From positions 5,449,874 through 5,513,873 of the forward strand of contig CP011806.1 of assembly GCA_001664505.1 (NCBI GenBank): a DNA stretch of 64,000 nucleotides, in the 5' to 3' direction. Under the pieces are notes generated by a model, which saw only the letters and a list, made by a program, of their open reading frames with translations, searched no databases and was not told where the DNA came from. Shown one piece after another: positions 1-64,000 of the stretch; positions within the stretch are counted from its first letter, which is position 1, and every line of letters begins with the position of its first letter. A program made the translations under genes and the position numbers. Source of the DNA: Acidobacteria bacterium Mor1 (GTDB lineage: Bacteria; Acidobacteriota; Polarisedimenticolia; Polarisedimenticolales; Polarisedimenticolaceae).

Positions 1-239
1 CGGCCGAATTCGCTGAGGAGGCCCGAGCCGGGAAAACTCGGCGCACTGACGTCGGGCATGGCCAGCACCCGGCAGAAAGCCAGGGCGACGGGCAGCAGGC
101 CGAGGACGGCCAGAGCGGTCAGCGCAACCGGGCCGATGTTGCCCTTGTGGCGGATGAATCCCGTTGGCCGGGGAGGGTCGGGCGCCTCGTCAAGTTCCGG
201 GTCGTAGCCCGGCTCCCGGTCGCGGGACACCGGACTCAC
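1..239 (-). CDS. membrane protein, N-terminal fragment (runs off the window)
   Basis: Only the first 79 codons are visible. A GTG start at 239 overlaps the stop of the upstream HlyD gene by four bases (GTGA), so it is the next gene of that operon. The visible protein has a charged, proline- and acid-rich N-terminal stretch of about 37 residues, then one hydrophobic segment (about residues 39-58, VALTALAVLGLLPVALAFC), then a Ser/Gly/Pro-rich stretch. This suggests a protein anchored in the inner membrane. No catalytic motif is visible, so no function is assigned. Its position after an adaptor protein suggests it works with that adaptor in export or cell-envelope assembly (inference). Confidence 0.6.
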   Translation of the reverse strand, partial: MSPVSRDREPGYDPELDEAPDPPRPTGFIRHKGNIGPVALTALAVLGLLPVALAFCRVLAMPDVSAPSFPGSGLLSEFG

Positions 240-1462
240 CCCGCCTTGCGTATCGCGACGACCGCCGAGAGACCGGGCAGGAATTCCGGCGCAGGCTCGT
301 TGAGGCGAATGCGGACGCCGACCACCGGAGCGCCGCGCATCCGCGAGAAGCGGGGCTGGGGCACGTCGGAGTCGGGGATCTCGAGATCGGTGGCCAGGCC
401 GATCTTGTCCACCACGCCGGTGAACTCACGGCCGGGGAACGAATGCAGGGTGACCGTGGCCTCGGCACCCTGGCGCACCTGGGCGATGTCGTCCTCGTCG
501 ATCCAGGCTTCGATCCAGACCTGGTCGCCGAGCCACATCGAGATCACCGGCTGTCCCAGCTCGACCGATGCGCCGGGCTGGACGTTGCGGCGCACCACGG
601 CGCCGGCTTCGGGAGCCCGGACCAAGGTGCTCTCGAGGTCGGCCTCGGCACGGGCCACCCGGGCCTCGGCGCGGCGTACGTCGGCCTCGAGTACGCCGAG
701 GTTGCGTTCACGGATGTTGAGCGCGTCGCCGTCGAGCACCGCGCGTTGTCCGGCGGAACGGGCAACCACGGAGTTGGCTCGTGCCTCGTCCAGCAGAGCC
801 TCTGCGGCCAGCCGGTCGTTTTCGGCTTCACGCACCTCGACGTTGGAGACGGCACCGTCCTGCTCGAACAGGCTCTTGCGGGTTTCATGTTCCAGGGTCG
901 CGCCATCGAGGCGAATCTTGGCGGCGTCGGTCTGGGCCTCGGCGGCAGCCGCCCGCGCCACGGCCTCGTTGGCCTGTTGCGCAACCTCCCGGCGTTGGTG
1001 CGCGATGGTCATGCGCTCGACGTCGAGGGTGCGCGTAAGGCCGTCCAGCGCGGCCTGGGCTTCGAGCACCTCGGCGTGCAGGTGTTGATCGGCGAGGCGC
1101 ACCAGCACCTGTCCCGCCTCAACCCGGTCACCCACGTCGACCTCGACGGAAACGACCGCGCCGCTCAGCCGGGTACCCACGTCGGCGACGTAGCCGCGGA
1201 CTGCGGCATTGGTCGATGTCACGTTGGCCGAGCGATAGCTGAACCAGAACCAGGTGGGTATGGCGACCGAGGCGACCAGGCCGATGGCGAGGCCCCAGAG
1301 CAGGAGCCGGCGCAGCATGCGGCCGCCGGAACCGGTTTCTTCGGGTTCGAGGAAGGGTTCCGCCGGGACCTTGGCGTCGGCAGCGGACTCGCTGCTGCGG
1401 CCGCTCATCCAGTCCTTGTCGTTCTCACGGGCCTTGCGCCCGGCCTTGTCTGCCCGGGCCAT
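236..1462 (-). CDS. HlyD/EmrA-type membrane-fusion (periplasmic adaptor) protein
   Basis: The protein has 408 residues. About 50 charged cytoplasmic residues are followed by one membrane segment (about 52-76). A biotinyl-lipoyl-like half follows (GAVVSVEVDVGDRVEAGQVL), then a long Ala/Glu/Arg-rich coiled-coil hairpin (about 140-270), the returning lipoyl half with VVRRNVQPGASVELGQPV, and a beta-barrel region (VWIEAWIDEDDIAQVRQGAEA). This is the classic adaptor order. Such proteins bridge an inner-membrane pump or synthase to the outer membrane in export. The ATG overlaps the hydrolase stop by one base (TGATG) and the stop overlaps the next start by four bases. No ATPase or MFS pump is visible beside it, so the transported substrate is unknown. 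It could belong to polysaccharide secretion, as Alg44-like adaptors do. Confidence 0.85.
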   Translation of the reverse strand: MARADKAGRKARENDKDWMSGRSSESAADAKVPAEPFLEPEETGSGGRMLRRLLLWGLAIGLVASVAIPTWFWFSYRSANVTSTNAAVRGYVADVGTRLSGAVVSVEVDVGDRVEAGQVLVRLADQHLHAEVLEAQAALDGLTRTLDVERMTIAHQRREVAQQANEAVARAAAAEAQTDAAKIRLDGATLEHETRKSLFEQDGAVSNVEVREAENDRLAAEALLDEARANSVVARSAGQRAVLDGDALNIRERNLGVLEADVRRAEARVARAEADLESTLVRAPEAGAVVRRNVQPGASVELGQPVISMWLGDQVWIEAWIDEDDIAQVRQGAEATVTLHSFPGREFTGVVDKIGLATDLEIPDSDVPQPRFSRMRGAPVVGVRIRLNEPAPEFLPGLSAVVAIRKAG

Positions 1463-2373
1463 CAGTGCACGAGCTCCAGGGGAACGACCGGGGTGCGGAC
1501 GCCGAGCCGCGCCCGGTGACGGGAGAGCTTCGAGCCGCGGGCGGATTCGGTGCGGGAAACGCTGGCGAACACCTTCTCCATCCGTTCGATCAACTTGCCC
1601 TGACGGTAGAAGTCGACGAAGGAGTGTCCGATGTTGGGGATCTCATCCAGCTCGACCTTCGGCTCGAGCCCGTAGATGGTCGCGGCATCGCGCATGGCGG
1701 CGGTCCAGTTGCGGGCCCGCTCTACCCGCGTCACGCCCTGCTGCTTGTCGACCCGGTCGGTGCGGCGCAGGTTCGCGGCGCCGGTGTCGAGGGAGCCGAT
1801 CAGCACGGTCATCGGGACCCGCAGGAATTCTTCAGGGTTGAACTGCACCCCGGGCATGGTGCGCACCGGCCGCACGCCGAAGGGGTAGCGCTGCTTGGAG
1901 TCGGGGAAGGTGTACCAGCCCGGCGCGGCGACCACCGCTGCGAGCACCCGCTGCGGATGGACCATCACGTAGCGGTGCACGAACTGTGCGCCCCCGGAGA
2001 AGCCGAAGATGCGGAATTGGGTCACGTCGGCGCCGGTCAGCGAGCCGACCTCGGCCAGGATGGTGTGGAGCAGGAGGTCGACCCGGCGTCCGCGGCCGGC
2101 GCGGCCCAGCCGCTGGTAGTCCTTGTGTTGCTCCGGCGTGAACACCGGCACGACCAGCACGTAGCCCTGCCGTTCGCACAGATCGGCGAAGGCGGCCGCC
2201 TGTTCGTAGGCGTTGCGGGAAATGCCGTGGACCGAGACCAGTACCGAGGCGTTCTCGCCTCCTTTTTCAGGAATGTAGAGCAGGTATTCCTGGGTCGGGT
2301 CGCTGCGGAGAGTGCGAAGCAGGATGCGCTTGCGCGGAAGCGACCAGCGGGACGGGTTGGATCCGTCAATCAC
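1462..2373 (-). CDS. alpha/beta hydrolase (PHB depolymerase/esterase-like)
   Basis: A GTG start at 2373, preceded by GGAGGA eight bases upstream, gives 303 residues; a longer frame to 2499 lies inside the upstream gene and is rejected. The fold signature is clear: an early strand with the oxyanion motif SVHGIS, a nucleophile elbow GFSGGAQF, the acid candidate in VLIGSLDTG and the histidine in NIGHSFVDF. No signal peptide is seen, so it is probably cytoplasmic. Arrangement and motifs resemble feruloyl-esterase/PHB-depolymerase-like enzymes; the substrate cannot be read. It overlaps the DUF1611-like gene by eight bases and touches the HlyD gene by one, so all three are co-translated. A role in trimming or deacylating an exported polymer is inference. 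Confidence 0.75.
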   Translation of the reverse strand: MIDGSNPSRWSLPRKRILLRTLRSDPTQEYLLYIPEKGGENASVLVSVHGISRNAYEQAAAFADLCERQGYVLVVPVFTPEQHKDYQRLGRAGRGRRVDLLLHTILAEVGSLTGADVTQFRIFGFSGGAQFVHRYVMVHPQRVLAAVVAAPGWYTFPDSKQRYPFGVRPVRTMPGVQFNPEEFLRVPMTVLIGSLDTGAANLRRTDRVDKQQGVTRVERARNWTAAMRDAATIYGLEPKVELDEIPNIGHSFVDFYRQGKLIERMEKVFASVSRTESARGSKLSRHRARLGVRTPVVPLELVH

Positions 2374-3598
2374 GGCCCGATCCTCCGGAGGCCACCTTCG
2401 TGGTGGCGATGTGGCGCTGGGCCTGACCCAGCAGGTCCATGGCGTTCGAGGCGGTTGCCAGTTCAGGGCGGTTGTAGCAAGGCAGCCCGGTGGCCGCAAA
2501 CGTCTCGGCTACCTGGAGCGGGGCGGCGGTCAGGACGCCGCTCAACGCCAGGACCGGAGTCCGGCGCTGTTGCAGCCAGGAGACGCCGGCCAGGGCGCCC
2601 ATGGAATCGCCGGCGGCGAGCACGATGCCCCCCACCCGCTTGGCAAAGGTGTCGGAACTGAGCAGCTCCGCGGTCTCGGCCTGCAGCACGCCGTCGGCGA
2701 TCTCGATCACGATCGCGTCGACACCCTGAGCGGCGATGTGGTCGGTCAGAAGGGTCAGCGCCTTCTGGACCTCGTCCGCCGGCGTCAGGTAGGTCGAGGG
2801 CAGGCCCAGGTCGGTGAAGTCGAGGACCGGATCCGCGCCCGCGTCGCGCAGCCACCAGTAGTCGCCCCCGGCGCCGGTGCCGGTGATCTTGGCGTATCCG
2901 ACCCGCAGCCCGGCGGCGATCAGGCCGCGGGTGAGGTAGACGCAGGTCTGGGTCTTGCCCGAGTCCATCGAGGTGCCGATCACCGCGAGGACCGTCGGCG
3001 AGAAACGCCCGTCGGTCTGCTTGAGCTCCATGGCGTAGTCGCGGAGGTTGATCGGCTTCCCGCTGGAGTCTCCCAGCAGGCCGATCGGCGTGATCTCGGT
3101 GGGGCCGCGCGAGACGCTGGCGTGCCAGTTGGCGGCGCGGGATGCGATGCCTCCGCCGGCGACCAGGTGGCACGGTCCCATCGACTCGGGGACGAAGGAT
3201 TCGAACTGGCTCGAGGCGTAGCGGTTGCCGTAGGCGACCACCACTTCATCGCCGGGGAATAGATGCCGGCGGCGGCCGCTGATCAGCTGAAGCGCCTGGT
3301 GGTGGCCAAGCGCATCGACGCGAGCCAACACCACATCACCCACTTCGGGAGTCCGGCCGGCCGGGTCGAGAATCGTTGTTGCGGCTCCGGGAGGAACCCG
3401 GCGGGTGGTGAACGCCCAGGAGGCGAGACGCAGGCGCACCCGGGTCTTGCGTTGATCGTCCATCGGCCCACTGCTGAGGCCGAGTTCCGTCGGCCGCATG
3501 TCCAGCGAGTCGGACGACGGAAAATCTTTCAATAGCTTCAGGTAGGCAGGCTCACGCTCGGTGGTCGCCGGGTGCCCGGGACGGTCTTTCTCTGACAT
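2366..3598 (-). CDS. DUF1611-like P-loop protein (dethiobiotin-synthetase-like fold)
   Basis: The protein has 410 residues. The C-terminal half begins with a P-loop, GTSMDSGKT (about residues 208-216), followed by GLRVGYAKITGTGAGGDYWW and the hydrophobic strand DAIVIEIADG. This resembles the MinD/BioD-like C-terminal domain of DUF1611 proteins, some of which (DgcN-type) act on D-amino acids. The N-terminal 190 residues look like a separate beta-rich domain. The first roughly 45 residues are variable, and an internal ATG at residue 46 is an alternative start. It is the first gene of a co-translated operon with a hydrolase and an HlyD adaptor, divergent from an ATP-grasp ligase-like gene. The reaction is unknown; the P-loop suggests ATP or GTP use. 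Confidence 0.65.
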   Translation of the reverse strand: MSEKDRPGHPATTEREPAYLKLLKDFPSSDSLDMRPTELGLSSGPMDDQRKTRVRLRLASWAFTTRRVPPGAATTILDPAGRTPEVGDVVLARVDALGHHQALQLISGRRRHLFPGDEVVVAYGNRYASSQFESFVPESMGPCHLVAGGGIASRAANWHASVSRGPTEITPIGLLGDSSGKPINLRDYAMELKQTDGRFSPTVLAVIGTSMDSGKTQTCVYLTRGLIAAGLRVGYAKITGTGAGGDYWWLRDAGADPVLDFTDLGLPSTYLTPADEVQKALTLLTDHIAAQGVDAIVIEIADGVLQAETAELLSSDTFAKRVGGIVLAAGDSMGALAGVSWLQQRRTPVLALSGVLTAAPLQVAETFAATGLPCYNRPELATASNAMDLLGQAQRHIATTKVASGGSGRD

Positions 3599-3733
3599 GT
3601 TGCGAGATCCTATATCGGGGATCGGCAGGGGGGGCGATCACCGCGGCCATCTACACCATTAGACGCTGACTGTGAAGTCCTAATTTGTTGTACGCGACTG
3701 CTCCGAAACCCGCAAGCGAACGTGGTAAATTTT

Positions 3734-3768
3734 GCAGTCATTTCAACGCGCTCAGCAGTCATTTCGAC
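3734..3768. promoter_or_regulatory. direct repeat, candidate operator between divergent genes
   Basis: The 14-base word GCAGTCATTTCAAC (3734-3747) is repeated as GCAGTCATTTCGAC (3755-3768) with one mismatch. The copies start exactly 21 bp apart, two helical turns, so a dimer could bind both on one face of the DNA. They lie 66-100 bp upstream of the ATP-grasp start and about 140 bp upstream of the divergent DUF1611-like gene, in a locally AT-richer gap. No regulator gene adjoins it. Confidence 0.45.
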
Positions 3769-3833
3769 TTGCTTGCATGAACTACCGACAACGGATCGCG
3801 TGAAAGGTCACCCGATCGACCGAGCGAGAGCCC

Positions 3834-4979
3834 ATGCTGATCGGGATCCAGTACAACAGCTCACGCGGAGGGCCACCCTTCCGGCGGATGACGCCGTCGA
3901 TGTTGAACCGCATCGCGTTGATCGACGCCTATCTGCGGGATCACGGCGGACAGGTCTTCGTTTATTCTCCTGGCGATATACGGCTCGATGATCCTGATAT
4001 TCCTGGGTACTTTTTTGACCGCGGAGAGGTCACCGAGACCCGCCGGCCCGCCCCGCGGGTCAACGGCAACTGGACCAATCGCACCCGCCGGCTGCTCGAG
4101 TCGGGGATCGGGTACGAGAGCTTCGAACGCTGGATCGTGGAGCGGCGGCTCGAGGTCTGCGTGCCCCACGCCTTCTCCGAGCTGGTGGGCAACAAGCTGG
4201 AGACCTACCGGCTGATCCGGGGCTTCCACGAGACCCTGCATCCTCACTGCGAGCCCTACCGGCACGCCCGCAAGCAGCTCGAACGTTTCATCGAGAGCGG
4301 TCCGATCACCTTCATCAAGCCGAACAAGGGAAGCAAGGGGGACAAGATCCTGACCCTGCGGCGCAAGGAAGAGGGGCTGTTCCTGACCCACTATCAAAAG
4401 GGCAAGCGGCGCACGCGCAAGGTCCGGGATGCGGCCGCGGCGGAGACCCTGATCCACGAGCGCATCGGCGGCCGCCGCACCCACATCATCCAGGAGGGGG
4501 TCGAGACCATGCGTCACCGGGGCTCGGCCTTCGATATCCGGGTAGTGATGCTCCACGACGGCGACTCCTGGGGCTGGCTCCACGAGGCCCGGGTCTCTCC
4601 AGAGGGGAGCGACGTCTCCAACGTCTACCAGGGTGGGGCGATCACGATTACCGATGAGCTGCTGTTCGACCTGCTCGGTCCCGAGCGGGCCCGCCAGGCG
4701 TCCTACGAATTGAAGAGCGAGTCCTTCGGCCTGGCCGGCTACCTCGAGCGGCTGCACCCCGGCCGGCTCCACGAGGTGGCCTTCGACTTCGTCCTCGACA
4801 CCGACGGCTGCCTGCGGCTGCTCGAGATCAACACCAAGCCGGGGATGTCCGGCATCGGCTCCGAGGTGACGATCTTCGACAAACGCCCGGAGCACGAACC
4901 GCTGTTCGAGCGCTGGGTCTATCCCCAGACCCGGCGATTGGCTCGCTTCCTGCGCCTCCGTCACCAGCGACTCGGGTAA
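3834..4979 (+). CDS. YheC/YheD-type ATP-grasp protein
   Basis: The protein has 381 residues. The ATP-grasp core shows as FIKPNKGSKGDKIL (about residues 160-175, nucleotide-binding Lys and loop), DIRVVML (about 235), and the metal-binding end VAFDFVLDTDGCLRLLEINTKPG (read as two motifs, AFDFVLD and LEINTKPG; about 325-350). The YheC/YheD family was named in endospore formers, but relatives occur in non-sporulating bacteria. ATP-grasp enzymes join a carboxylate to an amine or thiol by way of an acyl phosphate, so a peptide-forming or modifying ligase is likely; the substrate is not readable. It is divergent from the DUF1611/hydrolase/HlyD operon. The ATG at 3834 has only a weak ribosome-binding site, and no better start is visible. 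Confidence 0.75.
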   Translation: MLIGIQYNSSRGGPPFRRMTPSMLNRIALIDAYLRDHGGQVFVYSPGDIRLDDPDIPGYFFDRGEVTETRRPAPRVNGNWTNRTRRLLESGIGYESFERWIVERRLEVCVPHAFSELVGNKLETYRLIRGFHETLHPHCEPYRHARKQLERFIESGPITFIKPNKGSKGDKILTLRRKEEGLFLTHYQKGKRRTRKVRDAAAAETLIHERIGGRRTHIIQEGVETMRHRGSAFDIRVVMLHDGDSWGWLHEARVSPEGSDVSNVYQGGAITITDELLFDLLGPERARQASYELKSESFGLAGYLERLHPGRLHEVAFDFVLDTDGCLRLLEINTKPGMSGIGSEVTIFDKRPEHEPLFERWVYPQTRRLARFLRLRHQRLG

Positions 4980-4988
4980 GCGCAACCT

Positions 4989-5039
4989 GTAAGCCTTGAC
5001 TTACGGAATGTTCGACGTATCATGTAAGTCATGACTTAC
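4989..5039 (+). promoter_or_regulatory. paired palindromic ArsR operators over a leaderless-type promoter
   Basis: GTAAGTCATGACTTAC at 5024-5039 is a perfect 16-bp palindrome containing the start codon of the ArsR gene. A second, imperfect copy, GTAAGCCTTGACTTAC, lies at 4989-5004, 35 bp upstream. Between and within them sits a good sigma-70 promoter: TTGACT at 4996-5001, a 16-bp spacer, and TATCAT at 5018-5023. Transcription should then start at or just before the ATG at 5031, giving a leaderless or nearly leaderless message. Repressor bound here would cover both the promoter and the start codon, as expected for autorepression by the ArsR protein encoded next. Confidence 0.75.
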
Positions 5040-5366
5040 GCGAGCGCCCTGGAAGCCCTGGCCCCATCGACCCGCCGCGCGGTGTTCGAGCGCCTGCGCA
5101 AGGGGCCCCTCCCCGCGAGCCGGCTCGCCGAGGGCCTCTCGGTTTCCCGGCCGGCGGTCAGCCAGCACCTGCAGGTGCTCAAGCGCGCCCGCCTGGTGCG
5201 GGAGGAGGCCCGCGGCCGCCAGCGCATCTACTCGATCGATCCGACGGGGCTCGAAGCCCTGCGCGCCTACCTCGATACCTTCTGGGACGTGGCGTTGGAT
5301 CGCTTCAAGCAAACCCTGGAGACTTCCCGCCCCAAGAGGAGCAAGTCCAAGAGGAGCAAGCCATGA
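5031..5366 (+). CDS. ArsR-family winged-helix repressor
   Basis: The protein has 111 residues, a usual size for the family. The winged helix runs from about residue 5 to 85, with recognition region SRLAEGLSVSRPAVSQHLQV and the wing VREEARGRQRIYSI. The metal-site motif ELCVCDL of metal-sensing ArsR proteins is absent, so this is probably a non-metal member of the type found beside SRPBCC/AHSA1 genes. The C-terminus is Lys/Ser-rich (KRSKSKRSK). The next gene starts inside its stop codon (ATGA), so the two are co-translated. The start codon lies in a perfect palindrome, which indicates self-repression. Confidence 0.9.
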   Translation: MTYASALEALAPSTRRAVFERLRKGPLPASRLAEGLSVSRPAVSQHLQVLKRARLVREEARGRQRIYSIDPTGLEALRAYLDTFWDVALDRFKQTLETSRPKRSKSKRSKP

Positions 5367-5815
5367 GTGCCGATACCCAATCTCCGGCGACCGCGCCGGT
5401 GCACAAGATTCTCGAGCTGGAACACTCGGCCGGACAGGCTTTCGACCACTTCGTCCAGGGCATCGGCACCTGGTGGCCGCTGGACGCCCACTCCCTCGGG
5501 GAGGAGAAGGCGGAGACCGTCGTGATGGAATCGAAGGTCGGCGGCCGTCTCTACGAGATCTGGCAGGACGGCACCCAGAAGGACTGGGGAGAGGTGCTCG
5601 CCTTCGACCCGCCCAACCACGTGGCGTTCAGCTGGGTGCTCAACGGTGCACCCGAGGATGCGACCCGCGTCGAGGTCCGCTTCACCCCCCTCGGTGAATC
5701 CCGTTGCCGGATGGAGTTGATTCACAGCGGATGGGAGAGCCGCAGCGATGGCGCGTTGTGGCGCGAGCGCTACCACAGCGGCTGGGATGGGGTACTGGCC
5801 CGCTTCGTTGCCTGA
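5363..5815 (+). CDS. SRPBCC (AHSA1-like) domain protein
   Basis: The protein has 150 residues, a single helix-grip domain. Family features include HSAGQAFDHFVQGIGTWWP near the N-terminus, the KVGGRLYEIWQDG strand, the DWGEVLAFDPPNHVAFSW segment (about 70-90) and the long C-terminal helix RYHSGWDGVLARFVA. SRPBCC proteins bind hydrophobic ligands in a deep cavity; those paired with ArsR regulators are common in environmental bacteria and their ligands are mostly unknown. The gene overlaps the ArsR gene by four bases (ATGA) and should be under the same repressor. It is probably cytoplasmic, with no signal peptide. Confidence 0.88.
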   Translation: MSADTQSPATAPVHKILELEHSAGQAFDHFVQGIGTWWPLDAHSLGEEKAETVVMESKVGGRLYEIWQDGTQKDWGEVLAFDPPNHVAFSWVLNGAPEDATRVEVRFTPLGESRCRMELIHSGWESRSDGALWRERYHSGWDGVLARFVA

Positions 5816-5868
5816 ACTCTCCGGAGTTCCGGTCGAGTAGACTCTCCCGGGGCGATCGGGAGGACTGC

Positions 5869-6903
5869 GTGCAACGGATACTCGCCTTGTGTGGTTTGTG
5901 GATGCTGATCTGTCTTGCCGCGGGCTGCGCCGAGCCGGTAAGCCGGGAGCCGGGCGATGCCGAGGAGGCTGCGCCCGTCGAACGCCAAGGGGACTGGCTG
6001 GGAGAGCAACCGCCGACGGCACGCGCCCGCCTGTTCGCGCCGGGAATCGTTTCCACCGGGCTCTACGAGCGCGATCTCGCGATTCATCCCGACGGCGAGG
6101 AGATCTACTGGTCGGTGGTGCTGGGCAGCTTCGACTCTGCCGCGGTGCTGCGCGTCCGCCGCGGAAGTGACGGTGTCTGGAGTGAGCCCGAGGTCGCTCC
6201 CTTCTCGGGACGCTACCGTGACCTGGAGCCTATGTTCGACCCGGCAGGGGAGCGGCTCTACTTCGTATCCAACCGGCCGCTCCCGGGTAACAGCGAGGCC
6301 CAGGACCACAGCGACATCTGGTACGTCGAGCGTGCCGGCGAAGATTGGGGCGAGCCGCAGCGGCTACCCGGGCCGGTCAACTCCGACGCGCCGGAGTTCT
6401 TCCCCTCGTTCACCCGGGACGGCACGCTGTACCTGACCCGGGACGAACCGGACGGCCGTTCCCGGATCTACCGCGCCGCCCGGGAGGGAGAGGGCTGGGC
6501 TGAGCCGCAACCCCTGGGTGCAAAGATCAACGGCCATCGCACCCAGTTCAACGGATTGATCGATCCCGACGAGCGCTTCCTGATCTTCAGCGCCTTCGGC
6601 CGCGAGGATTCTCTGGGGGGTGTCGACTACTACGTCGCGCCGCGGAACCCCGACGGCACCTTCGGTGAGGCGGTCAACCTGGGGCCGGCGGTCAACAGCA
6701 AGTCCCGGGACGAGTACGCGCCGGGGCTCAGCCCCGACGGCAAGTACCTGTTCTTCATGTCGTCGCGGAGCCGCTATCAGACGCTACCGGGCCAGCCGCG
6801 ATCTCGTGAGGATCTGTTGACCAGCGACGGGCAACCGGAGAACGGGCGTCCCGACGTCTACTGGATCCCGGTCTCGGCCGTGCCCGCCCTGGAGAACTTC
6901 TGA
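5869..6903 (+). CDS. PD40/TolB-like beta-propeller lipoprotein
   Basis: A GTG start at 5869, preceded by GGGAGG at 5858-5863, gives 344 residues; the open frame further upstream lies inside the SRPBCC gene. The N-terminus is a lipoprotein signal (ILALCGLWMLICLAAGC, lipobox LAAGC). The rest is a propeller of PD40 repeats, for example EPMFDPAGERLYFVSNR, DIWYVERAGEDWGEPQ, FPSFTRDGTLYLTRD and APGLSPDGKYLFFMSSR. Such proteins are thought to bind partners or ligands in the periplasm; no enzyme motif is seen. The last 120 bases overlap, on the opposite strand, the end of the cytochrome gene. Confidence 0.85.
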   Translation: MQRILALCGLWMLICLAAGCAEPVSREPGDAEEAAPVERQGDWLGEQPPTARARLFAPGIVSTGLYERDLAIHPDGEEIYWSVVLGSFDSAAVLRVRRGSDGVWSEPEVAPFSGRYRDLEPMFDPAGERLYFVSNRPLPGNSEAQDHSDIWYVERAGEDWGEPQRLPGPVNSDAPEFFPSFTRDGTLYLTRDEPDGRSRIYRAAREGEGWAEPQPLGAKINGHRTQFNGLIDPDERFLIFSAFGREDSLGGVDYYVAPRNPDGTFGEAVNLGPAVNSKSRDEYAPGLSPDGKYLFFMSSRSRYQTLPGQPRSREDLLTSDGQPENGRPDVYWIPVSAVPALENF

Positions 6904-9900
6904 AGCCGGCCCCGCCACGCTCGCCTCGACCGGCTCGCAGGTCACCGGCTCCAGCTCGTCCCGGCGGTGGCCGAACTCACCCTGGCCACAGGCGTTCTCC
7001 GCCCGCACCAGGTAGTAGAACCCCTCGCCCGGGGCGGGCACCTCGTGCAGCGCGTCGTAGCTCGGTTCGGCGGTCTCGGTGCGGCAGGAGGTGTTGGTCT
7101 CGTCCAGTACTCCGGCGGCCCGCAGGTCGCTGAGGGAACCGGAGACCAGCTCATAGCCGGTCTCCGGTCCAGCGGTGGCTCCCACGTCGCTCCAGCTCAG
7201 GCTGGTGCGCGACGCGAACACGATCTGGTTGGCGTAACCCGGAGCCGCCCACAGGTCCGGGTTGGTCACCGCGCAGTCGTTGCCGTCCAGGGAGCCGTCG
7301 ATGTCACGGTCGCCACCGAGCCGGGGGCCGTCGCCGACCGGCACGCAGAAGAAGCTGATCGGCCCTTCGGCCTGGGTGCGTAGCTCCTCGGTGGTCATCT
7401 TTTCGCCGGCCAGGTCGGTGCGCCACTCGAGCAGCGAATAACGCAGGCGCCGCACCTCGCCGCCCATCAGGGTCGAGGCGGTCAGATCGCAGTGGCGCTG
7501 GATCAGTTCGAAATCGCCGAGCTGCAGCAGGAGCGCGATCCGCGACTCCTGGTCGGCGGTCCCGGTCGGAGCCGCGCCGGCGGGCACCGTGACCGTGTGA
7601 CCCACCGAAGGCTTCACGCCGGTGGGGAAGGACAGCATGAACGCCGCCACGTCATGGACCGCCTGGGAGTTGGCTGCGTCGAAGCCGAACTTGCGCGAGG
7701 CCATGAAGGTCAGGAGATCCGGGATCGAGCCGTCGTGCAGGTAACCGAAGCCGGACTTGGATTCCGGCATCAGGGTGTCGCCGGCGGCGCCGAAGGTCGG
7801 CCCCTGCTTCTCGTACATGTTGCGCAGGTGCGGGACCTTGATGTCCGAGTGGGCGGAGGAGAAGTCCGCCTCGCCCCCGGCGAACAGGCCGGCCGCATCC
7901 GCGGCGGTCGGCTCCACCGGCTCGACGCCACCCTGCACGCCGCCGGCGGCGCCGTGAGGCATGCTGTGGCAGCCGGCGCAGGGGGAGGCCGCGCGGATCG
8001 CGTTGTTCTCGAACAGCGATTTACCGTTCTGCGGGTTACCGGTCACGCCATGGTCGGCGTACACGGTCAGCGCGTCGGGCAGGCTGTCGTCAAGGGCGCG
8101 GTAGGGGTTCGGCGGCAGGGTGATGCCCAGGGCGAACTGCCGGAACAGCTCCATGTCCTCGGAGCTCAAACCCTCGGGGGCCGCTTCGGTGCCGATGTTC
8201 TCGGAGCCGAGCAGGTTGTGGAATGCCTCGTTGAACTCGGCGAACGTGCCCTTGTCGCCGCGCCAGTGCAGCGGCTCGAGCATCCCGCGGAAGGTCTGGG
8301 TCGTCATCGGACCCTTCTGCGGGTCGAAACCGTTGTGGTCGGAGCAGAGGCCGACGCCGGGGATGCACTCCACCGGGCCGTCGGGGGTGGCCAGCACGAA
8401 ACGCACGTTGTCGTCGTTGCGGGAGTAGGGGACGAATTCACCTTCCGGGTCGCCCAGGTCCCAGGCGAGCTGGTCCAGATCGCCGGAGATGTGGCAGGTG
8501 GCGCAGGAAGCGTCGCCGTGGGCCGAGTTGATGCCGTCGTACATCAGCGGCCGGCCTTCCTTGGTAATGTCGTCGCTGGGGTCGTGGAGCGAGATCTCGT
8601 CGAGCAGGCTCAGCGCGCCGGTGTCGATCACGGCGATCGAGTTGCTGAAGCGGCGTAGGGCGTAGAGCCGGGAGACATCCTCCCGCAGGGTCACGCCGCT
8701 GGGGCCGCCACCGATCTCCACCGCGTCGGGGTTGGCCCGGTCGGCGCCGAAGATGCAGCTCCCGTCGAGGCAGCTGCCGTCGACCCGGAAGATCTTGCTG
8801 GAACCGATGGCGGTCAGGTAGCCGTGGCTGCCGTCGGCTTCCCAGACCAGGTTGCCCGGCTGCGAGACGCTGACCGTGCGCTCGGCGAAGTTGGTCGCCG
8901 GGTCGCTCCCGCGGTCGATGTGGGTGTTGAGGTCGAGCTGGTCGATAGCGATGTCCTGGCCCAGGGGGCCGGCGTTCAGGTCCACGACCGTCAGCTTGTT
9001 GTCGACCACGTGGCCCTTGAGCCCCAGATCATGGGAGAAGCGCACGTGGTTGCGGGCGTCGGTGTTGGGCACGTAGATCTTGCCGCTCTGGGGATGCACC
9101 GAGACCTCGAACAGGGTGGTGCCCAGGTGGGGCACGGTGTCGCTGATCGTCAGGGTCGTGGTGTCGATCACGAACAGGTCGCGATCGGGCAGCCGCAGGG
9201 GCAGGCAATGGCTCCAGTCCTGGCCGGCCTCGTCCTCCCAGCGCTGGTTGGCCTCGTTCCACTTGACGATCAGGCCGGTCTCCGGATGACCGCCGGGAAC
9301 CGCCGGGAGTTCGCTGTTGCGCTCGATGCCCGCCGGCAGCGGCGGGTAGCCGTGAGGGGCGCCGTCGCAAAGCAGGGTGTTCTTGTTCACGGCGCCGAGT
9401 ACGGCGTCCCGCAGGAAGCGGCGGCTGTCCGCCAGCACCACGCCGTTGAGCACGGTGGTCTGGTTGCCCGAGTGCAGCACCACGGCGTAGACCTGGGAGC
9501 CGTCGGCGGAGACCGCCAGGGCCCGGGTATCCATGCCGAACAGGTCGATCACCGCCGGAGCGGCATCGAGGTTCGCCAGATCATAGGCGTGGACGGCGTC
9601 TTCCTGGGAGATGGCGACGAAGGCCTTGCCGTTGGCGAAGACCACGTCGCTGGGCTCATCGCCGGTTTGGAGCGTCTTGACCGTCAGGCCCAGGTTGAGA
9701 TCCACGATGGAGATCGAATCGGAGAGGTGGTTGACCACCCAGACTTCGTTGTCGGTCCGCGCCGCCACGGTGACCGGTTCCAGGCCGACGAAGATTGTCC
9801 GCGGGTTGAGCAGGTTGCCCGCCGCATCCAGATCGAACACCTCGAGGGCCGCATCGGGGGTGTTGACCGCCAGCAGGCGGGTCCCGTCAGGCGTCAGGGT

Positions 9901-10008
9901 GATCGGCCGCACGTGGGAGCTCTCGAAGTTCACATAAGAACTGGCCGAGGCTGCGGTGCAGGCGATCAGCAGGACGACGATGGCGGCGATGATCGATCGG
10001 GTCGGCAT
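6784..10008 (-). CDS. exported YVTN beta-propeller/di-haem cytochrome c protein
   Basis: An ATG at 10008 after GGAGACCCGAGT gives 1074 residues beginning with a signal peptide (SIIAAIVVLLIACTAASA). Residues about 25-500 hold YVTN/WD40-like propeller repeats (ITLTPDGTRLLAVNTPD, VTVAARTDNEVWVVNH, LAVSADGSQVYAVVL). Two c-type haem motifs follow: CATCH at 502-506 and CAGCH at 677-681, in a cytochrome-c-peroxidase/MauG-like region with PHLRNMYEKQGPTFG and GYLHDGSIPDLLTFM. The protein is thus periplasmic and redox-active, perhaps an oxidase or electron carrier with a docking propeller. Near the C-terminus is a shared module with GEGFYYLVRAENACGQG. About 40 more residues follow, antisense to the convergent lipoprotein gene, suggesting loss of an earlier stop codon. 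Confidence 0.85.
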   Translation of the reverse strand: MPTRSIIAAIVVLLIACTAASASSYVNFESSHVRPITLTPDGTRLLAVNTPDAALEVFDLDAAGNLLNPRTIFVGLEPVTVAARTDNEVWVVNHLSDSISIVDLNLGLTVKTLQTGDEPSDVVFANGKAFVAISQEDAVHAYDLANLDAAPAVIDLFGMDTRALAVSADGSQVYAVVLHSGNQTTVLNGVVLADSRRFLRDAVLGAVNKNTLLCDGAPHGYPPLPAGIERNSELPAVPGGHPETGLIVKWNEANQRWEDEAGQDWSHCLPLRLPDRDLFVIDTTTLTISDTVPHLGTTLFEVSVHPQSGKIYVPNTDARNHVRFSHDLGLKGHVVDNKLTVVDLNAGPLGQDIAIDQLDLNTHIDRGSDPATNFAERTVSVSQPGNLVWEADGSHGYLTAIGSSKIFRVDGSCLDGSCIFGADRANPDAVEIGGGPSGVTLREDVSRLYALRRFSNSIAVIDTGALSLLDEISLHDPSDDITKEGRPLMYDGINSAHGDASCATCHISGDLDQLAWDLGDPEGEFVPYSRNDDNVRFVLATPDGPVECIPGVGLCSDHNGFDPQKGPMTTQTFRGMLEPLHWRGDKGTFAEFNEAFHNLLGSENIGTEAAPEGLSSEDMELFRQFALGITLPPNPYRALDDSLPDALTVYADHGVTGNPQNGKSLFENNAIRAASPCAGCHSMPHGAAGGVQGGVEPVEPTAADAAGLFAGGEADFSSAHSDIKVPHLRNMYEKQGPTFGAAGDTLMPESKSGFGYLHDGSIPDLLTFMASRKFGFDAANSQAVHDVAAFMLSFPTGVKPSVGHTVTVPAGAAPTGTADQESRIALLLQLGDFELIQRHCDLTASTLMGGEVRRLRYSLLEWRTDLAGEKMTTEELRTQAEGPISFFCVPVGDGPRLGGDRDIDGSLDGNDCAVTNPDLWAAPGYANQIVFASRTSLSWSDVGATAGPETGYELVSGSLSDLRAAGVLDETNTSCRTETAEPSYDALHEVPAPGEGFYYLVRAENACGQGEFGHRRDELEPVTCEPVEASVAGPASEVLQGGHGRDRDPVDVGTPVLRLPVAGQQILTRSRLAR

Positions 10009-10142
10009 ACTCGGGTCTCCGTAGTTGCATCCACGCCCGAGCGGTCGGCATTCGGGCGCAAGCAAAAACTACGGAAGCTTCGGGCAAGCTCCAGATCCAA
10101 TGCTGTAAGTCGGATGGTTTGACGGGCAGGGGATCGGTCGAT

Positions 10143-10166
10143 TCCGGGCCTTCCGGCAGGCCCGGA
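10143..10166 (-). terminator. stem-loop after the CLC gene
   Basis: TCCGGGCC (10143-10150) and GGCCCGGA (10159-10166) form a perfect 8-bp stem around an 8-base loop, just after the stop of the CLC gene on the minus strand. No T-run follows, so it may end transcription weakly or only stabilise the message end. Confidence 0.4.
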
Positions 10167-10173
10167 GACGCGG

Positions 10174-12258
10174 TTACGAAACCGGCGGTTCGTTTCCGCC
10201 GACAAGGCAGCGGCGCAGGCCCTGCAGGTGTCCCCGGCGCGCATAGGCGGTAATGCGATCGCCCGCCTCGAAGCGGGTGTCCCCGTGGGGGAAGATCACC
10301 GAGCCGTCGATCCGCCTCACCGAAATCAACAGGGACTCCTCGGGTAGCTCGCGGCTCAGTTCGGCGACGGTCTTGCCCAGGCAGTGGGAACGGTCGTCCA
10401 CCTCGACCTCGAGGAACTCGACGGTCTCGGCACGGCGCAGGTTCATCGGAATGTTCAGGGCGTCGCTGCTGCGGCGGGTCAACGCCAGATTGTAGGCCCG
10501 CACGATGTCGTTGCGCCGCACGACGCCGAGCACCCGGCGGTTGTCGGGGTCGTCGATCACCGGAAGCCGCGAGAGGTCCCGGGGGCCCATCTTGCGCAGC
10601 ACCGCGTCGAGGGTCTCCTCCCGGCGGGCGGTGACGACGCTTGAGGTCATGATGTCCCGCACGGTCAGGTCGTCGGCGGAGCCGGCGGAGTTGCGCAGGT
10701 CCGCCAGGGACACGATGCCCTCCAGCCGCTCCTGGGCATCGGCGACGGGGAAGGCGTGGCGGTTGGTCTGGAGGAACAGCTCGGTCAGCTCCCGGAGCGG
10801 TGTCTCGGGCAGCACCGTCGGCGACTCGCTCATGACCTCGGCGGCCCGCACCCCCTGGAGCACGTCGGCATCCTGGCCGCGCTTGAGGTTCACGCCGCGT
10901 CGGGTCAGCTTCATCGTGTAGATCGACTCACCGCCGGTCAGCTGCCGGCTGACCAGGGTGGCGGTGACCACCGTCAGCATCAACGGCAGGATGATCGTGT
11001 AGTCCCCGGTCATCTCGAACATCATGATCACCGCGGTCATCGCCGCGTGGGTCGAGCCGGCGAACACCGCGCCCATCCCGACCAGCGCGTAGGCTCCCGG
11101 TGGCCCGGGTAGCTCGGGGAAGAGCTGGTGCATCAGGATGCCGAAGCTGCCGCCGAGCATCGATCCGATGAAGAGACCGGGCGCGAACACACCGCCGGAG
11201 CCGCCGGAGCCCAGGGTGATCGAGGTCGCCAGGATCTTGAGCGCCATCAGGGCCAGCATGACGCCCAGCATCGGCAGCAACGGTTCGGCGCTGAGGCCGG
11301 ACTCGATGGTGCTGTAGCCCACGGCGTAGACCTGGGGCACCCCATCGAAGCCGAGGCCCGGGGCCTGGCTGTAGAGCAGCGCCAGGCAGCCCAGCAACAC
11401 CCCGCCGATGGCCGGCTTGAACCACTCGGGCACACCCTTCCAGGCGTCGAACAGGTCCTCGAACTTGTAGATGCTACGGCTGTAGAGCACCGCGACCAGC
11501 GCCGCGATGACGCCCAGCACCGCGTACATCGGGAACTCCCACAGCGACTCGATGGCGTAGTCCGGCGTGGCGAAGGCCGGCACGTCGCCGAAGGCGGCCC
11601 GGCCGATCACGCTGGCGGTGACCGAGGAGACCACCACCGTGCCGAAGGCCCGGGTGCCGAAGTCGCTGAGGATCACCTCCATGGCGAAGATCACGCCGGC
11701 GATGGGGGCGTTGAAGGTGGCGGCGATGCCGGCGGCGGCGCCGCTGGCCACCAGGGTCTTGGTCCGGGTCTCGGACAGGCGCAGCAGCTGGCCGACGGTG
11801 GAGCCGATAGTCGAGCCGATCTGCACGATCGGACCCTCCCGGCCGACCGAGGCGCCACTGCCGATGGAGACCGCCGACGCCAGGGATTTGACGATGGCCA
11901 CCCGCGGTCGAATGCGGCCCCCCTTGAGGGCGACCGCGGCCATGACCTCGGGGACGCCGTGACCCTTGGCTTCCCGGGCGAAGTAGTAGATCAGCGGTCC
12001 CACGATCAGGCCGCCCAGCATCGGGGCCAGCACCACGTAGCTGGAGCCGGCGCCGGCAGTCCAGCGGGGCAACAGATCGAAGCAGATGTGCTCGACCTGA
12101 TGAATCAGCCAGCGAAAGGCCACGCCGCCGAAGCCGGCGGTGATGCCGACCAACATCGCGGTTCCCAGCAGCACCGCATCCGCCGGTGGGCGGTAGCGAC
12201 CGAGCAGCACGGCGGAGCGCCGGCTGAGTCGTCGCAGCGTGGATCTGGGGCCGGGCAT
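10174..12258 (-). CDS. CLC-family chloride channel/transporter with CBS pair and TrkA-C domain
   Basis: The protein has 694 residues. The membrane part (about 25-440) has the CLC signatures GHGVPEV (99-105), GSGASVGREGP (133-143, gating glutamate E141) and GSGGSGGVFAPGLFIG (helix N loop). The candidate helix-R tyrosine is in ESIYTMKLTRRG. Two CBS domains follow (about 455-580: EVMSESPTVLPETPLRELTE and RDIMTSSVVTARREETLDAV), then a TrkA-C-like domain to the end (EVEVDDRSHCLGKTVAELS). The internal proton-glutamate position after FNAPIAGVIFAM reads E194-V195, so the residue matching E203 of E. coli ClC is valine, as in CLC channels. It moves chloride or another anion across the inner membrane. 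The cytoplasmic domains suggest nucleotide control. Confidence 0.92.
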   Translation of the reverse strand: MPGPRSTLRRLSRRSAVLLGRYRPPADAVLLGTAMLVGITAGFGGVAFRWLIHQVEHICFDLLPRWTAGAGSSYVVLAPMLGGLIVGPLIYYFAREAKGHGVPEVMAAVALKGGRIRPRVAIVKSLASAVSIGSGASVGREGPIVQIGSTIGSTVGQLLRLSETRTKTLVASGAAAGIAATFNAPIAGVIFAMEVILSDFGTRAFGTVVVSSVTASVIGRAAFGDVPAFATPDYAIESLWEFPMYAVLGVIAALVAVLYSRSIYKFEDLFDAWKGVPEWFKPAIGGVLLGCLALLYSQAPGLGFDGVPQVYAVGYSTIESGLSAEPLLPMLGVMLALMALKILATSITLGSGGSGGVFAPGLFIGSMLGGSFGILMHQLFPELPGPPGAYALVGMGAVFAGSTHAAMTAVIMMFEMTGDYTIILPLMLTVVTATLVSRQLTGGESIYTMKLTRRGVNLKRGQDADVLQGVRAAEVMSESPTVLPETPLRELTELFLQTNRHAFPVADAQERLEGIVSLADLRNSAGSADDLTVRDIMTSSVVTARREETLDAVLRKMGPRDLSRLPVIDDPDNRRVLGVVRRNDIVRAYNLALTRRSSDALNIPMNLRRAETVEFLEVEVDDRSHCLGKTVAELSRELPEESLLISVRRIDGSVIFPHGDTRFEAGDRITAYARRGHLQGLRRCLVGGNEPPVS

Positions 12259-12323
12259 CGGCGTTCATCTCCGGAAGGAACAGCCCGGCGACTGTAGCAG
12301 GTTCCGGAATCCGGTCCAGCGTC

Positions 12324-13187
12324 CTACCGGGCGCTCTCGATCTGCTGCAGCATCGCCAGGGAGATGGTCTCCGCCGGTTCGGCGGACTCACGGATCTCGT
12401 CGAGGTAGCGCACCCAGACGTGGGCCCCGTCCCGGGCGCGGATGATCTCGATCAGCACCCGGGTCTCACCTTCATCCCGGACCTCGCGGCCGTTGACCAC
12501 GTAGTCGAGTTCAAGTTCGGAGCACATCGGCTGCAGCCGCTGGGGGGAACCGTCGTAGGCCGCCGTCGTGGTCGGACCGACGACCTCCAGATCGGCGGGC
12601 GCGTTGCCGATGCGCCGCAGGATGTCTTCGGCGATCGGATTGCCCGGCCTCAGGGGGCTGTCGGCGAGCAGGGGTTCGAAGGGCATCACGGCGACCCGGG
12701 GTACGGCGTTGCCCTGGAGCACCGGGGACTCGGGGGTGTCACCGCCGAGTTGCGAGCGGACGACGACGATGGCCAGCAAAGCCATCGCCAACACGAGTCC
12801 GGAGGCGACCCAGGGCGCCGGCGATCGTGAACCATCGGAGCTTTCTTCGGCCGGGCCTTCCGGGCCCGCAACCAGACGGTACCCCCGGCGGGGAATGGTC
12901 TCGAGGAACTGCGGCTCGCCGGCGGAATCGCCCAGCGCTCGACGCACCTGGCGCACGCAGGTGTGGACGCTCTGCTCCACGTCGACCTCGACATCGGGCC
13001 AGAGCAACTGGGCGATCTCGTCCCGCGTGACGATCTCGGGCGCCCTGCGGGCCAGGTGCGCCAGCAGCCGCGCCGGCTGCGGCGACAGGCGCACCGTGTC
13101 TCGATCGGGGTGGCGCAGTTCGCCGCTCCGCTCATCGAGCTGGAACGGGCCGAAGTGGAGATGCGTCGGCTCCGAGGGCTGACTCAC
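12324..13187 (-). CDS. CadC/ToxR-like membrane-bound winged-helix regulator
   Basis: The GTG at 13187 is chosen because GGAG lies eight bases upstream and because it places the start close to FGPFQLDERSG, as is usual for the family; a GTG at 13214 is possible. This gives 287 residues. The N-terminal OmpR-type winged helix (about 8-105) has RLLAHLARRAPEIVTRDEI, VHTCVRQVRRALGD and TIPRRGYRLV. One membrane segment follows (WVASGLVLAMALLAIVVV, about 125-142). The periplasmic domain resembles FlgO/TolB-N-like domains (VAVMPFEPLLAD, DLEVVGPTTTAAYDG, LELDYVVNGREV). It probably senses an envelope signal and binds DNA directly. The upstream gene on this strand, an ankyrin protein, ends 13 bp before it. 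Confidence 0.85.
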   Translation of the reverse strand: MSQPSEPTHLHFGPFQLDERSGELRHPDRDTVRLSPQPARLLAHLARRAPEIVTRDEIAQLLWPDVEVDVEQSVHTCVRQVRRALGDSAGEPQFLETIPRRGYRLVAGPEGPAEESSDGSRSPAPWVASGLVLAMALLAIVVVRSQLGGDTPESPVLQGNAVPRVAVMPFEPLLADSPLRPGNPIAEDILRRIGNAPADLEVVGPTTTAAYDGSPQRLQPMCSELELDYVVNGREVRDEGETRVLIEIIRARDGAHVWVRYLDEIRESAEPAETISLAMLQQIESAR

Positions 13188-13200
13188 GTATCGAACTCCG

Positions 13201-14646
13201 TCAGCGGCCGGCACCTCGCCGGCGCAGGATGTCGATCACGTCGGTGCGTTCCCGTTGCTGCGCCAGTTGCAGTGGCGTCTGTGCCACGCCTCCGAACTTG
13301 CGTCCGGGGCGGTCGACGTCCGCTCCGTGATCGAGCAGCAACTCTACCATCGAGGTCAGGCCGCCCATGGCCGCCCAGTGCAGCGCCGTGGTGCCCAGCC
13401 AGTGCTGGCGTTCCACCTGAGCGCCCCGCTCGAGTAGAAGCTGCATGATCTCCAGGTTGCCGCCACCGATCACCGGGTACCACAGCAATGCGAAGTCATG
13501 GGCGCCCCGCTCGTGGATACGTCGCGGGTCCTCGTCGAGCAGCGCTCGCACCCGGCCGGTGTCGCCGCGCATCACCGCCGTGGGCAGCGAGTAGGGCGCT
13601 CCCTGTTCCAGCAGGTAGTCGACGATGTCCTTGCGGCCCATGTGGGCTCCCGCCTCGACGGCGCGCTCGCCGGTGGTCGCGACCGAGTGCGCCAGGCGTG
13701 CATCGCGGGACACCGCCTCGCGGACCGCATCGAGGTTGCCGTGAGCGCTGCCGACGACACGCCTGCGCTGTCTCGGAGAAATGCCCGACAGCTCACGAGG
13801 GGAGTAGGCCTTGCCGCGCGAGTCGTAGGCCTCTCGAGAGGTGTTGTGGTCCCGGGGAATCTGGCGATGGCGGCGCAGCAGTTCGACCACACCGGCGTGG
13901 CCTGCGGATTGCGCCACGGCTACGGCGCTGCGCCCGCGGGCATCCAGCGCATCGAGGTTCGCTCCCCTGCGAATCAGGATCTCGACGATGGCCTGGGATC
14001 CGCGGCTTGCCGCGAGGTGCAGCGGCGGCGCCTCTCGCTTACCGGGAGCATCCGGAGCGGCGGCGTTGGCCAGCAGGGTCGCCGCGGTCAGTTCCGCGAC
14101 CTCCAGATCGGGGAACAGCAGCGCCGCCTGTAGCGCCGAGACGCCCCGGGTCGCCACGTCGGGATGCCCGTTGGCCGCATAGACCCGCCAGATGTCGGTT
14201 CCCGCGCCCCCCAGCGCCGCTGCAAACATCGCGCTGCCGCCGATCGGATGGTCCTGGTCCGGGGACGGTGATCGCGCCGCATCGGTCAGCGTGCCGACCC
14301 GCTCCCAGTCGCCGGCGAGGGCCGCTTCGTGGAAGTCCGGAAGGTAGCCCCGTTCCAGCAGGAAATCACCGACCGGGTCGTGGCCTCCGAGGTGAGCCAG
14401 GGTGAATCCGCTACGACCCTGGGCGTCGAGCGCCTTGACCAGCTCTGGGTGAGCATCGAGGGCTTTGCGTACCGCTTCCAGGTCCCCTTGCTTCGCCGCT
14501 TTCAGGTAGCGCCTTCGGGTCTCCGCCGCGTTCCGGGTGCCCGCACCCTCCCGAGCCTGAGCCGTGGCTGAACCGAGGAAGCCGGAGAGGGCGAGGCCGG
14601 CGGTGCCGGTCAACGTGCGTTTGACGAAGGTCCTGCGAGACGGCAT
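13201..14646 (-). CDS. Tat-exported ankyrin-repeat protein
   Basis: The ATG follows GGAGCGCCTC, giving 481 residues. The N-terminus is a twin-arginine signal, SRRTFVKRTLTGTAGLALSG, so it is folded before export. Ankyrin repeats fill the rest, in two groups (about 45-265 and 300-475): LKAAKQGDLEAVRKALDAHP, PLHLAASRGSQAIVEILIRR, ALHWAAMGGLTSMVELLLDH, PLQLAQQRERTDVIDILRRR. Between them a basic linker (about 265-300) has no repeat. Ankyrin arrays bind other proteins; no enzyme motif is seen. Tat export of a cofactor-free repeat protein is slightly unusual. It probably shares an operon with the CadC-like regulator downstream. Confidence 0.87.
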   Translation of the reverse strand: MPSRRTFVKRTLTGTAGLALSGFLGSATAQAREGAGTRNAAETRRRYLKAAKQGDLEAVRKALDAHPELVKALDAQGRSGFTLAHLGGHDPVGDFLLERGYLPDFHEAALAGDWERVGTLTDAARSPSPDQDHPIGGSAMFAAALGGAGTDIWRVYAANGHPDVATRGVSALQAALLFPDLEVAELTAATLLANAAAPDAPGKREAPPLHLAASRGSQAIVEILIRRGANLDALDARGRSAVAVAQSAGHAGVVELLRRHRQIPRDHNTSREAYDSRGKAYSPRELSGISPRQRRRVVGSAHGNLDAVREAVSRDARLAHSVATTGERAVEAGAHMGRKDIVDYLLEQGAPYSLPTAVMRGDTGRVRALLDEDPRRIHERGAHDFALLWYPVIGGGNLEIMQLLLERGAQVERQHWLGTTALHWAAMGGLTSMVELLLDHGADVDRPGRKFGGVAQTPLQLAQQRERTDVIDILRRRGAGR

Positions 14647-14869
14647 GAGGCGCTCCTTTGGTGCGTCGACAGTGACGCGAGCTCGAAGCTAGCCGTCGAG
14701 AGGTCGTCATGTTCCCGAAAGTATTCTGATCGATTCCTGAAACTCCTTAACGCCGCACTTATCGAAGTTTTTTTCTCATCGGAATTCACCCGGTTGCTCT
14801 TTTTTTGACATATCGCGAGCACTACGTTCGAGCCGCGCCAATACGTCTGAGGCGATATCGGAGCGTACC

Positions 14870-15331
14870 GTGCGTGGTTTTGCAGGCTTGATGATTATTG
14901 GAGCTTTGACCGGGATGCTGGTGGAGATCTCACTCCTGATGTGGGACTTCAACCGCTTCGCCGCGGACCCCAGCTTGCCCTTCGCCTGGGGCGCTGCGTT
15001 CCTGGCCCTGTTCTATCTGTTCCAGTACCTGATCGGCGCCTGCGGGGTGCGCCTGTTCGCCGGGATGTTCGGTCTCAAGTCCTACCTATCGCCGATGATC
15101 CTGCTGGGCGTGTTCATCGCCATCACCGACTACGTGCAAACCCTCGAGACCGTTCGGGGCACCATCGAAGCCTCGCCGATGTTCTTCCTGATCGTGCCGG
15201 TGTTGCTCGACACGGTGCTGGCCCTGGGCGTGGCCCGGATCCTTCAGCCCTGGGGGCAGCTCCCCGAGGCGAAGCTCTTTCCGGTGAGCACCGCGCGGCA
15301 GTCCCGGGCGGCCCACAGCTACGCCCGCTAG
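14870..15331 (+). CDS. small integral membrane protein, unknown function
   Basis: A GTG start at 14870 gives 153 residues with four hydrophobic segments at about 5-22, 38-60, 72-90 and 105-125, then a short basic tail. I recognise no family. Charged residues inside the segments are few, which argues for a simple helical bundle rather than a transporter. The 223-bp gap upstream is AT-rich, with T-runs and a TTGACA at 14805-14810 but no convincing -10 at the right distance. The stop codon shares the palindrome CTAG with that of the convergent gene. Confidence 0.7.
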   Translation: MRGFAGLMIIGALTGMLVEISLLMWDFNRFAADPSLPFAWGAAFLALFYLFQYLIGACGVRLFAGMFGLKSYLSPMILLGVFIAITDYVQTLETVRGTIEASPMFFLIVPVLLDTVLALGVARILQPWGQLPEAKLFPVSTARQSRAAHSYAR

Positions 15332-16833
15332 CTCGGGTTGCAGTCGCCGGCGATCGCCGCCCGGCTCGCGCCGCCGCTGGACGTGCCGTAGCTTCCCGCC
15401 GCTCCCCGACGCAGATAGAAGAACCCCTGACCCGGTGACGGCTGGAGCGGATCGCTGGTCGACAGGTCCGCCAGGTCGTCGGCCAGGCAGGTCACGTTGC
15501 CCAGGCTCACCGTCGCCCCGCCTCCATCGGCGAGTTCGGCGATGTCGCCGCGAATCACGTCCCAGGTCGGAGCCCGTGGGTCGAGGGACCAGCTGAGCAC
15601 CGTGGGGTCGTCCGCGCCGACCTCGAAGGTCGAGGGAACCGAGAGGTCGACGAAGAAGACTTCGCGCCCGCCGTCAGGGTTCTCACCGGTCGGGTCGCCC
15701 TGGCTGACGTAGGCCACCTGGTCGCCGCTGAAGCCGACCTCGTACTCGTTGGGATCCCGGGTGCCGGTGCCGAAGACTACGTGATGGGCGAAGACCATCT
15801 CGATGTTCAACGTCTCACGGTGGACGCGATAGCCGAAGGAGTCGGTGGTGCTCGGGCCGGTCGGCGCGATACCGAAGATCGGGATATCCGAGAGGAAGTG
15901 GATCCACTCGCCGTTTCCGCTGACCCGGGGCATGCGGTTCTCTCCGAGCCCCGCGGCGAAGTCGGTGAGTTGAGTCGTGGTCGCGTTGACCCGGTCGTAG
16001 AGATAGATCTCGCGGCTGTTGTCGCCGTTCTGGCCGAGAAGATCCGCCCCGGACTCCCAGGCCACGTAGCGGCCGTCGTCGGAGAGGTCCGGTTCGGAGC
16101 CGGCCAGGTCGAGGTTGGTGAAGTTGCTGCCGTCGGCGCGCATCAGTGAGACGCCGCCGGGGTTCCCGCCGGTGTCCTGGAACGTCGCCCAGTTGACGAC
16201 CCACTCGGCGTCGCCGGAGATGCGCGGCTCCTGGGCGCCGCCGCCGGTGGTGCCGAGCACCGGGTGCAGGGTCTCCGGGGTGAGTTCGATGCGCTGCACC
16301 TGATCTCCCGAGGGAGGGCAGCCGAGGAACACCGCCTCATCGGTTTGGGCCGCCATGTGCAGTTGGTCCTGGGGGCAGCCGCAGAAGAACGGTTCCGGCC
16401 CGACCACCGACAGCGACTGCAGATTTCCGTCGATATCGATGCGGTGAATGCGCGGCACGAACAGGCAGCCGGTATCGCCGGTCGGATCGCCCGCGGACAG
16501 GAAAAAGATCGTCTGGCCGTCGGCCGAGAGGTTCGGATGATCGACGAACCAGGTCGAGAAGAACCCGATCGGGCGCTCGATGCTGCCATCGGTGGTGAAG
16601 TAGACGAGATCAAGGCCGTCGCCCTCGACCCCGCTGCTGTTCTCCCGGGCGACGATCGCGTGACCGTCGGCAGCCAGGTATGGATCCCACCACAGGTGAC
16701 TCGCGCCCGAGTCGCTGAGCTGGCGCACCTGCTGGGCGCTGGCGGGTAGCAGAAGGCCGGCCAGAGCGAGAACGGCGAACGTCCAAACGGAGCGGCGTGC
16801 GACTGTCTCCAGACGTGCGAAGTTCCGTTTCAT
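15328..16833 (-). CDS. exported beta-propeller protein (PD40/TolB-like) with GFFYL C-terminal module
   Basis: The protein has 501 residues. A long signal peptide (WTFAVLALAGLLLPASA, about 16-32) is followed by propeller blades such as PNLSADGQTIFFLSAGDP, PRISGDAEWVVNWATF, PDLSDDGRYVAWES, PRVSGNGEWIHFLSD and VGFSGDQVAYVSQGDP. The last 90 residues are a distinct module: VLSWSLDP, then TCLADDLADLS, then PSPGQGFFYLRRGAAGSYG, ending in GDCNPS. Similar ends occur on other large exported proteins in this window. It is probably secreted or periplasmic; no catalytic motif is visible. Its stop lies in the CTAG shared with the convergent membrane-protein gene. Confidence 0.83.
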   Translation of the reverse strand: MKRNFARLETVARRSVWTFAVLALAGLLLPASAQQVRQLSDSGASHLWWDPYLAADGHAIVARENSSGVEGDGLDLVYFTTDGSIERPIGFFSTWFVDHPNLSADGQTIFFLSAGDPTGDTGCLFVPRIHRIDIDGNLQSLSVVGPEPFFCGCPQDQLHMAAQTDEAVFLGCPPSGDQVQRIELTPETLHPVLGTTGGGAQEPRISGDAEWVVNWATFQDTGGNPGGVSLMRADGSNFTNLDLAGSEPDLSDDGRYVAWESGADLLGQNGDNSREIYLYDRVNATTTQLTDFAAGLGENRMPRVSGNGEWIHFLSDIPIFGIAPTGPSTTDSFGYRVHRETLNIEMVFAHHVVFGTGTRDPNEYEVGFSGDQVAYVSQGDPTGENPDGGREVFFVDLSVPSTFEVGADDPTVLSWSLDPRAPTWDVIRGDIAELADGGGATVSLGNVTCLADDLADLSTSDPLQPSPGQGFFYLRRGAAGSYGTSSGGASRAAIAGDCNPS

Positions 16834-16942
16834 GCTGTCCCCCTTTTGAGCGCCGGCATCGTAGACCGGCGTTTCCTGTGACCGGTTTACGACGAACCGG
16901 CAGAGGGGTCAAGTTTGTACGGAATCCGGTGCGTTGCCGGCC

Positions 16943-18130
16943 CTAGGACACCGCTTCGAACAGCCCCGCAGCACCCATGCCGGTGCCCACGCACATGGTC
17001 ACCATGGCGTACTTGCCGCCCCGCCGCTTCAGCTCGTGGAGCGCCGTCGCGGTCAGCTTGGCACCGGTGGCACCCAGCGGGTGGCCCAGGGCGATGGCAC
17101 CGCCGTTGGCGTTGAGCCGGTCTTCCTTGGGATCGATCTTGAGACGCTTGAGTACCGACAGCGACTGAGCCGCGAAAGCTTCGTTGAGTTCGATCACGTC
17201 GATGTCGCCCAGCGACACGTTGACCCGGTCCAGGAGCTTCGGCACCGCTTCGACCGGACCGATACCCATAACCTCCGGCGCCACACCGGCCACGGCGTAG
17301 CCGACCCACTTCGCCATCGGCTGTAGTTCCAGCTCCTCGGCGATCTCCCGGGTGGTCAGGAGTACGGCGGCCGCGCCGTCGCTCATCTGGCTGGCGTTGC
17401 CGGCGGTGACCGTGCCGGTCGCCTTGAACGCCGGCCGCAGCTTGCCCAGTACCTCGACGGAGGTATCTCCGCGCGGTCCCTCGTCGGTGTCGACGGTCAG
17501 CTCCTTGGTCTGGGGTTTACCTACCGCATCGGGCATGGTGAAGGTCGTGGCCACCGGCGCGATCTCTTCCTTGAAGCGGCCCCCCTGGATCGCATCGATC
17601 GCTTTCTGGTGGCTGCGATAGGAGAACTCGTCCTGGTCGCTACGGCTGATGCCGTCCTCGGCAGCCAGGCGTTCGGCGGTCAGGCCCATCCCGATGTGTT
17701 GCTCGGGGCTCTGGGCGATCCAGCTCGGGTTGGGCAGATAGCGGTGACCGCCCATGGGGACCATGGTCATCGATTCGGCGCCGCCGGCGATGATCACGTC
17801 CGCCTGGCCGGTCTGGATCTGGGCCGCACCCAGGTTGATCGTTTCCAGCCCCGAGGAACAGAAACGGTTGACGGTCATGCCGGGGACCGAGTTGGGCAGG
17901 CCGGCCAGCAGCGCAATATTGCGGCCGACGTTCATGCCCTGTTCTCCCTCGGGCATGGCGCAGCCGAAGATCACGTCATCGATCCTGGACGGATCGAGCT
18001 TGGGAGCGCGGGCCATCAACTCGCGGATGGCGACCGCTCCCAGATCGTCGGGACGGGTCTGGCTCAGGCGGCCCTTGTAGGCCTTTCCCACGGGCGTGCG
18101 CACGGCAAGGGCAACGACGACGTCTCTCAT
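16943..18130 (-). CDS. fadA: acetyl-CoA acyltransferase (3-ketoacyl-CoA thiolase)
   Basis: The protein has 395 residues, the family length. The nucleophilic cysteine is C91 in [11 protein letters not shown]. The C-terminal catalytic residues are H350 in [11 protein letters not shown] and C380 in [12 protein letters not shown]. It cleaves 3-ketoacyl-CoA with CoA to acetyl-CoA and a shortened acyl-CoA, the last step of each beta-oxidation round, in the cytoplasm. The ATG follows TGAGGAGAAACCG. It begins 10 bp after the FadN-type gene, with which it forms the fadN-fadA pair. The symbol is by family; paralogues with a biosynthetic role (AtoB) look similar, but the context favours beta-oxidation. 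Confidence 0.93.
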
Positions 18131-18140
18131 CGGTTTCTCC

Positions 18141-20504
18141 TCAGTTGCGGACCGGCTTGCCGGTCTTGAGCAGCGCTTCGATGCGCTCGTGGGTCTTGGG
18201 TTCGCCGCACAGCCGCAAGAAGCCTTCCCGCTCCAGATCGAGCAGGTGCTGGGCCGAGACGGTGGTCGGGCCGGCGATGTCGCCGCCCGAGAGGATGCGG
18301 CCGATCTCCCGGCCGATCTTGCGGTCGTGTTCCGAGATGTACTGGCCCTCGAACATGTTGACCAGGCCGGCCTCGACCACGGCGGCGCCGGAGCGGCCCA
18401 TCACCGGGATCGCCCTGGAAGCCACCGGCGACGCGTAGCCCGCGGCGGCCAGGGCCAGCGCCTTGTCCTTGGCGTCGGCGGCGCGGTGGTCGGCGTTCAT
18501 CGACCAGGCATCGCCGCTGCGCAGGAAGCCGAGCTCCTGGGCTTCCTCGGCGCTGCCGGAAACCTTGGCCATGCCGATCGCCTCGAAGGTAGCGCGCAGG
18601 GCAGGGTAGACATCCTTGCCGTCGGTCAGCCGCTCCACGTTGCGGCCGTAGAGCCGCATGCAGCCGCCGCCGGCGGGCAGGAGGCCTGCGCCGACCTCGA
18701 CCAGTCCGATGTAGGACTCCGCCGCGGCCTGGATCGCGTTCCCCGCCATCACCACCTCGGCGCCGCCGCCGAGCGCCATCGAGTGGGGTGCGACCACCAC
18801 CGGCACGGCACACTGTTCCAGCCGGTCGAGCGCGGTCTGGAACCCGGTGAGGATGCCTTCGATGGTGGCCCAGTCCCGCTGCATCGCGGCCTGAACCAGC
18901 ATCATCAGGTTGGCTCCGGCGCAGAAGGCGGTGCCTTCGTTAGCCAGCACGATGGCGTCCCACTTGCCGGCGTCCGCTTCATCGGCGGCCGCGTGCATCA
19001 TCGCGATGCTGTTCTGGTCGACCGCGTTCATCTTGGAGTGGAACTCGACGCCCAGCACACGGTCCCCCATGTCGATCAGGCTGGCCGAGTCGTTGCGCTT
19101 GACCTCGGCGCCGGCTCCCCGCAGGGGCTCGAGGCGCAGGTGCCGCGGATCCGCCGGGATATCGACGGTGCCGCTGACCGTCGGCGCCGTCAGGGTCGTT
19201 TCGCTGCAGCCGTAGAGGGATTCCGCGCCGACTTCGAGCCGCTGCTCGACCCAGGCGGGCAGCGGGTAGCCGTCTTCCCTGAGGCGTTCCGCGGTGCTGC
19301 GGAAGCCCAGGGCGTCCCAGACCCGGAAGGGACCGAGCTGCCAGTTGAATCCGAGCTCGAGCCCGCGGTCGAGGGTGTCGGTATCCTCGGCGATCTCGCC
19401 CAGGCGCATCGCCGAATAGGAAAGGGTCGGAGCGAGCAGCCGCCAGGCGGCCTCGCCGGTGCGCCCCTCGAGATTGACCAGCGCCTTGACCCGCTCGCCG
19501 GCGCCGGAGATGCCCTTGAGAGAGTCGAGACCGGGAAGCTCCGGCTTGCGCAGCGGGCGGTAGTCCTGCTTGGCCGGATCGAAGACCATCATCTGCTTCT
19601 CGGGCTTCTTGACCAGTTTGTAGAAGCCGGCGCCGGACTTCCGGCCCAGAAGCTTGTTCTCGACCATCGCCTGCATCGCTGCCGGCGGTTGGAACAGGTC
19701 GCGGCTCTCGTCCCCCTCGATGGCGGCGTAGGTGTTCTTGCCCACCAGCATCAGGGTGTCGATACCGACCAGGTCGCAGAGCTTGAAGGTGCCGGTCTTC
19801 GGCCGCGCCATTGGCGGACCGGTCAGGGCGTCGACCTCCTCGATGGTCAACTCCATATCCTGCATGGTCTTGAACGCGGCGAACAGCGAGTGGCAGCCGA
19901 TGCGGTTGGCGATGAAGTTGGGGGTGTCCATCGCCCGCACGATGCCCTTGCCCAGGCGCACCGCCGAGAAGGACTCGATGGCTTCGACGTGAGCCGGATC
20001 CGAGTACTTGGTCGGGATCGTCTCGAGGAGCTTCATGTAGCGGGGCGGGTTGAAAAAGTGGGTGCCGAAGAAGCGGGGGCGCAGGGCTTCGGGCAGGACC
20101 TCGGCCATCTCGTTGAGCGACAGGCCGGAGGTGTTGCTGGTCAGAATCGCGTGGTCCGCCACATGAGGGGCCACAGCCTCGAAGACCTTCTTCTTGATCG
20201 ACATGTCTTCCCGGACCGCCTCGACGATCCAATCGACCTCGCGCAGTTTCTCCAGGTCGTCTTCCAGGTTGCCTACTTCGACCATGGCGGCCCGTCCGGC
20301 GGTGAAGAACGGGGCCGGCTTGACCTTGCGCAGCGCCTTGACGCTGCCGCGGGCGATGGCGCTACGGTCGCCCCCTTCCGGCAGATCGGGGGGCACGATG
20401 TCGAGGACCAGCGCCGGGATGCCGGCGTTGGCGAAGTGGGCCGCGATGGCACTGCCCATCACGCCGGAACCCAGCACCGCCGCTTTCGAAACCCGCTTGC
20501 TCAT
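18141..20504 (-). CDS. fadN: 3-hydroxyacyl-CoA dehydrogenase/enoyl-CoA hydratase fusion (FadN type)
   Basis: The protein has 787 residues. The dehydrogenase is N-terminal: NAD-binding loop [10 protein letters not shown] (11-20), then [15 protein letters not shown] with catalytic H149 and E161, and the C-terminal dehydrogenase helices with GRKSGAGFY. The enoyl-CoA hydratase domain is C-terminal (from about 480): oxyanion residues in [11 protein letters not shown] and [10 protein letters not shown], catalytic Glu candidate in [14 protein letters not shown]. This order is that of B. subtilis FadN and the reverse of E. coli FadB. It performs hydration and NAD-linked oxidation of enoyl-CoA and passes the product to the thiolase encoded next. 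AGGAG lies five bases before the ATG. Confidence 0.93.
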
Positions 20505-20633
20505 GGCAACTCCTAGGTATGCTCGAATTCGTCTCGGACCCTCGATGTTAGGGGGCGTCGCGGCCGAAAGCCAGCACTCGGGAACAGCCGGGAAAACCGC
20601 TTTGGTTTGAACGTCGTTAACGGGAGCGCCGGC

Positions 20634-20661
20634 AACAAAAACGCCCGCACGAGGCGGGCGC
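20634..20661 (-). terminator. rho-independent terminator of the sigma/anti-sigma/DUF4097 operon
   Basis: A 7-bp stem (CGCCCGC 20642-20648 with GCGGGCG 20654-20660) and a 5-base loop are followed on the minus strand by TTTTTGTT. It lies 30 bp after the stop of the last DUF4097 gene. Confidence 0.85.
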
Positions 20662-20690
20662 TTTCGGCGTTCGGCGATGGGGGCGTCGGA

Positions 20691-21536
20691 CTAGCGGCCG
20701 CCGCCCGCCTTGCGGATGTAGATGTTCCCGTTGAAGGTCTTGAAGTGCATCTCGGGGCCGCCGCTTCCGACCTTCGCCCGCACGTCGCGGTCGATGCGCA
20801 CGCGATAGGCCCGGTCGTCACCGCTCTGCTCGACCACCGGCGCATTGGGCATCAGGTCGTACTCGAAATCGGTGAAGATCTCTCCCCGGGCGGAGCTGAT
20901 ACGCAGCTCCGCCGCGAGATTCGGCGGAAAGGTCACGTCGACGTCCCCGTTGAGGGTGCTGAAGGACATCGCCTTGTCCGGCGAGATCCGGGCGAAGGCC
21001 ACCGTCACATCGCCGTTATTGGAGCTGGCGATCACCGACCCGCGGACGTTGGTGACCCGGATCGGCCCGTTGAGGTTCGAGAGCTCCAGGTCCCCTTCGA
21101 CACCGTCCACCACCAGCACACCGTCGTTGAGGGTCGAAAGCTCGAGAGAGGTGTTGGTCGGAACCTCGATTTCCAGGGTCACGTTCTGCTGGGTCCAGTC
21201 GAGGCCGATCTCGACGACGTTGCGGTTCTCTTCGATCTCGAGGCCGAAGGCGGTGTTGGGGATGCGGCGCATGCCGTTACCCCGGCGATTCTCGCGGGCG
21301 TTGCCGGTGTTCGGCATCGCGCGCACGATCACTTCCTTGCCGCCGTGGGTCTTGACGTGGATGCTGCCCGAATGGACTCCGGCCTGGACCACCGCCGGGC
21401 GGCCCGGGTTGGAAAGGGGCACCACCAGCTTCTGTTCGGCCTGGGCCTGGGCTGCCGTGGTGCCGAACAGCACCGGCAGAACCAGGGCCATCACCAGCGC
21501 CATCGGGGACATGATTGCTTTCACTTGTTTCTTCAT
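20691..21536 (-). CDS. exported DUF4097-like putative adhesin protein (second of two)
   Basis: The ATG at 21536 follows GGAGAATCCG, giving 281 residues; a frame 30 bases longer has no ribosome-binding site. A signal peptide (about 1-31, ends TTAAQAQA) precedes a right-handed beta-solenoid-like domain of short strands with repeated Asn/Asp turns: LSTLNDGVLVVDGVEGDL, NLNGPIRVTNVRGSV, SSNNGDVTVAF, STLNGDVDVTFP and KTFNGNIYIRKAGG. This is the DUF4097 pattern, often seen beside ECF sigma factors. It is probably periplasmic or on the cell surface. It is the last gene of the sigma operon and is followed by a terminator. The first DUF4097 gene ends 16 bp before it, so the two are likely tandem duplicates. 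Confidence 0.85.
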   Translation of the reverse strand: MKKQVKAIMSPMALVMALVLPVLFGTTAAQAQAEQKLVVPLSNPGRPAVVQAGVHSGSIHVKTHGGKEVIVRAMPNTGNARENRRGNGMRRIPNTAFGLEIEENRNVVEIGLDWTQQNVTLEIEVPTNTSLELSTLNDGVLVVDGVEGDLELSNLNGPIRVTNVRGSVIASSNNGDVTVAFARISPDKAMSFSTLNGDVDVTFPPNLAAELRISSARGEIFTDFEYDLMPNAPVVEQSGDDRAYRVRIDRDVRAKVGSGGPEMHFKTFNGNIYIRKAGGGR

Positions 21537-21552
21537 CGGATTCTCCAACCCC

Positions 21553-22398
21553 TCAACGTCCGTCATCTCGGATCAGGATGTCCCCGTTCAACGTGCTGAA
21601 GGATAGCGTGGGGCCTCCACCAGCGACCTGAACGGCGGCCCATCGCTGGGCTTTCAGGATGCGCTTCTCTCCGTCGCGCATCTCTTTCACGCTGGACGCC
21701 GGGATAGGTTTCGCCTGAAAGTCGGTCCAGATCTCTCCGTTCTGCGTCTTGAAGCGCAGCTCTGCGGAGAGGCTGGGGGTAAAGCTGAAATCGAGGTCAC
21801 CGTTGATCGTCGAGAAGTGGGACGACTCCGTCGGGTTCTCCGCGAAACGGATGCGCACGTCACCGTTGATCGTCGTTGCCTCGCCGTCACCGGCCGCCCC
21901 GAGCATCTCGATCGGGCCGTTGATGTTGTTCAGTTTGAAATCGCCGCGGACGTCTTCGACCAGGACCTCGCCCTGATTGACGGTGGACAGGTGGATCCGG
22001 GCCCGATGAGGGACGAGGATCTCGATGTCGTAGTAGGCCTCGTAGCCATGGTCTCTCCAACGGCCGCGCCGCTCCTGGTCGTAGCGGTAGGGCGCTTCGG
22101 CGTAGACGTTGATGTCGTTCCCGTCCTGCTCCAGCAGGAGTTCGGTCTCCTCCTTGGCTCTCGCGAGCTTCTCGGGGCTTCGCGCCCGCAGCCGCTCGTC
22201 CGCCTGGATCTCGATCCGGGAGGCGTCATGGCCTCGTACCGTGATCGAGCCGAAGACGTTGTCCACTCGCAGGTAGACCTCGCCCGACTGCAGCTCGAAG
22301 GTCTTCTCGAGGTTGCGGCGTTCGGTGTAATCGTAGTGGCCGGCCGGCGAGGCGCTCCACGCCAGGCCGATCAGCAGCAGTAACGTCAGTCGTTTCAT
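21553..22398 (-). CDS. exported DUF4097-like putative adhesin protein (first of two)
   Basis: The protein has 281 residues, with a short signal peptide (LTLLLLIGLAWSASPAG). The solenoid strands start at about residue 30: YLRVDNVFGSITVRGHD, then STVNQGEVLVEDVRGDFKL, NNINGPIEML, TTINGDVRIRF, STINGDLDFSF, KTQNGEIWTDF and STLNGDILIRDDG. The N/G turns recur about every 20 residues. It is probably a periplasmic or surface target of the neighbouring ECF sigma system, or part of its signalling; which is unknown. It starts 9 bp after the anti-sigma stop, after TAGGAGCACGAG. Confidence 0.85.
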   Translation of the reverse strand: MKRLTLLLLIGLAWSASPAGHYDYTERRNLEKTFELQSGEVYLRVDNVFGSITVRGHDASRIEIQADERLRARSPEKLARAKEETELLLEQDGNDINVYAEAPYRYDQERRGRWRDHGYEAYYDIEILVPHRARIHLSTVNQGEVLVEDVRGDFKLNNINGPIEMLGAAGDGEATTINGDVRIRFAENPTESSHFSTINGDLDFSFTPSLSAELRFKTQNGEIWTDFQAKPIPASSVKEMRDGEKRILKAQRWAAVQVAGGGPTLSFSTLNGDILIRDDGR

Positions 22399-22407
22399 CT
22401 CGTGCTC

Positions 22408-23259
22408 CTAGAAGGGCCCCTCGCTGATCTCGGTCAGCCGTTCCTTGACCGACGGGTCGAGGTCGTCGTCATCCAGCAGGCGCGCCAGGGCGTCATCCGA
22501 GCCGGCCACCCCCTGGGACACCAGTACCTCGGCCAGAGTCAGCTTGATCAACGGGGAGGGCTCCTGGTCGAGAGCGCGCAGCAACTGGCTCCCCACGGCG
22601 GGTTGGTCGGCGATGCCGGCCAGCGCCTCGACGGCGGCCAGGCGTACGTTGGCGTTGGCGTCGTATTGGGCGGCGTCGATCAACGCCTGGACCACCGTCG
22701 CGTCTCCGGTGGCGTTCTGACTGTACGCAACCCCTTGCAGGCGGTCGCTCGCCGATCCGTTCTGCAGCAGCGAAAGCGACAGGGTTCGGTTCATGCGGTC
22801 CATCTCGACACGCAGCCGGTCCACCTCACTGCCACGACCGCCGACGTTGAACCCCACACCGAGGCCGACCACCAGCATCAAGGCGCCGGCGGCCAGCAAC
22901 CCTGCGGGCTGCAACGCGCCGCCTCCGATGCCGAACCAGGCCGCGATCTTCTGGCCCAGGCCGGCAGAAGGGGCGGGAGCTGCCGCGTCCATCTCGGCCT
23001 CGAAGGCCTGGAGTGCGTCGTGAAAGCGGACCCGCATTCTCTCGATGGGGACCGGTTCGTCCAGCCGGGCGAGACCTTCCCACAGCGTGGTCAGTTCCCC
23101 GGCCTCGGTCCGGCAGGCGGCGCAACCTTCGAGGTGGCGATCCAGCTCCCGGGACTCGGCCGGCGCCAGCAGACCGTGAAGCCGGTCGGTCACCCGCTCC
23201 AGCGCCTGTTCGCAGTTCGCGTTTCGGCCGTCGTCTCTACCGTTGTCATGGGTCGTCAT
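22408..23259 (-). CDS. zinc-finger anti-sigma factor with HEAT-like C-terminal repeats
   Basis: The protein has 283 residues. The cytoplasmic N-terminus carries the zf-HC2/ZAS motif HLEGCAACRTE (about 42-52), which binds zinc and the sigma factor. One membrane segment follows (about 115-135, LLAAGALMLVVGLGVGFNV), then a short coiled coil (DRLRVEMDRMNRTLSLSLL). HEAT-like repeats sit at about 165-280 (ATVVQALIDAAQYDANANVR, LAAVEALAGIADQPAVGSQL). The start overlaps the sigma gene by four bases (ATGA). It should hold the ECF sigma factor at the membrane until an envelope signal frees it; the HEAT part is the likely periplasmic sensing or docking module. Confidence 0.9.
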   Translation of the reverse strand: MTTHDNGRDDGRNANCEQALERVTDRLHGLLAPAESRELDRHLEGCAACRTEAGELTTLWEGLARLDEPVPIERMRVRFHDALQAFEAEMDAAAPAPSAGLGQKIAAWFGIGGGALQPAGLLAAGALMLVVGLGVGFNVGGRGSEVDRLRVEMDRMNRTLSLSLLQNGSASDRLQGVAYSQNATGDATVVQALIDAAQYDANANVRLAAVEALAGIADQPAVGSQLLRALDQEPSPLIKLTLAEVLVSQGVAGSDDALARLLDDDDLDPSVKERLTEISEGPF

Positions 23260-23813
23260 GTGGCAGCCTCGTTTTCCAGTTCCTGGTAGATCTTGCGCAG
23301 TTGTTTGATGGCCCGGTGGGCCCGCACCTTGACCGCGCTCACCGAACAGCCCAGGAGGCGCGCGATCTCGTCGTACTTCTTGAACTCGAAGCGACTGAGC
23401 AGCAGCACCTCGCGGCGGTCCAGCGGCAAACGGAGGAGCGCCCGGCGCAACAACCGCACCGATTCGTCATGCTCCGCCTGCTCATCCGGGGCATCCTCGT
23501 CCCCGGGGAGCAACTGCTCGTCGGGGATCTCGGCGTTGTCCCGGGGAGGACGGCGCAGGTGGTCGATGCTGGCGTTGCGGGCGATGCGGAACATCCAGGG
23601 AGCGAAGCCGGTCTCCGGCTTGAACCCGGCGCGGTGCCGCAGCATCCGCATGAAGACGTCCTGCACCAGGTCCTCGCTGACCGCAGGATTGCCCGTCAGG
23701 CGCAGGCAGTAGCGGTAGAGCTGGGCGTGGTAGCGCTCGAACAGCACCGCCAAGGCCCGCGGTTCGTCCCGCTGTACTTCGAGCATCAACTCGATATCGC
23801 TGGGCTGGCTCAA
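23256..23813 (-). CDS. ECF (RpoE-like) RNA polymerase sigma factor
   Basis: The protein has 185 residues. Region 2 (about 25-95) has FERYHAQLYRYCLRLTGN and DLVQDVFMRMLRHR, with the core-binding and -10 helices APWMFRIARNASIDHLRR. Region 4 (about 120-180) has LPLDRREVLLLSRFEFKKYDEIA and the -35 helix LGCSVSAVKVRAHRAIKQLR. The acidic linker (PDEQLLPGDEDAPDEQAEHD) is usual. It directs transcription of a stress or envelope regulon and probably its own operon: sigma, anti-sigma and two DUF4097 proteins. The 198-bp gap upstream also holds the divergent zinc-ribbon gene's promoter. Confidence 0.94.
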   Translation of the reverse strand: MSQPSDIELMLEVQRDEPRALAVLFERYHAQLYRYCLRLTGNPAVSEDLVQDVFMRMLRHRAGFKPETGFAPWMFRIARNASIDHLRRPPRDNAEIPDEQLLPGDEDAPDEQAEHDESVRLLRRALLRLPLDRREVLLLSRFEFKKYDEIARLLGCSVSAVKVRAHRAIKQLRKIYQELENEAAT

Positions 23814-24011
23814 TCGAAACCCCTCGTTCCGGTGCCGCCGGCCAGGCGCGCCCGGTGTCTTTTACTACTGTCGACGGCCCGGGGGGTTACACCCCCGCAG
23901 CCGCGATGTAGCCGGAGTTCGCCGAATCGCCGAAAAACCCCCGGAAAATGTCACTTTTGTGAGGCGGCGGACCTTCTTGACCCCCAACCTGGGCCGCCTT
24001 ACGCTTGATTC

Positions 24012-24737
24012 ATGGACTGCACCAACTGCGGCGCTCCGCTACCGGCCAAATCGAACATCTGCGGGTTCTGCAACACCCTGAACGACACCAATCTGCGTTC
24101 GATGCGAACCCGCACCCGGACCGAGGCCGGCAGCCGAGGTGACTGCCCCCGCTGTTCGTCCCCGCTGGTGGCCACTGCGATCGCTCTGGAACCCCAGATC
24201 GATATCGATCGCTGTACCAAGTGTCACGGGATCTTCTTCGACCCCGGCGAGCTGGAAGACGTGCTCGAAGGGTCGGGGAGCGGCAAAATTCGCTGGGTCG
24301 ACCGGGATCGCCTCCATGCGATCGTCGCCGAGGAGACCCCGGACTGCGATTTCAAGCAGGTGGTCTACCTGCCCTGTCCCGATTGCGGCGAGCGGATGAA
24401 CCGCCGCAACTTCGGCGCCAAGACCGGTGTGGTCACCGACCAGTGCCGGGAGCACGGTATCTGGCTCGACGGCGGCGAGCTGCACCGGCTCGTGAAGTGG
24501 CGGGCTGCCGGGGGCGAGATCCACGACGCCAAGGCCCAGGCGGAGAAGGCGCTGACGGAAGCCCGGACCGCGCGGACCAAGGCCAAGCTGGACGCCGCGA
24601 CCGCGCGCTACGACCGCAGCGTCGGCGGCGGAAGCTACGACCGGGATTCACCCTTCGACACGATCTCCAACATCGACGACGGGATCGACCTGTTCCAGGC
24701 CATCTTCCGCATCGGCAAGAGCCTGTTCGACCGCTGA
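24012..24737 (+). CDS. zinc-ribbon protein with TFIIB-like zinc fingers
   Basis: The protein has 241 residues. Three zinc ribbons are visible: CTNCGAPLPAKSNICGFC (3-20), then CPRCSSPL with CTKCHGIFFDPGELEDV (about 46-85), then CPDCGERM with CREHGIWLDGGELHRLV (about 120-160). The last two match the TFIIB-like zf family, in which Cys pairs are followed by W/F-x-D-x-G-E-L. The third ribbon has C-R-E-H in place of C-x-x-C. An Ala/Lys/Arg-rich helix (about 170-200) and a hydrophobic C-terminal segment ending in RIGKSLFDR follow. The role is unknown; metal binding and protein contact are likely. Confidence 0.85.
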   Translation: MDCTNCGAPLPAKSNICGFCNTLNDTNLRSMRTRTRTEAGSRGDCPRCSSPLVATAIALEPQIDIDRCTKCHGIFFDPGELEDVLEGSGSGKIRWVDRDRLHAIVAEETPDCDFKQVVYLPCPDCGERMNRRNFGAKTGVVTDQCREHGIWLDGGELHRLVKWRAAGGEIHDAKAQAEKALTEARTARTKAKLDAATARYDRSVGGGSYDRDSPFDTISNIDDGIDLFQAIFRIGKSLFDR

Positions 24738-24822
24738 GCGCCCCCCGCGGCCACTGCGGGAAGCGGTACCGGATCGGGTATGCTTGGGCTTCACCGAATC
24801 GTCCCCCGAGCAAGGTGGCCTC

Positions 24823-26373
24823 ATGAGCAACCCGACCGACGCGATGGCTCCCTTCAGGTCCGCCGTCTTCGTCGATTTCGACAACATGTACCTGGCCCTC
24901 GAGGCCCAGGACGCCCGGGCCGCCGCCCGTTTCGCCCAGGAGCCAGCCCGCTGGATCGAATGGATGGAGCGGGAGATGGTGCGGCCGACGACCCCCGAGG
25001 GGGACCCGCCGGGAAGGCGGCTCCTGATGCGCCGCTGCTACCTCAGTCCGAAGCGCTTCGGCCCCTGGCGGCACTTCTTCACCCGGGCGGGATTCGAGGT
25101 GGTCGATTGTCCGGCGCTGACGACCCGGGGCAAGAACAGCGCGGACATCCGGATCGTGATGGACGTGCTGGACGCGCTGAACCACGCCACCCGGTTCGAC
25201 GAGTTCATCATTCTCTCCAGTGACTCCGACTTCACGCCGGTATTGCTGCGCCTGCGTTCCCACGACCGGCGCACCACGATCCTGACCGTGGGCAACATCT
25301 CCGGCGCCTATCGCAGTGCGTGTGACGTCACCGTCGAGGCCGAGGACTTCATCGAAAGCGGTCTCGGAGGGCTCGAGGGCACGAACCCCGCGCCGGTGCG
25401 CGGGCGGCGGGAGCCCAAGCCCGAGCCCACCGTCGGCGCCGAGACCCTGGCGGAGATCGCCCGGCGGGTCCACGACCAGACCAGCATCAGCGGCACTCTC
25501 GATCCGCGGGACCTGCTTCAGGTCTACCACCAGTTCGAGGCGTTCCGGCAGGACAAGAACTGGCTCGGCTACTTCGGGCTTCGCAACCTGACCGAGGCGG
25601 TCGCCGACGTGCGCCCCGATCTCGCCGTGGTCGGCGAAGACCCCTGGCGGGTCGAGGTGGTGGCGCGCACCGAGCAGCCGGCGGCGGAGGAGGGTAACGA
25701 CGTCAACTTGCGGGACAGCGTCAAGGCGTACGTCATGCGCCTGGTCGAGGAAGCGGATGAGCCGCTGCCGCTGGTCTACGCCGCCAACGGGTTGCGCGAG
25801 CAACTCGCCGACGAGATCGACCGGACCCACTGGGCCGGCGCCGGAACCTTCAAGGCGCTGTTGGCGTCGCTTCAGATCCCCAACTTGGAGATCTCCAGCG
25901 TGCAGCCCGGGTACCTCTACGACACGAAGCGCCACGAAAAGCCCGAGGAGATGCCGCGCAAGGATGAGCTGGCGGAGCAGCACCCGGACCTGGTCGCCAT
26001 CGTGCGCCTGGTGCATCAGGTGACCAACGTTCCCGCGCTGACTCCCGAACAATACGACCGGCTCTACACCCTGATCGCCGAGGAGGTCGAGGCCCACGGC
26101 TACAGCTTGACCGAGACCTCCAAGGCGGTACGCGACCGTTGTTCCGAGGAGCACCTGGCGATCTCCCGCCAGAGCGTCGCCTTCGTGTTGCGAGGTTTGA
26201 GCTACAGCGGCTACGGCTTCGGTGCCGGCGAGGGATCGATCGACCCGGCAGAGATGGCGCGCTGGTTCTGCGAGAACGTGCTGGACCTGTGCGAGAACGC
26301 AGGGTTCGATCTGAGCGAAGAGCAACGGGCCCAGATCAAGGCGTGGCTGGGCCGGGAACCGCGCGAGCCGTGA
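24823..26373 (+). CDS. NYN-domain (LabA/PIN-like) nuclease with LOTUS/OST-HTH-like domains
   Basis: The ATG at 24823 gives 516 residues. The N-terminal NYN domain (about 10-180) keeps the acidic residues of the PIN-like site: FVDFDNMYLA, RGKNSADIRIVMDVLDAL and ILSSDSDFTPVLLRLR. Three winged-helix-like segments follow: about 210-290 (ETLAEIARRVHDQ to GYFGLRNLTEAV), about 305-380 (KAYVMRLVEEADEPLPL to GTFKALLASLQIPNLE) and about 400-480 (AIVRLVHQVTNVPALTPEQY to VAFVLRGLSYSGYGF). The second looks most like an OST-HTH/LOTUS domain. NYN-LOTUS proteins are thought to cut or bind structured RNA. The stop overlaps the next gene by four bases, coupling it to an SGNH/TPR membrane protein. Confidence 0.85.
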   Translation: MSNPTDAMAPFRSAVFVDFDNMYLALEAQDARAAARFAQEPARWIEWMEREMVRPTTPEGDPPGRRLLMRRCYLSPKRFGPWRHFFTRAGFEVVDCPALTTRGKNSADIRIVMDVLDALNHATRFDEFIILSSDSDFTPVLLRLRSHDRRTTILTVGNISGAYRSACDVTVEAEDFIESGLGGLEGTNPAPVRGRREPKPEPTVGAETLAEIARRVHDQTSISGTLDPRDLLQVYHQFEAFRQDKNWLGYFGLRNLTEAVADVRPDLAVVGEDPWRVEVVARTEQPAAEEGNDVNLRDSVKAYVMRLVEEADEPLPLVYAANGLREQLADEIDRTHWAGAGTFKALLASLQIPNLEISSVQPGYLYDTKRHEKPEEMPRKDELAEQHPDLVAIVRLVHQVTNVPALTPEQYDRLYTLIAEEVEAHGYSLTETSKAVRDRCSEEHLAISRQSVAFVLRGLSYSGYGFGAGEGSIDPAEMARWFCENVLDLCENAGFDLSEEQRAQIKAWLGREPREP

Positions 26374-28313
26374 GCGAGCCGGTTCGGCTCGGGCGGTTCA
26401 AACTGCTGCTGTTCTCGGCGGTGACGACCCTGGCCATCGGCGCAGCGGCCTATTTCGGGGCCGAATACTCGCTCAAGGCGTCGGACTTCGGCTACGACGC
26501 CTCGTTCTATCGCACCGATCGCGCTGCCGATCCGCCGGTCTATCGCGAGAACGACGACGTGACCCGGCCGTTCTTTCCCGAGCACCTGGTTCGCAAGCCG
26601 GTGCCGTTCAGCTTGCCGCTGGAGAAGCCTGCGGGCAGCTACCGGGTGTTCGTGCTCGGTGCCTCGGCGGCGCTGGGCGATCCGGAGCCCGCGTTTTCTC
26701 CTGCTCGCATGCTGGAGGTGATGTTTCGCGACGCCGGCCGGGAGGTCGTGGTCGTCAACGCGGGGATCACCGCCGTCAACTCCCACGTGGTCGCGGGCAT
26801 CGCCCAGGATGTGGCCTGGCTGGATCCCGATGCGTACATCGTCTACCTGGGCAACAACGAAGTGGTCGGGCCGTTCGGGCCGGGGACCGTGTTCAACGCG
26901 TTTCAGCGCAGCTACCGCGGGATCCGTTTCTCGATTCGCATGAAGCGCTCGCGGGTCGGTCAGTGGGTGCGCTCCAAGCAAGAGCCGGACGTTCCCGAAC
27001 TCGAGTCCTGGGGCGGGATCGAGATGTTCCGGCAACACCGGGTGCCCGGGGACGATCCCAGACTGCCGCGGGTCTACGATCACTTCCGTCGCAACCTGGA
27101 GAAGATCGTCGACGCCGGTCGGGCGGTGGGTGCAGAGGTACTGCTTTGTACCGTGGCGGCGAACCTACGCGATCAGCCTCCGTTCGAGGGGGAGGCCGCA
27201 CGTGCAGCCTACGCCCGGGGCGTCGAGCGCGAGTCCGCCGGTGAGGTCGAAGCGGCCCGGGCGGCGTTCGTCGAGGCACGGGATCTCGACGAGCTGCGGG
27301 TCCGGGTCGATAGCGGGCTCAATCAGGTGATCCGCGATCTGGCGGCGGAACGAGGCGATGTGGGCCTGCTGGATGTCGAGCAGCGCTTTGCCGAGATCGA
27401 TCCGCTGACCGGGTCGAGGCTGTTCGTCCAGCATGTGCACTTCAGTTTCGAGGGAGCCTACGCTCTGGCCGCGGAGTGGTACCGGCAGCTCCGGGGTACC
27501 GTGGGTGCGAGCGGAGAGCCGTCGACGCGGGGGCGAGTTGCTCAGGCGCTTGGCTACAACGTACATGAGCGGCTTCGCATCGACCTCGAGGTGTTGCGGC
27601 GATTGCAGGATCCGCCGTTCAGCGGTCTTCCGGGGATCGAGCGGCACTTTCAGGGGGTGCGTTCGCGGATTGACGATGCACACCAGCAATTCGGTGATTC
27701 GAATCTGATCGAGACGCTGCGGGCCGAGTACGGCCGGGCTCTGGCAGAACGCCCCGCTGATTTCTTCTTGCTGCGCAACGCGGCGCGGTTCGACAGCTAC
27801 GCTCGCCGCCCGGACTTGGCGCTGGAGCGGTTGAGGGCGCTCGCGGAGCAGCGGCCGGAGGACCTCGAGGTTCGTTACCACTTGGGCCAGGCCCTGTTGA
27901 AGACCGGAGACAACGAGGCTGGACGCAGGGAACTGCTTGCTGTGGCCGAATCGCGACCCCGACGGTTCGCCGATCTCTACGGCACGTTGGGCGACCTGGC
28001 GGTCGATGATCGCAAGCTCGATGAGGCCATGGATTGGTACCGGACAGCGATCGAGACCGACCCGCGGAATGCTGATGCCTGGCTGCAGTTGATGACGATC
28101 CACCTTGCGGCCGGCCGTGTTGAGGAGGCGACTCGCTGTGCCCAGGAGGCGGTGTCGATTCGGCCGAAGGAGGCTGCGACCCACTTCATGGTCGGGGTCG
28201 TCTTTGCGCGGAGCGGCCGAGTCGACGAGGCGCTGCCATATCTCCGCGAGGCGATCCGTCTGGAACCGGAAAACGCCGAATTTGGCCAGGTGTTGGAGTC
28301 GGTCGGCAGCTAG
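26370..28313 (+). CDS. SGNH-hydrolase-like protein with C-terminal TPR repeats
   Basis: A GTG at 26370, overlapping the NYN gene (GTGA), gives 647 residues. An N-terminal membrane anchor (about 11-32, LLLFSAVTTLAIGAAAYFGA) is followed by an SGNH-like domain: VFVLGASAALG (block I, with Ala-Ser where GDS is usual), YIVYLGNNEV (block III, GxND-like), and FVQHVHFSFEGAYALA (block V region with D replaced, His kept). TPR units occupy about 480-645 (ALERLRALAEQRPEDLEVRY, AMDWYRTAIETDPRNADAW, ALPYLREAIRLEPENAEFG). It is probably an anchored periplasmic hydrolase or scaffold. Because the usual GDSL and DxxH residues are altered, activity is uncertain. Confidence 0.8.
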   Translation: MSEPVRLGRFKLLLFSAVTTLAIGAAAYFGAEYSLKASDFGYDASFYRTDRAADPPVYRENDDVTRPFFPEHLVRKPVPFSLPLEKPAGSYRVFVLGASAALGDPEPAFSPARMLEVMFRDAGREVVVVNAGITAVNSHVVAGIAQDVAWLDPDAYIVYLGNNEVVGPFGPGTVFNAFQRSYRGIRFSIRMKRSRVGQWVRSKQEPDVPELESWGGIEMFRQHRVPGDDPRLPRVYDHFRRNLEKIVDAGRAVGAEVLLCTVAANLRDQPPFEGEAARAAYARGVERESAGEVEAARAAFVEARDLDELRVRVDSGLNQVIRDLAAERGDVGLLDVEQRFAEIDPLTGSRLFVQHVHFSFEGAYALAAEWYRQLRGTVGASGEPSTRGRVAQALGYNVHERLRIDLEVLRRLQDPPFSGLPGIERHFQGVRSRIDDAHQQFGDSNLIETLRAEYGRALAERPADFFLLRNAARFDSYARRPDLALERLRALAEQRPEDLEVRYHLGQALLKTGDNEAGRRELLAVAESRPRRFADLYGTLGDLAVDDRKLDEAMDWYRTAIETDPRNADAWLQLMTIHLAAGRVEEATRCAQEAVSIRPKEAATHFMVGVVFARSGRVDEALPYLREAIRLEPENAEFGQVLESVGS

Positions 28314-28377
28314 GTCTCCTGGTGGTTGGTGTAGACTCGCCGCAATTCCTGGTTTCGGCTTATCCGGAGGTGGCGAG

Positions 28378-31300
28378 ATGCCCATCACCACGGTTCTTTG
28401 CCTCGTTTTCTGCTTGGGCGCGGTCCAGGTCGCTCCTGCCGTCAGCGAAGTTCCCGACCTGTCCGACGGCAGGGTGATTCACGTCGTAGCTGAAGGAAGT
28501 GCATCCTCTCTGGCTATCGGTGACTTCGGTCGGGATGGCATGTCGGACCTGGCAGTCCTGGAGACCTTCAGGGCGTCCAGTCGTTTGACCCTGATCCCTG
28601 ACTTGGTTGAGTTGTCTCGACGGGTGCCGTCTCAGCTCGTTCTAGATGCTGCTTTCGACCGGTTCCTCATCGGCGACATCGATGCAGATGGTCGCGACGA
28701 GTTACTGCTTGGGGCGTCGCATAGCGGGGCTATCCGCGTGGTTCAGGTAGAAGTTGCCGACTACCGGGTTGTAGGCATGGCTCTCGGCCCCGAGAGGAAG
28801 CTGCCGGGGCGTATCGATGCTTGGGTTATCGGGGACGTGAACGGCCGGGATGGAGTGCCAGACCTGGTGGTCTCGACGTGGGACGGTGGTGTGCCTCGGG
28901 TGTTGGTTTTCGAGGGGCCTCAAGGCGCTTTCGACGCCGAGGTGGAAAGCGTTGCCATTGCTTCTGCGGCGGAGCACCTCGCGGTGTTCGACGCAGAAGG
29001 GGGCGATGGAGTGAGTTCGGTCGCGATTGCCAGCGGCCGGTCATTGCAGGTGCTCCTCGGCCGAAACCGAAAACTCAGCCTGGGCAAAGATCAGCGCCGC
29101 AGTGTTGCGGATCCTATTGTTCGGACGGGGCGTTTCGACTCAAGGGTCCGCGATCTCCAACGTATCCAAGAGACAGGACCTGATGGGACTCTGATCTCTC
29201 GTCGTGCAGCGGGTGACGGAGTGATCCTGGACGGGGGGGAAGGTGTCGTCTGGATGGGCGCCGATGGCTCGATTCGATATAGGGGGGCGTTGCTCTCGAC
29301 GCTGGTGGTCAACGATTTCCGGACTGGCGCCGACGCGATTCCCGGCGATGGGGTCTGCGAGACCAACGTAGGCCTGGGCATTTGTACCTTGCAGGCCGCC
29401 ATCGATGAGGCCAACGCACTTCCCGGTGCGGATACGATCGAGTTCAATCTCGGCACAGGGACACCGCGGATCGTTCCTGTCAATCCTCTCCCCGCGATCA
29501 CCGAGGCTTTGACCATTGAGGGCGCTTCGGGAGGTGCCACGAGAATCGAGATCCAGGGATCTTCGGTGGCTGTATCCGGCATCGTGGTGGACTCCGACAA
29601 CGTGACGCTGCGGTCCCTGGTGATCAATGGCTTCGGGCAAGATGGCGTGCAGCTCAACGGCACGGGCAATGTTGTCGAGGATTGCTACGTCGGCACAGAC
29701 GCGGTAGGCGGCGGCTCCGTCGCTGGAAACGGACGGGACGGCATCCGTATTGGTGGGTCGGGGAACCGGGTGGGTGGTGTTGGCCCCGCTCAACGGAACG
29801 TGGTCGCCAACAACGTCGAATCGGGTTTGCACATCGACGACTCCTCGAACAATGAGATTGTAGGCAACATCATCGGGCTCGACGCGACAGGTTCGTCTGC
29901 GCTGCCGCAACAGGTCGGCGTGCGCATCTGGGGATCCGGCCAAAGCGAAGCGAATGTCATTGGCGGAGTGAGTGTTTCTCCGGGGTCACCCCCGGGAAAC
30001 ATCATCGCCGGCCACGCAGTTCACGATATCGAGCTGGATGTCACTCGCAATAACTTGATTCAAGGGAACCTCGTCGGCACTGATGCAACGGGGGCGCAGC
30101 GCATCGGCGGAGGGGTGATCCGCATCGGCGGGACCGGCTCGACGCTGAACAACCTGGTGGGTGGCGCCGTTCCCACGTTGCGAAACGTACTGGGAGGCCT
30201 GGATATTCTAGGGACCTCAACCACGGGTACCCTGGTGCAGGGGAACTACATCGGGCTGGCTGCCGACGGACAGACCGCCCTTGGCGGGCTCTGCGTCAAC
30301 ATCGATGGCGTGGGGCCGGGCCTGAGCGAGCAGACGATTGGGGGGATCGCGCCGGCTCCGGGCAGCCCGCCGGGGAATGTGATCTCCGGCTGCGATCAGG
30401 ATGGCGTTTTCTCGCGATACGCGAACCTCGATATTGACGGCAACTTGATCGGCCTGGCCGCCGACGGGCTGACCAGTGTGGGAAACTCCGGGCGTGGCAT
30501 TGATTGGTTCCCGAACTTCGGCGTTGAGGAGGGCTCCTTGCGCCTTGGCGGGGCCGAGTCAGGCGAGCGAAATGTCATTGCTGGCAACGGTACGGACGGT
30601 GTCTTCGCGTTCGATGGAAACGGGGTCACGGTTCGGCGAAATTGGATCGGGATTGATGTTGCGGGCAACCCCGCTCCAAACGGTGGCCACGGCCTGGTGA
30701 TCGACGATGTCCCCGGATACATCGGACTACAAATCGACCCGGAGCCGAATGTGATCTCCTGCAACGGCGGCCACGGAGTCCTGGTAACCGGCGGACCCAA
30801 CGCACAGGTGGCTTTCGAGAGCAATTTAATCGGGGTGCTGCCGGACGGAACAACTCCGTGTGGCAATACCGGTGCGGGAATACGGCTCGAGCGTGGCCAA
30901 GTAGACGTCGGGCGAGAGCGGCCGGCAACTGGTGTGTGCGAGGGTGCTTGCAACCTGATTGCCTACAACGGCGAAGATGGCGTGACGGTGGTTCCGGTCG
31001 GCGGGGCTCGACTCATCGGGAACGAGATTCGAGACAACGGCGGGTTGGCGATTGACCGCGAGGCGGATGGAATTTCGATCAACGTGCCGCAGTCCTCCCG
31101 GAACAAGCCGGTGTTGTTGAGCGTGTCGCAGAACGGCACCGATCGGGACGTCTTTGGTTCGTTGAACGCCTTCCCGAATCAGAGTTACGACATCCACGTC
31201 TACGGGATCCTGGCAGAGGATCCTTCCGGTCATGGGGAGATGGATAGCTATGTCGGAAAGACTTCATGTGCGACGGATGCGGCTGGCGATTGTCAGTGGT

Positions 31301-31917
31301 CGGTCACGTGTATGGACTATCCGTTCTATACCGCGACGGCGCGCGGCTTTCACACCTCCGAGATGGCGTTGAATCTGGGCGGCCAGCCGGCGGATGCTGA
31401 CGGAGACGGGGTCATCGATGGTTTGGACAACTGTCCCCAAAGTAGCAACGCGCAGCAATTGGATTCCGACGCGGATGGTTGGGGGGATGTCTGCGACAAC
31501 TGCCCCCAAGAATTCAACACAGGCCAACTGGACACGGATGGGGACGATGCGGGTGATGCTTGCGACTGCACCCCAAATATCTTCGGAACCGACCCGCCGC
31601 CGTCAGTAGCTACCGTTTCCGGCTCACGGGTGAGCGGAGTCGATACGTCGGTTGAGTGGGCTTCACTGTCCGAGGCAACTTCCTACTCGGTCACGCGCGG
31701 GCTGCTCTCGTTGCTCGCTCCGGGACTCTACGGGCGGTGCTTCGTGGAGCCGGTAACGGGGACCTCGGTGGCCGACTCCCAAGTGCCACCTCGTGGTGAT
31801 GGTTTCTTCTACCTGGTTCAGGCCTTCAACGGGTGTGGGCTCGGGACGTTGGGCATGGACTCGACGGGTGCAGAGCGAATCAATGTGGATCCTCTGGGTT
31901 GCGTCGGCGCGCCTTAG
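28378..31917 (+). CDS. large exported protein: FG-GAP-like region, CSLREA-like/beta-helix, TSP3 repeats, GFFYLV module
   Basis: An ATG at 28378 after GGAGGTGGCG gives 1179 residues; the open frame upstream overlaps the TPR gene in another frame. A signal peptide (about 1-20) is followed by FG-GAP-like units (IGDFGRDGMSDLAVLE, IGDIDADGRDELLLGA, IGDVNGRDGVPDLVVST). At about 340 a CSLREA-like motif appears (GICTLQAAIDEANALPGADT). A right-handed beta-helix follows (about 370-920) of repeats such as NVVANNVESGLHIDDSSNN and NLIQGNLVGTDATG. Thrombospondin-type-3 calcium repeats (about 1005-1060) have DGVIDGLDNCPQ and DGWGDVCDNCPQ. The last 100 residues are a GFFYLV module (RGDGFFYLVQAFNGCGLG). It is likely a surface or secreted adhesin or polymer-binding protein. 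Confidence 0.85.
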   Translation: MPITTVLCLVFCLGAVQVAPAVSEVPDLSDGRVIHVVAEGSASSLAIGDFGRDGMSDLAVLETFRASSRLTLIPDLVELSRRVPSQLVLDAAFDRFLIGDIDADGRDELLLGASHSGAIRVVQVEVADYRVVGMALGPERKLPGRIDAWVIGDVNGRDGVPDLVVSTWDGGVPRVLVFEGPQGAFDAEVESVAIASAAEHLAVFDAEGGDGVSSVAIASGRSLQVLLGRNRKLSLGKDQRRSVADPIVRTGRFDSRVRDLQRIQETGPDGTLISRRAAGDGVILDGGEGVVWMGADGSIRYRGALLSTLVVNDFRTGADAIPGDGVCETNVGLGICTLQAAIDEANALPGADTIEFNLGTGTPRIVPVNPLPAITEALTIEGASGGATRIEIQGSSVAVSGIVVDSDNVTLRSLVINGFGQDGVQLNGTGNVVEDCYVGTDAVGGGSVAGNGRDGIRIGGSGNRVGGVGPAQRNVVANNVESGLHIDDSSNNEIVGNIIGLDATGSSALPQQVGVRIWGSGQSEANVIGGVSVSPGSPPGNIIAGHAVHDIELDVTRNNLIQGNLVGTDATGAQRIGGGVIRIGGTGSTLNNLVGGAVPTLRNVLGGLDILGTSTTGTLVQGNYIGLAADGQTALGGLCVNIDGVGPGLSEQTIGGIAPAPGSPPGNVISGCDQDGVFSRYANLDIDGNLIGLAADGLTSVGNSGRGIDWFPNFGVEEGSLRLGGAESGERNVIAGNGTDGVFAFDGNGVTVRRNWIGIDVAGNPAPNGGHGLVIDDVPGYIGLQIDPEPNVISCNGGHGVLVTGGPNAQVAFESNLIGVLPDGTTPCGNTGAGIRLERGQVDVGRERPATGVCEGACNLIAYNGEDGVTVVPVGGARLIGNEIRDNGGLAIDREADGISINVPQSSRNKPVLLSVSQNGTDRDVFGSLNAFPNQSYDIHVYGILAEDPSGHGEMDSYVGKTSCATDAAGDCQWSVTCMDYPFYTATARGFHTSEMALNLGGQPADADGDGVIDGLDNCPQSSNAQQLDSDADGWGDVCDNCPQEFNTGQLDTDGDDAGDACDCTPNIFGTDPPPSVATVSGSRVSGVDTSVEWASLSEATSYSVTRGLLSLLAPGLYGRCFVEPVTGTSVADSQVPPRGDGFFYLVQAFNGCGLGTLGMDSTGAERINVDPLGCVGAP

Positions 31918-31941
31918 AGAGGATTCTGCGGATCGCGAGAG

Positions 31942-31980
31942 CGGGGAGTGAGCGCCTGGGCGCTGCACTCCCCGTCTTCT
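31942..31980 (+). terminator. long hairpin terminator after the beta-helix gene
   Basis: CGGGGAGTG + AGCGCC (31942-31956) pairs with GGCGCT + CACTCCCCG (31959-31974) around a 2-base loop, with one bulged G. TCTTCT follows on the plus strand. It starts 25 bp after the stop and lies between two convergent genes, so it may serve both. Confidence 0.6.
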
Positions 31981-32004
31981 GCAATCTGGCTGGCGTTGGC
32001 GCAA

Positions 32005-32778
32005 TCAGTTGCGGCCGGCCATCACGCCGCCGTCCACATCCCAGACTGCGCCGGTAACCCAGCCGGCTTCATCCGACAGCAGGAAGTCGATCACCGAGGA
32101 GACGTCTGCCGGTTGGCCGATGCGGCCGATGGGGTGGAAGCCGTTGAAGGCCTTGAGCTGTTCGCCGATCTGAGACGGCTCGATGAACGCGCCGTAGATC
32201 GGTGTTTGCACCACGGCAGGGGAGACGGCGTTGACCCGGATGTGGTCGTCGGCGAGTTCCATCGCCAGGTGTTGGGTCATGGCGTGGAGGCCGGCCTTGG
32301 CCATCGAGTAAGCGGATGACGGGGTCGCCTTGACCGACTGCTTGGCCCACATCGAACCGACGTTGACGATCGAGCCTCCTCCGGCCTTCTTCATGCCGTC
32401 GACGGCGGCCTGGGTGGTGAAGAACAGCGAGCGGTTGAGGTCGAGATACTTGTCGTAGTCCGCTCCGGTATGGTCGACGAACGGGGTCGGCTTGAAGTAG
32501 CCGGCGGCGTTGACCAGGCGGGTGAAGGGCGTCTGAGCCGAGCGGATGGACTGGTTGAACGCCTCGACCTGCTCGCGGTTGTAGAGGTCGACGCCGGTGG
32601 CCTGGACCTCGCCGAGTTGCGACAGCTCGCGGGCGGTGGTGTCGAGCTTCTCGCCGGGGCGGGAGACCAGGTGAACCGGGACGCCGCGTTTGAGCAGCCG
32701 CTCGGCTGAAGAACGTCCGATACCGCTGGAGCCGCCGATGACCAGTGCCGGGTTGGGGGTAGTGGGGGTCGTGCTCAT
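32005..32778 (-). CDS. short-chain dehydrogenase/reductase (SDR)
   Basis: The ATG at 32778 follows AGGAGAACGATC, giving 257 residues; an 11-codon longer frame has no ribosome-binding site. The cofactor loop is GGSSGIGRS (about 16-24), and the catalytic set is N (VNAAGY), S in VNVGSMWA, and YxxxK in SAYSMAKAG. The C-terminal [11 protein letters not shown] is the family end. It is an NAD(P)-dependent oxidoreductase in the classical 250-residue group; the substrate cannot be read. A palindrome just upstream matches one at the neighbouring TetR gene, so the SDR is probably repressed by that regulator. Confidence 0.92.
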
Positions 32779-32800
32779 GATCGTTCTCCTGAAAGGTGAG

Positions 32801-32820
32801 TGACCTATCAATAGGTAGAT
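32801..32820 (-). promoter_or_regulatory. TetR-type operator upstream of the SDR gene
   Basis: ACCTATCAATAGGT (32803-32816) is a palindrome with 6-bp arms and a 2-base centre. Read on the minus strand, ATCTACCTATTGATAGGTCA (32820-32801) matches the site before the TetR gene at 14 of 20 bases. It lies 23-42 bp upstream of the SDR start. Confidence 0.65.
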
Positions 32821-32860
32821 TGCGGGATCAAAAAAGGGGGCGTCGGTCGGTTTCTCAACA

Positions 32861-33457
32861 TCAATCGGATCCTGGAGAGGTGACGGGAGTCAGGGCCTGA
32901 AAGAAGGTGCGCTCAACCCGATCGAGAGCTCCGGCTGCCCCGGCGGCCCGGTCGAGGAGCAGGGCTCCCTGAAGACCGGATACCAAGAGCGAGGCCAGAT
33001 CCTCTGCGTTCGCGCTCCCGGGAGCGCCAAACTCCCCGTTTTCCCGGCCTAGCTCGATCTGACGCTGGACCCACCGGGTGCTTCCGTCGAGGTAGGCGCG
33101 GACCGATTCCTGGACGTCTTCTCGCAGGGTCTCGAGATCGCTGGCGAGGGAGCCGCACAGGCAAATGAGGCCTTTCTTCTCGGTCTGGCGGTAGGACTCG
33201 ATGAACTCCGCCAACCGGGCGTGAGCCTGGGGATGGCGCCGCTCGATCCCCGCCAGGGCCTCGTTGAGGCCGCCGACGTAGCGATCGATGAGAGCCTTGC
33301 CCAGGTCGGCCTTGGAGGCGTAATGGTAGTGAATGCTCGCGGTCCGAATGCCGATCGCGGCAGCCAAGTCCTTGTAGCTGAAAGCGTTATAGCCCCGGGT
33401 CTGGACCAGGCGTTGGGCCTCGTCGAGGAGCTTTTCCGATGTGCTTGCCGCGCTCAT
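32861..33457 (-). CDS. TetR/AcrR-family repressor
   Basis: The protein has 198 residues. The N-terminal helix-turn-helix (about 6-52) has [20 protein letters not shown] and the recognition region [22 protein letters not shown]. The C-terminal ligand domain has [14 protein letters not shown] and ends with [16 protein letters not shown], a layout seen in TetR proteins that control small oxidoreductase genes. It is transcribed in the same direction as the SDR gene, 82 bp upstream of it, and is divergent from the subtilase gene. Near-matching sites before the TetR and SDR genes suggest that it controls both. Confidence 0.92.
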
Positions 33458-33464
33458 GTCGTCA

Positions 33465-33484
33465 ATCTACTTGTAGGTAGGTGT
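33465..33484. promoter_or_regulatory. TetR-type operator between TetR and subtilase genes
   Basis: ATCTACTTGTAGGTAGGTGT (33465-33484) resembles the site before the SDR gene, sharing ATCTAC at one end and TAGGT towards the other. It begins 8 bp upstream of the TetR start codon and lies about 100 bp upstream of the divergent subtilase start. Confidence 0.6.
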
Positions 33485-33580
33485 ATTGTCAAGGGCCTTC
33501 CGGTCGGCGGAATTTTGAACCTGATGTCGTGGGCCCCGACTTCCTTCGTGGGTACAAGTTCACCCAAAGGAGGTCGGGTA

Positions 33581-36304
33581 ATGCGGAACGCGGGGGCAGT
33601 CTTTCTCGTCCTGGGTCTGTGGATTTGCCTCGGAGCCGGCGTGGCAAATGCCGCCGAGTTGCGCGGAGACCTCCCTCGGGTACTGGCAGAAGCCGACGAA
33701 GACGCCTGGATCCCGGTGACCCTCGTGATGGAGCGTCAACTCTCCCGGACCCAGGTTCTCGATCTCAAGTACCGGCACCGCCAAAAGGATGCGCGTCGAG
33801 CGGCGATCTCCGGCAGGCTCCGGCAAGAGGCCGAGGCGGGCCAGGCCCGCCTGCTCGAAGAGCTTCACGGCCGCGTCGGGCTGGATGTGCGCAACGTCAA
33901 GACGCTGTGGTTGACCAGCGTCGTTGCCGCCGAGGTGCGCCCTGCGGCTTTGCGGCGACTATCGACGCGCCCCGGGATTGCGCGGATCAACCACAACGCC
34001 CCCCGGGAGGTGTTGCTCGACTACGAGGAACGCCAGATCGACGCTCCGGTGGTCAATGATCCGTTGGCCAATGATCCCGTGGTCGCCGGGGGCCCTGTGG
34101 TCGAGTGCGGGGTGGACCTGATGGGGACCCCCCAGGTTTGGGATCAACTGGGGATCACCGGCCACGGCGTGGTCGTTGCGTCGAGCGACACGGGCGTTTG
34201 TCTGTTCCACCCGGATATCGAGAACCAGATCTGGGTCAACCCGGGTGAGGACCTGGACGGGGACCGTGCCCTCAACGACACCGACGACCGAAACGGCATC
34301 GACGACGACGGGAACGGGCTGATCGACGACCTGACCGGCTGGAACTTCTGGGCAGACAGCGCCGACAACAGCGATCAGAACAACCACGGCTCCCACGTCG
34401 CGGGCACCATCGCGGGAAACGGTACTCAGGGGATGCAATCCGGCATGGCTCCCGACGCCAAGGTGATGGTGCTGGAGGCGGGGGAGTTCACCTCGCATGA
34501 GATGGCTGTCTGGACCGCAATTCAGTACGCGGTAGACCAAGGCGCGGACATCACGACGCTGAGCCTGGGCTTCCGGCCTTCGAGCAATCCCGACCGGGGT
34601 ACGTGGCGATCGACAATCGGCAATGCCATCGATATGGGCATGGTCTTCCTGGCCGCCGCAGGGAACGAGGGCGACGGCAACGAACCGCAGAATGTGACAA
34701 CGCCCGGGGACGTTCCTCGTGTCATCACCGTTGGCGCGACGGACTGCGACGATCTGATCGCCTCCTTCTCGTCGATCGGGCCGGTGAGCTGGTCCGATGT
34801 TGCGCCCTACAACGATCACCCTTTTCCGCCGGGCCTGGTCAAGCCCGACGTCACGGCTCCGGGACGCTTCACCGAGAGTCATGATTTCTGCGACGGCTAT
34901 CGAACCAAATCCGGAACGTCGATGGCGACGCCACATGTCGCGGGAACCGTCGCGCTGATGCTTTCGACCAACCCCGACCTGGAACACGACGACATCAAGC
35001 AGATTCTCGAGCAAACCTCGATCGATCTCGGTGACCCGGGCAAGGACAACACCTACGGCAGCGGGCGGGTCGACGCCTTCGCGGCCGTGCAGTCGGTTAC
35101 CGGCACCCTGCGCTATGAGTCTCACATCCTTGACGATACTGCTCCGAGTTACGGCAACGGCGATGGCCTGGTTGGCGAAGGGGAGGTGGTTACCGTTCGC
35201 GTCACCCTACGCAACAACGGTACTCTGACGGCGACCGCGGTCATGGCGGAGATGTCCAGCGACGTCCCCGGTGTGGAGGTGCTCGATTCGGTCGCGTTCT
35301 TTCCGGATATTCCGGCGGGAGCCACCGCAGAGAGTGCCGGTGTGCACTTCACCTTGCGCATTAGCGAACACTGCGGAGGTGTGGTGCCGCTCCGCCTTCA
35401 GCTCTACCAGGATGGTTTCGACCCTATTCCAAGCTGGTTCTCCTTCGTCGTCGGATTCGAGGAGCAGCTCGAGATTTTCGAAGACGATATGGAGACCGAC
35501 AAGGGCTGGACCCCTTCGGGTACCGAGATGCAGAACCCGTTCGTGCGCGATGACCCCCACGAGGTGACTCAGGGGCCCAACGTGGTTCAGCCAGAAGATG
35601 ACATCACCGCGAACCCCGGTACTCAGGCCTGGGTGACCGGCAACCCCCCGGTCGGGCCCGGTTTCAGCGCCGAGTCCGGCGATGTGGACGCCGAGGCGAT
35701 CCTCACCTCTCCGAAGATTGACGCTTCAGCGGTGGACGAAGTCTGGATCGACTACTGGCGCTGGGTGCACATTCAGAACGTCTTCAACTCTGACGGATTT
35801 ACCCTTTGGGTCTCGAACGACGACGGACAGACCTGGATCGAGGCGGATAGCCACCTCACCGGCGCCACCCAGTGGAATCAGGTCGTACTGCGGCTTCCGA
35901 TCTCACCCGGGCCGGACATGCGGCTCCAGGCACGCATCAGTGAGGGCCCGTTCCAGGGCGTCAACGAAGCGTTGATTGACGAGGTGCGGCTCTACGGCAT
36001 GCGCACACTGTGCAACACCTTCCAGGAGCCGCCAGCCCTGGCACCGAACCCCGTTGGCGACACTCTGGTGGTCCAGAAGTTCGGCGGGGGCGTGCGTTTG
36101 GACTGGTCGACGCCGCCGGTGGACGGGGCTCACGACGCCGCCACCCTGTTCCAGATCTACCGTTCCGTTGCCAAGACAGGGTTCACCCTGGAGGCGGCCA
36201 CCACCGACGCGAGCTACTTTGAGCTTCAGGATCAGACCACGGCGTACTATCTGGTCGGCGCCTCCAATGGGGGCGGCGATTCCGGCGAGATGCCCGGGTT
36301 CTAG
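33581..36304 (+). CDS. secreted subtilisin-like serine protease (S8)
   Basis: The ATG at 33581 follows AAAGGAGGT, an excellent ribosome-binding site, giving 907 residues; the longer frame covers the TetR gene. A signal peptide (about 1-24, ends VANAA) is followed by an inhibitor-I9-like prodomain (about 35-140). The peptidase domain (about 170-485) has D203 in SSDTG, H269 in NNHGSHVAGT, N362 in AAAGNEGD and S447 in SGTSMATPHVAGT. An Asp/Asn-rich insert (about 222-252, with DLDGDRALNDTDDRNGIDDD) should bind calcium. After it come an immunoglobulin-like region (about 505-620), a jelly-roll-like region (about 630-800) and a C-terminal domain ending in TTAYYLVGASNGGGDSG. It is a secreted protease; the TetR site upstream may affect it. 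Confidence 0.92.
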   Translation: MRNAGAVFLVLGLWICLGAGVANAAELRGDLPRVLAEADEDAWIPVTLVMERQLSRTQVLDLKYRHRQKDARRAAISGRLRQEAEAGQARLLEELHGRVGLDVRNVKTLWLTSVVAAEVRPAALRRLSTRPGIARINHNAPREVLLDYEERQIDAPVVNDPLANDPVVAGGPVVECGVDLMGTPQVWDQLGITGHGVVVASSDTGVCLFHPDIENQIWVNPGEDLDGDRALNDTDDRNGIDDDGNGLIDDLTGWNFWADSADNSDQNNHGSHVAGTIAGNGTQGMQSGMAPDAKVMVLEAGEFTSHEMAVWTAIQYAVDQGADITTLSLGFRPSSNPDRGTWRSTIGNAIDMGMVFLAAAGNEGDGNEPQNVTTPGDVPRVITVGATDCDDLIASFSSIGPVSWSDVAPYNDHPFPPGLVKPDVTAPGRFTESHDFCDGYRTKSGTSMATPHVAGTVALMLSTNPDLEHDDIKQILEQTSIDLGDPGKDNTYGSGRVDAFAAVQSVTGTLRYESHILDDTAPSYGNGDGLVGEGEVVTVRVTLRNNGTLTATAVMAEMSSDVPGVEVLDSVAFFPDIPAGATAESAGVHFTLRISEHCGGVVPLRLQLYQDGFDPIPSWFSFVVGFEEQLEIFEDDMETDKGWTPSGTEMQNPFVRDDPHEVTQGPNVVQPEDDITANPGTQAWVTGNPPVGPGFSAESGDVDAEAILTSPKIDASAVDEVWIDYWRWVHIQNVFNSDGFTLWVSNDDGQTWIEADSHLTGATQWNQVVLRLPISPGPDMRLQARISEGPFQGVNEALIDEVRLYGMRTLCNTFQEPPALAPNPVGDTLVVQKFGGGVRLDWSTPPVDGAHDAATLFQIYRSVAKTGFTLEAATTDASYFELQDQTTAYYLVGASNGGGDSGEMPGF

Positions 36305-37070
36305 GCGCTAGGCTGCAGTCGGCGACGGCTCCTTGGCGGAATCGCGCAGCGGCGGTCTCTTCTTGGATAGCGCCGCGCGAAGAATGGCTGCTTCGCTCGG
36401 TGTTTCTCCAGGGGAAAACAGTCGCAGGGCTTGTCGAATCGAATCGCGGGCCTCGCTCCTTGAGAACCCTAGCCGCACCAGCCCCATTGCCAGGTCCTCG
36501 ACCGCCGCTTCGGTGAGTGCTCCCACCGCGCTTCCCCCCACGCCTCCAGGCGCGTCCGAGTCGTCCGCGTTCGCGGACTCGCTACCGCCATCGCCGGATC
36601 GAATCCACACCGGCAGGTCCGCCGGTAGGTCCGCCGACCGGTCTGGGTGATCGGCGGTATTTCCGAACCGGCAAGGGACCGGTGTCCACTGCAGGCCGGC
36701 GGCGCCGGGCCCGTCGACGGTGCCCTTCACTTTCAGGAGTCCGGCGTGAATCAATGCGTGACACGTAGCGCACACCGCGACCTCGTTGTAGCAAGTTGTC
36801 GCGCCTCCCTGGGACCGGAACACGATGTGATGACATTGATCCGCGGGTCGAGAGCAATGAGGGTTACCGCACCGATGGGATTCGCGAGCAAGAATCTGCC
36901 GGCGGAGCTTCGGAGGGGTCGGGCCGTCGATCACGACGGGTTCGGCGCAGCCGGCGTGGCGGTCCAGGTCCGACGGATTCATCTCCACCAGCCCATCGGA
37001 CGTCGCCATGGCCGAACGGGAACAATCGGGGCAGCGGTGGTAAACGATCTGGCTATTGTAGGCCGATGTG

Positions 37071-37124
37071 GCCCCGGCCCCAGAGTCGGCCCCGGCCCCG
37101 GAGTCGGCCTCGGCCCCGGGGTCG
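37071..37124. repeat. three tandem 18-base units inside the HNH gene
   Basis: Three units near GCCCCGGCCCCGGAGTCG lie at 37071-37088, 37089-37106 and 37107-37124. They encode DSGAGA-type hexapeptides (DPGAEA, DSGAGA, DSGAGA). Such tracts slip easily in replication. Confidence 0.85.
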
Positions 37125-37722
37125 GCCTGGGTCACAACGGCAGCCTGCTCACTCATGAACAGGATGATCTGCTCGACAGAGAGGTCCTTGCCCCCGGTCG
37201 ACCGGCGAATCTGGTCCGCCGCCGACTCCAGCCAGCGGTAGACCTTCTCCATATCGGTGCGAGAAAAACGTAGGACGAGCTTCTGGTCCAGGTTCGGCAG
37301 TCCGAAGCCCTTTTTTCGCGGCTTATCCCCGAAGGGCGTGCCTGCATTCGGCGATCGTGTGTTCCGGCCCTCGCTCGACGAGGCAGTCCAGCCAGGTTTG
37401 CTGAGTCGCCGGCCGGGCGACTCGAGTCACTGCCTTCAGCACGGTCCAGCCCAGTCCGCCCTCGGCAAACGCACGGCGCAGCTCCGGCAGTTCGGTCAAC
37501 GCCTTGGATACGCGCAGATGTTCGTAGCACTCCGTACGACGCAGATGAAGCCTCGCCGCGGCGTACCCCGCAACCGAGGAGAACCCGAGTTCGAGGAATC
37601 CCGATGATTCGTGCAGACTGCGCAACGCCTCGCACAGGGCAAGCCGCCCGCGGTTGCCGGTTCGCAAGCCCTTGATAGCCAACTCGTGGAGGTCCCATGG
37701 TCGCAAGCGGACGCTCCGCGCT

Positions 37723-37794
37723 TCCCTGGCGTTCCTGGCGTGGCTGGCATGCCTGGCCTCCGTCGCATTCCTTGCGTCCTTGGTGTGCCTTCTG
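37723..37794. repeat. eight imperfect 9-base units inside the HNH gene
   Basis: Nine-base units close to TTCCTGGCG run from 37723 to 37794 (for example TTCCTGGCG, TGGCTGGCA, TGCCTGGCC, TTCCTTGCG). On the minus strand they encode (Ala-Arg/Thr/Ser-x) triplets. Confidence 0.7.
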
Positions 37795-38172
37795 CCCCTG
37801 GCCGCACAAGCCTCTTTTCCCTCCTGAGCCTCCGGCGAGGCCGAATGCTGAGCCCCGGAGCGAGCGGGGCGCGAACACGACTCTTCTGCGGTGAGTTGCA
37901 TGAGTCCTCCGAGCGAAACCGTGGAACAGAGAGCGAACAAACCGGTGGCGGCGGCTCCAAACCACGCACTGAAAGAGAGAGGCGCTTAGCGGGACAGGGC
38001 ACGCAGTCTACCGACCCACCCACACCGTACACAGCCGTCCCGCTGGTTTCAGCGTTTCGAATCCATAACCGCGAAAACCAACGCGGATCAAGCCGCGCTG
38101 CTGTGAGCTTCCTCCGGTATAGTTGAGCCATCGGCGCCAACTTCCGGCCCGATTCAAGTTGGAGGCGCCCCC

Positions 38173-38832
38173 TTGCCAACCGCTCGCGAACTCGCCCAGG
38201 AAGCCTTCGAATTCGGCAAGACCCTCGACCTCAAGGGCATCGGCTACGGGCGTGATACTCAAGACCCCGACAAGTGGTACGACAACCCCACCGCGTACTA
38301 CAAGTTTCTCGCCGGTTTCGCCGCCAAGAGCGGCGTGCGGGATATCCTCGAGATCGGCACCTGGTACGGCGGGTCGACAAGGTGCTTGGCGCGCGGCCAG
38401 TCCGCGGCCGATGCGACCGCCCCCACGAAGATCGTCACCATCGATCAGGAACAGCGGGATACGTCGGTCTTCCGTGAGTATCCGACGATCACCGCCATCG
38501 AGGGTAATTCTCTCGACCCCCGCACCATGCGGGCGGCTCTGGGGCTGTTCGACTACCGCCCGGTGGACCTGCTCTACGTCGACGCGTTCATCGCCTACGC
38601 GGCGTCGATCGCCTTTATCGGGATCTACTCGACGCTGTTCCGCCCGAGTTTCATGATCCTCGACGACATCAAGTACAACGAGAGCATGACCGAGATGTGG
38701 AGCGATCTATGCCGGGTCTATGGTGAGCGGGCGCTGGACCTCGACGAAGTCGATCCTGCGATCCGCCCCAAGTGCGGCTTCGGGTTGATCGACCTGCGCG
38801 GGTGGTACGACAGCCCCGGGCGGGCGGGTTGA
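38173..38832 (+). CDS. class I SAM-dependent methyltransferase-like protein
   Basis: A TTG start at 38173, with GGAGG seven bases upstream, gives 219 residues; no ATG fits. The SAM-binding loop is ILEIGTWYGGSTR (about 58-70), followed by KIVTIDQEQRDTS (acidic end of strand 2), EGNSLDPRT and PVDLLYVDAF. A further acidic strand, FMILDDIKY, follows. The arrangement resembles Methyltransferase_24/CmcI-like proteins. The target is unknown. The stop overlaps the next start by one base (TGATG), so it leads a four-gene coupled operon with a TPR membrane protein and a LytS/LytTR pair. Confidence 0.75.
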   Translation: MPTARELAQEAFEFGKTLDLKGIGYGRDTQDPDKWYDNPTAYYKFLAGFAAKSGVRDILEIGTWYGGSTRCLARGQSAADATAPTKIVTIDQEQRDTSVFREYPTITAIEGNSLDPRTMRAALGLFDYRPVDLLYVDAFIAYAASIAFIGIYSTLFRPSFMILDDIKYNESMTEMWSDLCRVYGERALDLDEVDPAIRPKCGFGLIDLRGWYDSPGRAG

Positions 38833-40061
38833 TGCGCGCCCGGGGGTTGAAGGCAGCCGCAAATGTCGGCCGGTGGGCCCTTGTCCTGGTCTGGGCGATT
38901 TCAATCGGCGGGTTCTCCGTAGCGGGCCAAAGCCATGGCGAACAAGCGCCCGGGGGCAACCATGGGCCCGACGCCGGCTCGAAGCCGAGCGCCGACACGC
39001 TGCATCGGGAAGCCACTCGCGCCTTCGAGCGAGCCGATATCGACGCTTCGGCCGCTGCCTTCGACCGGCTGGCCGAACACTATCCGGAGCGCATCCCACA
39101 CCTGTGGCAACGAGGGATCACCCTCTACTACGCCGGGCGCTACGAAGACTGCGTCGAGCAGTTCACCCGGCACCGGGAGGTCAACCCCCACGACGCCGAG
39201 AACTCCGCCTGGCACTTCCTGTGTACGGCGAAGTTGAAGGGGGTGGACGAAGCTGCGGCGCGACTGTTCCCGGCCAAGGATCCGCGGGTTCCGCTGATGG
39301 CGATCCACGCGTTGTACGCCTCAAAGGGCAGCTTGGACGACGTTCTCGCGGCGGTCTCCGAGGGGGATCCGTCGCCAAGAGCCCTTCGGGTCCGCGACTT
39401 CTACTCCAATCTGTATATCGCGCTTTGGTTCGAGGCCCAGGGTGAGAGTGATGTCGCATTGGAATATTTGAACCTGGCGCTCCGCGGCGAGCCGGTTGGC
39501 CACTACATGGAGACGGTGGCCGAAGTGCATCGGACGCTGGCGATGAGGGCCCGGGAGATGTCGCTGCAGGCCGACGAACGTCGCGAGCGCTCGTGGCTGA
39601 ATCCTCGTCTGCTGGTACGCAATGCACGAGCACTCTACGGCACACCCATGCTGTTGATCGGCGGCTTGTTGGCCTCATGCCTGGTGGTCGTGCCGTTGGC
39701 GCGCCGGAGATGGGCGGAACGTTGGCTGTCCGTCGCGCTGCCGCTAGGTGAGATCTGGCCGCTCCTGGCCTGGGGAGTCTGGTCCAGCGTGACCATGATT
39801 CAGGCGATCGACCATATGAGGGATCCCGCCCCAACAGCCGCGGAGTACTGGTCGATGGCTTTCTCCCAGGTTCTGGCGCTGGGTGTCTTTTCCGCCGCGG
39901 CGGTGCTGTTCTCCATGATCCGTCGGTGGCTCTTTCCGAGCTGCCAACCCGTTCCTCTGATCTCTCAGGCGTTGTTGCTTTCCGTGATCTGGGTCGACTG
40001 GATGCTGTTCCTGCTTTCGATCACAACGTGGTTACCGATCCGTGAGGGCCACCCCTGGTGA
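38832..40061 (+). CDS. TPR protein with C-terminal membrane segments
   Basis: An ATG at 38832 gives 409 residues. A signal or anchor segment (about 12-32, WALVLVWAISIGGFSVAG) is followed by LipoNlpI-like TPR units (about 55-240): AFERADIDASAAAFDRLAEH, IPHLWQRGITLYYAGRYEDC, AWHFLCTAKLKGVDEAAARL, VALEYLNLALRGEPVGHY. Four hydrophobic segments follow (about 278-300, 312-332, 347-370, 380-400). The periplasmic TPR part may feed the sensor kinase encoded next, whose start lies inside this stop (GTGA). Repeats are usual for protein contact; no enzyme motif is seen. Confidence 0.75.
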   Translation: MRARGLKAAANVGRWALVLVWAISIGGFSVAGQSHGEQAPGGNHGPDAGSKPSADTLHREATRAFERADIDASAAAFDRLAEHYPERIPHLWQRGITLYYAGRYEDCVEQFTRHREVNPHDAENSAWHFLCTAKLKGVDEAAARLFPAKDPRVPLMAIHALYASKGSLDDVLAAVSEGDPSPRALRVRDFYSNLYIALWFEAQGESDVALEYLNLALRGEPVGHYMETVAEVHRTLAMRAREMSLQADERRERSWLNPRLLVRNARALYGTPMLLIGGLLASCLVVVPLARRRWAERWLSVALPLGEIWPLLAWGVWSSVTMIQAIDHMRDPAPTAAEYWSMAFSQVLALGVFSAAAVLFSMIRRWLFPSCQPVPLISQALLLSVIWVDWMLFLLSITTWLPIREGHPW

Positions 40062-41155
40062 GTCGGGGCGGCGAGCATTCCCTCCGCGCCTCCTGGTTCT
40101 GGCTCGCCATCGGCGCGGCCTGGCTCGCCTGGGGCATCGTCAATGCGTCGACGGTGCGGATGGAAGCGAACCTGGATTGGGCAACCGCCTTTCGCTACGG
40201 CCTTCCCGACGCGCTGATCTGGTTCGCGCTGACGCCGCTGGTGCTGTGGCTGGCCCGGCGCTTTCCGATTATCGGGTCCGGTGTGTGGACGGCGCTCCTG
40301 GTGCACCTCGTCGCCGCTCCGGCGATGGCGCTGCTTCACTCTACCATTGACGCGACGCTCAATAGTGCTCTCGATCGGGGCAACCTCTCGCTGGTTCAAC
40401 CGATCTTCGCTCATCTGATTCGCTACACGCTGCACCAGAACGTGCTGACCTACTTCGTCGTCAGCGGATTCGCGCACTACGCCGCGTATTCGCGCCGGGC
40501 TCTGGAGCAGGAGAAACGCACGGCGGAGCTCGAAGGCCAGCTCACGCGTGCTCGCCTCAGCGGATTGCGCGCTCAGTTGCGCCCGCACTTCCTGTTCAAC
40601 TCCCTCAACACCGTTTCGAGCATGATGGGCAAGGATCCCGAAGAGGGGCGTAAGGTGATCGCCCGGCTGGGGCAACTGCTGCGGGCCAGCCTGGACGACG
40701 GGGATCGCCAGCTGATTCCGCTCTCCGACGAGCTGGACCTGATCGGCGCCTACCTCGAGATCGAGCAGGCTCGCTTCCGCGAGCGGCTGCGGCATCGTAT
40801 TCAGGCTTCGCCGGAGGCGCTGCAGGCGTCGGTGCCGGCGCTCCTATTGCAACCACTGGTCGAGAACGCGGTGCACCACGGCCTGTCCAACAAGGTCGAC
40901 GGCGGTTGCGTCACCATCGAGGCGGTGAAAAAAGACGGCAGGTTGCGCATCGAGGTGCGGGACGACGGTAGCGGGCTGAGCGCCGGTTTGCGTGCGGACA
41001 ACGGCGCGCCGTCGAAGGGTGTCGGTTTGGCCAATATCCAGGCCAGGCTCGAGGCCATTTATCCGGATGAGCACCGCTTCAGTATCAAGAACGGCGCTCA
41101 GGGGGGCGCGGAGGTTCTGATCGAGATTCCGGCCGGAGCGGGGAAGGCCTCGTGA
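40058..41155 (+). CDS. LytS/YehU-type sensor histidine kinase
   Basis: The protein has 365 residues. Four hydrophobic segments at about 12-32, 50-68, 72-95 and 115-140 form the sensor. The kinase core has the His_kinase motif AQLRPHFLFNSLNTVSS, with phospho-accepting H177, then the HATPase: LLLQPLVENAVHHGL (N box), VRDDGSGLS (G1) and GVGLANIQARLE (G2). It autophosphorylates and should phosphorylate the LytTR regulator whose start overlaps its stop (GTGA). The sensor has no recognised ligand domain; the TPR membrane protein upstream is a likely partner by context (inference). Confidence 0.92.
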   Translation: MSRGGEHSLRASWFWLAIGAAWLAWGIVNASTVRMEANLDWATAFRYGLPDALIWFALTPLVLWLARRFPIIGSGVWTALLVHLVAAPAMALLHSTIDATLNSALDRGNLSLVQPIFAHLIRYTLHQNVLTYFVVSGFAHYAAYSRRALEQEKRTAELEGQLTRARLSGLRAQLRPHFLFNSLNTVSSMMGKDPEEGRKVIARLGQLLRASLDDGDRQLIPLSDELDLIGAYLEIEQARFRERLRHRIQASPEALQASVPALLLQPLVENAVHHGLSNKVDGGCVTIEAVKKDGRLRIEVRDDGSGLSAGLRADNGAPSKGVGLANIQARLEAIYPDEHRFSIKNGAQGGAEVLIEIPAGAGKAS

Positions 41156-41955
41156 GCGCCGCAGCTACGATTCGGGTCTTGATCGTTGACGACGAGCCGC
41201 CGGCTCGTGAGCTTCTGGCAACCATGCTCGAACGCCATGCTGACGTGGAGCTGGCAGGGCAGTGCGCCAACGGGCAGGAGGCGCTGGACTGGCTCGGCGA
41301 GCATCCGGCGGACGTGTTGTTTCTCGACGTCGAGATGCCCGGTGTCGACGGTATGGAGCTTTTGAATCGGGTCGAAGGGCAGCCCTTTCCCCCGGTGGTC
41401 TTCGTCACCGCCCACGACGGGTTCGCCGTCCGAGCCTTCGAGGTGGGCGCGGTGGACTACCTGCTCAAGCCCTACGACGCCGAGCGCTTCGATCAGGCGT
41501 TGGGCCGGGTGCGGGAGCGGCTGTCCCGCGAATCAAGGGAGTCCAGAGCGGCGTTGCCCGAGCAGATGGCCGCGTTTCTGGCCCAATGGACCGGGCCTCG
41601 ACGGGTCTCGAACCGCCTGGCGGTCAAGGACGGCAGCGAGACGCTGCTGATCCCGGTCGGCGAGATCGACTGGATCGAGTCCGAGGCCAACTACGTCAAG
41701 CTGCACCTGAGCGGACGCACGCAGTCCGGCCGAACCCAGCTTGCCCGGGCAAGTCTGACCGAGCTGGAAGGGCGGTTGGACCCTCAGCGCTTCGTCCGCA
41801 TCCACCGAACGGTGATCGTCAACGTCGACCGAATCGTCAAGCTGACCCCCGCCGGCCACGGCGACGTCAAGGTCACCCTGGCCGGGGGCCAACAGCTTCC
41901 GCTCAGCCGGCGCTACCGGGAACGGCTGGAAGAGTTCCTGGAGACCCTGGGCTAG
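41152..41955 (+). CDS. LytTR-family response regulator
   Basis: The protein has 267 residues. The receiver domain (about 6-120) has the acidic pair in LIVDDEPPARE, phospho-acceptor D59 in LFLDVEMPGVDG, T in FVTAHD and K in DYLLKPYDAER. The LytTR DNA-binding domain (about 160-265) has EIDWIESEANYVKLHL, FVRIHRTVIVNVDRI and LPLSRRYRERLEEF. LytTR domains bind direct repeats with a spacing of about two helical turns. It is the output of the upstream LytS-type kinase. No operator is assigned, but the 14-base repeats 21 bp apart near 44028 are a candidate. Confidence 0.94.
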   Translation: MSAAATIRVLIVDDEPPARELLATMLERHADVELAGQCANGQEALDWLGEHPADVLFLDVEMPGVDGMELLNRVEGQPFPPVVFVTAHDGFAVRAFEVGAVDYLLKPYDAERFDQALGRVRERLSRESRESRAALPEQMAAFLAQWTGPRRVSNRLAVKDGSETLLIPVGEIDWIESEANYVKLHLSGRTQSGRTQLARASLTELEGRLDPQRFVRIHRTVIVNVDRIVKLTPAGHGDVKVTLAGGQQLPLSRRYRERLEEFLETLG

Positions 41956-41962
41956 GGGGGCG

Positions 41963-41989
41963 CAGCCGGCTTCCGGAGACCGCCGGCTG
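41963..41989. terminator. stem-loop between convergent genes
   Basis: CAGCCGGC (41963-41970) and GCCGGCTG (41982-41989) form a perfect 8-bp stem with an 11-base loop. It lies between the LytTR stop and the convergent propeller stop. There is no T-run on either strand, so termination by it alone is uncertain. Confidence 0.45.
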
Positions 41990-41996
41990 CCGGCGC

Positions 41997-43964
41997 TCAG
42001 TCCGCGTTCGCGGACTCCGTCGCGCCTGCGAGTCCCCGCTTTGCCGACGTATACTCGGGCACCAGCTCCAACGCCTTGCGGAAAGCCTCCGCCGCTTCGT
42101 CCTTCCGCGGCGGATCGGCGCGCATCAGCGCATTCCCGTAGCCGACCCAGGTCGATGCGTGCAGCCATCCTGGAGCGATCCCGGCACGGCCGTCCCATTT
42201 CCCGAACCGATCCAGCGCGATTCGCAGTTTCTTCAGTCCGAGCGTCGGGTTGCCGCCGTGTTGCGCCGGCGTGTGGATCAGATCGAACCCCTCGGCCGCC
42301 ATGACCCGGGGGTTTTCCGGCTCGTGAACCAGGGCGAAGGAGAGATGCTCGTCGCCGAGTACGCCGATCACCGAGGCGCGGCGCGGGTCCAGGCGGTAGT
42401 ACATCGGATAGAGTCGGCTGAGGAGCGCCCGGGCATCGCCGAAGCTGGGGTCGATCTTCACCGCTGCCTGCAGCAGCTCGACCGCGGCGTCGACATGTTT
42501 GAGCGCGTTGCCTCCCGACGATCTATCGCCGCCCGAGGCCATTTGCGAGCTGAACCAGTGAGCGTAGCCCGCGTAGTAGCCGGCGAGCATCTGGTGCTCG
42601 GGCTTCCGGGCCATCGCCTCGAGGGCATCTCGAGCCTCGCCGATTCCGGGCGCATCCCCCCGGTAGATCGCGGCTTCCAGGGCGGCAATCTGGGCCTCGA
42701 GCTCGGGAGTGAGCTTCGCGGCCACCACCTTGGCCGCCGATTTGCCCGCCTTGCGCCGCAGGTCGAACGCCGTCAGCCGGTTCTCATCGCGAAGATACAG
42801 AGTTGTGTCGTCCAGCACCGGCGCGACCCAGCTTCGTGACGCGCTCAGCTGGCCTTCACCATGGACCTCCACGCCGTCGGGTTGGAGGCGGGCGCTCAAC
42901 AGCTTGCCTGTGGCGTCGAGGAGTAGCGCCTGGTCGCCCCGGCGCAGCAGGTTCGAGCGTTCGATGCCGCGATGCCGGAACCCGAACTCGCCGTTCTCGA
43001 TGTTTACCGCGGCGAGAATGGAGTTGTGGAATCCGTACAGCCACTTTCCGCTACGAATGGAGTTCGAGTAGGAAAGCTGGAAGCGCGGGTTCTCCCAGGC
43101 CCGGGTTGCCTCGGAGCCGTCGGCGCTGATCTGGAGGCCGATGGTGCCGAGGAAGTAGGCGGAGATCACGACCCAGTCCCCGGGCCCGACGACCGGCGAG
43201 GCCAGGATCGTGCGGTGCTGGTTGGCGTATTCCTCTCGCCACAGAAGGGCGCCGTCGGCGGCGTCGAGCCCGACGATCTCCCCGGCGGCCGGCACGATCA
43301 GGAGCGTGCGGCCGTCACGCTCCATCAGCCCCGGCGATGCGTAGCTGCCGAAGAACTCCCGGTTGCTCCACAGCAGCTTGCCGTCGGCGGGATCGAAGGC
43401 CAGTACCCCGCCGGCGACGACGATCAACTTCCCGTCGTGGACCAGCGGGCTCGAGGCATGGCCGAAGTAGGGGATCGCCACGTTGAACGCCTTGCGTAGG
43501 TCGTGGGACCAGCGGGGCGCGCCGCTCTCGAGATCGACACAACTGACCACGCCGGTGAATCCCAGCCCGCAGACCGCGCCGTCGTGGATGACCGGCGTGC
43601 TGGCCGGGCCGTCCCCGTAGGAGGTGTCCAGCTGAGGCCCCCTGGGCACGACCGCCTGGTAGCGGTGCTCCCAGAGCCGCTCCCCACTGCCGGCATCGAA
43701 GGCGACGAAGCGTTCTTCGTCCCCCTGGCGATCCATTGTGACGACCCGGTTCCCCTGGACCATGGTCCCCGAGTACCCCGGTCCCAGTTCCACCGACCAC
43801 AAGGTGGCAGGCAGTCCTGTCTTCCAGGGCAGTGGCTTTTCCCCGGCCGGCACCGCGAAGTCCCGCTCGGCGCCACCCCACTGGGTCCAGTCGGCCCAGG
43901 CGGGAAGCACGAACAGGGCGGCCAGAAGCAACAGGGCGGCGCAGGACAGCCTCGAACTCAGCAT
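41997..43964 (-). CDS. exported PQQ-type beta-propeller protein with TPR-like C-terminus
   Basis: The ATG at 43964 follows AAGGAGGAGACC, giving 655 residues. A signal peptide (about 1-24, ends LPAWA) is followed by propeller blades of the PQQ-enzyme type: FVAFDAGSGERLWEHRY, VSCVDLESGAPRWSHDL, VLAFDPADGKLLWSNREF, IVGLDAADGALLWREEY. The C-terminal 220 residues are helical with TPR-like repeats (AVELLQAAVKIDPSFGDARA, AAEAFRKALELVPEYTSAKR). Dehydrogenase active-site residues are not evident, so it may be a BamB-like scaffold rather than an enzyme. Repeats at 44028-44062 lie upstream of its start. Confidence 0.85.
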   Translation of the reverse strand: MLSSRLSCAALLLLAALFVLPAWADWTQWGGAERDFAVPAGEKPLPWKTGLPATLWSVELGPGYSGTMVQGNRVVTMDRQGDEERFVAFDAGSGERLWEHRYQAVVPRGPQLDTSYGDGPASTPVIHDGAVCGLGFTGVVSCVDLESGAPRWSHDLRKAFNVAIPYFGHASSPLVHDGKLIVVAGGVLAFDPADGKLLWSNREFFGSYASPGLMERDGRTLLIVPAAGEIVGLDAADGALLWREEYANQHRTILASPVVGPGDWVVISAYFLGTIGLQISADGSEATRAWENPRFQLSYSNSIRSGKWLYGFHNSILAAVNIENGEFGFRHRGIERSNLLRRGDQALLLDATGKLLSARLQPDGVEVHGEGQLSASRSWVAPVLDDTTLYLRDENRLTAFDLRRKAGKSAAKVVAAKLTPELEAQIAALEAAIYRGDAPGIGEARDALEAMARKPEHQMLAGYYAGYAHWFSSQMASGGDRSSGGNALKHVDAAVELLQAAVKIDPSFGDARALLSRLYPMYYRLDPRRASVIGVLGDEHLSFALVHEPENPRVMAAEGFDLIHTPAQHGGNPTLGLKKLRIALDRFGKWDGRAGIAPGWLHASTWVGYGNALMRADPPRKDEAAEAFRKALELVPEYTSAKRGLAGATESANAD

Positions 43965-44027
43965 GGTCTCCTCCTTGTGGATTCAACCCGCTGGAACGCG
44001 GCCACTCGGCTCCGGGTGCACCAAAAC

Positions 44028-44062
44028 GGACGAACGGGACCGCTCGAGGGACGAACGGGACC
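44028..44062. repeat. two perfect 14-base direct repeats, 21 bp apart
   Basis: GGACGAACGGGACC occurs at 44028-44041 and 44049-44062, starting exactly 21 bp apart. They lie 64-98 bp upstream of the propeller gene start (minus strand) and just after the metalloprotease stop, a position fitting an operator. LytTR regulators bind repeats of similar spacing, but no link is shown. Confidence 0.5.
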
Positions 44063-44066
44063 CGGG

Positions 44067-45698
44067 TTACTCACATACCGGCACCGTCGTGTACGGCAGG
44101 CAGACGAGAGCCTGATCCTGATTCAGGCAGAACGCCCCGGGCACGCCGGAGGTGCAGTCACACTTCTTGATGCCGATGCCGCGGGCACAGCCCTGAAACT
44201 CGCCCGTGCCCTTCTTGCAGGCGTCTTGCCCGAACGGGTTCGTGTCGCACTGGAAGGGGAACTGCGGCTGGCAGTCCGGCCCGCAGTCGTAGCTGCCGGG
44301 ACAGGTGGGCAGGACGCAATCCCCCTGAGCGTCCCGGTTGTCGCAGCAGCGGAACGAAGAGACAAGGACCGCAGTTTCGTTGATCGAGCGCGCGTTGTCC
44401 GTCGGCTGGTTCGTCGGCCCGGTCACGCCGGTGGGTGCCCCGTTGAACAGCACGTTGGGGTTCGAGAAATGGGCGACCCGCGGCCGCGACGTCTGAATCG
44501 ACATGATCGTGCGGAAGGTCGAGGCGGTGTACCCGTGGGAGTACTCGAAGACGCCGGCAGACGGGTCGGCGACCCAATCGTGGCGGCTGCCCTGGTTGTG
44601 TCCGACCTCATGGGCGAAGGTCAGGTTGTTGACCGCTGCGCCATCCTCGACGACGTTGAACGCTCTCTCGGGAAAGGCGATCGGCCCGCCTACGCCGGGC
44701 TCGATGGAAAACCGAGCCTTTCCGTCACTGAGGAACAGATCGTCGACGAAGAGAGACACCACGTCCGCGCCCAGGGCGTCACGGATCGGCGGGACATCGT
44801 CGAGGAACCCGTCGAAGCGGGTCTCCAGGCGGCAGAGGTTGACCTCAGCGGAGTTGGACTCCTGGTAGCCCAGCGCGCGGTGGACGCCGACGAGGCGCAG
44901 CCGCGGAGTGATCTGGCTATTGGCGTAGGCGTCGTTGGCCGCCACGACGGCGGCATCGGCCAGTGCTTCGATGCCGGCGGTTCCGCCGTTGGCCGTGGCC
45001 GCATCGTCGGTGTAGACGATCAGTACTTCGATCGTGCTGCCGTCTTCGCTACACGTGCTTCCACCCTTGCCGCCGCTCAACCCGGCACTGCCTTGACCGG
45101 TATTCCGGGGTTCGAGGCGGGAAGACCCGGAAGCCGTGGCGGATGTTTCCGGAGGCGCCGCAGCGTGCCCGCCACTGCAGGTGCCCGCTTCGGCGCCATG
45201 TTCTTCGGCGTCACAGGCTTCGAATCGGGTGGTGTCGATCTTGCGTAGAACGTTGCCGGTGCGCCCGACCGGCAGCGGCATGACCTCGTAGACTCCGTGT
45301 ACCGGAGAGTTCACGTGGAGCAGGGCCGCCGAGCCGCGAACGGTGAGGAAGACCCGGCTGAGCGGATCACCATCGATCCGGCCGACCCAGATCCGGCTGC
45401 CGGCTCGAGGTGTCTCCACCCGTTCGAAGCGGGCTACGACGTTTTCACCATCGAACAGATCGAGCAGAACCGTCGGGTTCTGCGCCGGATCGATTGCCTG
45501 GATCAGATTGCGGGAGATTTCGACCCTGCGGCTGCGCTCGGCCAGAGTGGACGGATCCTCGAGAGGGCGGTCGTCGGTCGGTGCGAGCAGCAGTGGGGGA
45601 GGGGTCCTTTCGAGCCGGTCTGCCGGGGCTGCGAGGGTGGCAATCGGCAGCAGAGCGCAGCCGGCCAGAAAAACAAGTAAGACTCGCGTGTACTTCAT
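44067..45698 (-). CDS. secreted reprolysin-like (metzincin) zinc metalloprotease
   Basis: The ATG at 45698 follows GGAGGAGATGTC, giving 543 residues; an upstream frame lacks a site. A signal peptide (about 1-24, ends TLA) and a prodomain (to about 220) are followed by a reprolysin-like domain. Zinc ligands are H363, H367 and H373 in HEVGHNQGSRHD, with catalytic E364 and the Met-turn TIMSI at about M399. An N-terminal strand has EVLIVYTDDAA. The C-terminus (about 425-543) is Cys-rich (CPGSYDCGPDCQPQF, CKKGTGEFQGCARGIGIKKC), probably an EGF-like or disulphide-bonded domain. It should be secreted and activated by prodomain removal. Confidence 0.9.
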   Translation of the reverse strand: MKYTRVLLVFLAGCALLPIATLAAPADRLERTPPPLLLAPTDDRPLEDPSTLAERSRRVEISRNLIQAIDPAQNPTVLLDLFDGENVVARFERVETPRAGSRIWVGRIDGDPLSRVFLTVRGSAALLHVNSPVHGVYEVMPLPVGRTGNVLRKIDTTRFEACDAEEHGAEAGTCSGGHAAAPPETSATASGSSRLEPRNTGQGSAGLSGGKGGSTCSEDGSTIEVLIVYTDDAATANGGTAGIEALADAAVVAANDAYANSQITPRLRLVGVHRALGYQESNSAEVNLCRLETRFDGFLDDVPPIRDALGADVVSLFVDDLFLSDGKARFSIEPGVGGPIAFPERAFNVVEDGAAVNNLTFAHEVGHNQGSRHDWVADPSAGVFEYSHGYTASTFRTIMSIQTSRPRVAHFSNPNVLFNGAPTGVTGPTNQPTDNARSINETAVLVSSFRCCDNRDAQGDCVLPTCPGSYDCGPDCQPQFPFQCDTNPFGQDACKKGTGEFQGCARGIGIKKCDCTSGVPGAFCLNQDQALVCLPYTTVPVCE

Positions 45699-45806
45699 GA
45701 CATCTCCTCCTCGGGGCCACCGCGGCTCCATGAACTGTGTCGGAGGAGCGCGCCGGAGGTTCAAGGGCGGAGACGAACGTGCCGGTGGCCTGGCCCGGCT
45801 ACCGGC

Positions 45807-46358
45807 CTAGCTTGCCGGAGGCGGGGGCTCGGCCTCGGTCGGAGGCTGGATGATGCTGCCGGTCGACTTGCAGCGGCGCAGATCCTCGTTGGACCAGAAC
45901 TCGTCCATGATCCGCTTGAGGTCCACCTCGATATTGTCGAGGCTGAACTCCGCCTCGTGGACCAACTCGTGGGTATCGTCGGAGTACCACTGGAGCTTGT
46001 CCTTGGCCCCTTCGGGGCGCTTCTGCTCGACCACCAGGCCGACGGTGCCCGCCGGGCGGCGGGGGTTGTGGGGCACGTTGGCCGGGAGCAGGTAGATCTC
46101 ACCCTCGCGGATGATCACGTCCTCGGGCTTGCCGGTCTCGGGGTGGATGATCCCGACGGTGATATCCCCCTGGATCTGGTAGAAGAACTCCTCGGTGCAG
46201 TTGACGTGGTAGTCCTTCCGGGCGTTGGGGCCGCCGACGATCATGATGATCGTGTCCCGCTCGTCCTTCCAGACCATCTTGTTGCCCACCGGCGGCTTCA
46301 GCAGGTGGCGGTGTTCTTCGACCCATTTCAGCAGGTTGATCGGCTGGAATAGCGACAT
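45807..46358 (-). CDS. nbaC: 3-hydroxyanthranilate 3,4-dioxygenase
   Basis: The ATG at 46358 follows GGAGGACCCG, giving 183 residues, the bacterial family size. Cupin iron ligands line up with those of C. metallidurans HAO: H51, E57 and H97, with substrate arginines R47 and R101 (NARKDYH, CTEEFFYQ, VPHNPRRP). It opens the ring of 3-hydroxyanthranilate using O2, giving the precursor of quinolinate, in tryptophan breakdown or NAD synthesis. The rubredoxin-like second metal site (two CxxC pairs) is mostly lost: WYSDDT and RRCKSTG keep one Cys. No other kynurenine-pathway gene is nearby. A much longer open frame upstream on this strand is antisense to the VPS10-type gene and is not coding. Confidence 0.93.
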   Translation of the reverse strand: MSLFQPINLLKWVEEHRHLLKPPVGNKMVWKDERDTIIMIVGGPNARKDYHVNCTEEFFYQIQGDITVGIIHPETGKPEDVIIREGEIYLLPANVPHNPRRPAGTVGLVVEQKRPEGAKDKLQWYSDDTHELVHEAEFSLDNIEVDLKRIMDEFWSNEDLRRCKSTGSIIQPPTEAEPPPPAS

Positions 46359-46481
46359 CGGGTCCTCCCTACGTGTCCGGCCTCCTATCATAGTATGCTT
46401 GCCGACTTGACCCGCCCCCGATCCCTGTTTTCGGTGCAATCCGCCGCATGCGCTTCCGGGGGCCAGAGGAGGAGCCCCCCG

Positions 46482-49400
46482 ATGAAACGCCTGTTGCTGG
46501 CCCTGTGTCTGATCGCCCTGATCGGAGCCCCGGCGGTCGAAGCCAAGAAGAAAAAGGACAAGGCCGACGAGCCGGAGAGCAAGTTCAAGTCGACGACGTT
46601 CAGCGGCTTGTCGCTGCGTTTGATCGGCCCCGCCCTGACCTCGGGCCGCATCGGCGACATCGCGGTCAACCCCGAGGACCACAGCGAGTGGTTCGTCGCG
46701 GTGGCCTCCGGGGGCGTCTGGCGCACTCGCAACGCCGGCACGACCTTCACGCCGGTGTTCGACTCGCAAGGGTCGTACTCCATCGGTTGCGTGACCATCG
46801 ATCCCAACAATCCCAACGTGATCTGGGTCGGGACCGGCGAGAACAACAGCCAACGCAGCGTGGGTTACGGGGACGGCGTCTACAAGTCGGTGGACGGCGG
46901 ATCCAGCTGGACCCACATGGGTCTCAAGGACTCCCAACACATCGGCAAGATCCTGGTCGACCCGCGGGATTCGAACGTGGTCTACGTGGCGGCCCAGGGG
47001 CCGCTCTGGAACGCCGGCGGCGATCGCGGGCTCTACAAGACCACCGACGGCGGCGCCACCTGGGACAAGGTGCTGGAGATCAGCGAGAACACCGGTGTCA
47101 CTGACATCGTCCTCGACTCCCGCAACCCCGACGTGATCCTCGCAGCGTCGTACCAGCGCCGCCGACGGGTCTGGACGCTGATCAACGGCGGACCGGAAGG
47201 GGGCCTGCACCGCTCGACCGACGGCGGGGCGACCTGGAACAAGGTCAAGGGCATGCCCGGTGTCGATATCGGTCGCATCGGCCTGACTCAGTCGCCGGCC
47301 CAGCCGGACATCTACTACGCCATCGTCGAGGCGGAAGGGGACAAGGGAGGCTTTTTCCGTTCCACCGACGGCGGTGTGTCGTGGAAGAAGCGCAGCAGCT
47401 ACATGAGTAGCAGTCCGCAGTACTACAACGAGATCGTGGCCGACCCTGAGGAGCCGGGCCGTGTCTACTCCCTGGACACCTGGATGCAGGTGACCGATGA
47501 CGGCGGGAAGACCTTCCGCCGGCTCGGCGGCAACTACCGGCACGTCGACGACCACGCGCTCTGGATCGATCCCGGCGACACCCGCCACATGATCGTCGGT
47601 TGCGACGGCGGCATCTACGAGACCTGGGACCGGGGAGCGACCTGGCACTACAAGCCGAACCTGCCGGTGACCCAGTTCTACAAGATCGCCGTGGACAACG
47701 ACGCGCCGTTCTACAACGTCTACGGCGGCACTCAGGACAACTTCACCCTCGGTGGACCCTCCCGTACTGCCAGCGCCAACGGCATTTCCAACAGCGACTG
47801 GTTCGTGACCGTCGGCGGCGACGGCTTCGAGGCGGCGGTGGATCCCGAGGATCCGGACATCGTCTACTCCCAGTGGCAGTACGGAAACCTCGTGCGCTAC
47901 GACCGCAGCAGCGGCGAACTGTTGGATATCAAGCCCCAACCCGAGCCGGGGGATGACCCGCTGCGTTGGAACTGGGACTCGGCGCTGCTGATCAGCCCGC
48001 ACAAGGCATCGCGGATCTACTTCGCGGCCCAGCGCGTGTTCCAGAGCGAAAACCGCGGGGAATCCTGGATTCCGATCAGCGACGATCTGACCCGGGCGTT
48101 GGACCGCAACGCCCTCGAGGTGATGGGGCGTATCCAGAAGGTCGACGCGGTATCGAAGAACCGCTCGACCTCGCCCTACGGCAACATCGTGGCGCTGTCG
48201 GAGTCGCCGCTGGAAGAAGGACTGCTCTACGCCGGTACCGACGACGGTTTGATCCAGGTGCGTGAGGCCGGCGGCGGCTGGCGTAAAGTCGATGGCATCT
48301 CCGGTGTGCCGGAGCTTTCGTATGTCTCCGACGTCGAGGCGTCGGCCCATGACGTCGACACCGTCTACGCCGTGTTCCAGAACTTCAAGAGCGGCGATTT
48401 CAAGCCGTACCTCTATCGCAGCCGGGACCGGGGCAAGAGCTGGTCGTCGATCAGCAGCAACCTGCCCGAGCGCGGTTCCGTCTACACCATCGTCGAAGAC
48501 CATGAGCGCCCCGACCTGTTGTTTGCCGGCACCGAGTTCGGACTGTTCTTCAGCGTCGACCGGGGGAAGCGTTGGACCCAGCTCAAGGGCAGCTTCCCCA
48601 CGGTGGCGGTGCGGGATCTGGAGATCCAGCGCCGGGAGAGCGACCTGGTGGTCGGCACCTTCGGCCGCGGCATCTACATCCTCGACGACTATTCGCCGCT
48701 GCGGCAGGTGACCAGCGCCATGCTCGACCAGGAGGCCACCCTGTTCGAGCCGCGGCGGGCCTGGATGTACGTGCCGTCGGTGCCGCTGGGCATCGGTGGC
48801 AAGTCCTTCCAGGGGGATTCCCACTACACCGTCGACAACCCCTTCGGCGCGACCTTCACCTACTACATGGCCGATGCGCTGCAGAGCCGCGAGGACAAGC
48901 GCAAGAAGGCGGAGAAGAAGGCCGAGGAGGCGGGTGAGGTCTACAGCTACCCCAGTTGGGACGACCTGCGGGCCGAGGATCGGGAGCAGCACCCAGTGGT
49001 CTACCTCACCGTGCGGGACGAGGACGGCAACGTGATCCGGCGGATCAAGGGCAAGACCGGCGCCGGCTTCCAGCGGGTGACCTGGGATCTCCGCTGGCCG
49101 GCTTCGGATCCCGTGGATCTCTCGGGCCCCGGGCTGTTCAATCCCTTCGCCAGCTCCGCCATGGGACCCCTGGCCGTTCCCGGGGTGTACAGCGTGTCGC
49201 TGTCCAAACGGGTCGACGGCGTGACCACCGACCTGGGCGAGCCCCAGACCTTCCGCACCGAGCCGCTGGGCACCGCCAAGCTGGCGGCCAAGGACCGTGA
49301 CGCTCTGCTGGCATTCCAGCGCAAGGTGGCGCGGTTGCAGCGTGCGGTGCTCGGGGCCAACCGGGTGCGCGGGCAGATGGGTACCCGGATTCGCCACCTG

Positions 49401-49766
49401 AACCAGGCCGTGCTCGACACCCCCGGCGCGGACATGGCGATGCTTGATCGCCTGGCCACCCTGCAGAAGGATCTCGACGCGTTGACCGTGCAGATGGTCG
49501 GCGATCGCAGCCTGGCCCGCCGCTCGGTACCGACCGAGCCGGGGATCCTACAGCGGGTCTCCCGGATCATCGGGGGACAGTGGACCGCGACCTCGGCGCC
49601 AACCGGTACCAACCGCGATCAGTACCGCTTCGCCTCGGAAGCCTTCGCTCCGGCGCTGGCGGAGCTGAAGCGGTTGGATGGAGCGCTGTCGGCGGTGGAG
49701 CGGGAGCTGGAAGGCCTGGGAGCCCCGTGGACGCCTGGCCGGATCCCGACCTGGCAGCCTGAGTAG
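46482..49766 (+). CDS. sortilin/VPS10-type exported beta-propeller protein
   Basis: The ATG at 46482 follows AGAGGAGGAG, giving 1094 residues. A signal peptide (about 1-21, ends PAVEA) and a Lys-rich linker are followed by BNR/Asp-box blades: VWRTRNAGTTFTPVFDS, VYKSVDGGSSWTHMGL, LYKTTDGGATWDKVLE, LHRSTDGGATWNKVKG, FFRSTDGGVSWKKRSS, YRSRDRGKSWSSISSN. The propeller runs to about 760. A C-terminal beta-rich domain has HPVVYLTVRDEDGNVIRRI and QRVTWDLRWPASDP, and a helical segment follows (about 960-1090). These proteins are widespread in Acidobacteriota-type genomes and are loosely annotated as glycosyl hydrolases; no catalytic pair is evident here. Confidence 0.9.
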   Translation: MKRLLLALCLIALIGAPAVEAKKKKDKADEPESKFKSTTFSGLSLRLIGPALTSGRIGDIAVNPEDHSEWFVAVASGGVWRTRNAGTTFTPVFDSQGSYSIGCVTIDPNNPNVIWVGTGENNSQRSVGYGDGVYKSVDGGSSWTHMGLKDSQHIGKILVDPRDSNVVYVAAQGPLWNAGGDRGLYKTTDGGATWDKVLEISENTGVTDIVLDSRNPDVILAASYQRRRRVWTLINGGPEGGLHRSTDGGATWNKVKGMPGVDIGRIGLTQSPAQPDIYYAIVEAEGDKGGFFRSTDGGVSWKKRSSYMSSSPQYYNEIVADPEEPGRVYSLDTWMQVTDDGGKTFRRLGGNYRHVDDHALWIDPGDTRHMIVGCDGGIYETWDRGATWHYKPNLPVTQFYKIAVDNDAPFYNVYGGTQDNFTLGGPSRTASANGISNSDWFVTVGGDGFEAAVDPEDPDIVYSQWQYGNLVRYDRSSGELLDIKPQPEPGDDPLRWNWDSALLISPHKASRIYFAAQRVFQSENRGESWIPISDDLTRALDRNALEVMGRIQKVDAVSKNRSTSPYGNIVALSESPLEEGLLYAGTDDGLIQVREAGGGWRKVDGISGVPELSYVSDVEASAHDVDTVYAVFQNFKSGDFKPYLYRSRDRGKSWSSISSNLPERGSVYTIVEDHERPDLLFAGTEFGLFFSVDRGKRWTQLKGSFPTVAVRDLEIQRRESDLVVGTFGRGIYILDDYSPLRQVTSAMLDQEATLFEPRRAWMYVPSVPLGIGGKSFQGDSHYTVDNPFGATFTYYMADALQSREDKRKKAEKKAEEAGEVYSYPSWDDLRAEDREQHPVVYLTVRDEDGNVIRRIKGKTGAGFQRVTWDLRWPASDPVDLSGPGLFNPFASSAMGPLAVPGVYSVSLSKRVDGVTTDLGEPQTFRTEPLGTAKLAAKDRDALLAFQRKVARLQRAVLGANRVRGQMGTRIRHLNQAVLDTPGADMAMLDRLATLQKDLDALTVQMVGDRSLARRSVPTEPGILQRVSRIIGGQWTATSAPTGTNRDQYRFASEAFAPALAELKRLDGALSAVERELEGLGAPWTPGRIPTWQPE

Positions 49767-49800
49767 CCGCTAGCCGGCAGTTCAGCACTCTGAAACGAAA

Positions 49801-49825
49801 CGGCCGGCCCCCCATGGGCCGGCCG
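49801..49825. terminator. perfect 10-bp stem-loop between convergent genes
   Basis: CGGCCGGCCC (49801-49810) and GGGCCGGCCG (49816-49825) pair around a 5-base loop. On the minus strand TTTCGTTTC follows, fitting the end of the minus-strand gene. Plus-strand transcription from the VPS10-type gene also meets it 35 bp after its stop. Confidence 0.65.
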
Positions 49826-49855
49826 TCTACATTCAGCGTGGTGGATCGCTGAGTT

Positions 49856-50746
49856 TCAGGGCTGTTGCGCGATCAGTTTGATCGCGCCGCGAACGTGGTA
49901 ACGAAGCTCCATTTCGTCGTCGTAGGGCATGAGCTGGACCGGCTCCCATTGACCGCCGGCGCCCATGCGGCTCCATCCCGCCTCATCGTCTGAGTCGATC
50001 CAGTCGACCCACAGCTTGCCGTTGCTGCTGTGAACCTGCGGCGCGATCGTGCCGTCGTAGCTGGTGACGGTAACGATCTGCGGGACGAAGGTCCCTTCGA
50101 TGTCCTGAGACAGCACGATCTGTCGTGGCGTGGCGCCATAGCCGTAGTCGTGGACTTCATACGCTACGTAGAGATTGCCGTTGTGCATCGTTCCGAATGG
50201 CCGAAGAGAGGCTTCGGTCGGACTCGACACGACATCCGGCACACTCCAGCTCGACAGGTCCTGCGGAGCTACCGAGTGCAGCACCGCGGGCGTGGAGTCG
50301 TCGACCCACCAGAAGAGGTGCACATCGCCTGTGGCCGGATCGATCACCAGCGACGGGTCAAGTTCGTCGAGAGACGAGGAGGCAATGACCGTCGGCGTAG
50401 ACCAGCTTCCATCGTAGGAGCTAAGGACAATATCGTAGCCGCTCGGGGAGTTACTAGCCCAGGCAACGATAGGGGTGTCGGTGGTCGGATGGACCGCGAT
50501 GCTTGGGTATCCATCGCCATTTGCCAGCCCTTGCTCGTTGAGGACCTTGACGCTTGGATGAGTTCGGTACTTTTGCCAAACCAAGCCGAACGGGTCGGAG
50601 TCGCCGTCGATGGCCTCCAGGATGCCTGGTCGTTTGGGGGTGCCTGGCGCTGGGTCGATGACGGAAACCTCTGCCCAGCATGTTAGCGAGAGAGCCAACA
50701 CTATTGGCCCGCACAATCCGCGTCTAAGGTAAGGGGTGAACTTCAT
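49856..50746 (-). CDS. exported beta-propeller-like protein
   Basis: The protein has 296 residues with a signal peptide (about 1-25, GLCGPIVLALSLTCWA). Blade-like repeats follow: SIAVHPTTDTPIVAWASN, LVIDPATGDVHLFWWVDDS, FGTMHNGNLYVAYEVHD and VHSSNGKLWVDWIDSDDE. The pattern resembles sialidase-type propellers, but catalytic Arg and Tyr cannot be assigned. The start overlaps the stop of the XRE-TPR regulator gene by four bases (ATGA), so the two are made together. The function may therefore be linked to that regulator, as product, signal or target; this is inference. Confidence 0.75.
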   Translation of the reverse strand: MKFTPYLRRGLCGPIVLALSLTCWAEVSVIDPAPGTPKRPGILEAIDGDSDPFGLVWQKYRTHPSVKVLNEQGLANGDGYPSIAVHPTTDTPIVAWASNSPSGYDIVLSSYDGSWSTPTVIASSSLDELDPSLVIDPATGDVHLFWWVDDSTPAVLHSVAPQDLSSWSVPDVVSSPTEASLRPFGTMHNGNLYVAYEVHDYGYGATPRQIVLSQDIEGTFVPQIVTVTSYDGTIAPQVHSSNGKLWVDWIDSDDEAGWSRMGAGGQWEPVQLMPYDDEMELRYHVRGAIKLIAQQP

Positions 50747-51909
50747 GCCTTGACTCCACTCAGGTGCGCCCGGAAAATCTCGGCTTCCTCCGAGTCACCA
50801 ACCCTTCGAAGGAGGGTCTTGAGCGTCTTTTCGTTGGAGACTACGCCAGCACGGTCGTTTCGCGCTTCAGAGACTCGCCAGAGATAGAAGCAGTTCTGGA
50901 AGACAACTGAGATGTACTCATGCGGTCTCGCAATCTGATTCGAGCGAATGCAGTACGCCTCCGTGTTCTCCAGTTGGTTCTGTTTGAAGCTGATTAGGCC
51001 GAGGTTAGCTAGGGCGATCGCGTCGAGCCGATCGAATCCTCGATCCTTGTTCGCTGAAAGAACTCTCTCAAGAGCCCGCTTTGCTTCGTCAAGGCGGTCA
51101 GCTTGAATGAGTGCGCTGGAATGACTGATTCTGAGGTGGGCAAGGTTGAAAGACTCGGAAGCTCCCTCCAAGGCGGTGAAGGCCTCGTCGAAAACCGAGC
51201 ACGCCTCGTCGGCCCTGCCGAGTGCACTCAGAACCTCTCCATGAACGGAGAACAAAGTGATCGCCGTGCCGGACGGTAGGTCGTCTAGTTCGCGGGATTC
51301 TTTTCGCGCTTGCTCGATAGCCATTAGCGCGATGGTGAAACGACCGGTGCGTCGGCAGCATCTCGCGAGACATTCAAGAGCTTGAACGCGCTGAATCTGT
51401 GAGAGTTCTTTGTTGTTCAGCAGGTATTCGAACTCTTCCTTTGCGGCGCTGTACCTCTCGAGGCCCAGAAGGCAGTACGCCCTTCGGAGTCTCCAGCCGA
51501 GGAGCGTTTCCAGCGTTGCCTGCTCAGCACAGCGATCCATCAGATATTCATAGAGTCCGACGGCCTCGCGATAGTGGCCAGCGCGTCGCGCTTTTCGCGC
51601 TTCTTCTTCGGCCTCTTCCCGGCTCTTGCCTTGGATGGTTGCCGACAACATGCCGTGCTTCAGATCGATTTCGAAGCGTTCGGCCATCGAAGACACCGGG
51701 ACACCGTAGATCTCGCTCAGGGCGAACATCCGTGGGAACGTCGGTACGGCCTGGCCGTTCTCGATGCGAGAAAGATGAGATTTGGTGATGCGTTCCGGGT
51801 ATCCGGTCGACATCTCCTCGACCGCATCGAGGGACAGTCGGCGGGATTCGCGGACTGAGCGGAGATAGCGGCCGAATCTCCGATTCTCAATGCTGAATGC
51901 CTTTTGCAC
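50743..51909 (-). CDS. XRE-family regulator with C-terminal TPR domain
   Basis: A GTG at 51909, after GGGGGGAGGGGC, gives 388 residues; a frame running on to 52038 has no site and fits the family poorly. The HTH (about 8-68) has FGRYLRSVRESRRLSLDAVE and KSHLSRIENGQAVPTFPRMF. The remainder is TPR-like (about 100-385): YREAVGLYEYLMDRCAEQ, QALECLARCCRRTGRFTIAL and EAKRALERVLSANKD. XRE-TPR layouts are known in Rgg/PlcR-type peptide-sensing regulators of Gram-positive bacteria; no signal peptide gene of that kind is seen here. It is translationally coupled to an exported propeller gene and divergent from a cytochrome c lipoprotein. Confidence 0.83.
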   Translation of the reverse strand: MQKAFSIENRRFGRYLRSVRESRRLSLDAVEEMSTGYPERITKSHLSRIENGQAVPTFPRMFALSEIYGVPVSSMAERFEIDLKHGMLSATIQGKSREEAEEEARKARRAGHYREAVGLYEYLMDRCAEQATLETLLGWRLRRAYCLLGLERYSAAKEEFEYLLNNKELSQIQRVQALECLARCCRRTGRFTIALMAIEQARKESRELDDLPSGTAITLFSVHGEVLSALGRADEACSVFDEAFTALEGASESFNLAHLRISHSSALIQADRLDEAKRALERVLSANKDRGFDRLDAIALANLGLISFKQNQLENTEAYCIRSNQIARPHEYISVVFQNCFYLWRVSEARNDRAGVVSNEKTLKTLLRRVGDSEEAEIFRAHLSGVKA

Positions 51910-52235
51910 GCCCCTCCCCCCACAGGCGGCCTCGAGCGGGGGCACGTGTCGCGGACCGGGTGTCAACGGTTCTCCCTGCCATCTACGACCCGTTCTCAAG
52001 ACCGAGTTGTCATCCTGGGAATAGATAAACCGCGACAACCGACAGGCGTCGAGAAAAAACCCCTAGGTGAGTTGCGCATTGGAAACCCATTCGCTAAGTC
52101 TTTGCGTTACAGTTGCTTGCGGATTTTGCGCCTTGCGTCGTTGTCCGCGCAGAAGGGCATGGAACGGCGGCCTGAGGCAGGGGCTTCGATGAGGTAGACT
52201 CGCCGTTCTTGGCTCATCGGCAAGGGGGACTTTCG
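51910..52235. other. intergenic region between XRE-TPR and cytochrome genes
   Basis: This 326-bp gap separates divergent starts. It is G+C-rich next to the regulator gene and less so in its middle (about 52040-52130, with GAGAAAAAACCCC and GCGTTACAGTTGCTTGCGG). It should hold both promoters. I see no clear palindrome, open frame with a good start, or RNA gene in it. Confidence 0.5.
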
Positions 52236-52688
52236 ATGGCATGTCGGACGCTCATTATCGGAACTGCGGTCGCCATGGCCGTGTTCTGTCTCACCGGATG
52301 CGGGGGAGGTGCGGGGACCGGTTCAGCGGACGCCACGGCGGGGAGCGGCGACACCGGTGGCGGCTCCCCCGATGCGGCGCCCCAGGCCGATGTGGCCCAA
52401 GCGGATGAGTCTCCGGGCGCTAAGTTCTACGAGCAGTGGGGCTGCGCGGTGTGCCACGGGAAGGATCAGGGAGGCAATCGGTTCGGCCCGACCCTGCGCG
52501 GCCTGGCGCCTCACTGGACCGCCGACGACATGGCGTCTTACCTGCTGAAGCCCCAGTCCTTCCACGATCGCAACGACCGCATGCGCGAGATCGCCAAGAA
52601 GTACAACACGATGGTGATGCCCCCGTACGATCATCCGCACGCCGATCGACTGGAACTGGCGACTTGGATCCTGTCCCTGGAGGAGTAG
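52236..52688 (+). CDS. lipoprotein c-type cytochrome (single haem)
   Basis: An ATG at 52236 after AAGGGGGA gives 150 residues; an upstream start is less supported. A lipoprotein signal (lipobox LTGC, C22) is followed by a Gly/Ala/Asp-rich linker (about 23-60), and then a class I cytochrome c domain with haem motif CAVCH (70-74). The likely axial methionine is M126 or M128 in TMVMPPYDHP. The end (ADRLELATWILSLEE) is the usual C-terminal helix. It carries one electron in the periplasm, tethered to a membrane. Its redox partner is not adjacent, and the regulator upstream is divergent. Confidence 0.9.
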   Translation: MACRTLIIGTAVAMAVFCLTGCGGGAGTGSADATAGSGDTGGGSPDAAPQADVAQADESPGAKFYEQWGCAVCHGKDQGGNRFGPTLRGLAPHWTADDMASYLLKPQSFHDRNDRMREIAKKYNTMVMPPYDHPHADRLELATWILSLEE

Positions 52689-52689
52689 C

Positions 52690-53664
52690 CTAGCGCCCGG
52701 GCATGGAGCCGGTCGCCGGGGAGGCCATCAGCCGGCGCCAGCACTCGACGACGCTTTGTTCTTCACTCTGAGGCGTGTGCGGCGCCGCCAGCTCCCGGGC
52801 ATTCCTGATCAGCGGGTGCCAGCGGGTCATCCGGCCGGCGAGCAGGTCCTGGAGCATCGGCTCCATCCGCCGCGCCAGGGAGATGTAGTCGCCGCCGTCG
52901 GCCAGGATGGCGTTCTGCTCCGGCCCTTCTCCCTGCAGCACGTCCCGCATTCCGATGCCGTGGTAACCGGCGATCACCGCCCCGGCGGACATCGCTTCCC
53001 AGACCGAGAGGTTCAGCGCCTCCTCGGTGCTGAGCGTCAGGAATACCGATGCCTTGCGCACCTCGGCGGCATAGTCGGCGTGATCGAGGCCGTCGATGCC
53101 GACCCACTCGATCTGCTTCGCCATGCGCGGGTCCCGGGCACCGAGTACCCGACGCAGCGCGTGGACCCGCTTGGCCTTGCGCTTGAAGTAGACGATCCGC
53201 GGCTGCTTCTCCTCGGGGCGGTAGGCGAAGAGCTGGGGATCGACGGCGAAGTCGAGGAGCTCGACGGGGAGCCCCATGCTCCAGGCGACGGCGTCTCGCA
53301 CGAAAGGGGAGACGGTCAGCACCCGCTCGATCCCGTGGTCCCGCCAGTCCTGCCCGCCCCTCAGATGGGGGAAGATGTAGGACCAGCTGAGGGCACAGAC
53401 GATGCGCCGCAGGGGTTTGTCCCGCAGGGCTTCCATCAGGTTGGCGGCGGCCTCGGGGATCACGATCACGTCCCCCGGATTGAGGGCGGGGCCGGCTTCC
53501 CAGGAGGTCACCGGGACACCGGGCATCCCCGGCGCGCGGAAGCCCTGGCGGCTGTGGAGGATCGAGGCCTCGAATCCGTGCTCCACCAGGATGCGCACGT
53601 GCCGATACAGGCGATGGATGCCCCCGGAGCGGATCTCCATATCCGGGCAGAAATAGAAGATCAT
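52690..53664 (-). CDS. glycosyltransferase (GT4-like)
   Basis: An ATG at 53664 gives 324 residues; a frame starting 12 codons upstream would cross the divergent gene's start. The N-terminal half has SGGIHRLYRHVRILVEHGFE, the usual nucleotide-sugar acceptor side, and VIVIPEAAANLMEAL. The C-terminal half has RKASVFLTLSTEEALNLSV with WEAMSAGAVIAGYHGIG, matching the GT-B donor-site ExxxxxxxEAM-type motif. It transfers a sugar, probably in cell-surface glycan synthesis. It is divergent, with only 20 bp between start codons, from another glycosyltransferase-like gene. Confidence 0.8.
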   Translation of the reverse strand: MIFYFCPDMEIRSGGIHRLYRHVRILVEHGFEASILHSRQGFRAPGMPGVPVTSWEAGPALNPGDVIVIPEAAANLMEALRDKPLRRIVCALSWSYIFPHLRGGQDWRDHGIERVLTVSPFVRDAVAWSMGLPVELLDFAVDPQLFAYRPEEKQPRIVYFKRKAKRVHALRRVLGARDPRMAKQIEWVGIDGLDHADYAAEVRKASVFLTLSTEEALNLSVWEAMSAGAVIAGYHGIGMRDVLQGEGPEQNAILADGGDYISLARRMEPMLQDLLAGRMTRWHPLIRNARELAAPHTPQSEEQSVVECWRRLMASPATGSMPGR

Positions 53665-53684
53665 GGGGATAATGAATAACGTCG

Positions 53685-54881
53685 ATGGCGAAAGATGCAA
53701 ATAATTTGAATCTCGGCGGCGAACCCCCGATCGTGCTCTACTCCCGGCAATGGGAGGAGAACCCGGCCAAGCGCCTGCGGGTGATCGACCCGCTGGAGCG
53801 GCTGGCTGCCTCCGGGGCCCTCGAGATCCACCCCATGGAGGAGGTCTTTCGCCCGGATTCCGGCTTCGAGCGGCGGCGGGTCTCGGCGCTCTTTCTCTAT
53901 GTCCTCGACTTCAACGCCGGTTCTCCCGAAGTCGCTCGCGGTCTGCGCTGGGCCCTGCGCCACGGCCGGGCGGTGCTCTGCGACACCGACGACCAGTACC
54001 TGATTCCTCACGGCGCCAGCCCCTTTGACGGTCCGCTGGACCCACACCTGCCCTACTTCGAGGAGTTGCTCAAGGCTGCCCACGCGGTGACCGTCACCGG
54101 CGATGCGCTCAAGGAGGAGATGCAGGCGCTGAACGACCGCGTGGTGGTGATTCCCAACACCGTCACGCCGGCGCACTACGTGGCCCGCCCCGCGGGCGCC
54201 GGCAGCGCCCCGAAGGCAGGGGAGTCGCTGCGAGTCGGCTGGTGCGGCGGGCCGACGCACCTGGACGATCTGTGCCTGATGCTTCCGGCGGTCGCCGAAC
54301 TCCAGGCCCGCCACGACTTCGAGCTGGTGCTGTTCGGGATGTTCGACGAGGAGATGTCCACGCTGGTCGAGCGCACCCGGGAGCTGGGTGCGGTGGGCGG
54401 AGTCAGCACGGGCGCTGAGTCTTCCGGTTGGATCGACGCCTTCCGGCGGCTATCCCGGGCGCTCGAAGGGGTGCGTTACCGGCACGTGCCGTCGGTGCCC
54501 TACCGGGAGTTCCCGGCGGCGCTGGCTTCGCTTGAGCTGGATATCGGGCTCTGTCCGCTCCACGACACCCGCTTCAACCGCTGCAAGTCGGCGGTGAAGT
54601 TCTACCAGTACGCGGCCGCCGGGGCGGTGACCCTGGCAAGTGACGTCGAGCCCTACACTCACGAGCCCTGCTGCCGCACCGTCAACACCGTCGAGAGCTG
54701 GAGCATGGCCCTGGGCCGCCTGCTGGAAGACGAGGGCTTCCGCGAGGCCTGCCGTACGCAGCAGCGCAAGTGGGTGTCGGAGAACCGGACCCTGGAGCGG
54801 GTCGGACCGCTGTACGAGGAGCTTCTGACGCAGCTTCCCGCCCGGGTTCGTGCGGCCTTTCGAGCGGCTCGGTCGGGCTAG
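53685..54881 (+). CDS. glycosyltransferase-like protein (GT-B fold)
   Basis: The protein has 398 residues. The C-terminal Rossmann half has VGWCGGPTHLDDLCLMLPAV and DFELVLFGMFDEEM, then RHVPSVPYREFPAALASLEL and AVKFYQYAAAGAVTLASDVE, the donor-site region of GT4-type enzymes. The N-terminal half has NPAKRLRVIDPLERLAA and AVLCDTDDQYL. The start has no clear ribosome-binding site; GATAAT at 53668-53673 could be a -10 element giving a nearly leaderless message. It likely acts with the divergent glycosyltransferase on the same glycan (inference). A stem-loop follows its stop. Confidence 0.78.
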   Translation: MAKDANNLNLGGEPPIVLYSRQWEENPAKRLRVIDPLERLAASGALEIHPMEEVFRPDSGFERRRVSALFLYVLDFNAGSPEVARGLRWALRHGRAVLCDTDDQYLIPHGASPFDGPLDPHLPYFEELLKAAHAVTVTGDALKEEMQALNDRVVVIPNTVTPAHYVARPAGAGSAPKAGESLRVGWCGGPTHLDDLCLMLPAVAELQARHDFELVLFGMFDEEMSTLVERTRELGAVGGVSTGAESSGWIDAFRRLSRALEGVRYRHVPSVPYREFPAALASLELDIGLCPLHDTRFNRCKSAVKFYQYAAAGAVTLASDVEPYTHEPCCRTVNTVESWSMALGRLLEDEGFREACRTQQRKWVSENRTLERVGPLYEELLTQLPARVRAAFRAARSG

Positions 54882-54895
54882 GCGGGTCGGGCTAG

Positions 54896-54921
54896 CCTTC
54901 GGCGGCGGGCGCCGCCGAAGG
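54896..54921. terminator. 10-bp stem-loop between convergent genes
   Basis: CCTTCGGCGG (54896-54905) and CCGCCGAAGG (54912-54921) pair perfectly around a 6-base loop. It lies 15 bp after the glycosyltransferase stop and just downstream of the convergent PspC gene. There is no T-run. Confidence 0.5.
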
Positions 54922-54932
54922 TGCCGTCACTT

Positions 54933-55124
54933 CTACGCGTGGGCCGCCCGGGGCACGATCAGCCACAGGGCCAGATAGACCAGGATGCCGGGGAAGGCCG
55001 CGGACAGGACGGAGACCAGCACGAACAGGATGCGGGTCAGGGTCGGGTTCCAGCCGAGCCACTCGGCCAGGCCGCCGCAGACGCCTCCGAAGATGCGGTA
55101 ACGGTTGGAAAGATGGAAAGGCAT
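54933..55124 (-). CDS. PspC-domain small membrane protein
   Basis: An ATG at 55124 after AAGGAGAAGAACGCA gives 63 residues. The single domain has RIFGGVCGGLAEWLGWNPTL, then a hydrophobic helix (about 30-56, ILFVLVSVLSAAFPGILVYL), and a short positive tail. This is the PspC family, known from the phage-shock envelope-stress response. Standing alone without pspA or other psp genes, its exact role is not clear. It follows an intergenic region containing two long hairpins. Confidence 0.9.
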   Translation of the reverse strand: MPFHLSNRYRIFGGVCGGLAEWLGWNPTLTRILFVLVSVLSAAFPGILVYLALWLIVPRAAHA

Positions 55125-55217
55125 TGCGTTCTTCTCCTTGGGAGGTAGATCTCGCCTCCCATCCGAGAATACGCAGGGCGGGCCGAAACGGTTCCCCCAA
55201 TTCCGAGCACCGAAACC

Positions 55218-55365
55218 GGGGGCGGGAGAAAGGGGATCGATTTTCTCTCCCGCCCCCTGCCGCCGCACTCGAGACGACCGCCGAAGCGGGCGCCGCGGGT
55301 GCCGCGACCTTTTCGAAGCCAAAACCGGGGGGACGGGAGCAGAGGGGCGATCGCTCCCGTCCCCC
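55218..55365. repeat. two long related hairpins between PspC and FG-GAP genes
   Basis: Hairpin 1: GGGGGCGGGAGA (55218-55229) with TCTCCCGCCCCC (55246-55257), a perfect 12-bp stem with a 16-base loop. Hairpin 2: GGGGGACGGGAGC (55328-55340) with GCTCCCGTCCCCC (55353-55365), a perfect 13-bp stem with a 12-base loop. They start 110 bp apart. The left flanks (CGAAACC and CAAAACC) and loops (AAGGGGATCGA and AGAGGGGCGATC) are related, so this looks like a duplicated element. GTTCCCCC also occurs on both sides (55191-55198 and 55383-55390). No T-run follows. Confidence 0.75.
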
Positions 55366-55413
55366 GGGCCGACGAGAGAACCGTTCCCCCGCCGGCTACG
55401 AACCAACTCCTGC

Positions 55414-56847
55414 TCAGCGACGCCGCGGCTTGCCCCGGGGGCAGAAGCCGAAGTCCTTGAGCAGCACGATCTTGTCCGCGTGATCGACGGTGCCGTCCCC
55501 GTTGAGGTCCGAGCGCCCGCCGGCCTCTCCGAGATCACTCAGCAGGATCAGCAGATCCTTGAACCCGACGAAGCGGTTGCCGTCGATGTCCGACGTGCAG
55601 GGCAGCCGGTTGCCTGCGATCAGGTAGACCCGGCCGGTGTCGATCCCGTTGAAGCTCTGGCCGACGGCGGTGACCACGAAGTCGGGGAAGCCGTCGTCAT
55701 CGGTGTCGCCGACGCTGAGGGCGTCGACGCCGAACTGGTCACCCGCGAGGGTGGCGGTCATCTGCCGCAGCAGCGCGCCGCTGCGGCCGGAGAACACGTA
55801 GCTGGCGCCGGCGGATGCAGCACCGTTGCTGTCGTTGTAGCTGGCCACGACGATGTCGTTGAAGCCGTCGCCGTTGAGATCGGAGACGCCGCGACCGGGG
55901 CCGAAGCCGTCACCCATGTCGAAGCCGCGCAGGCGGTGCAGGACCCGGCCGCTGCGGCCGGAGAAGACGTAGGCCTCTCCGCGGCCGATGGTCATCGCGT
56001 CTCCCTCGTAGGAGTAGTCGCCGACGAACACGTCGCCTATGCCGTCCCGGTTGACGTCGCCGGCGCCCGAGGCGAAGAAGACCGCGAAGAACTGGCTGCC
56101 GGACGGGTCCGGCGGTTCGAGGCTGTGCAGGATCTCCCCATTGGTTCCGTCGAGCAGCAAGGCGCGGTTTTCGCCGGTAGCGCCGACTACGAAGTCCTTG
56201 ACTCCGTCCCGGTTGACGTCGCCGACCAGGCCGGCGGCGGATCCGAGGGACGCGCCGGCGCTGTCGCCGTTGCGGGACCAGAGCAGCGAGCCGTCGGCGC
56301 CGCTGAAGACGAAGATCCGTCCCTGGAACTCCAGGTCGACGGTCTGGAAGCGGGAGCCGGCCATGAAGTCGTCGTGGCCGTCGCCGTTGACGTCGCCGAC
56401 GCCGCTGACGCTGTGGGCGAAGCCGGCGACCTCGGCACTGACGTCATGAAGCAGGGCGTTGGTCGCTCCGGAGTAGACCTGGACCAGGCCGCCGCCGATC
56501 ACGTAGTCGTGGGTGCCGTCGTTATCGACGTCGCCGGCATCGGAAACGCTGTAGCCGAAGGCACTCCCCGGCGCGCCGTCGATGACGTTGAGCACGTCCC
56601 CGGTGGCACCGGAGTACAGGGATACCCGGCCGGCGAAGCCGTCCCGGGCGATGGCGGGGATCAGGATCTCATCGACCCCGTCTCCGTTGACGTCACTCAG
56701 TTGGCCTGCAACCCAACCGTACCAATCGCCGGTCTGGTCACCCTGGAACAACTCGAGAACTTCGACGTCGTCTTCGACGAACTGGGCGGACGCCGTGGTC
56801 AGCGCGGTGCACGCGAACAAGGCGAGCAAGATTCGGGATTTTCTCAT
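55414..56847 (-). CDS. exported FG-GAP repeat protein with dockerin-like EF-hand end
   Basis: An ATG at 56847, seven bases after GAGGG, gives 477 residues; the ATG at 56853 lacks space for a site. A signal peptide (about 1-21, ends TASA) is followed by FG-GAP blades with calcium loops, such as GWVAGQLSDVNGDGVDEILI, SVSDAGDVDNDGTHDYVIGG, DVNRDGVKDFVVGA and DLNGDGFNDIVVASY. The C-terminus has two dockerin-like EF-hands, DIDGNRFVGFKDLLILLSD and DLNGDGTVDHADKIVLL. It is probably an extracellular integrin-alpha-like propeller that docks to a partner by its C-terminus; no cohesin is visible in this window. Confidence 0.88.
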   Translation of the reverse strand: MRKSRILLALFACTALTTASAQFVEDDVEVLELFQGDQTGDWYGWVAGQLSDVNGDGVDEILIPAIARDGFAGRVSLYSGATGDVLNVIDGAPGSAFGYSVSDAGDVDNDGTHDYVIGGGLVQVYSGATNALLHDVSAEVAGFAHSVSGVGDVNGDGHDDFMAGSRFQTVDLEFQGRIFVFSGADGSLLWSRNGDSAGASLGSAAGLVGDVNRDGVKDFVVGATGENRALLLDGTNGEILHSLEPPDPSGSQFFAVFFASGAGDVNRDGIGDVFVGDYSYEGDAMTIGRGEAYVFSGRSGRVLHRLRGFDMGDGFGPGRGVSDLNGDGFNDIVVASYNDSNGAASAGASYVFSGRSGALLRQMTATLAGDQFGVDALSVGDTDDDGFPDFVVTAVGQSFNGIDTGRVYLIAGNRLPCTSDIDGNRFVGFKDLLILLSDLGEAGGRSDLNGDGTVDHADKIVLLKDFGFCPRGKPRRR

Positions 56848-56975
56848 CGACATTCCCTCGCGGTAACGCCCCTCGTGGCTTAGAGGGTGCGTCGGTCGGG
56901 GAATCGCCGCTGTCGGAATCTTGCGCATGGGCTACTTCAGAAGTTCTCTTCGCGAACAGGCTCGTAAGAGCGAAA

Positions 56976-57875
56976 TCAGTGGGCGGTGGCGCGGACGTCG
57001 AGCATGCCTTCGAGTTCGGCGATGCCCCGGCGCGACAGCCGCGCGGCCAGCCGGGAGGGCGCGGCTCCGAAGGCTTGGCGAAAGGCGTAGGTGAAGTGGC
57101 TGTGGCTGGAGAAGCCGAGGTCGGTGGCCAGGGCATCGAGGCGGCCGGCGGAATCCGGCAGCCGCCGCAACGCGTGGCGCAGCCTCAGGTGCGTCAGGTA
57201 GCGGTGCACCGTGCTCCCGGTGCGCTTCTTGAACAGCCGGCAGAGCTGAAATTGGGAGACACCGGCGGCGCCTGCGATTCGCTCCAGGGTCAACGGCTGA
57301 TCGAAGTGCAGAGCCATGATCGCCTTGGCCACCTCGACCGCCTCGTGGTGTCGTTCGTTGAGCGAACCGGGCCGCGCGCCACGCTCCCGATAGGCATGGC
57401 CGACCGCGCGCCGCACGATGCCGAGCACCGCCTCTTCGACCCGCAGCGGGTCCGGTTCGTCGGTGGTCTCGAGGTATTCGAGCAGCAGCCGGTGGGTCAG
57501 GAACAGATCGGCGGGGCAGGGGCCGTGGTCGAAGATGAAGGGGCGTTGCCCCCGCTCTTCCACGGCAGGGTCGAAGGCGGCCACCGCGTCGCGGAAGGTC
57601 CCATCCTCGACGTGGTACCAGTGGCAGTGGTCCCCCTCGGGGCTGACCCGGTCACGCCGGTACTCCTGATTCCGGTTGTAGAACATCACCGTGTTGCAGT
57701 CGGTGACCACCGGTTGCCCGCCGTCGTGGGTGATGCTGACCGCGGTGCCGGGGAACACGATCACGGCGCGGCGGATCGGTCCCGTGCGGTTGAAGTTGGG
57801 TGCGTTTGCCGGCAGATCGAACTGACCTACCGTGGTGGATGTGTCGTCCCGGCTGAATAGCCTCGAGTCATACAT
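56976..57875 (-). CDS. AraC-family transcriptional regulator
   Basis: The protein has 299 residues. The N-terminal sensory part (about 1-170) has cupin-like strands (AVIVFPGTAVSITHDGGQP, HCHWYHVEDG). The DNA-binding part (about 185-285) has two helix-turn-helix motifs: PLTLERIAGAAGVSQFQLCR and ALATDLGFSSHSHFTYAFRQ, with AFGAAPSRL after them. It probably responds to a small ligand; targets are unknown. It is isolated, with a gap of about 300 bp upstream on its own strand. Confidence 0.92.
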   Translation of the reverse strand: MYDSRLFSRDDTSTTVGQFDLPANAPNFNRTGPIRRAVIVFPGTAVSITHDGGQPVVTDCNTVMFYNRNQEYRRDRVSPEGDHCHWYHVEDGTFRDAVAAFDPAVEERGQRPFIFDHGPCPADLFLTHRLLLEYLETTDEPDPLRVEEAVLGIVRRAVGHAYRERGARPGSLNERHHEAVEVAKAIMALHFDQPLTLERIAGAAGVSQFQLCRLFKKRTGSTVHRYLTHLRLRHALRRLPDSAGRLDALATDLGFSSHSHFTYAFRQAFGAAPSRLAARLSRRGIAELEGMLDVRATAH

Positions 57876-58177
57876 GATCGATCCCCCCTCTCGGCCGGCA
57901 GCGCTTCAATGCCTGGAAGCGTTGTCCCGCCGCGCCCGGAATTTAGGGCGAAAGGAGGGGTTTCAAGACGGCGCGGGAATCGATGGCGCGGAGCGCGTGC
58001 CGCAGCGAAAACCAAACCTTTGGAGTGGGTACGGGCCCTTGGTTGCAGGATCGTCCGCAGCGCAAAATCCGGAGAAGATGAGCGCCTTGCGCTGCGTGCT
58101 GGAGGTCTTCCTCAGTCCCCTCCGGATGTGCGGATTCTTGAACCGGGAGCACCCGCGAAAGTGAGTGGTAACCCCTT
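57876..58177. other. intergenic region upstream of the AraC-type gene
   Basis: This 302-bp gap lies between the AraC start and the stop of the histidine-kinase gene, both on the minus strand, so it holds the kinase operon's end and the AraC promoter. I see no open frame with a good ribosome-binding site, palindrome, or T-run terminator in it. Confidence 0.5.
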
Positions 58178-59487
58178 TCAGCGCCGGGGTGGGATCGCGA
58201 CGCGGAACTCGGCGCCGCCGGGTACGTTGTCCAGGCTGAATTCCAGGCCGTGGCGGTCGAGGATCTCGCGCACCAGGGTCAAGCCGAGGCCCCGGCCGTC
58301 CCGTTTGGTCGAGAAGAACGGCGAGAAGAGTTTGTCCCGGGTGTCTTCGTCGAGCCCGCCGCCGGTGTCGATCACCGCCAGCTCCCACAGGCCCTCGCGA
58401 AGCCCGAGATCGATGCGGATGGTGCCCTTGCGTTCGATCGACTCTGCGGCGTTCTTGACCACGTTCACCAGCACCTGTTCGAACTGATGCGGGTCGAGGT
58501 GCACCTGAACCTCTTCGTCGGGCAGGGTGGTCTGCAGCGTGATCTCCCGTTCGGCGAGGTCGGGGCGCAGCAGGTCCGCCAGGTCGACGATCAGACGATC
58601 GAGCCGGCAGGAGCCGGGGGTGGGTTCGGGGAGCCGCACCACGTCGGCGAAGCCGTTCATGAAGCGCTCGAGGTTCTGCAGCCGGCGCAGCGACACGTCC
58701 AGCGCCCGCTCGAAATCCCCCCGGTCCTCGTCGCTGAGCTGGTCCCGGTAGTGGCGGCAGGATTGAAGCATCGAGCCGACGGCGCCGAGGGAGTTGTTGA
58801 CCTCGTGAGACATCATGCGGATCAGCTTGCCGTAGGCCGCCTTCTCCGATTCCCGCAGTTCCCGGGTCAGCTCCTCCAGCAGGATGAAACTGCGCTCGAA
58901 GCCCCGGTCGACGAGCCCTACCCGGCGGCAGCGGATACGCCGCCCGCCCTGGAGCGCCACGACGGTGGTGTCCCCGGTCTCCAGCCGGGCCAGCGCACGC
59001 CCCAGCGGTCCCGGAAGCTCGGCCAGGGGCAGGCCGTCAAGATCTTCCGGGGTGTTCTTCAGCATCTCGGCGGCGGCGCGGTTCGGCGTACGGACCCGCT
59101 GCTCGAAGTCGACGTTGAGGAAGCCGGAGGGCGATGCCCCCAACACCTTGTCCATCAACACGTGCTGTTCCTGGAGCTTGAGCCGCTCTTCCCGCAGCCG
59201 TTCGATCATCTCGTTGTAGATGTCGATCAGCGCGTCCATCTCCGGCTGGCCCACGTGGCGGAACTGAGACGAGAAGTCCCGTTCGCGAATCAGGTCGGCG
59301 CCGGTGCCGATCAACTCCAGGGGTACGAAGAACTGCCGCACCAGCATGTAGCCGGCCAGGGCCGAGAGCAGGAAGACCCCCTCGGCGGCCAGCAGCCACG
59401 GTCCCGAGTCGCGAAGGGCGACCAGGGCGATCCCGCCGAGCAGCGCGTGGATCACGATCAGGTACAGCAGCAGCTTGGCGCGCAGGT

Positions 59488-59491
<4 letters not shown>
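58178..59491 (-). CDS. membrane histidine kinase (HAMP, PAS, HATPase)
   Basis: The ATG at 59491 overlaps the response-regulator stop (ATGA), giving 437 residues. Two membrane segments (about 6-24 and 32-52) are separated by only a few residues, so there is no large periplasmic sensor. A HAMP region (about 51-103) and PAS domain (about 110-215) follow. The kinase core has H229 in MMSHEVNNSLGAVG, N box QVLVNVVKNAAESIERKG, G1 AVIDTGGGLDED, and G2 KRDGRGLGLTLVREILDRHG. It should phosphorylate the coupled NtrC-type regulator. With two short-linked helices it may sense the membrane or the neighbouring ABC transporter rather than an external ligand. Confidence 0.93.
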
Positions 59492-60863
<1,372 letters not shown>

Positions 60864-60867
<4 letters not shown>

Positions 60868-62039
60868 TCGTAGTGCAGGGCCTCGGCGGGTTGGATCCGG
60901 GAGGCCAGAGCGGCAGGATACAGCCCACACGCCAGCACCAGCACGTAGATCGTCACCGCCGCGAAGGCCATGCCCCCCCAGGCCGCCCGTCCGGTGAGAA
61001 AACCGAGATCGACCAGGAGCGGGAACTGCACAACGATGACCCCGCCCAGGGCGATGGCGAAGCTGGCCAGCAGCACCAGTTCCAGCAGGATCTGGCGGTA
61101 GACGCTGCCCCGGTCGGCGCCGATGGCCCGGCGCAGTCCGATCTCGGCGGTGCGGCGGGTGACGTTCTGCCACAGCACGCCGATCAATCCGAGGGCGACC
61201 ATCAGCAGCAGGAAGCCGCCGACGATGCCCAGCAGGATCAGCGGCGCCATGCGCATGCGGTTCTGCTGGCGGCGCACTTCGGCGACCCGGTCGATGCTTG
61301 CCGACCATTCGGGGCCCAGGACGGCGCGGAAGGTGTCTCTGACGGCGACCTCCAGGGATGCGTCGGCGCCCGGTTCGACCCGCAAGATGAACAGCGTGCC
61401 CGGGTGGAAACTCTCGGGGCCGTGCATCTGGAACATCACGTTGCCCGGTTTGCCGAACTCACCGTCCTTGCGGAACTCCTCGACCACGCCGGTCACGATG
61501 CCCTCGACCAACACCGGCATCCGCTGGCCCACCGGGTCCTTGTCGCCGAAGGCGACTTCCGCCAGCGCCCGGTTGATCACCACCGGCGGCCGCTCGTCGT
61601 CCCGGTCGCTGTCCTCGTAGAAGCGGCCGGCGATCAATTCGACCCCGAGGGTGTCGCCGAACTGCGGGGTGGCGTGGATCATCTCGGTGTGGATCGTGAC
61701 CCCGTCGTAGTCGTCGCCGTAGACGTGGGAGCTGCCGTCGAAGACCCCGCTCCCCGAGCGGGCTACCGAGACCACACCCGGAAGGGCCTCGAGCTCCTTG
61801 TGCAGTTGCCGCAGTTGCGGCCGCTTCTCGTTGATCCACTCGAAGCCCTTGTCGGTGCTGGCGCTCAGGTTCCAGAGGTTGTCCCACTGAAAGCCGACCG
61901 GCAGCCGGTAGCGGTGGGTCATGTACAGCGCCAGGCTCGCGATCAGAAACACGACCATGAACGAGAGGAAGATCTCGAGCATGATCAGGCCGTTGGCCCG
62001 CTTGCGGTTCCAGACGAGTTTGAGCAGGTGACGGATCAT
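60864..62039 (-). CDS. FtsX/MacB-type ABC transporter permease (second)
   Basis: The protein has 391 residues. One N-terminal membrane segment (about 20-42) is followed by a large MacB-like periplasmic domain (about 45-270) with FQMHGPESFHPGTLFILRVE. Three C-terminal segments lie at about 275-300, 320-345 and 355-380. The conserved FtsX motif AEIGLRRAIGADRGSVYRQI (about 305-324) lies between the first and second of these, and QPAEALHYE ends the protein. It couples ATP hydrolysis by the ATPase to work in the periplasm. It overlaps both neighbours by four bases. Confidence 0.92.
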
Positions 62040-63280
62040 CGGGAGTCTCCTCGCAGGGCTTCTACCGGGTTCATGCGGGACATGCGCCAGGCCGGGTAGA
62101 CCCCCGAGACCAGGCCGAAGATCAGCGCCAGCAGCAGGCCGTAGCCCAGGACGCGCAGGTTCAATCGGAAATGGGCGTAGGGCAGCAGGTCGGCGTTGTT
62201 GATCATGTTGAGCGCCAGCGCCGAAAGGCCCAGCGCCAGCACGCCGCCGATCAGGGTCAGCACCACGTTCTCCACGACGAACTGGCCGACCAGGGTGCGA
62301 GGGGTCGCGCCGAAGCTCTTGCGCACCCCGATTTCCGCGGCGCGTTCGAGAATCCGGCTGAGGTTCAGGTTCATCAGGTTGACCGCCGGCAGCAGCATGA
62401 ACAGCAGCATCGCGCCGCCGATCAAGAGCCGCAGCAGCAGGGGCCGCGCTTCGCCCCCTTCATTGAGCATTTCCCTCGAGGTGTCGTCGAACTTGGTCAG
62501 AAGCCAGCTCTCGAGGGTGTCGTAGGTCTCCGGATCGGGCAGCTCGTAGGCGGCGATCCGTTCGTTGAACGCGGCCTGGATCTCGGGGATGTCGGCGGTG
62601 CTGCGGGCCAGCACGGCGGCGCGGAAGCCGCCCATCATCCGGGTCTTGTAGCCGGTCGAGGGCATGGTTTCGATGGGCGCGAACACCTCGCCGAAGGGCA
62701 GGTTGTTCAGCAACGAGACGTCTTCGACCACGCCGACCACCCGGAAGGTCTGATCGCCGATGCGGATGTCCTTCCCCAGCGCCGGCTCTCCGCCAAAGAA
62801 GCGCTCGCGGGTGGTCTTGTTGATCACCGCGACGAAGCGGCCCTGATCGGCGTCGTCATCGCTGAAGGGGCCGCCTTCGATGAAGGAGAAATCGAAGATG
62901 CGCCAGAAGGCGCCGTCGACCCGCTTGAGCGCCGACTCGATCTTGCGGTCATCGAGGTAGGTGACCTCGTTGTTACCGCCGCCCCCTTCGAACACCGAGA
63001 TTTCCTCGGCCAGGGGCAGGTCCTTGATGAAGGTCTCGTAGAACTTGTAGCCGGGGCTGCTGGAGGATTCCCGCCCCGGACCGCTCATCATCACCTTGGT
63101 CGCCAGCAGCATGCGGTCGACGCGGGACTCGGGCGGCTGCGGCCCGAAGAGCTGGTCCAGCATCGCCGCGGCGACCACCAGCACCGTGAGGGTCAGCGCG
63201 ATTCCGAACAGGCTGATCAACGTGAAGAACTTGCGGCGCATCAGCACCTTGACCGCGAGTTTGAGGTAGTTCTTGAACAT
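62036..63280 (-). CDS. FtsX/MacB-type ABC transporter permease (first)
   Basis: The protein has 414 residues. An N-terminal membrane segment (about 18-40, FTLISLFGIALTLTVLVVAA) precedes a MacB-like periplasmic domain (about 50-280), with EISVFEGGGGNNEVTYLDD and FAVINKTTRERFFGGE-like strands (the text reads FVAVINKTTRERFFGG). Three C-terminal segments lie at about 285-310, 330-355 and 370-395, with AEIGVRKSFGATPRTLVGQF as the FtsX motif. The end is RMSRMNPVEALRG. It pairs with the second permease to form the membrane part of the transporter. Eight bp separate its start from the ATPase stop. Confidence 0.92.
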   Translation of the reverse strand: MFKNYLKLAVKVLMRRKFFTLISLFGIALTLTVLVVAAAMLDQLFGPQPPESRVDRMLLATKVMMSGPGRESSSSPGYKFYETFIKDLPLAEEISVFEGGGGNNEVTYLDDRKIESALKRVDGAFWRIFDFSFIEGGPFSDDDADQGRFVAVINKTTRERFFGGEPALGKDIRIGDQTFRVVGVVEDVSLLNNLPFGEVFAPIETMPSTGYKTRMMGGFRAAVLARSTADIPEIQAAFNERIAAYELPDPETYDTLESWLLTKFDDTSREMLNEGGEARPLLLRLLIGGAMLLFMLLPAVNLMNLNLSRILERAAEIGVRKSFGATPRTLVGQFVVENVVLTLIGGVLALGLSALALNMINNADLLPYAHFRLNLRVLGYGLLLALIFGLVSGVYPAWRMSRMNPVEALRGDSR

Positions 63281-63287
63281 GTCTCGC

Positions 63288-63953
63288 TCAGTGGACCTGG
63301 CGGCCGTCGAACATGCGGATCGTGCGCTGGGTCCGCTGCCCCAGGCGATCGTCGTGGGTCACCATCACGATGGTGGTGTTCTCTTCCTTGTTCAGGGTCT
63401 CGAGGATGCCCATGACCTCCTCGCCGTTGTGGCTGTCCAGGTTGCCGGTGGGCTCGTCGGCCAGCAGCACCTTGGGGCGGCCGACGATGGCCCGGGCGAT
63501 GGCGACGCGTTGCTGTTGACCACCCGAAAGCTGGGTCGGGTAGTGGTGCACCCGGGAGGCCAGGCCGACCTTGTCCAGCGCCTGCAGCGCCGCCTGGCGC
63601 CGTTCCTTGGCGGACATGCTGCGGTAGAGCAGGGGAATCTCGACGTTGTCCACCACCTTCAAGTCGGAGATCAGGTGGAAGTTCTGGAAGATGAAGCCGG
63701 CCGTGCGGTTGCGGATCCGCGCCTTGTGCTTCTCGCTGCCGCCGTTGATCGGGGTGCCGTCCAGGTGCACCGTGCCCTGGCTGGGTTCGTCCAGCAACCC
63801 CATCAGGTTCAACAGGGTCGTCTTGCCGCAGCCCGAGGGGCCCATCACCGAGACGAACGCACCCTCCTCGATGGTCAGGTTGACGTCTTCCAGGGCGGTG
63901 GTCTCGATACGGTCGGTCCGGTAGACCTTGCTCACGTTCTGAAGCTGGATCAT
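63288..63953 (-). CDS. MacB/LolD-type ABC transporter ATPase
   Basis: The protein has 221 residues, the usual length. Walker A is GPSGCGKTT (38-46), the Q loop follows in FIFQNFHLI, the signature is LSGGQQQRVAIARA, Walker B is VLLADEPTGNLDS, and the H loop is VMVTHDD. The LolD/MacB-class features (GLLDEPSQGTVHLDG and RSMSAKERRQAALQALD) fit. It powers the two FtsX-type permeases encoded next. Its start overlaps the stop of the truncated upstream gene by four bases (ATGA). Confidence 0.95.
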   Translation of the reverse strand: MIQLQNVSKVYRTDRIETTALEDVNLTIEEGAFVSVMGPSGCGKTTLLNLMGLLDEPSQGTVHLDGTPINGGSEKHKARIRNRTAGFIFQNFHLISDLKVVDNVEIPLLYRSMSAKERRQAALQALDKVGLASRVHHYPTQLSGGQQQRVAIARAIVGRPKVLLADEPTGNLDSHNGEEVMGILETLNKEENTTIVMVTHDDRLGQRTQRTIRMFDGRQVH

Positions 63954-64000
63954 GGCGTGTCTCCATCCACGTCGATCTGTTCGAGGTGTTCGTAGGGCTG
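63950..64000 (-). CDS. C-terminal end of a gene, probable periplasmic adaptor (runs off the window)
   Basis: Only the last 16 codons are visible (PYEHLEQIDVDGDTP at the end). The stop overlaps the ATPase start (ATGA), so it is the preceding gene of the transporter operon. MacA/HlyD-type adaptors usually occupy this place and often end in a short acidic tail; this identification rests on context. Confidence 0.4.
   Translation of the reverse strand, partial: QPYEHLEQIDVDGDTP

Follow-up and report, generated by a model that had tools for sequence, protein, structure and literature searches.

Organization of the locus

The window, the whole 64,000-nucleotide stretch of the Acidobacteria bacterium Mor1 genome that was analysed, carries on its minus strand a gene for an XRE-TPR regulator, P0001, which runs directly into a gene for an exported propeller protein, P0002 (Table 1). 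A sequence-only reading of this DNA had reported that the stop codon of the regulator and the start codon of the exported protein share ATGA, which is what is seen at 50746-50743 of the minus strand; with the genes overlapping in this way, its claim that both proteins come from one message is likely to be right. The GGAG that probably serves the second gene lies 7 nt 5' of the P0002 ATG. The regulator matches the Pfam families HTH_31 (E 3.5e-9) and TPR_12 (E 5.5e-9).

Table 1. Features of the regulator and exported-protein genes, in positions of the window
Feature	Position	Strand	Basis
XRE-TPR regulator P0001, 388 aa, GTG start	50743..51909	-	ORF reading, Pfam, genome search, AlphaFold2 model
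HTH domain, regulator residues 11-76	51682..51879	-	Pfam HTH_31/HTH_3
TPR superhelix, regulator residues 97-384	50758..51621	-	AlphaFold2 helices and VIA-align rows
GGAG, probable Shine-Dalgarno of exported gene, within regulator gene	50754..50757	-	sequence reading
ATGA overlap, regulator stop / exported-protein start	50743..50746	-	sequence reading
Exported propeller protein P0002, 296 aa, ATG start	49856..50746	-	ORF reading, genome search, AlphaFold2 model
Sec-type signal peptide, P0002 residues 1-25, probable cleavage A/EVS	50672..50746	-	inspection
Candidate ligand motif region IDGDSDPFGLVW, P0002 residues 46-57, pLDDT <50	50576..50611	-	motif comparison
Beta-propeller, P0002 residues 80-276	49919..50509	-	AlphaFold2 model and structure matches
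C-terminal helical end, conserved, P0002 residues 277-293	49868..49918	-	alignment, model, pattern count

The N-terminus of P0002, like those of its relatives, has a hydrophobic core by a simple hydropathy rule. At the position of the probable cleavage site, [AGS][ED][VIL][SAGV] is present in 28/28 relatives that carry the motif described below in their leader, a set chosen partly by such a pattern. The conserved C-terminal end has an R..I...V-like pattern that is found in 27/28 of these leader-motif proteins and 16/20 other propeller partners, and in 0/40 partners with the motif in their tail.

Scans of the surrounding DNA returned little: an operator search upstream of the pair gave one 8-base inverted repeat, the promoter scan and the terminator scan each returned a single site, on the opposite strand and near shuffle level, Rfam at gathering scores had no match in the whole window, and PADLOC gave weak matches only (HTH_VI, PDC-M16B, RmrA). 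A horizontal origin of the pair was considered and rejected; its GC is lower than that of the flanks (0.585 vs 0.666), as is that of L053 (0.591 vs 0.653), and for most of the other units in the genome the difference is smaller. The convergent neighbour of the pair (46482-49766) encodes an exported protein of 1094 aa, which from its sequence resembles a BNR/sortilin-type propeller.

Structural models of the two proteins

The AlphaFold2 model of the regulator, made from six aligned sequences (mean pLDDT 85.6), consists of an HTH domain and a TPR superhelix. Its first row in Foldseek is PlcR-PapR7-DNA (3u3w, E 1.5e-6, TM 0.43), followed by LGN, RapI and NprR-NprX, with TM 0.60 for NprR and Rap, and VIA-align over about residues 93-388 gives Z 24.5 for LGN and 23.1 for both NprR and Rap. 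The model thus fits a peptide-binding TPR receptor, but as LGN-type TPR proteins match it as well, the fold does not single out the RRNPP receptors (the PlcR, NprR and Rap structures among these matches).

The model of P0002, from five sequences, has a pLDDT of 69.5, with residues 1-79 below 50 and most of the propeller above 70. The earlier description of this protein as propeller-like is borne out, in that the modelled domain resembles the propellers of Photorhabdus lectins, nearest by VIA-align (Z 18.6), and then those of sialidases. It has this fold in common with the sialidase and PLL-lectin propellers and differs from them in being shorter; a Pfam search of P0002 gave nothing above cut-off, with no sialidase match even at E 1. 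The FRIP motif, which contains RIP, is a sialidase motif, and RIP was not found in the P0002 sequence. An enzyme role for the propeller is unlikely.

Distribution of the gene pair

A check for paralogous pairs in the same genome had been proposed by the sequence-only reading, and several were found when the genome (5.985 Mb, one contig) was searched and the neighbourhoods were read. Eight regulators of comparable length and seven propeller partners are present; their strong profile scores arise by construction, because those proteins form alignments A2 (regulators) and A1 (propellers). A propeller gene lies next to six of the eight regulators, downstream of five and upstream of one (L020). Downstream of L015 is a 70-aa exported-type ORF, L018 has neither a propeller nor a short exported-type partner, and one propeller gene (L019) stands alone. 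Beside one of the paralogous pairs, in a lower-GC stretch that may be an island, there is a gene (L017, 6975-8240) for a pentapeptide-repeat-like protein, the C-terminus of which looks TIR-like by eye.

Weaker members of the family include L052 and L053, which have short partners, L053 being without a recognisable HTH, and L051 (2665-5709), in which HTH and TPR are split between two genes, with an overlapping gene for an exported protein after them. A three-gene version of this kind (HTH, TPR protein, exported propeller-like protein) was also observed in 13 further genomes (L202-L214), with the TPR gene visible in 12/13 and the locus cut in L211; it is adjoined by a rhomboid protease gene (PF01694 in all three cases tested) and by a gene that looks, by eye, sigma-factor-like.

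The propeller profile has a match in 44/60 genomes, own included, and genome G001, from the same family as the genome of the window, carries the pair. The best 80 matches outside the own genome were examined together with the seven own propellers, making 87 exported ORFs, and 77 of these have an upstream regulator match by script (E <1e-5), some of the matches being partial at contig ends and without an HTH there. Two more (L080, L114), missed by the scripted rule, were counted as paired by inspection, contig ends truncate six, and neither L019 nor L020 has a regulator upstream. The proposed check for conservation of the pair in related genomes is thus in its favour, with a regulator match directly upstream of 79/81 uncut propeller genes. 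Taking the ATG nearest the hydrophobic core as the start, the genes overlap by 4 bases in 26/71 pairs and by 8 bases in 11/71; the alternative count (33/76 and 14/76) is biased because starts were chosen nearest the regulator stop.

At E up to 1e-45, and with only 6 or 8 candidates per genome scored in such large searches, the regulator profile matches 31/34 genomes of the class, probably Candidatus Polarisedimenticolia, vs 1/263 others in the phylum sample. The sole regulator match outside the class (L215) has no exported ORF by the rule used, and where the propeller profile matches beyond the class, it does so partially and within open frames of at least 498 aa. The pair is a module found across Candidatus Polarisedimenticolia, in several copies per genome.

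Partner types

Among 58 regulators with E up to 1e-40 in 15 genomes, one lies at a contig end and 57 are readable downstream. In keeping with the expectation that the regulator should not occur as often without the propeller gene, 41 of the 57 are followed by a propeller-type gene, six by a short exported-type ORF and ten by neither, the hydrophobic ORFs at L140, L145 and L149 having been judged spurious by inspection. Two partnerless regulators from two genomes (L145, 3699-4934; L146, 3952-5124) lie directly upstream of a gene that looks, by eye, elongation factor G-like. Exported-type partners other than propellers have 64-149 residues and once 650 residues (an adhesin-like protein), and some of those of 64-134 aa show nothing but the motif by Pfam or inspection.

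Loss of the propeller can be followed within one group of regulators, the mraZ-type group A4, which at E up to 1e-70 occurs in 38/41 genomes of the class, gpsA-type paralogues included. A mraZ gene is nearby in 16 of the 21 best A4 loci, the longer loci L101 and L126 being counted. Three of the 20 complete A4 partners (L168, L169 and L175; 113-136 aa) have lost the propeller and kept the signal peptide and the tail; L168 and L169 are mraZ-linked, and L175 has no mraZ in its short flank. The tails of the A4 partners carry the motif's P-[DE] in 20/20 and G-P in 18/20. Hypervariability of the propeller, for which a check had been suggested, is only partial: in 36/36 mraZ-type and 10/10 gpsA-type locus pairs divergence is faster in the exported protein than in the regulator, but this does not hold for pairs closely related to that of the window. 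The propeller's standing as the secreted partner has likewise to be qualified: it is a common partner type, but it is dispensable. As judged from the genes, it is not the propeller that stays constant among the partners; the recurring features are an export signal and a short linear motif.

A short motif common to different partners

The motif, about [DEN][DG]x[DNEST]P[IVFLWP][GP], lies in the leader of P0002-like proteins and in the C-terminal tail of the mraZ- and gpsA-type partners, and is also found in short partners; in a third partner set it apparently occupies a mid-loop site, by inspection only. Motif discovery on whole proteins locked onto a blade element, DDLDPxIA, and was discarded, and later tests were made on leaders, tails and short partners.

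Matrices trained on one position were applied to the others, after truncated proteins or those without a good start (L066, L083, L091, L098, L102, L104, L106) had been dropped. For 12 short partners picked by eye (L163 was left out here and counted in the control comparison), the tail-trained and the leader-trained matrix each scored 7/12 at p <0.05, with combined values of 3e-9 and 2e-10, respectively, such combined p-values being too small, here and below, because orthologues are not independent. At the same threshold the tail matrix transfers to 16/28 leaders and the leader matrix to 11/40 tails, and the copy in P0002 itself has p 0.16 with the tail matrix, which is non-significant alone. 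A crude test of two-site exclusivity was negative (p 0.18, with the pattern in 37/93 control windows) and was set aside.

The comparison with controls used 25 propeller-less regulators (16 of the 15-genome set, four from the own genome and five further) and 381 non-regulator genes. A short exported-type ORF lies downstream of 13/25 vs 29/381 (p 5e-8), and a short ORF with the motif, at a score cut-off of 8 set after the short partners had been seen, downstream of 9/25 vs 7/381 (p 2e-8), six of the seven control ORFs belonging to one membrane protein family. Without the mraZ-type loci the motif ORF is present for 6/22 propeller-less regulators (p 2e-5).

Eleven further loci were then available, one of which (L224) is the same place as the earlier L165, leaving ten new regulator loci. 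At five of them the regulator is overlapped by 4 bases by a partner gene, four have no exported ORF and a fifth without one ends at a contig end. The partners comprise a protein of 249 aa that faintly resembles the propellers, proteins of 113 and 134 aa, a P0002-like protein truncated at the contig end, and the 650-aa protein, which matches pAdhesive_15 (25.2 bits, cut-off 23.8) and is without a propeller. The leader matrix, trained earlier, finds the motif in 5/5 (p 0.018, 0.0004, 0.003, 0.0002 and 0.03; combined ~5e-9); both matrices were tried, and the tail matrix on the same five gives a weak combined p of 0.003.

Comparison with RRNPP systems

The two-gene unit resembles the peptide-signalling systems of Gram-positive bacteria. 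Excerpts from PMC10075063 describe RRNPP receptors as TPR proteins of 250-500 aa with a direct neighbour at -60 to 400 bp, which encodes a Sec-exported propeptide of 10-100 aa from which the mature peptide is released, re-imported and bound by the TPRs; in excerpts from that source and from PMC9765709, the receptor/propeptide pairs are described for Firmicutes. The length of P0001 lies within the receptor range, it has TPRs by Pfam and model, and an HTH as RRNPP receptors often do, and its exported partner directly adjoins at -4. The analogy with Gram-positive XRE-TPR/peptide pairs drawn by the sequence-only reading is strengthened.

There are also clear differences. The known systems (PlcR-PapR, NprR-NprX, Rap-Phr, AimR-AimP) belong to Firmicutes whereas the present pairs belong to Acidobacteriota, where no paper on an RRNPP-type system was found among the matches listed by a PMC literature search, subscription journals and preprints lying mostly outside its range. 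P0002 is far longer than known propeptides, although some family members have propeptide length (L053, 64 aa; L015, 70 aa; L147, 94 aa), and the partner is often a folded propeller of 200-300 aa and once an adhesin-like protein. The motif is often internal instead of at the extreme C-terminus, and from the genes its processing and import are only conceivable. Receptor length, TPRs and adjacency agree with the RRNPP description and propeptide length does not, and for this reason the window pair is not filed as an RRNPP member. By analogy we would nevertheless lean, on balance, towards its working like an RRNPP system.

Possible roles of the pair

We somewhat favour a reading of these genes in which the pair would be an RRNPP-like receptor and exported ligand in a Gram-negative-type phylum, with the motif as the ligand. 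The motif is the putative ligand because it is common to partners that are otherwise different (propeller, adhesin-like, short protein); that it is short and degenerate weighs against this. A cytoplasmic XRE-TPR transcription factor and an exported ligand protein would be made from the same message, and binding of the motif in the TPR groove would switch the HTH domain. One route, known from RRNPP systems, would be release of the motif outside the cell and its return as an imported peptide; on the other, the regulator might bind the precursor before export and so register how synthesis and secretion are balanced. The motif of P0002 lies in the leader before the propeller, and the propeller might be a carrier or a regulated surface product.

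Should the motif prove to be the ligand, intracellular signalling of the peptide type would reach into a diderm phylum and take in folded proteins as ligand carriers, and the several pairs in a genome would each be a testable channel; the orthologues that have lost the propeller make the ligand question directly testable. More tentatively, the pairs may form a multi-copy intracellular-receptor family of a diderm class, where a movable motif is read by a co-translated XRE-TPR receptor, either re-imported or before export. The movable motif might then be mounted on a folded propeller at the surface, on an adhesin-like protein or on nothing more than a short protein, a suggestion that we advance with the same reserve.

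A local autoregulator is a rather unlikely alternative. The XRE-TPR protein would control its own operon and sense some other cue, the exported protein would be the regulated lectin- or adhesin-like product, and the motif would, with equally low probability, act outside the cytoplasm, for instance in anchoring or in binding a partner. The lectin and sialidase-type propellers that match the P0002 model and the one adhesin-like partner suit this explanation, as does the fact that bacterial operons commonly contain 4-base overlaps. It is harder to reconcile with orthologues that lose the propeller and keep motif and signal peptide, and with the partners of 64-134 aa in which only the motif is seen.

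Sensing of secretion load, in which the regulator binds unexported cytoplasmic precursor and no signal comes back, corresponds to the second of the two routes considered under the receptor and ligand reading; as an explanation by itself it appears unlikely. It draws on the overlapping genes, on the frequent placement of the motif just after the signal peptide or in a free tail, and on having no need of import across two membranes; the tight coupling would, though we give this part equally little credence, put regulator and precursor at one place. Against it, the mraZ-type motif is in the far C-terminal tail, which is made last, and peptide importers are present: oligopeptide-binding proteins (PF00496) occur in 13/13 genomes tested and PTR2 is over cut-off in 10/13, findings that are permissive only for re-import.

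That the motif is a chance or structural feature, resembling DDLDPxIA and carried over from degenerating propellers, is improbable: the blade element did confound the first motif search, but the motif is present in the non-propeller partners of the new loci and in free tails.
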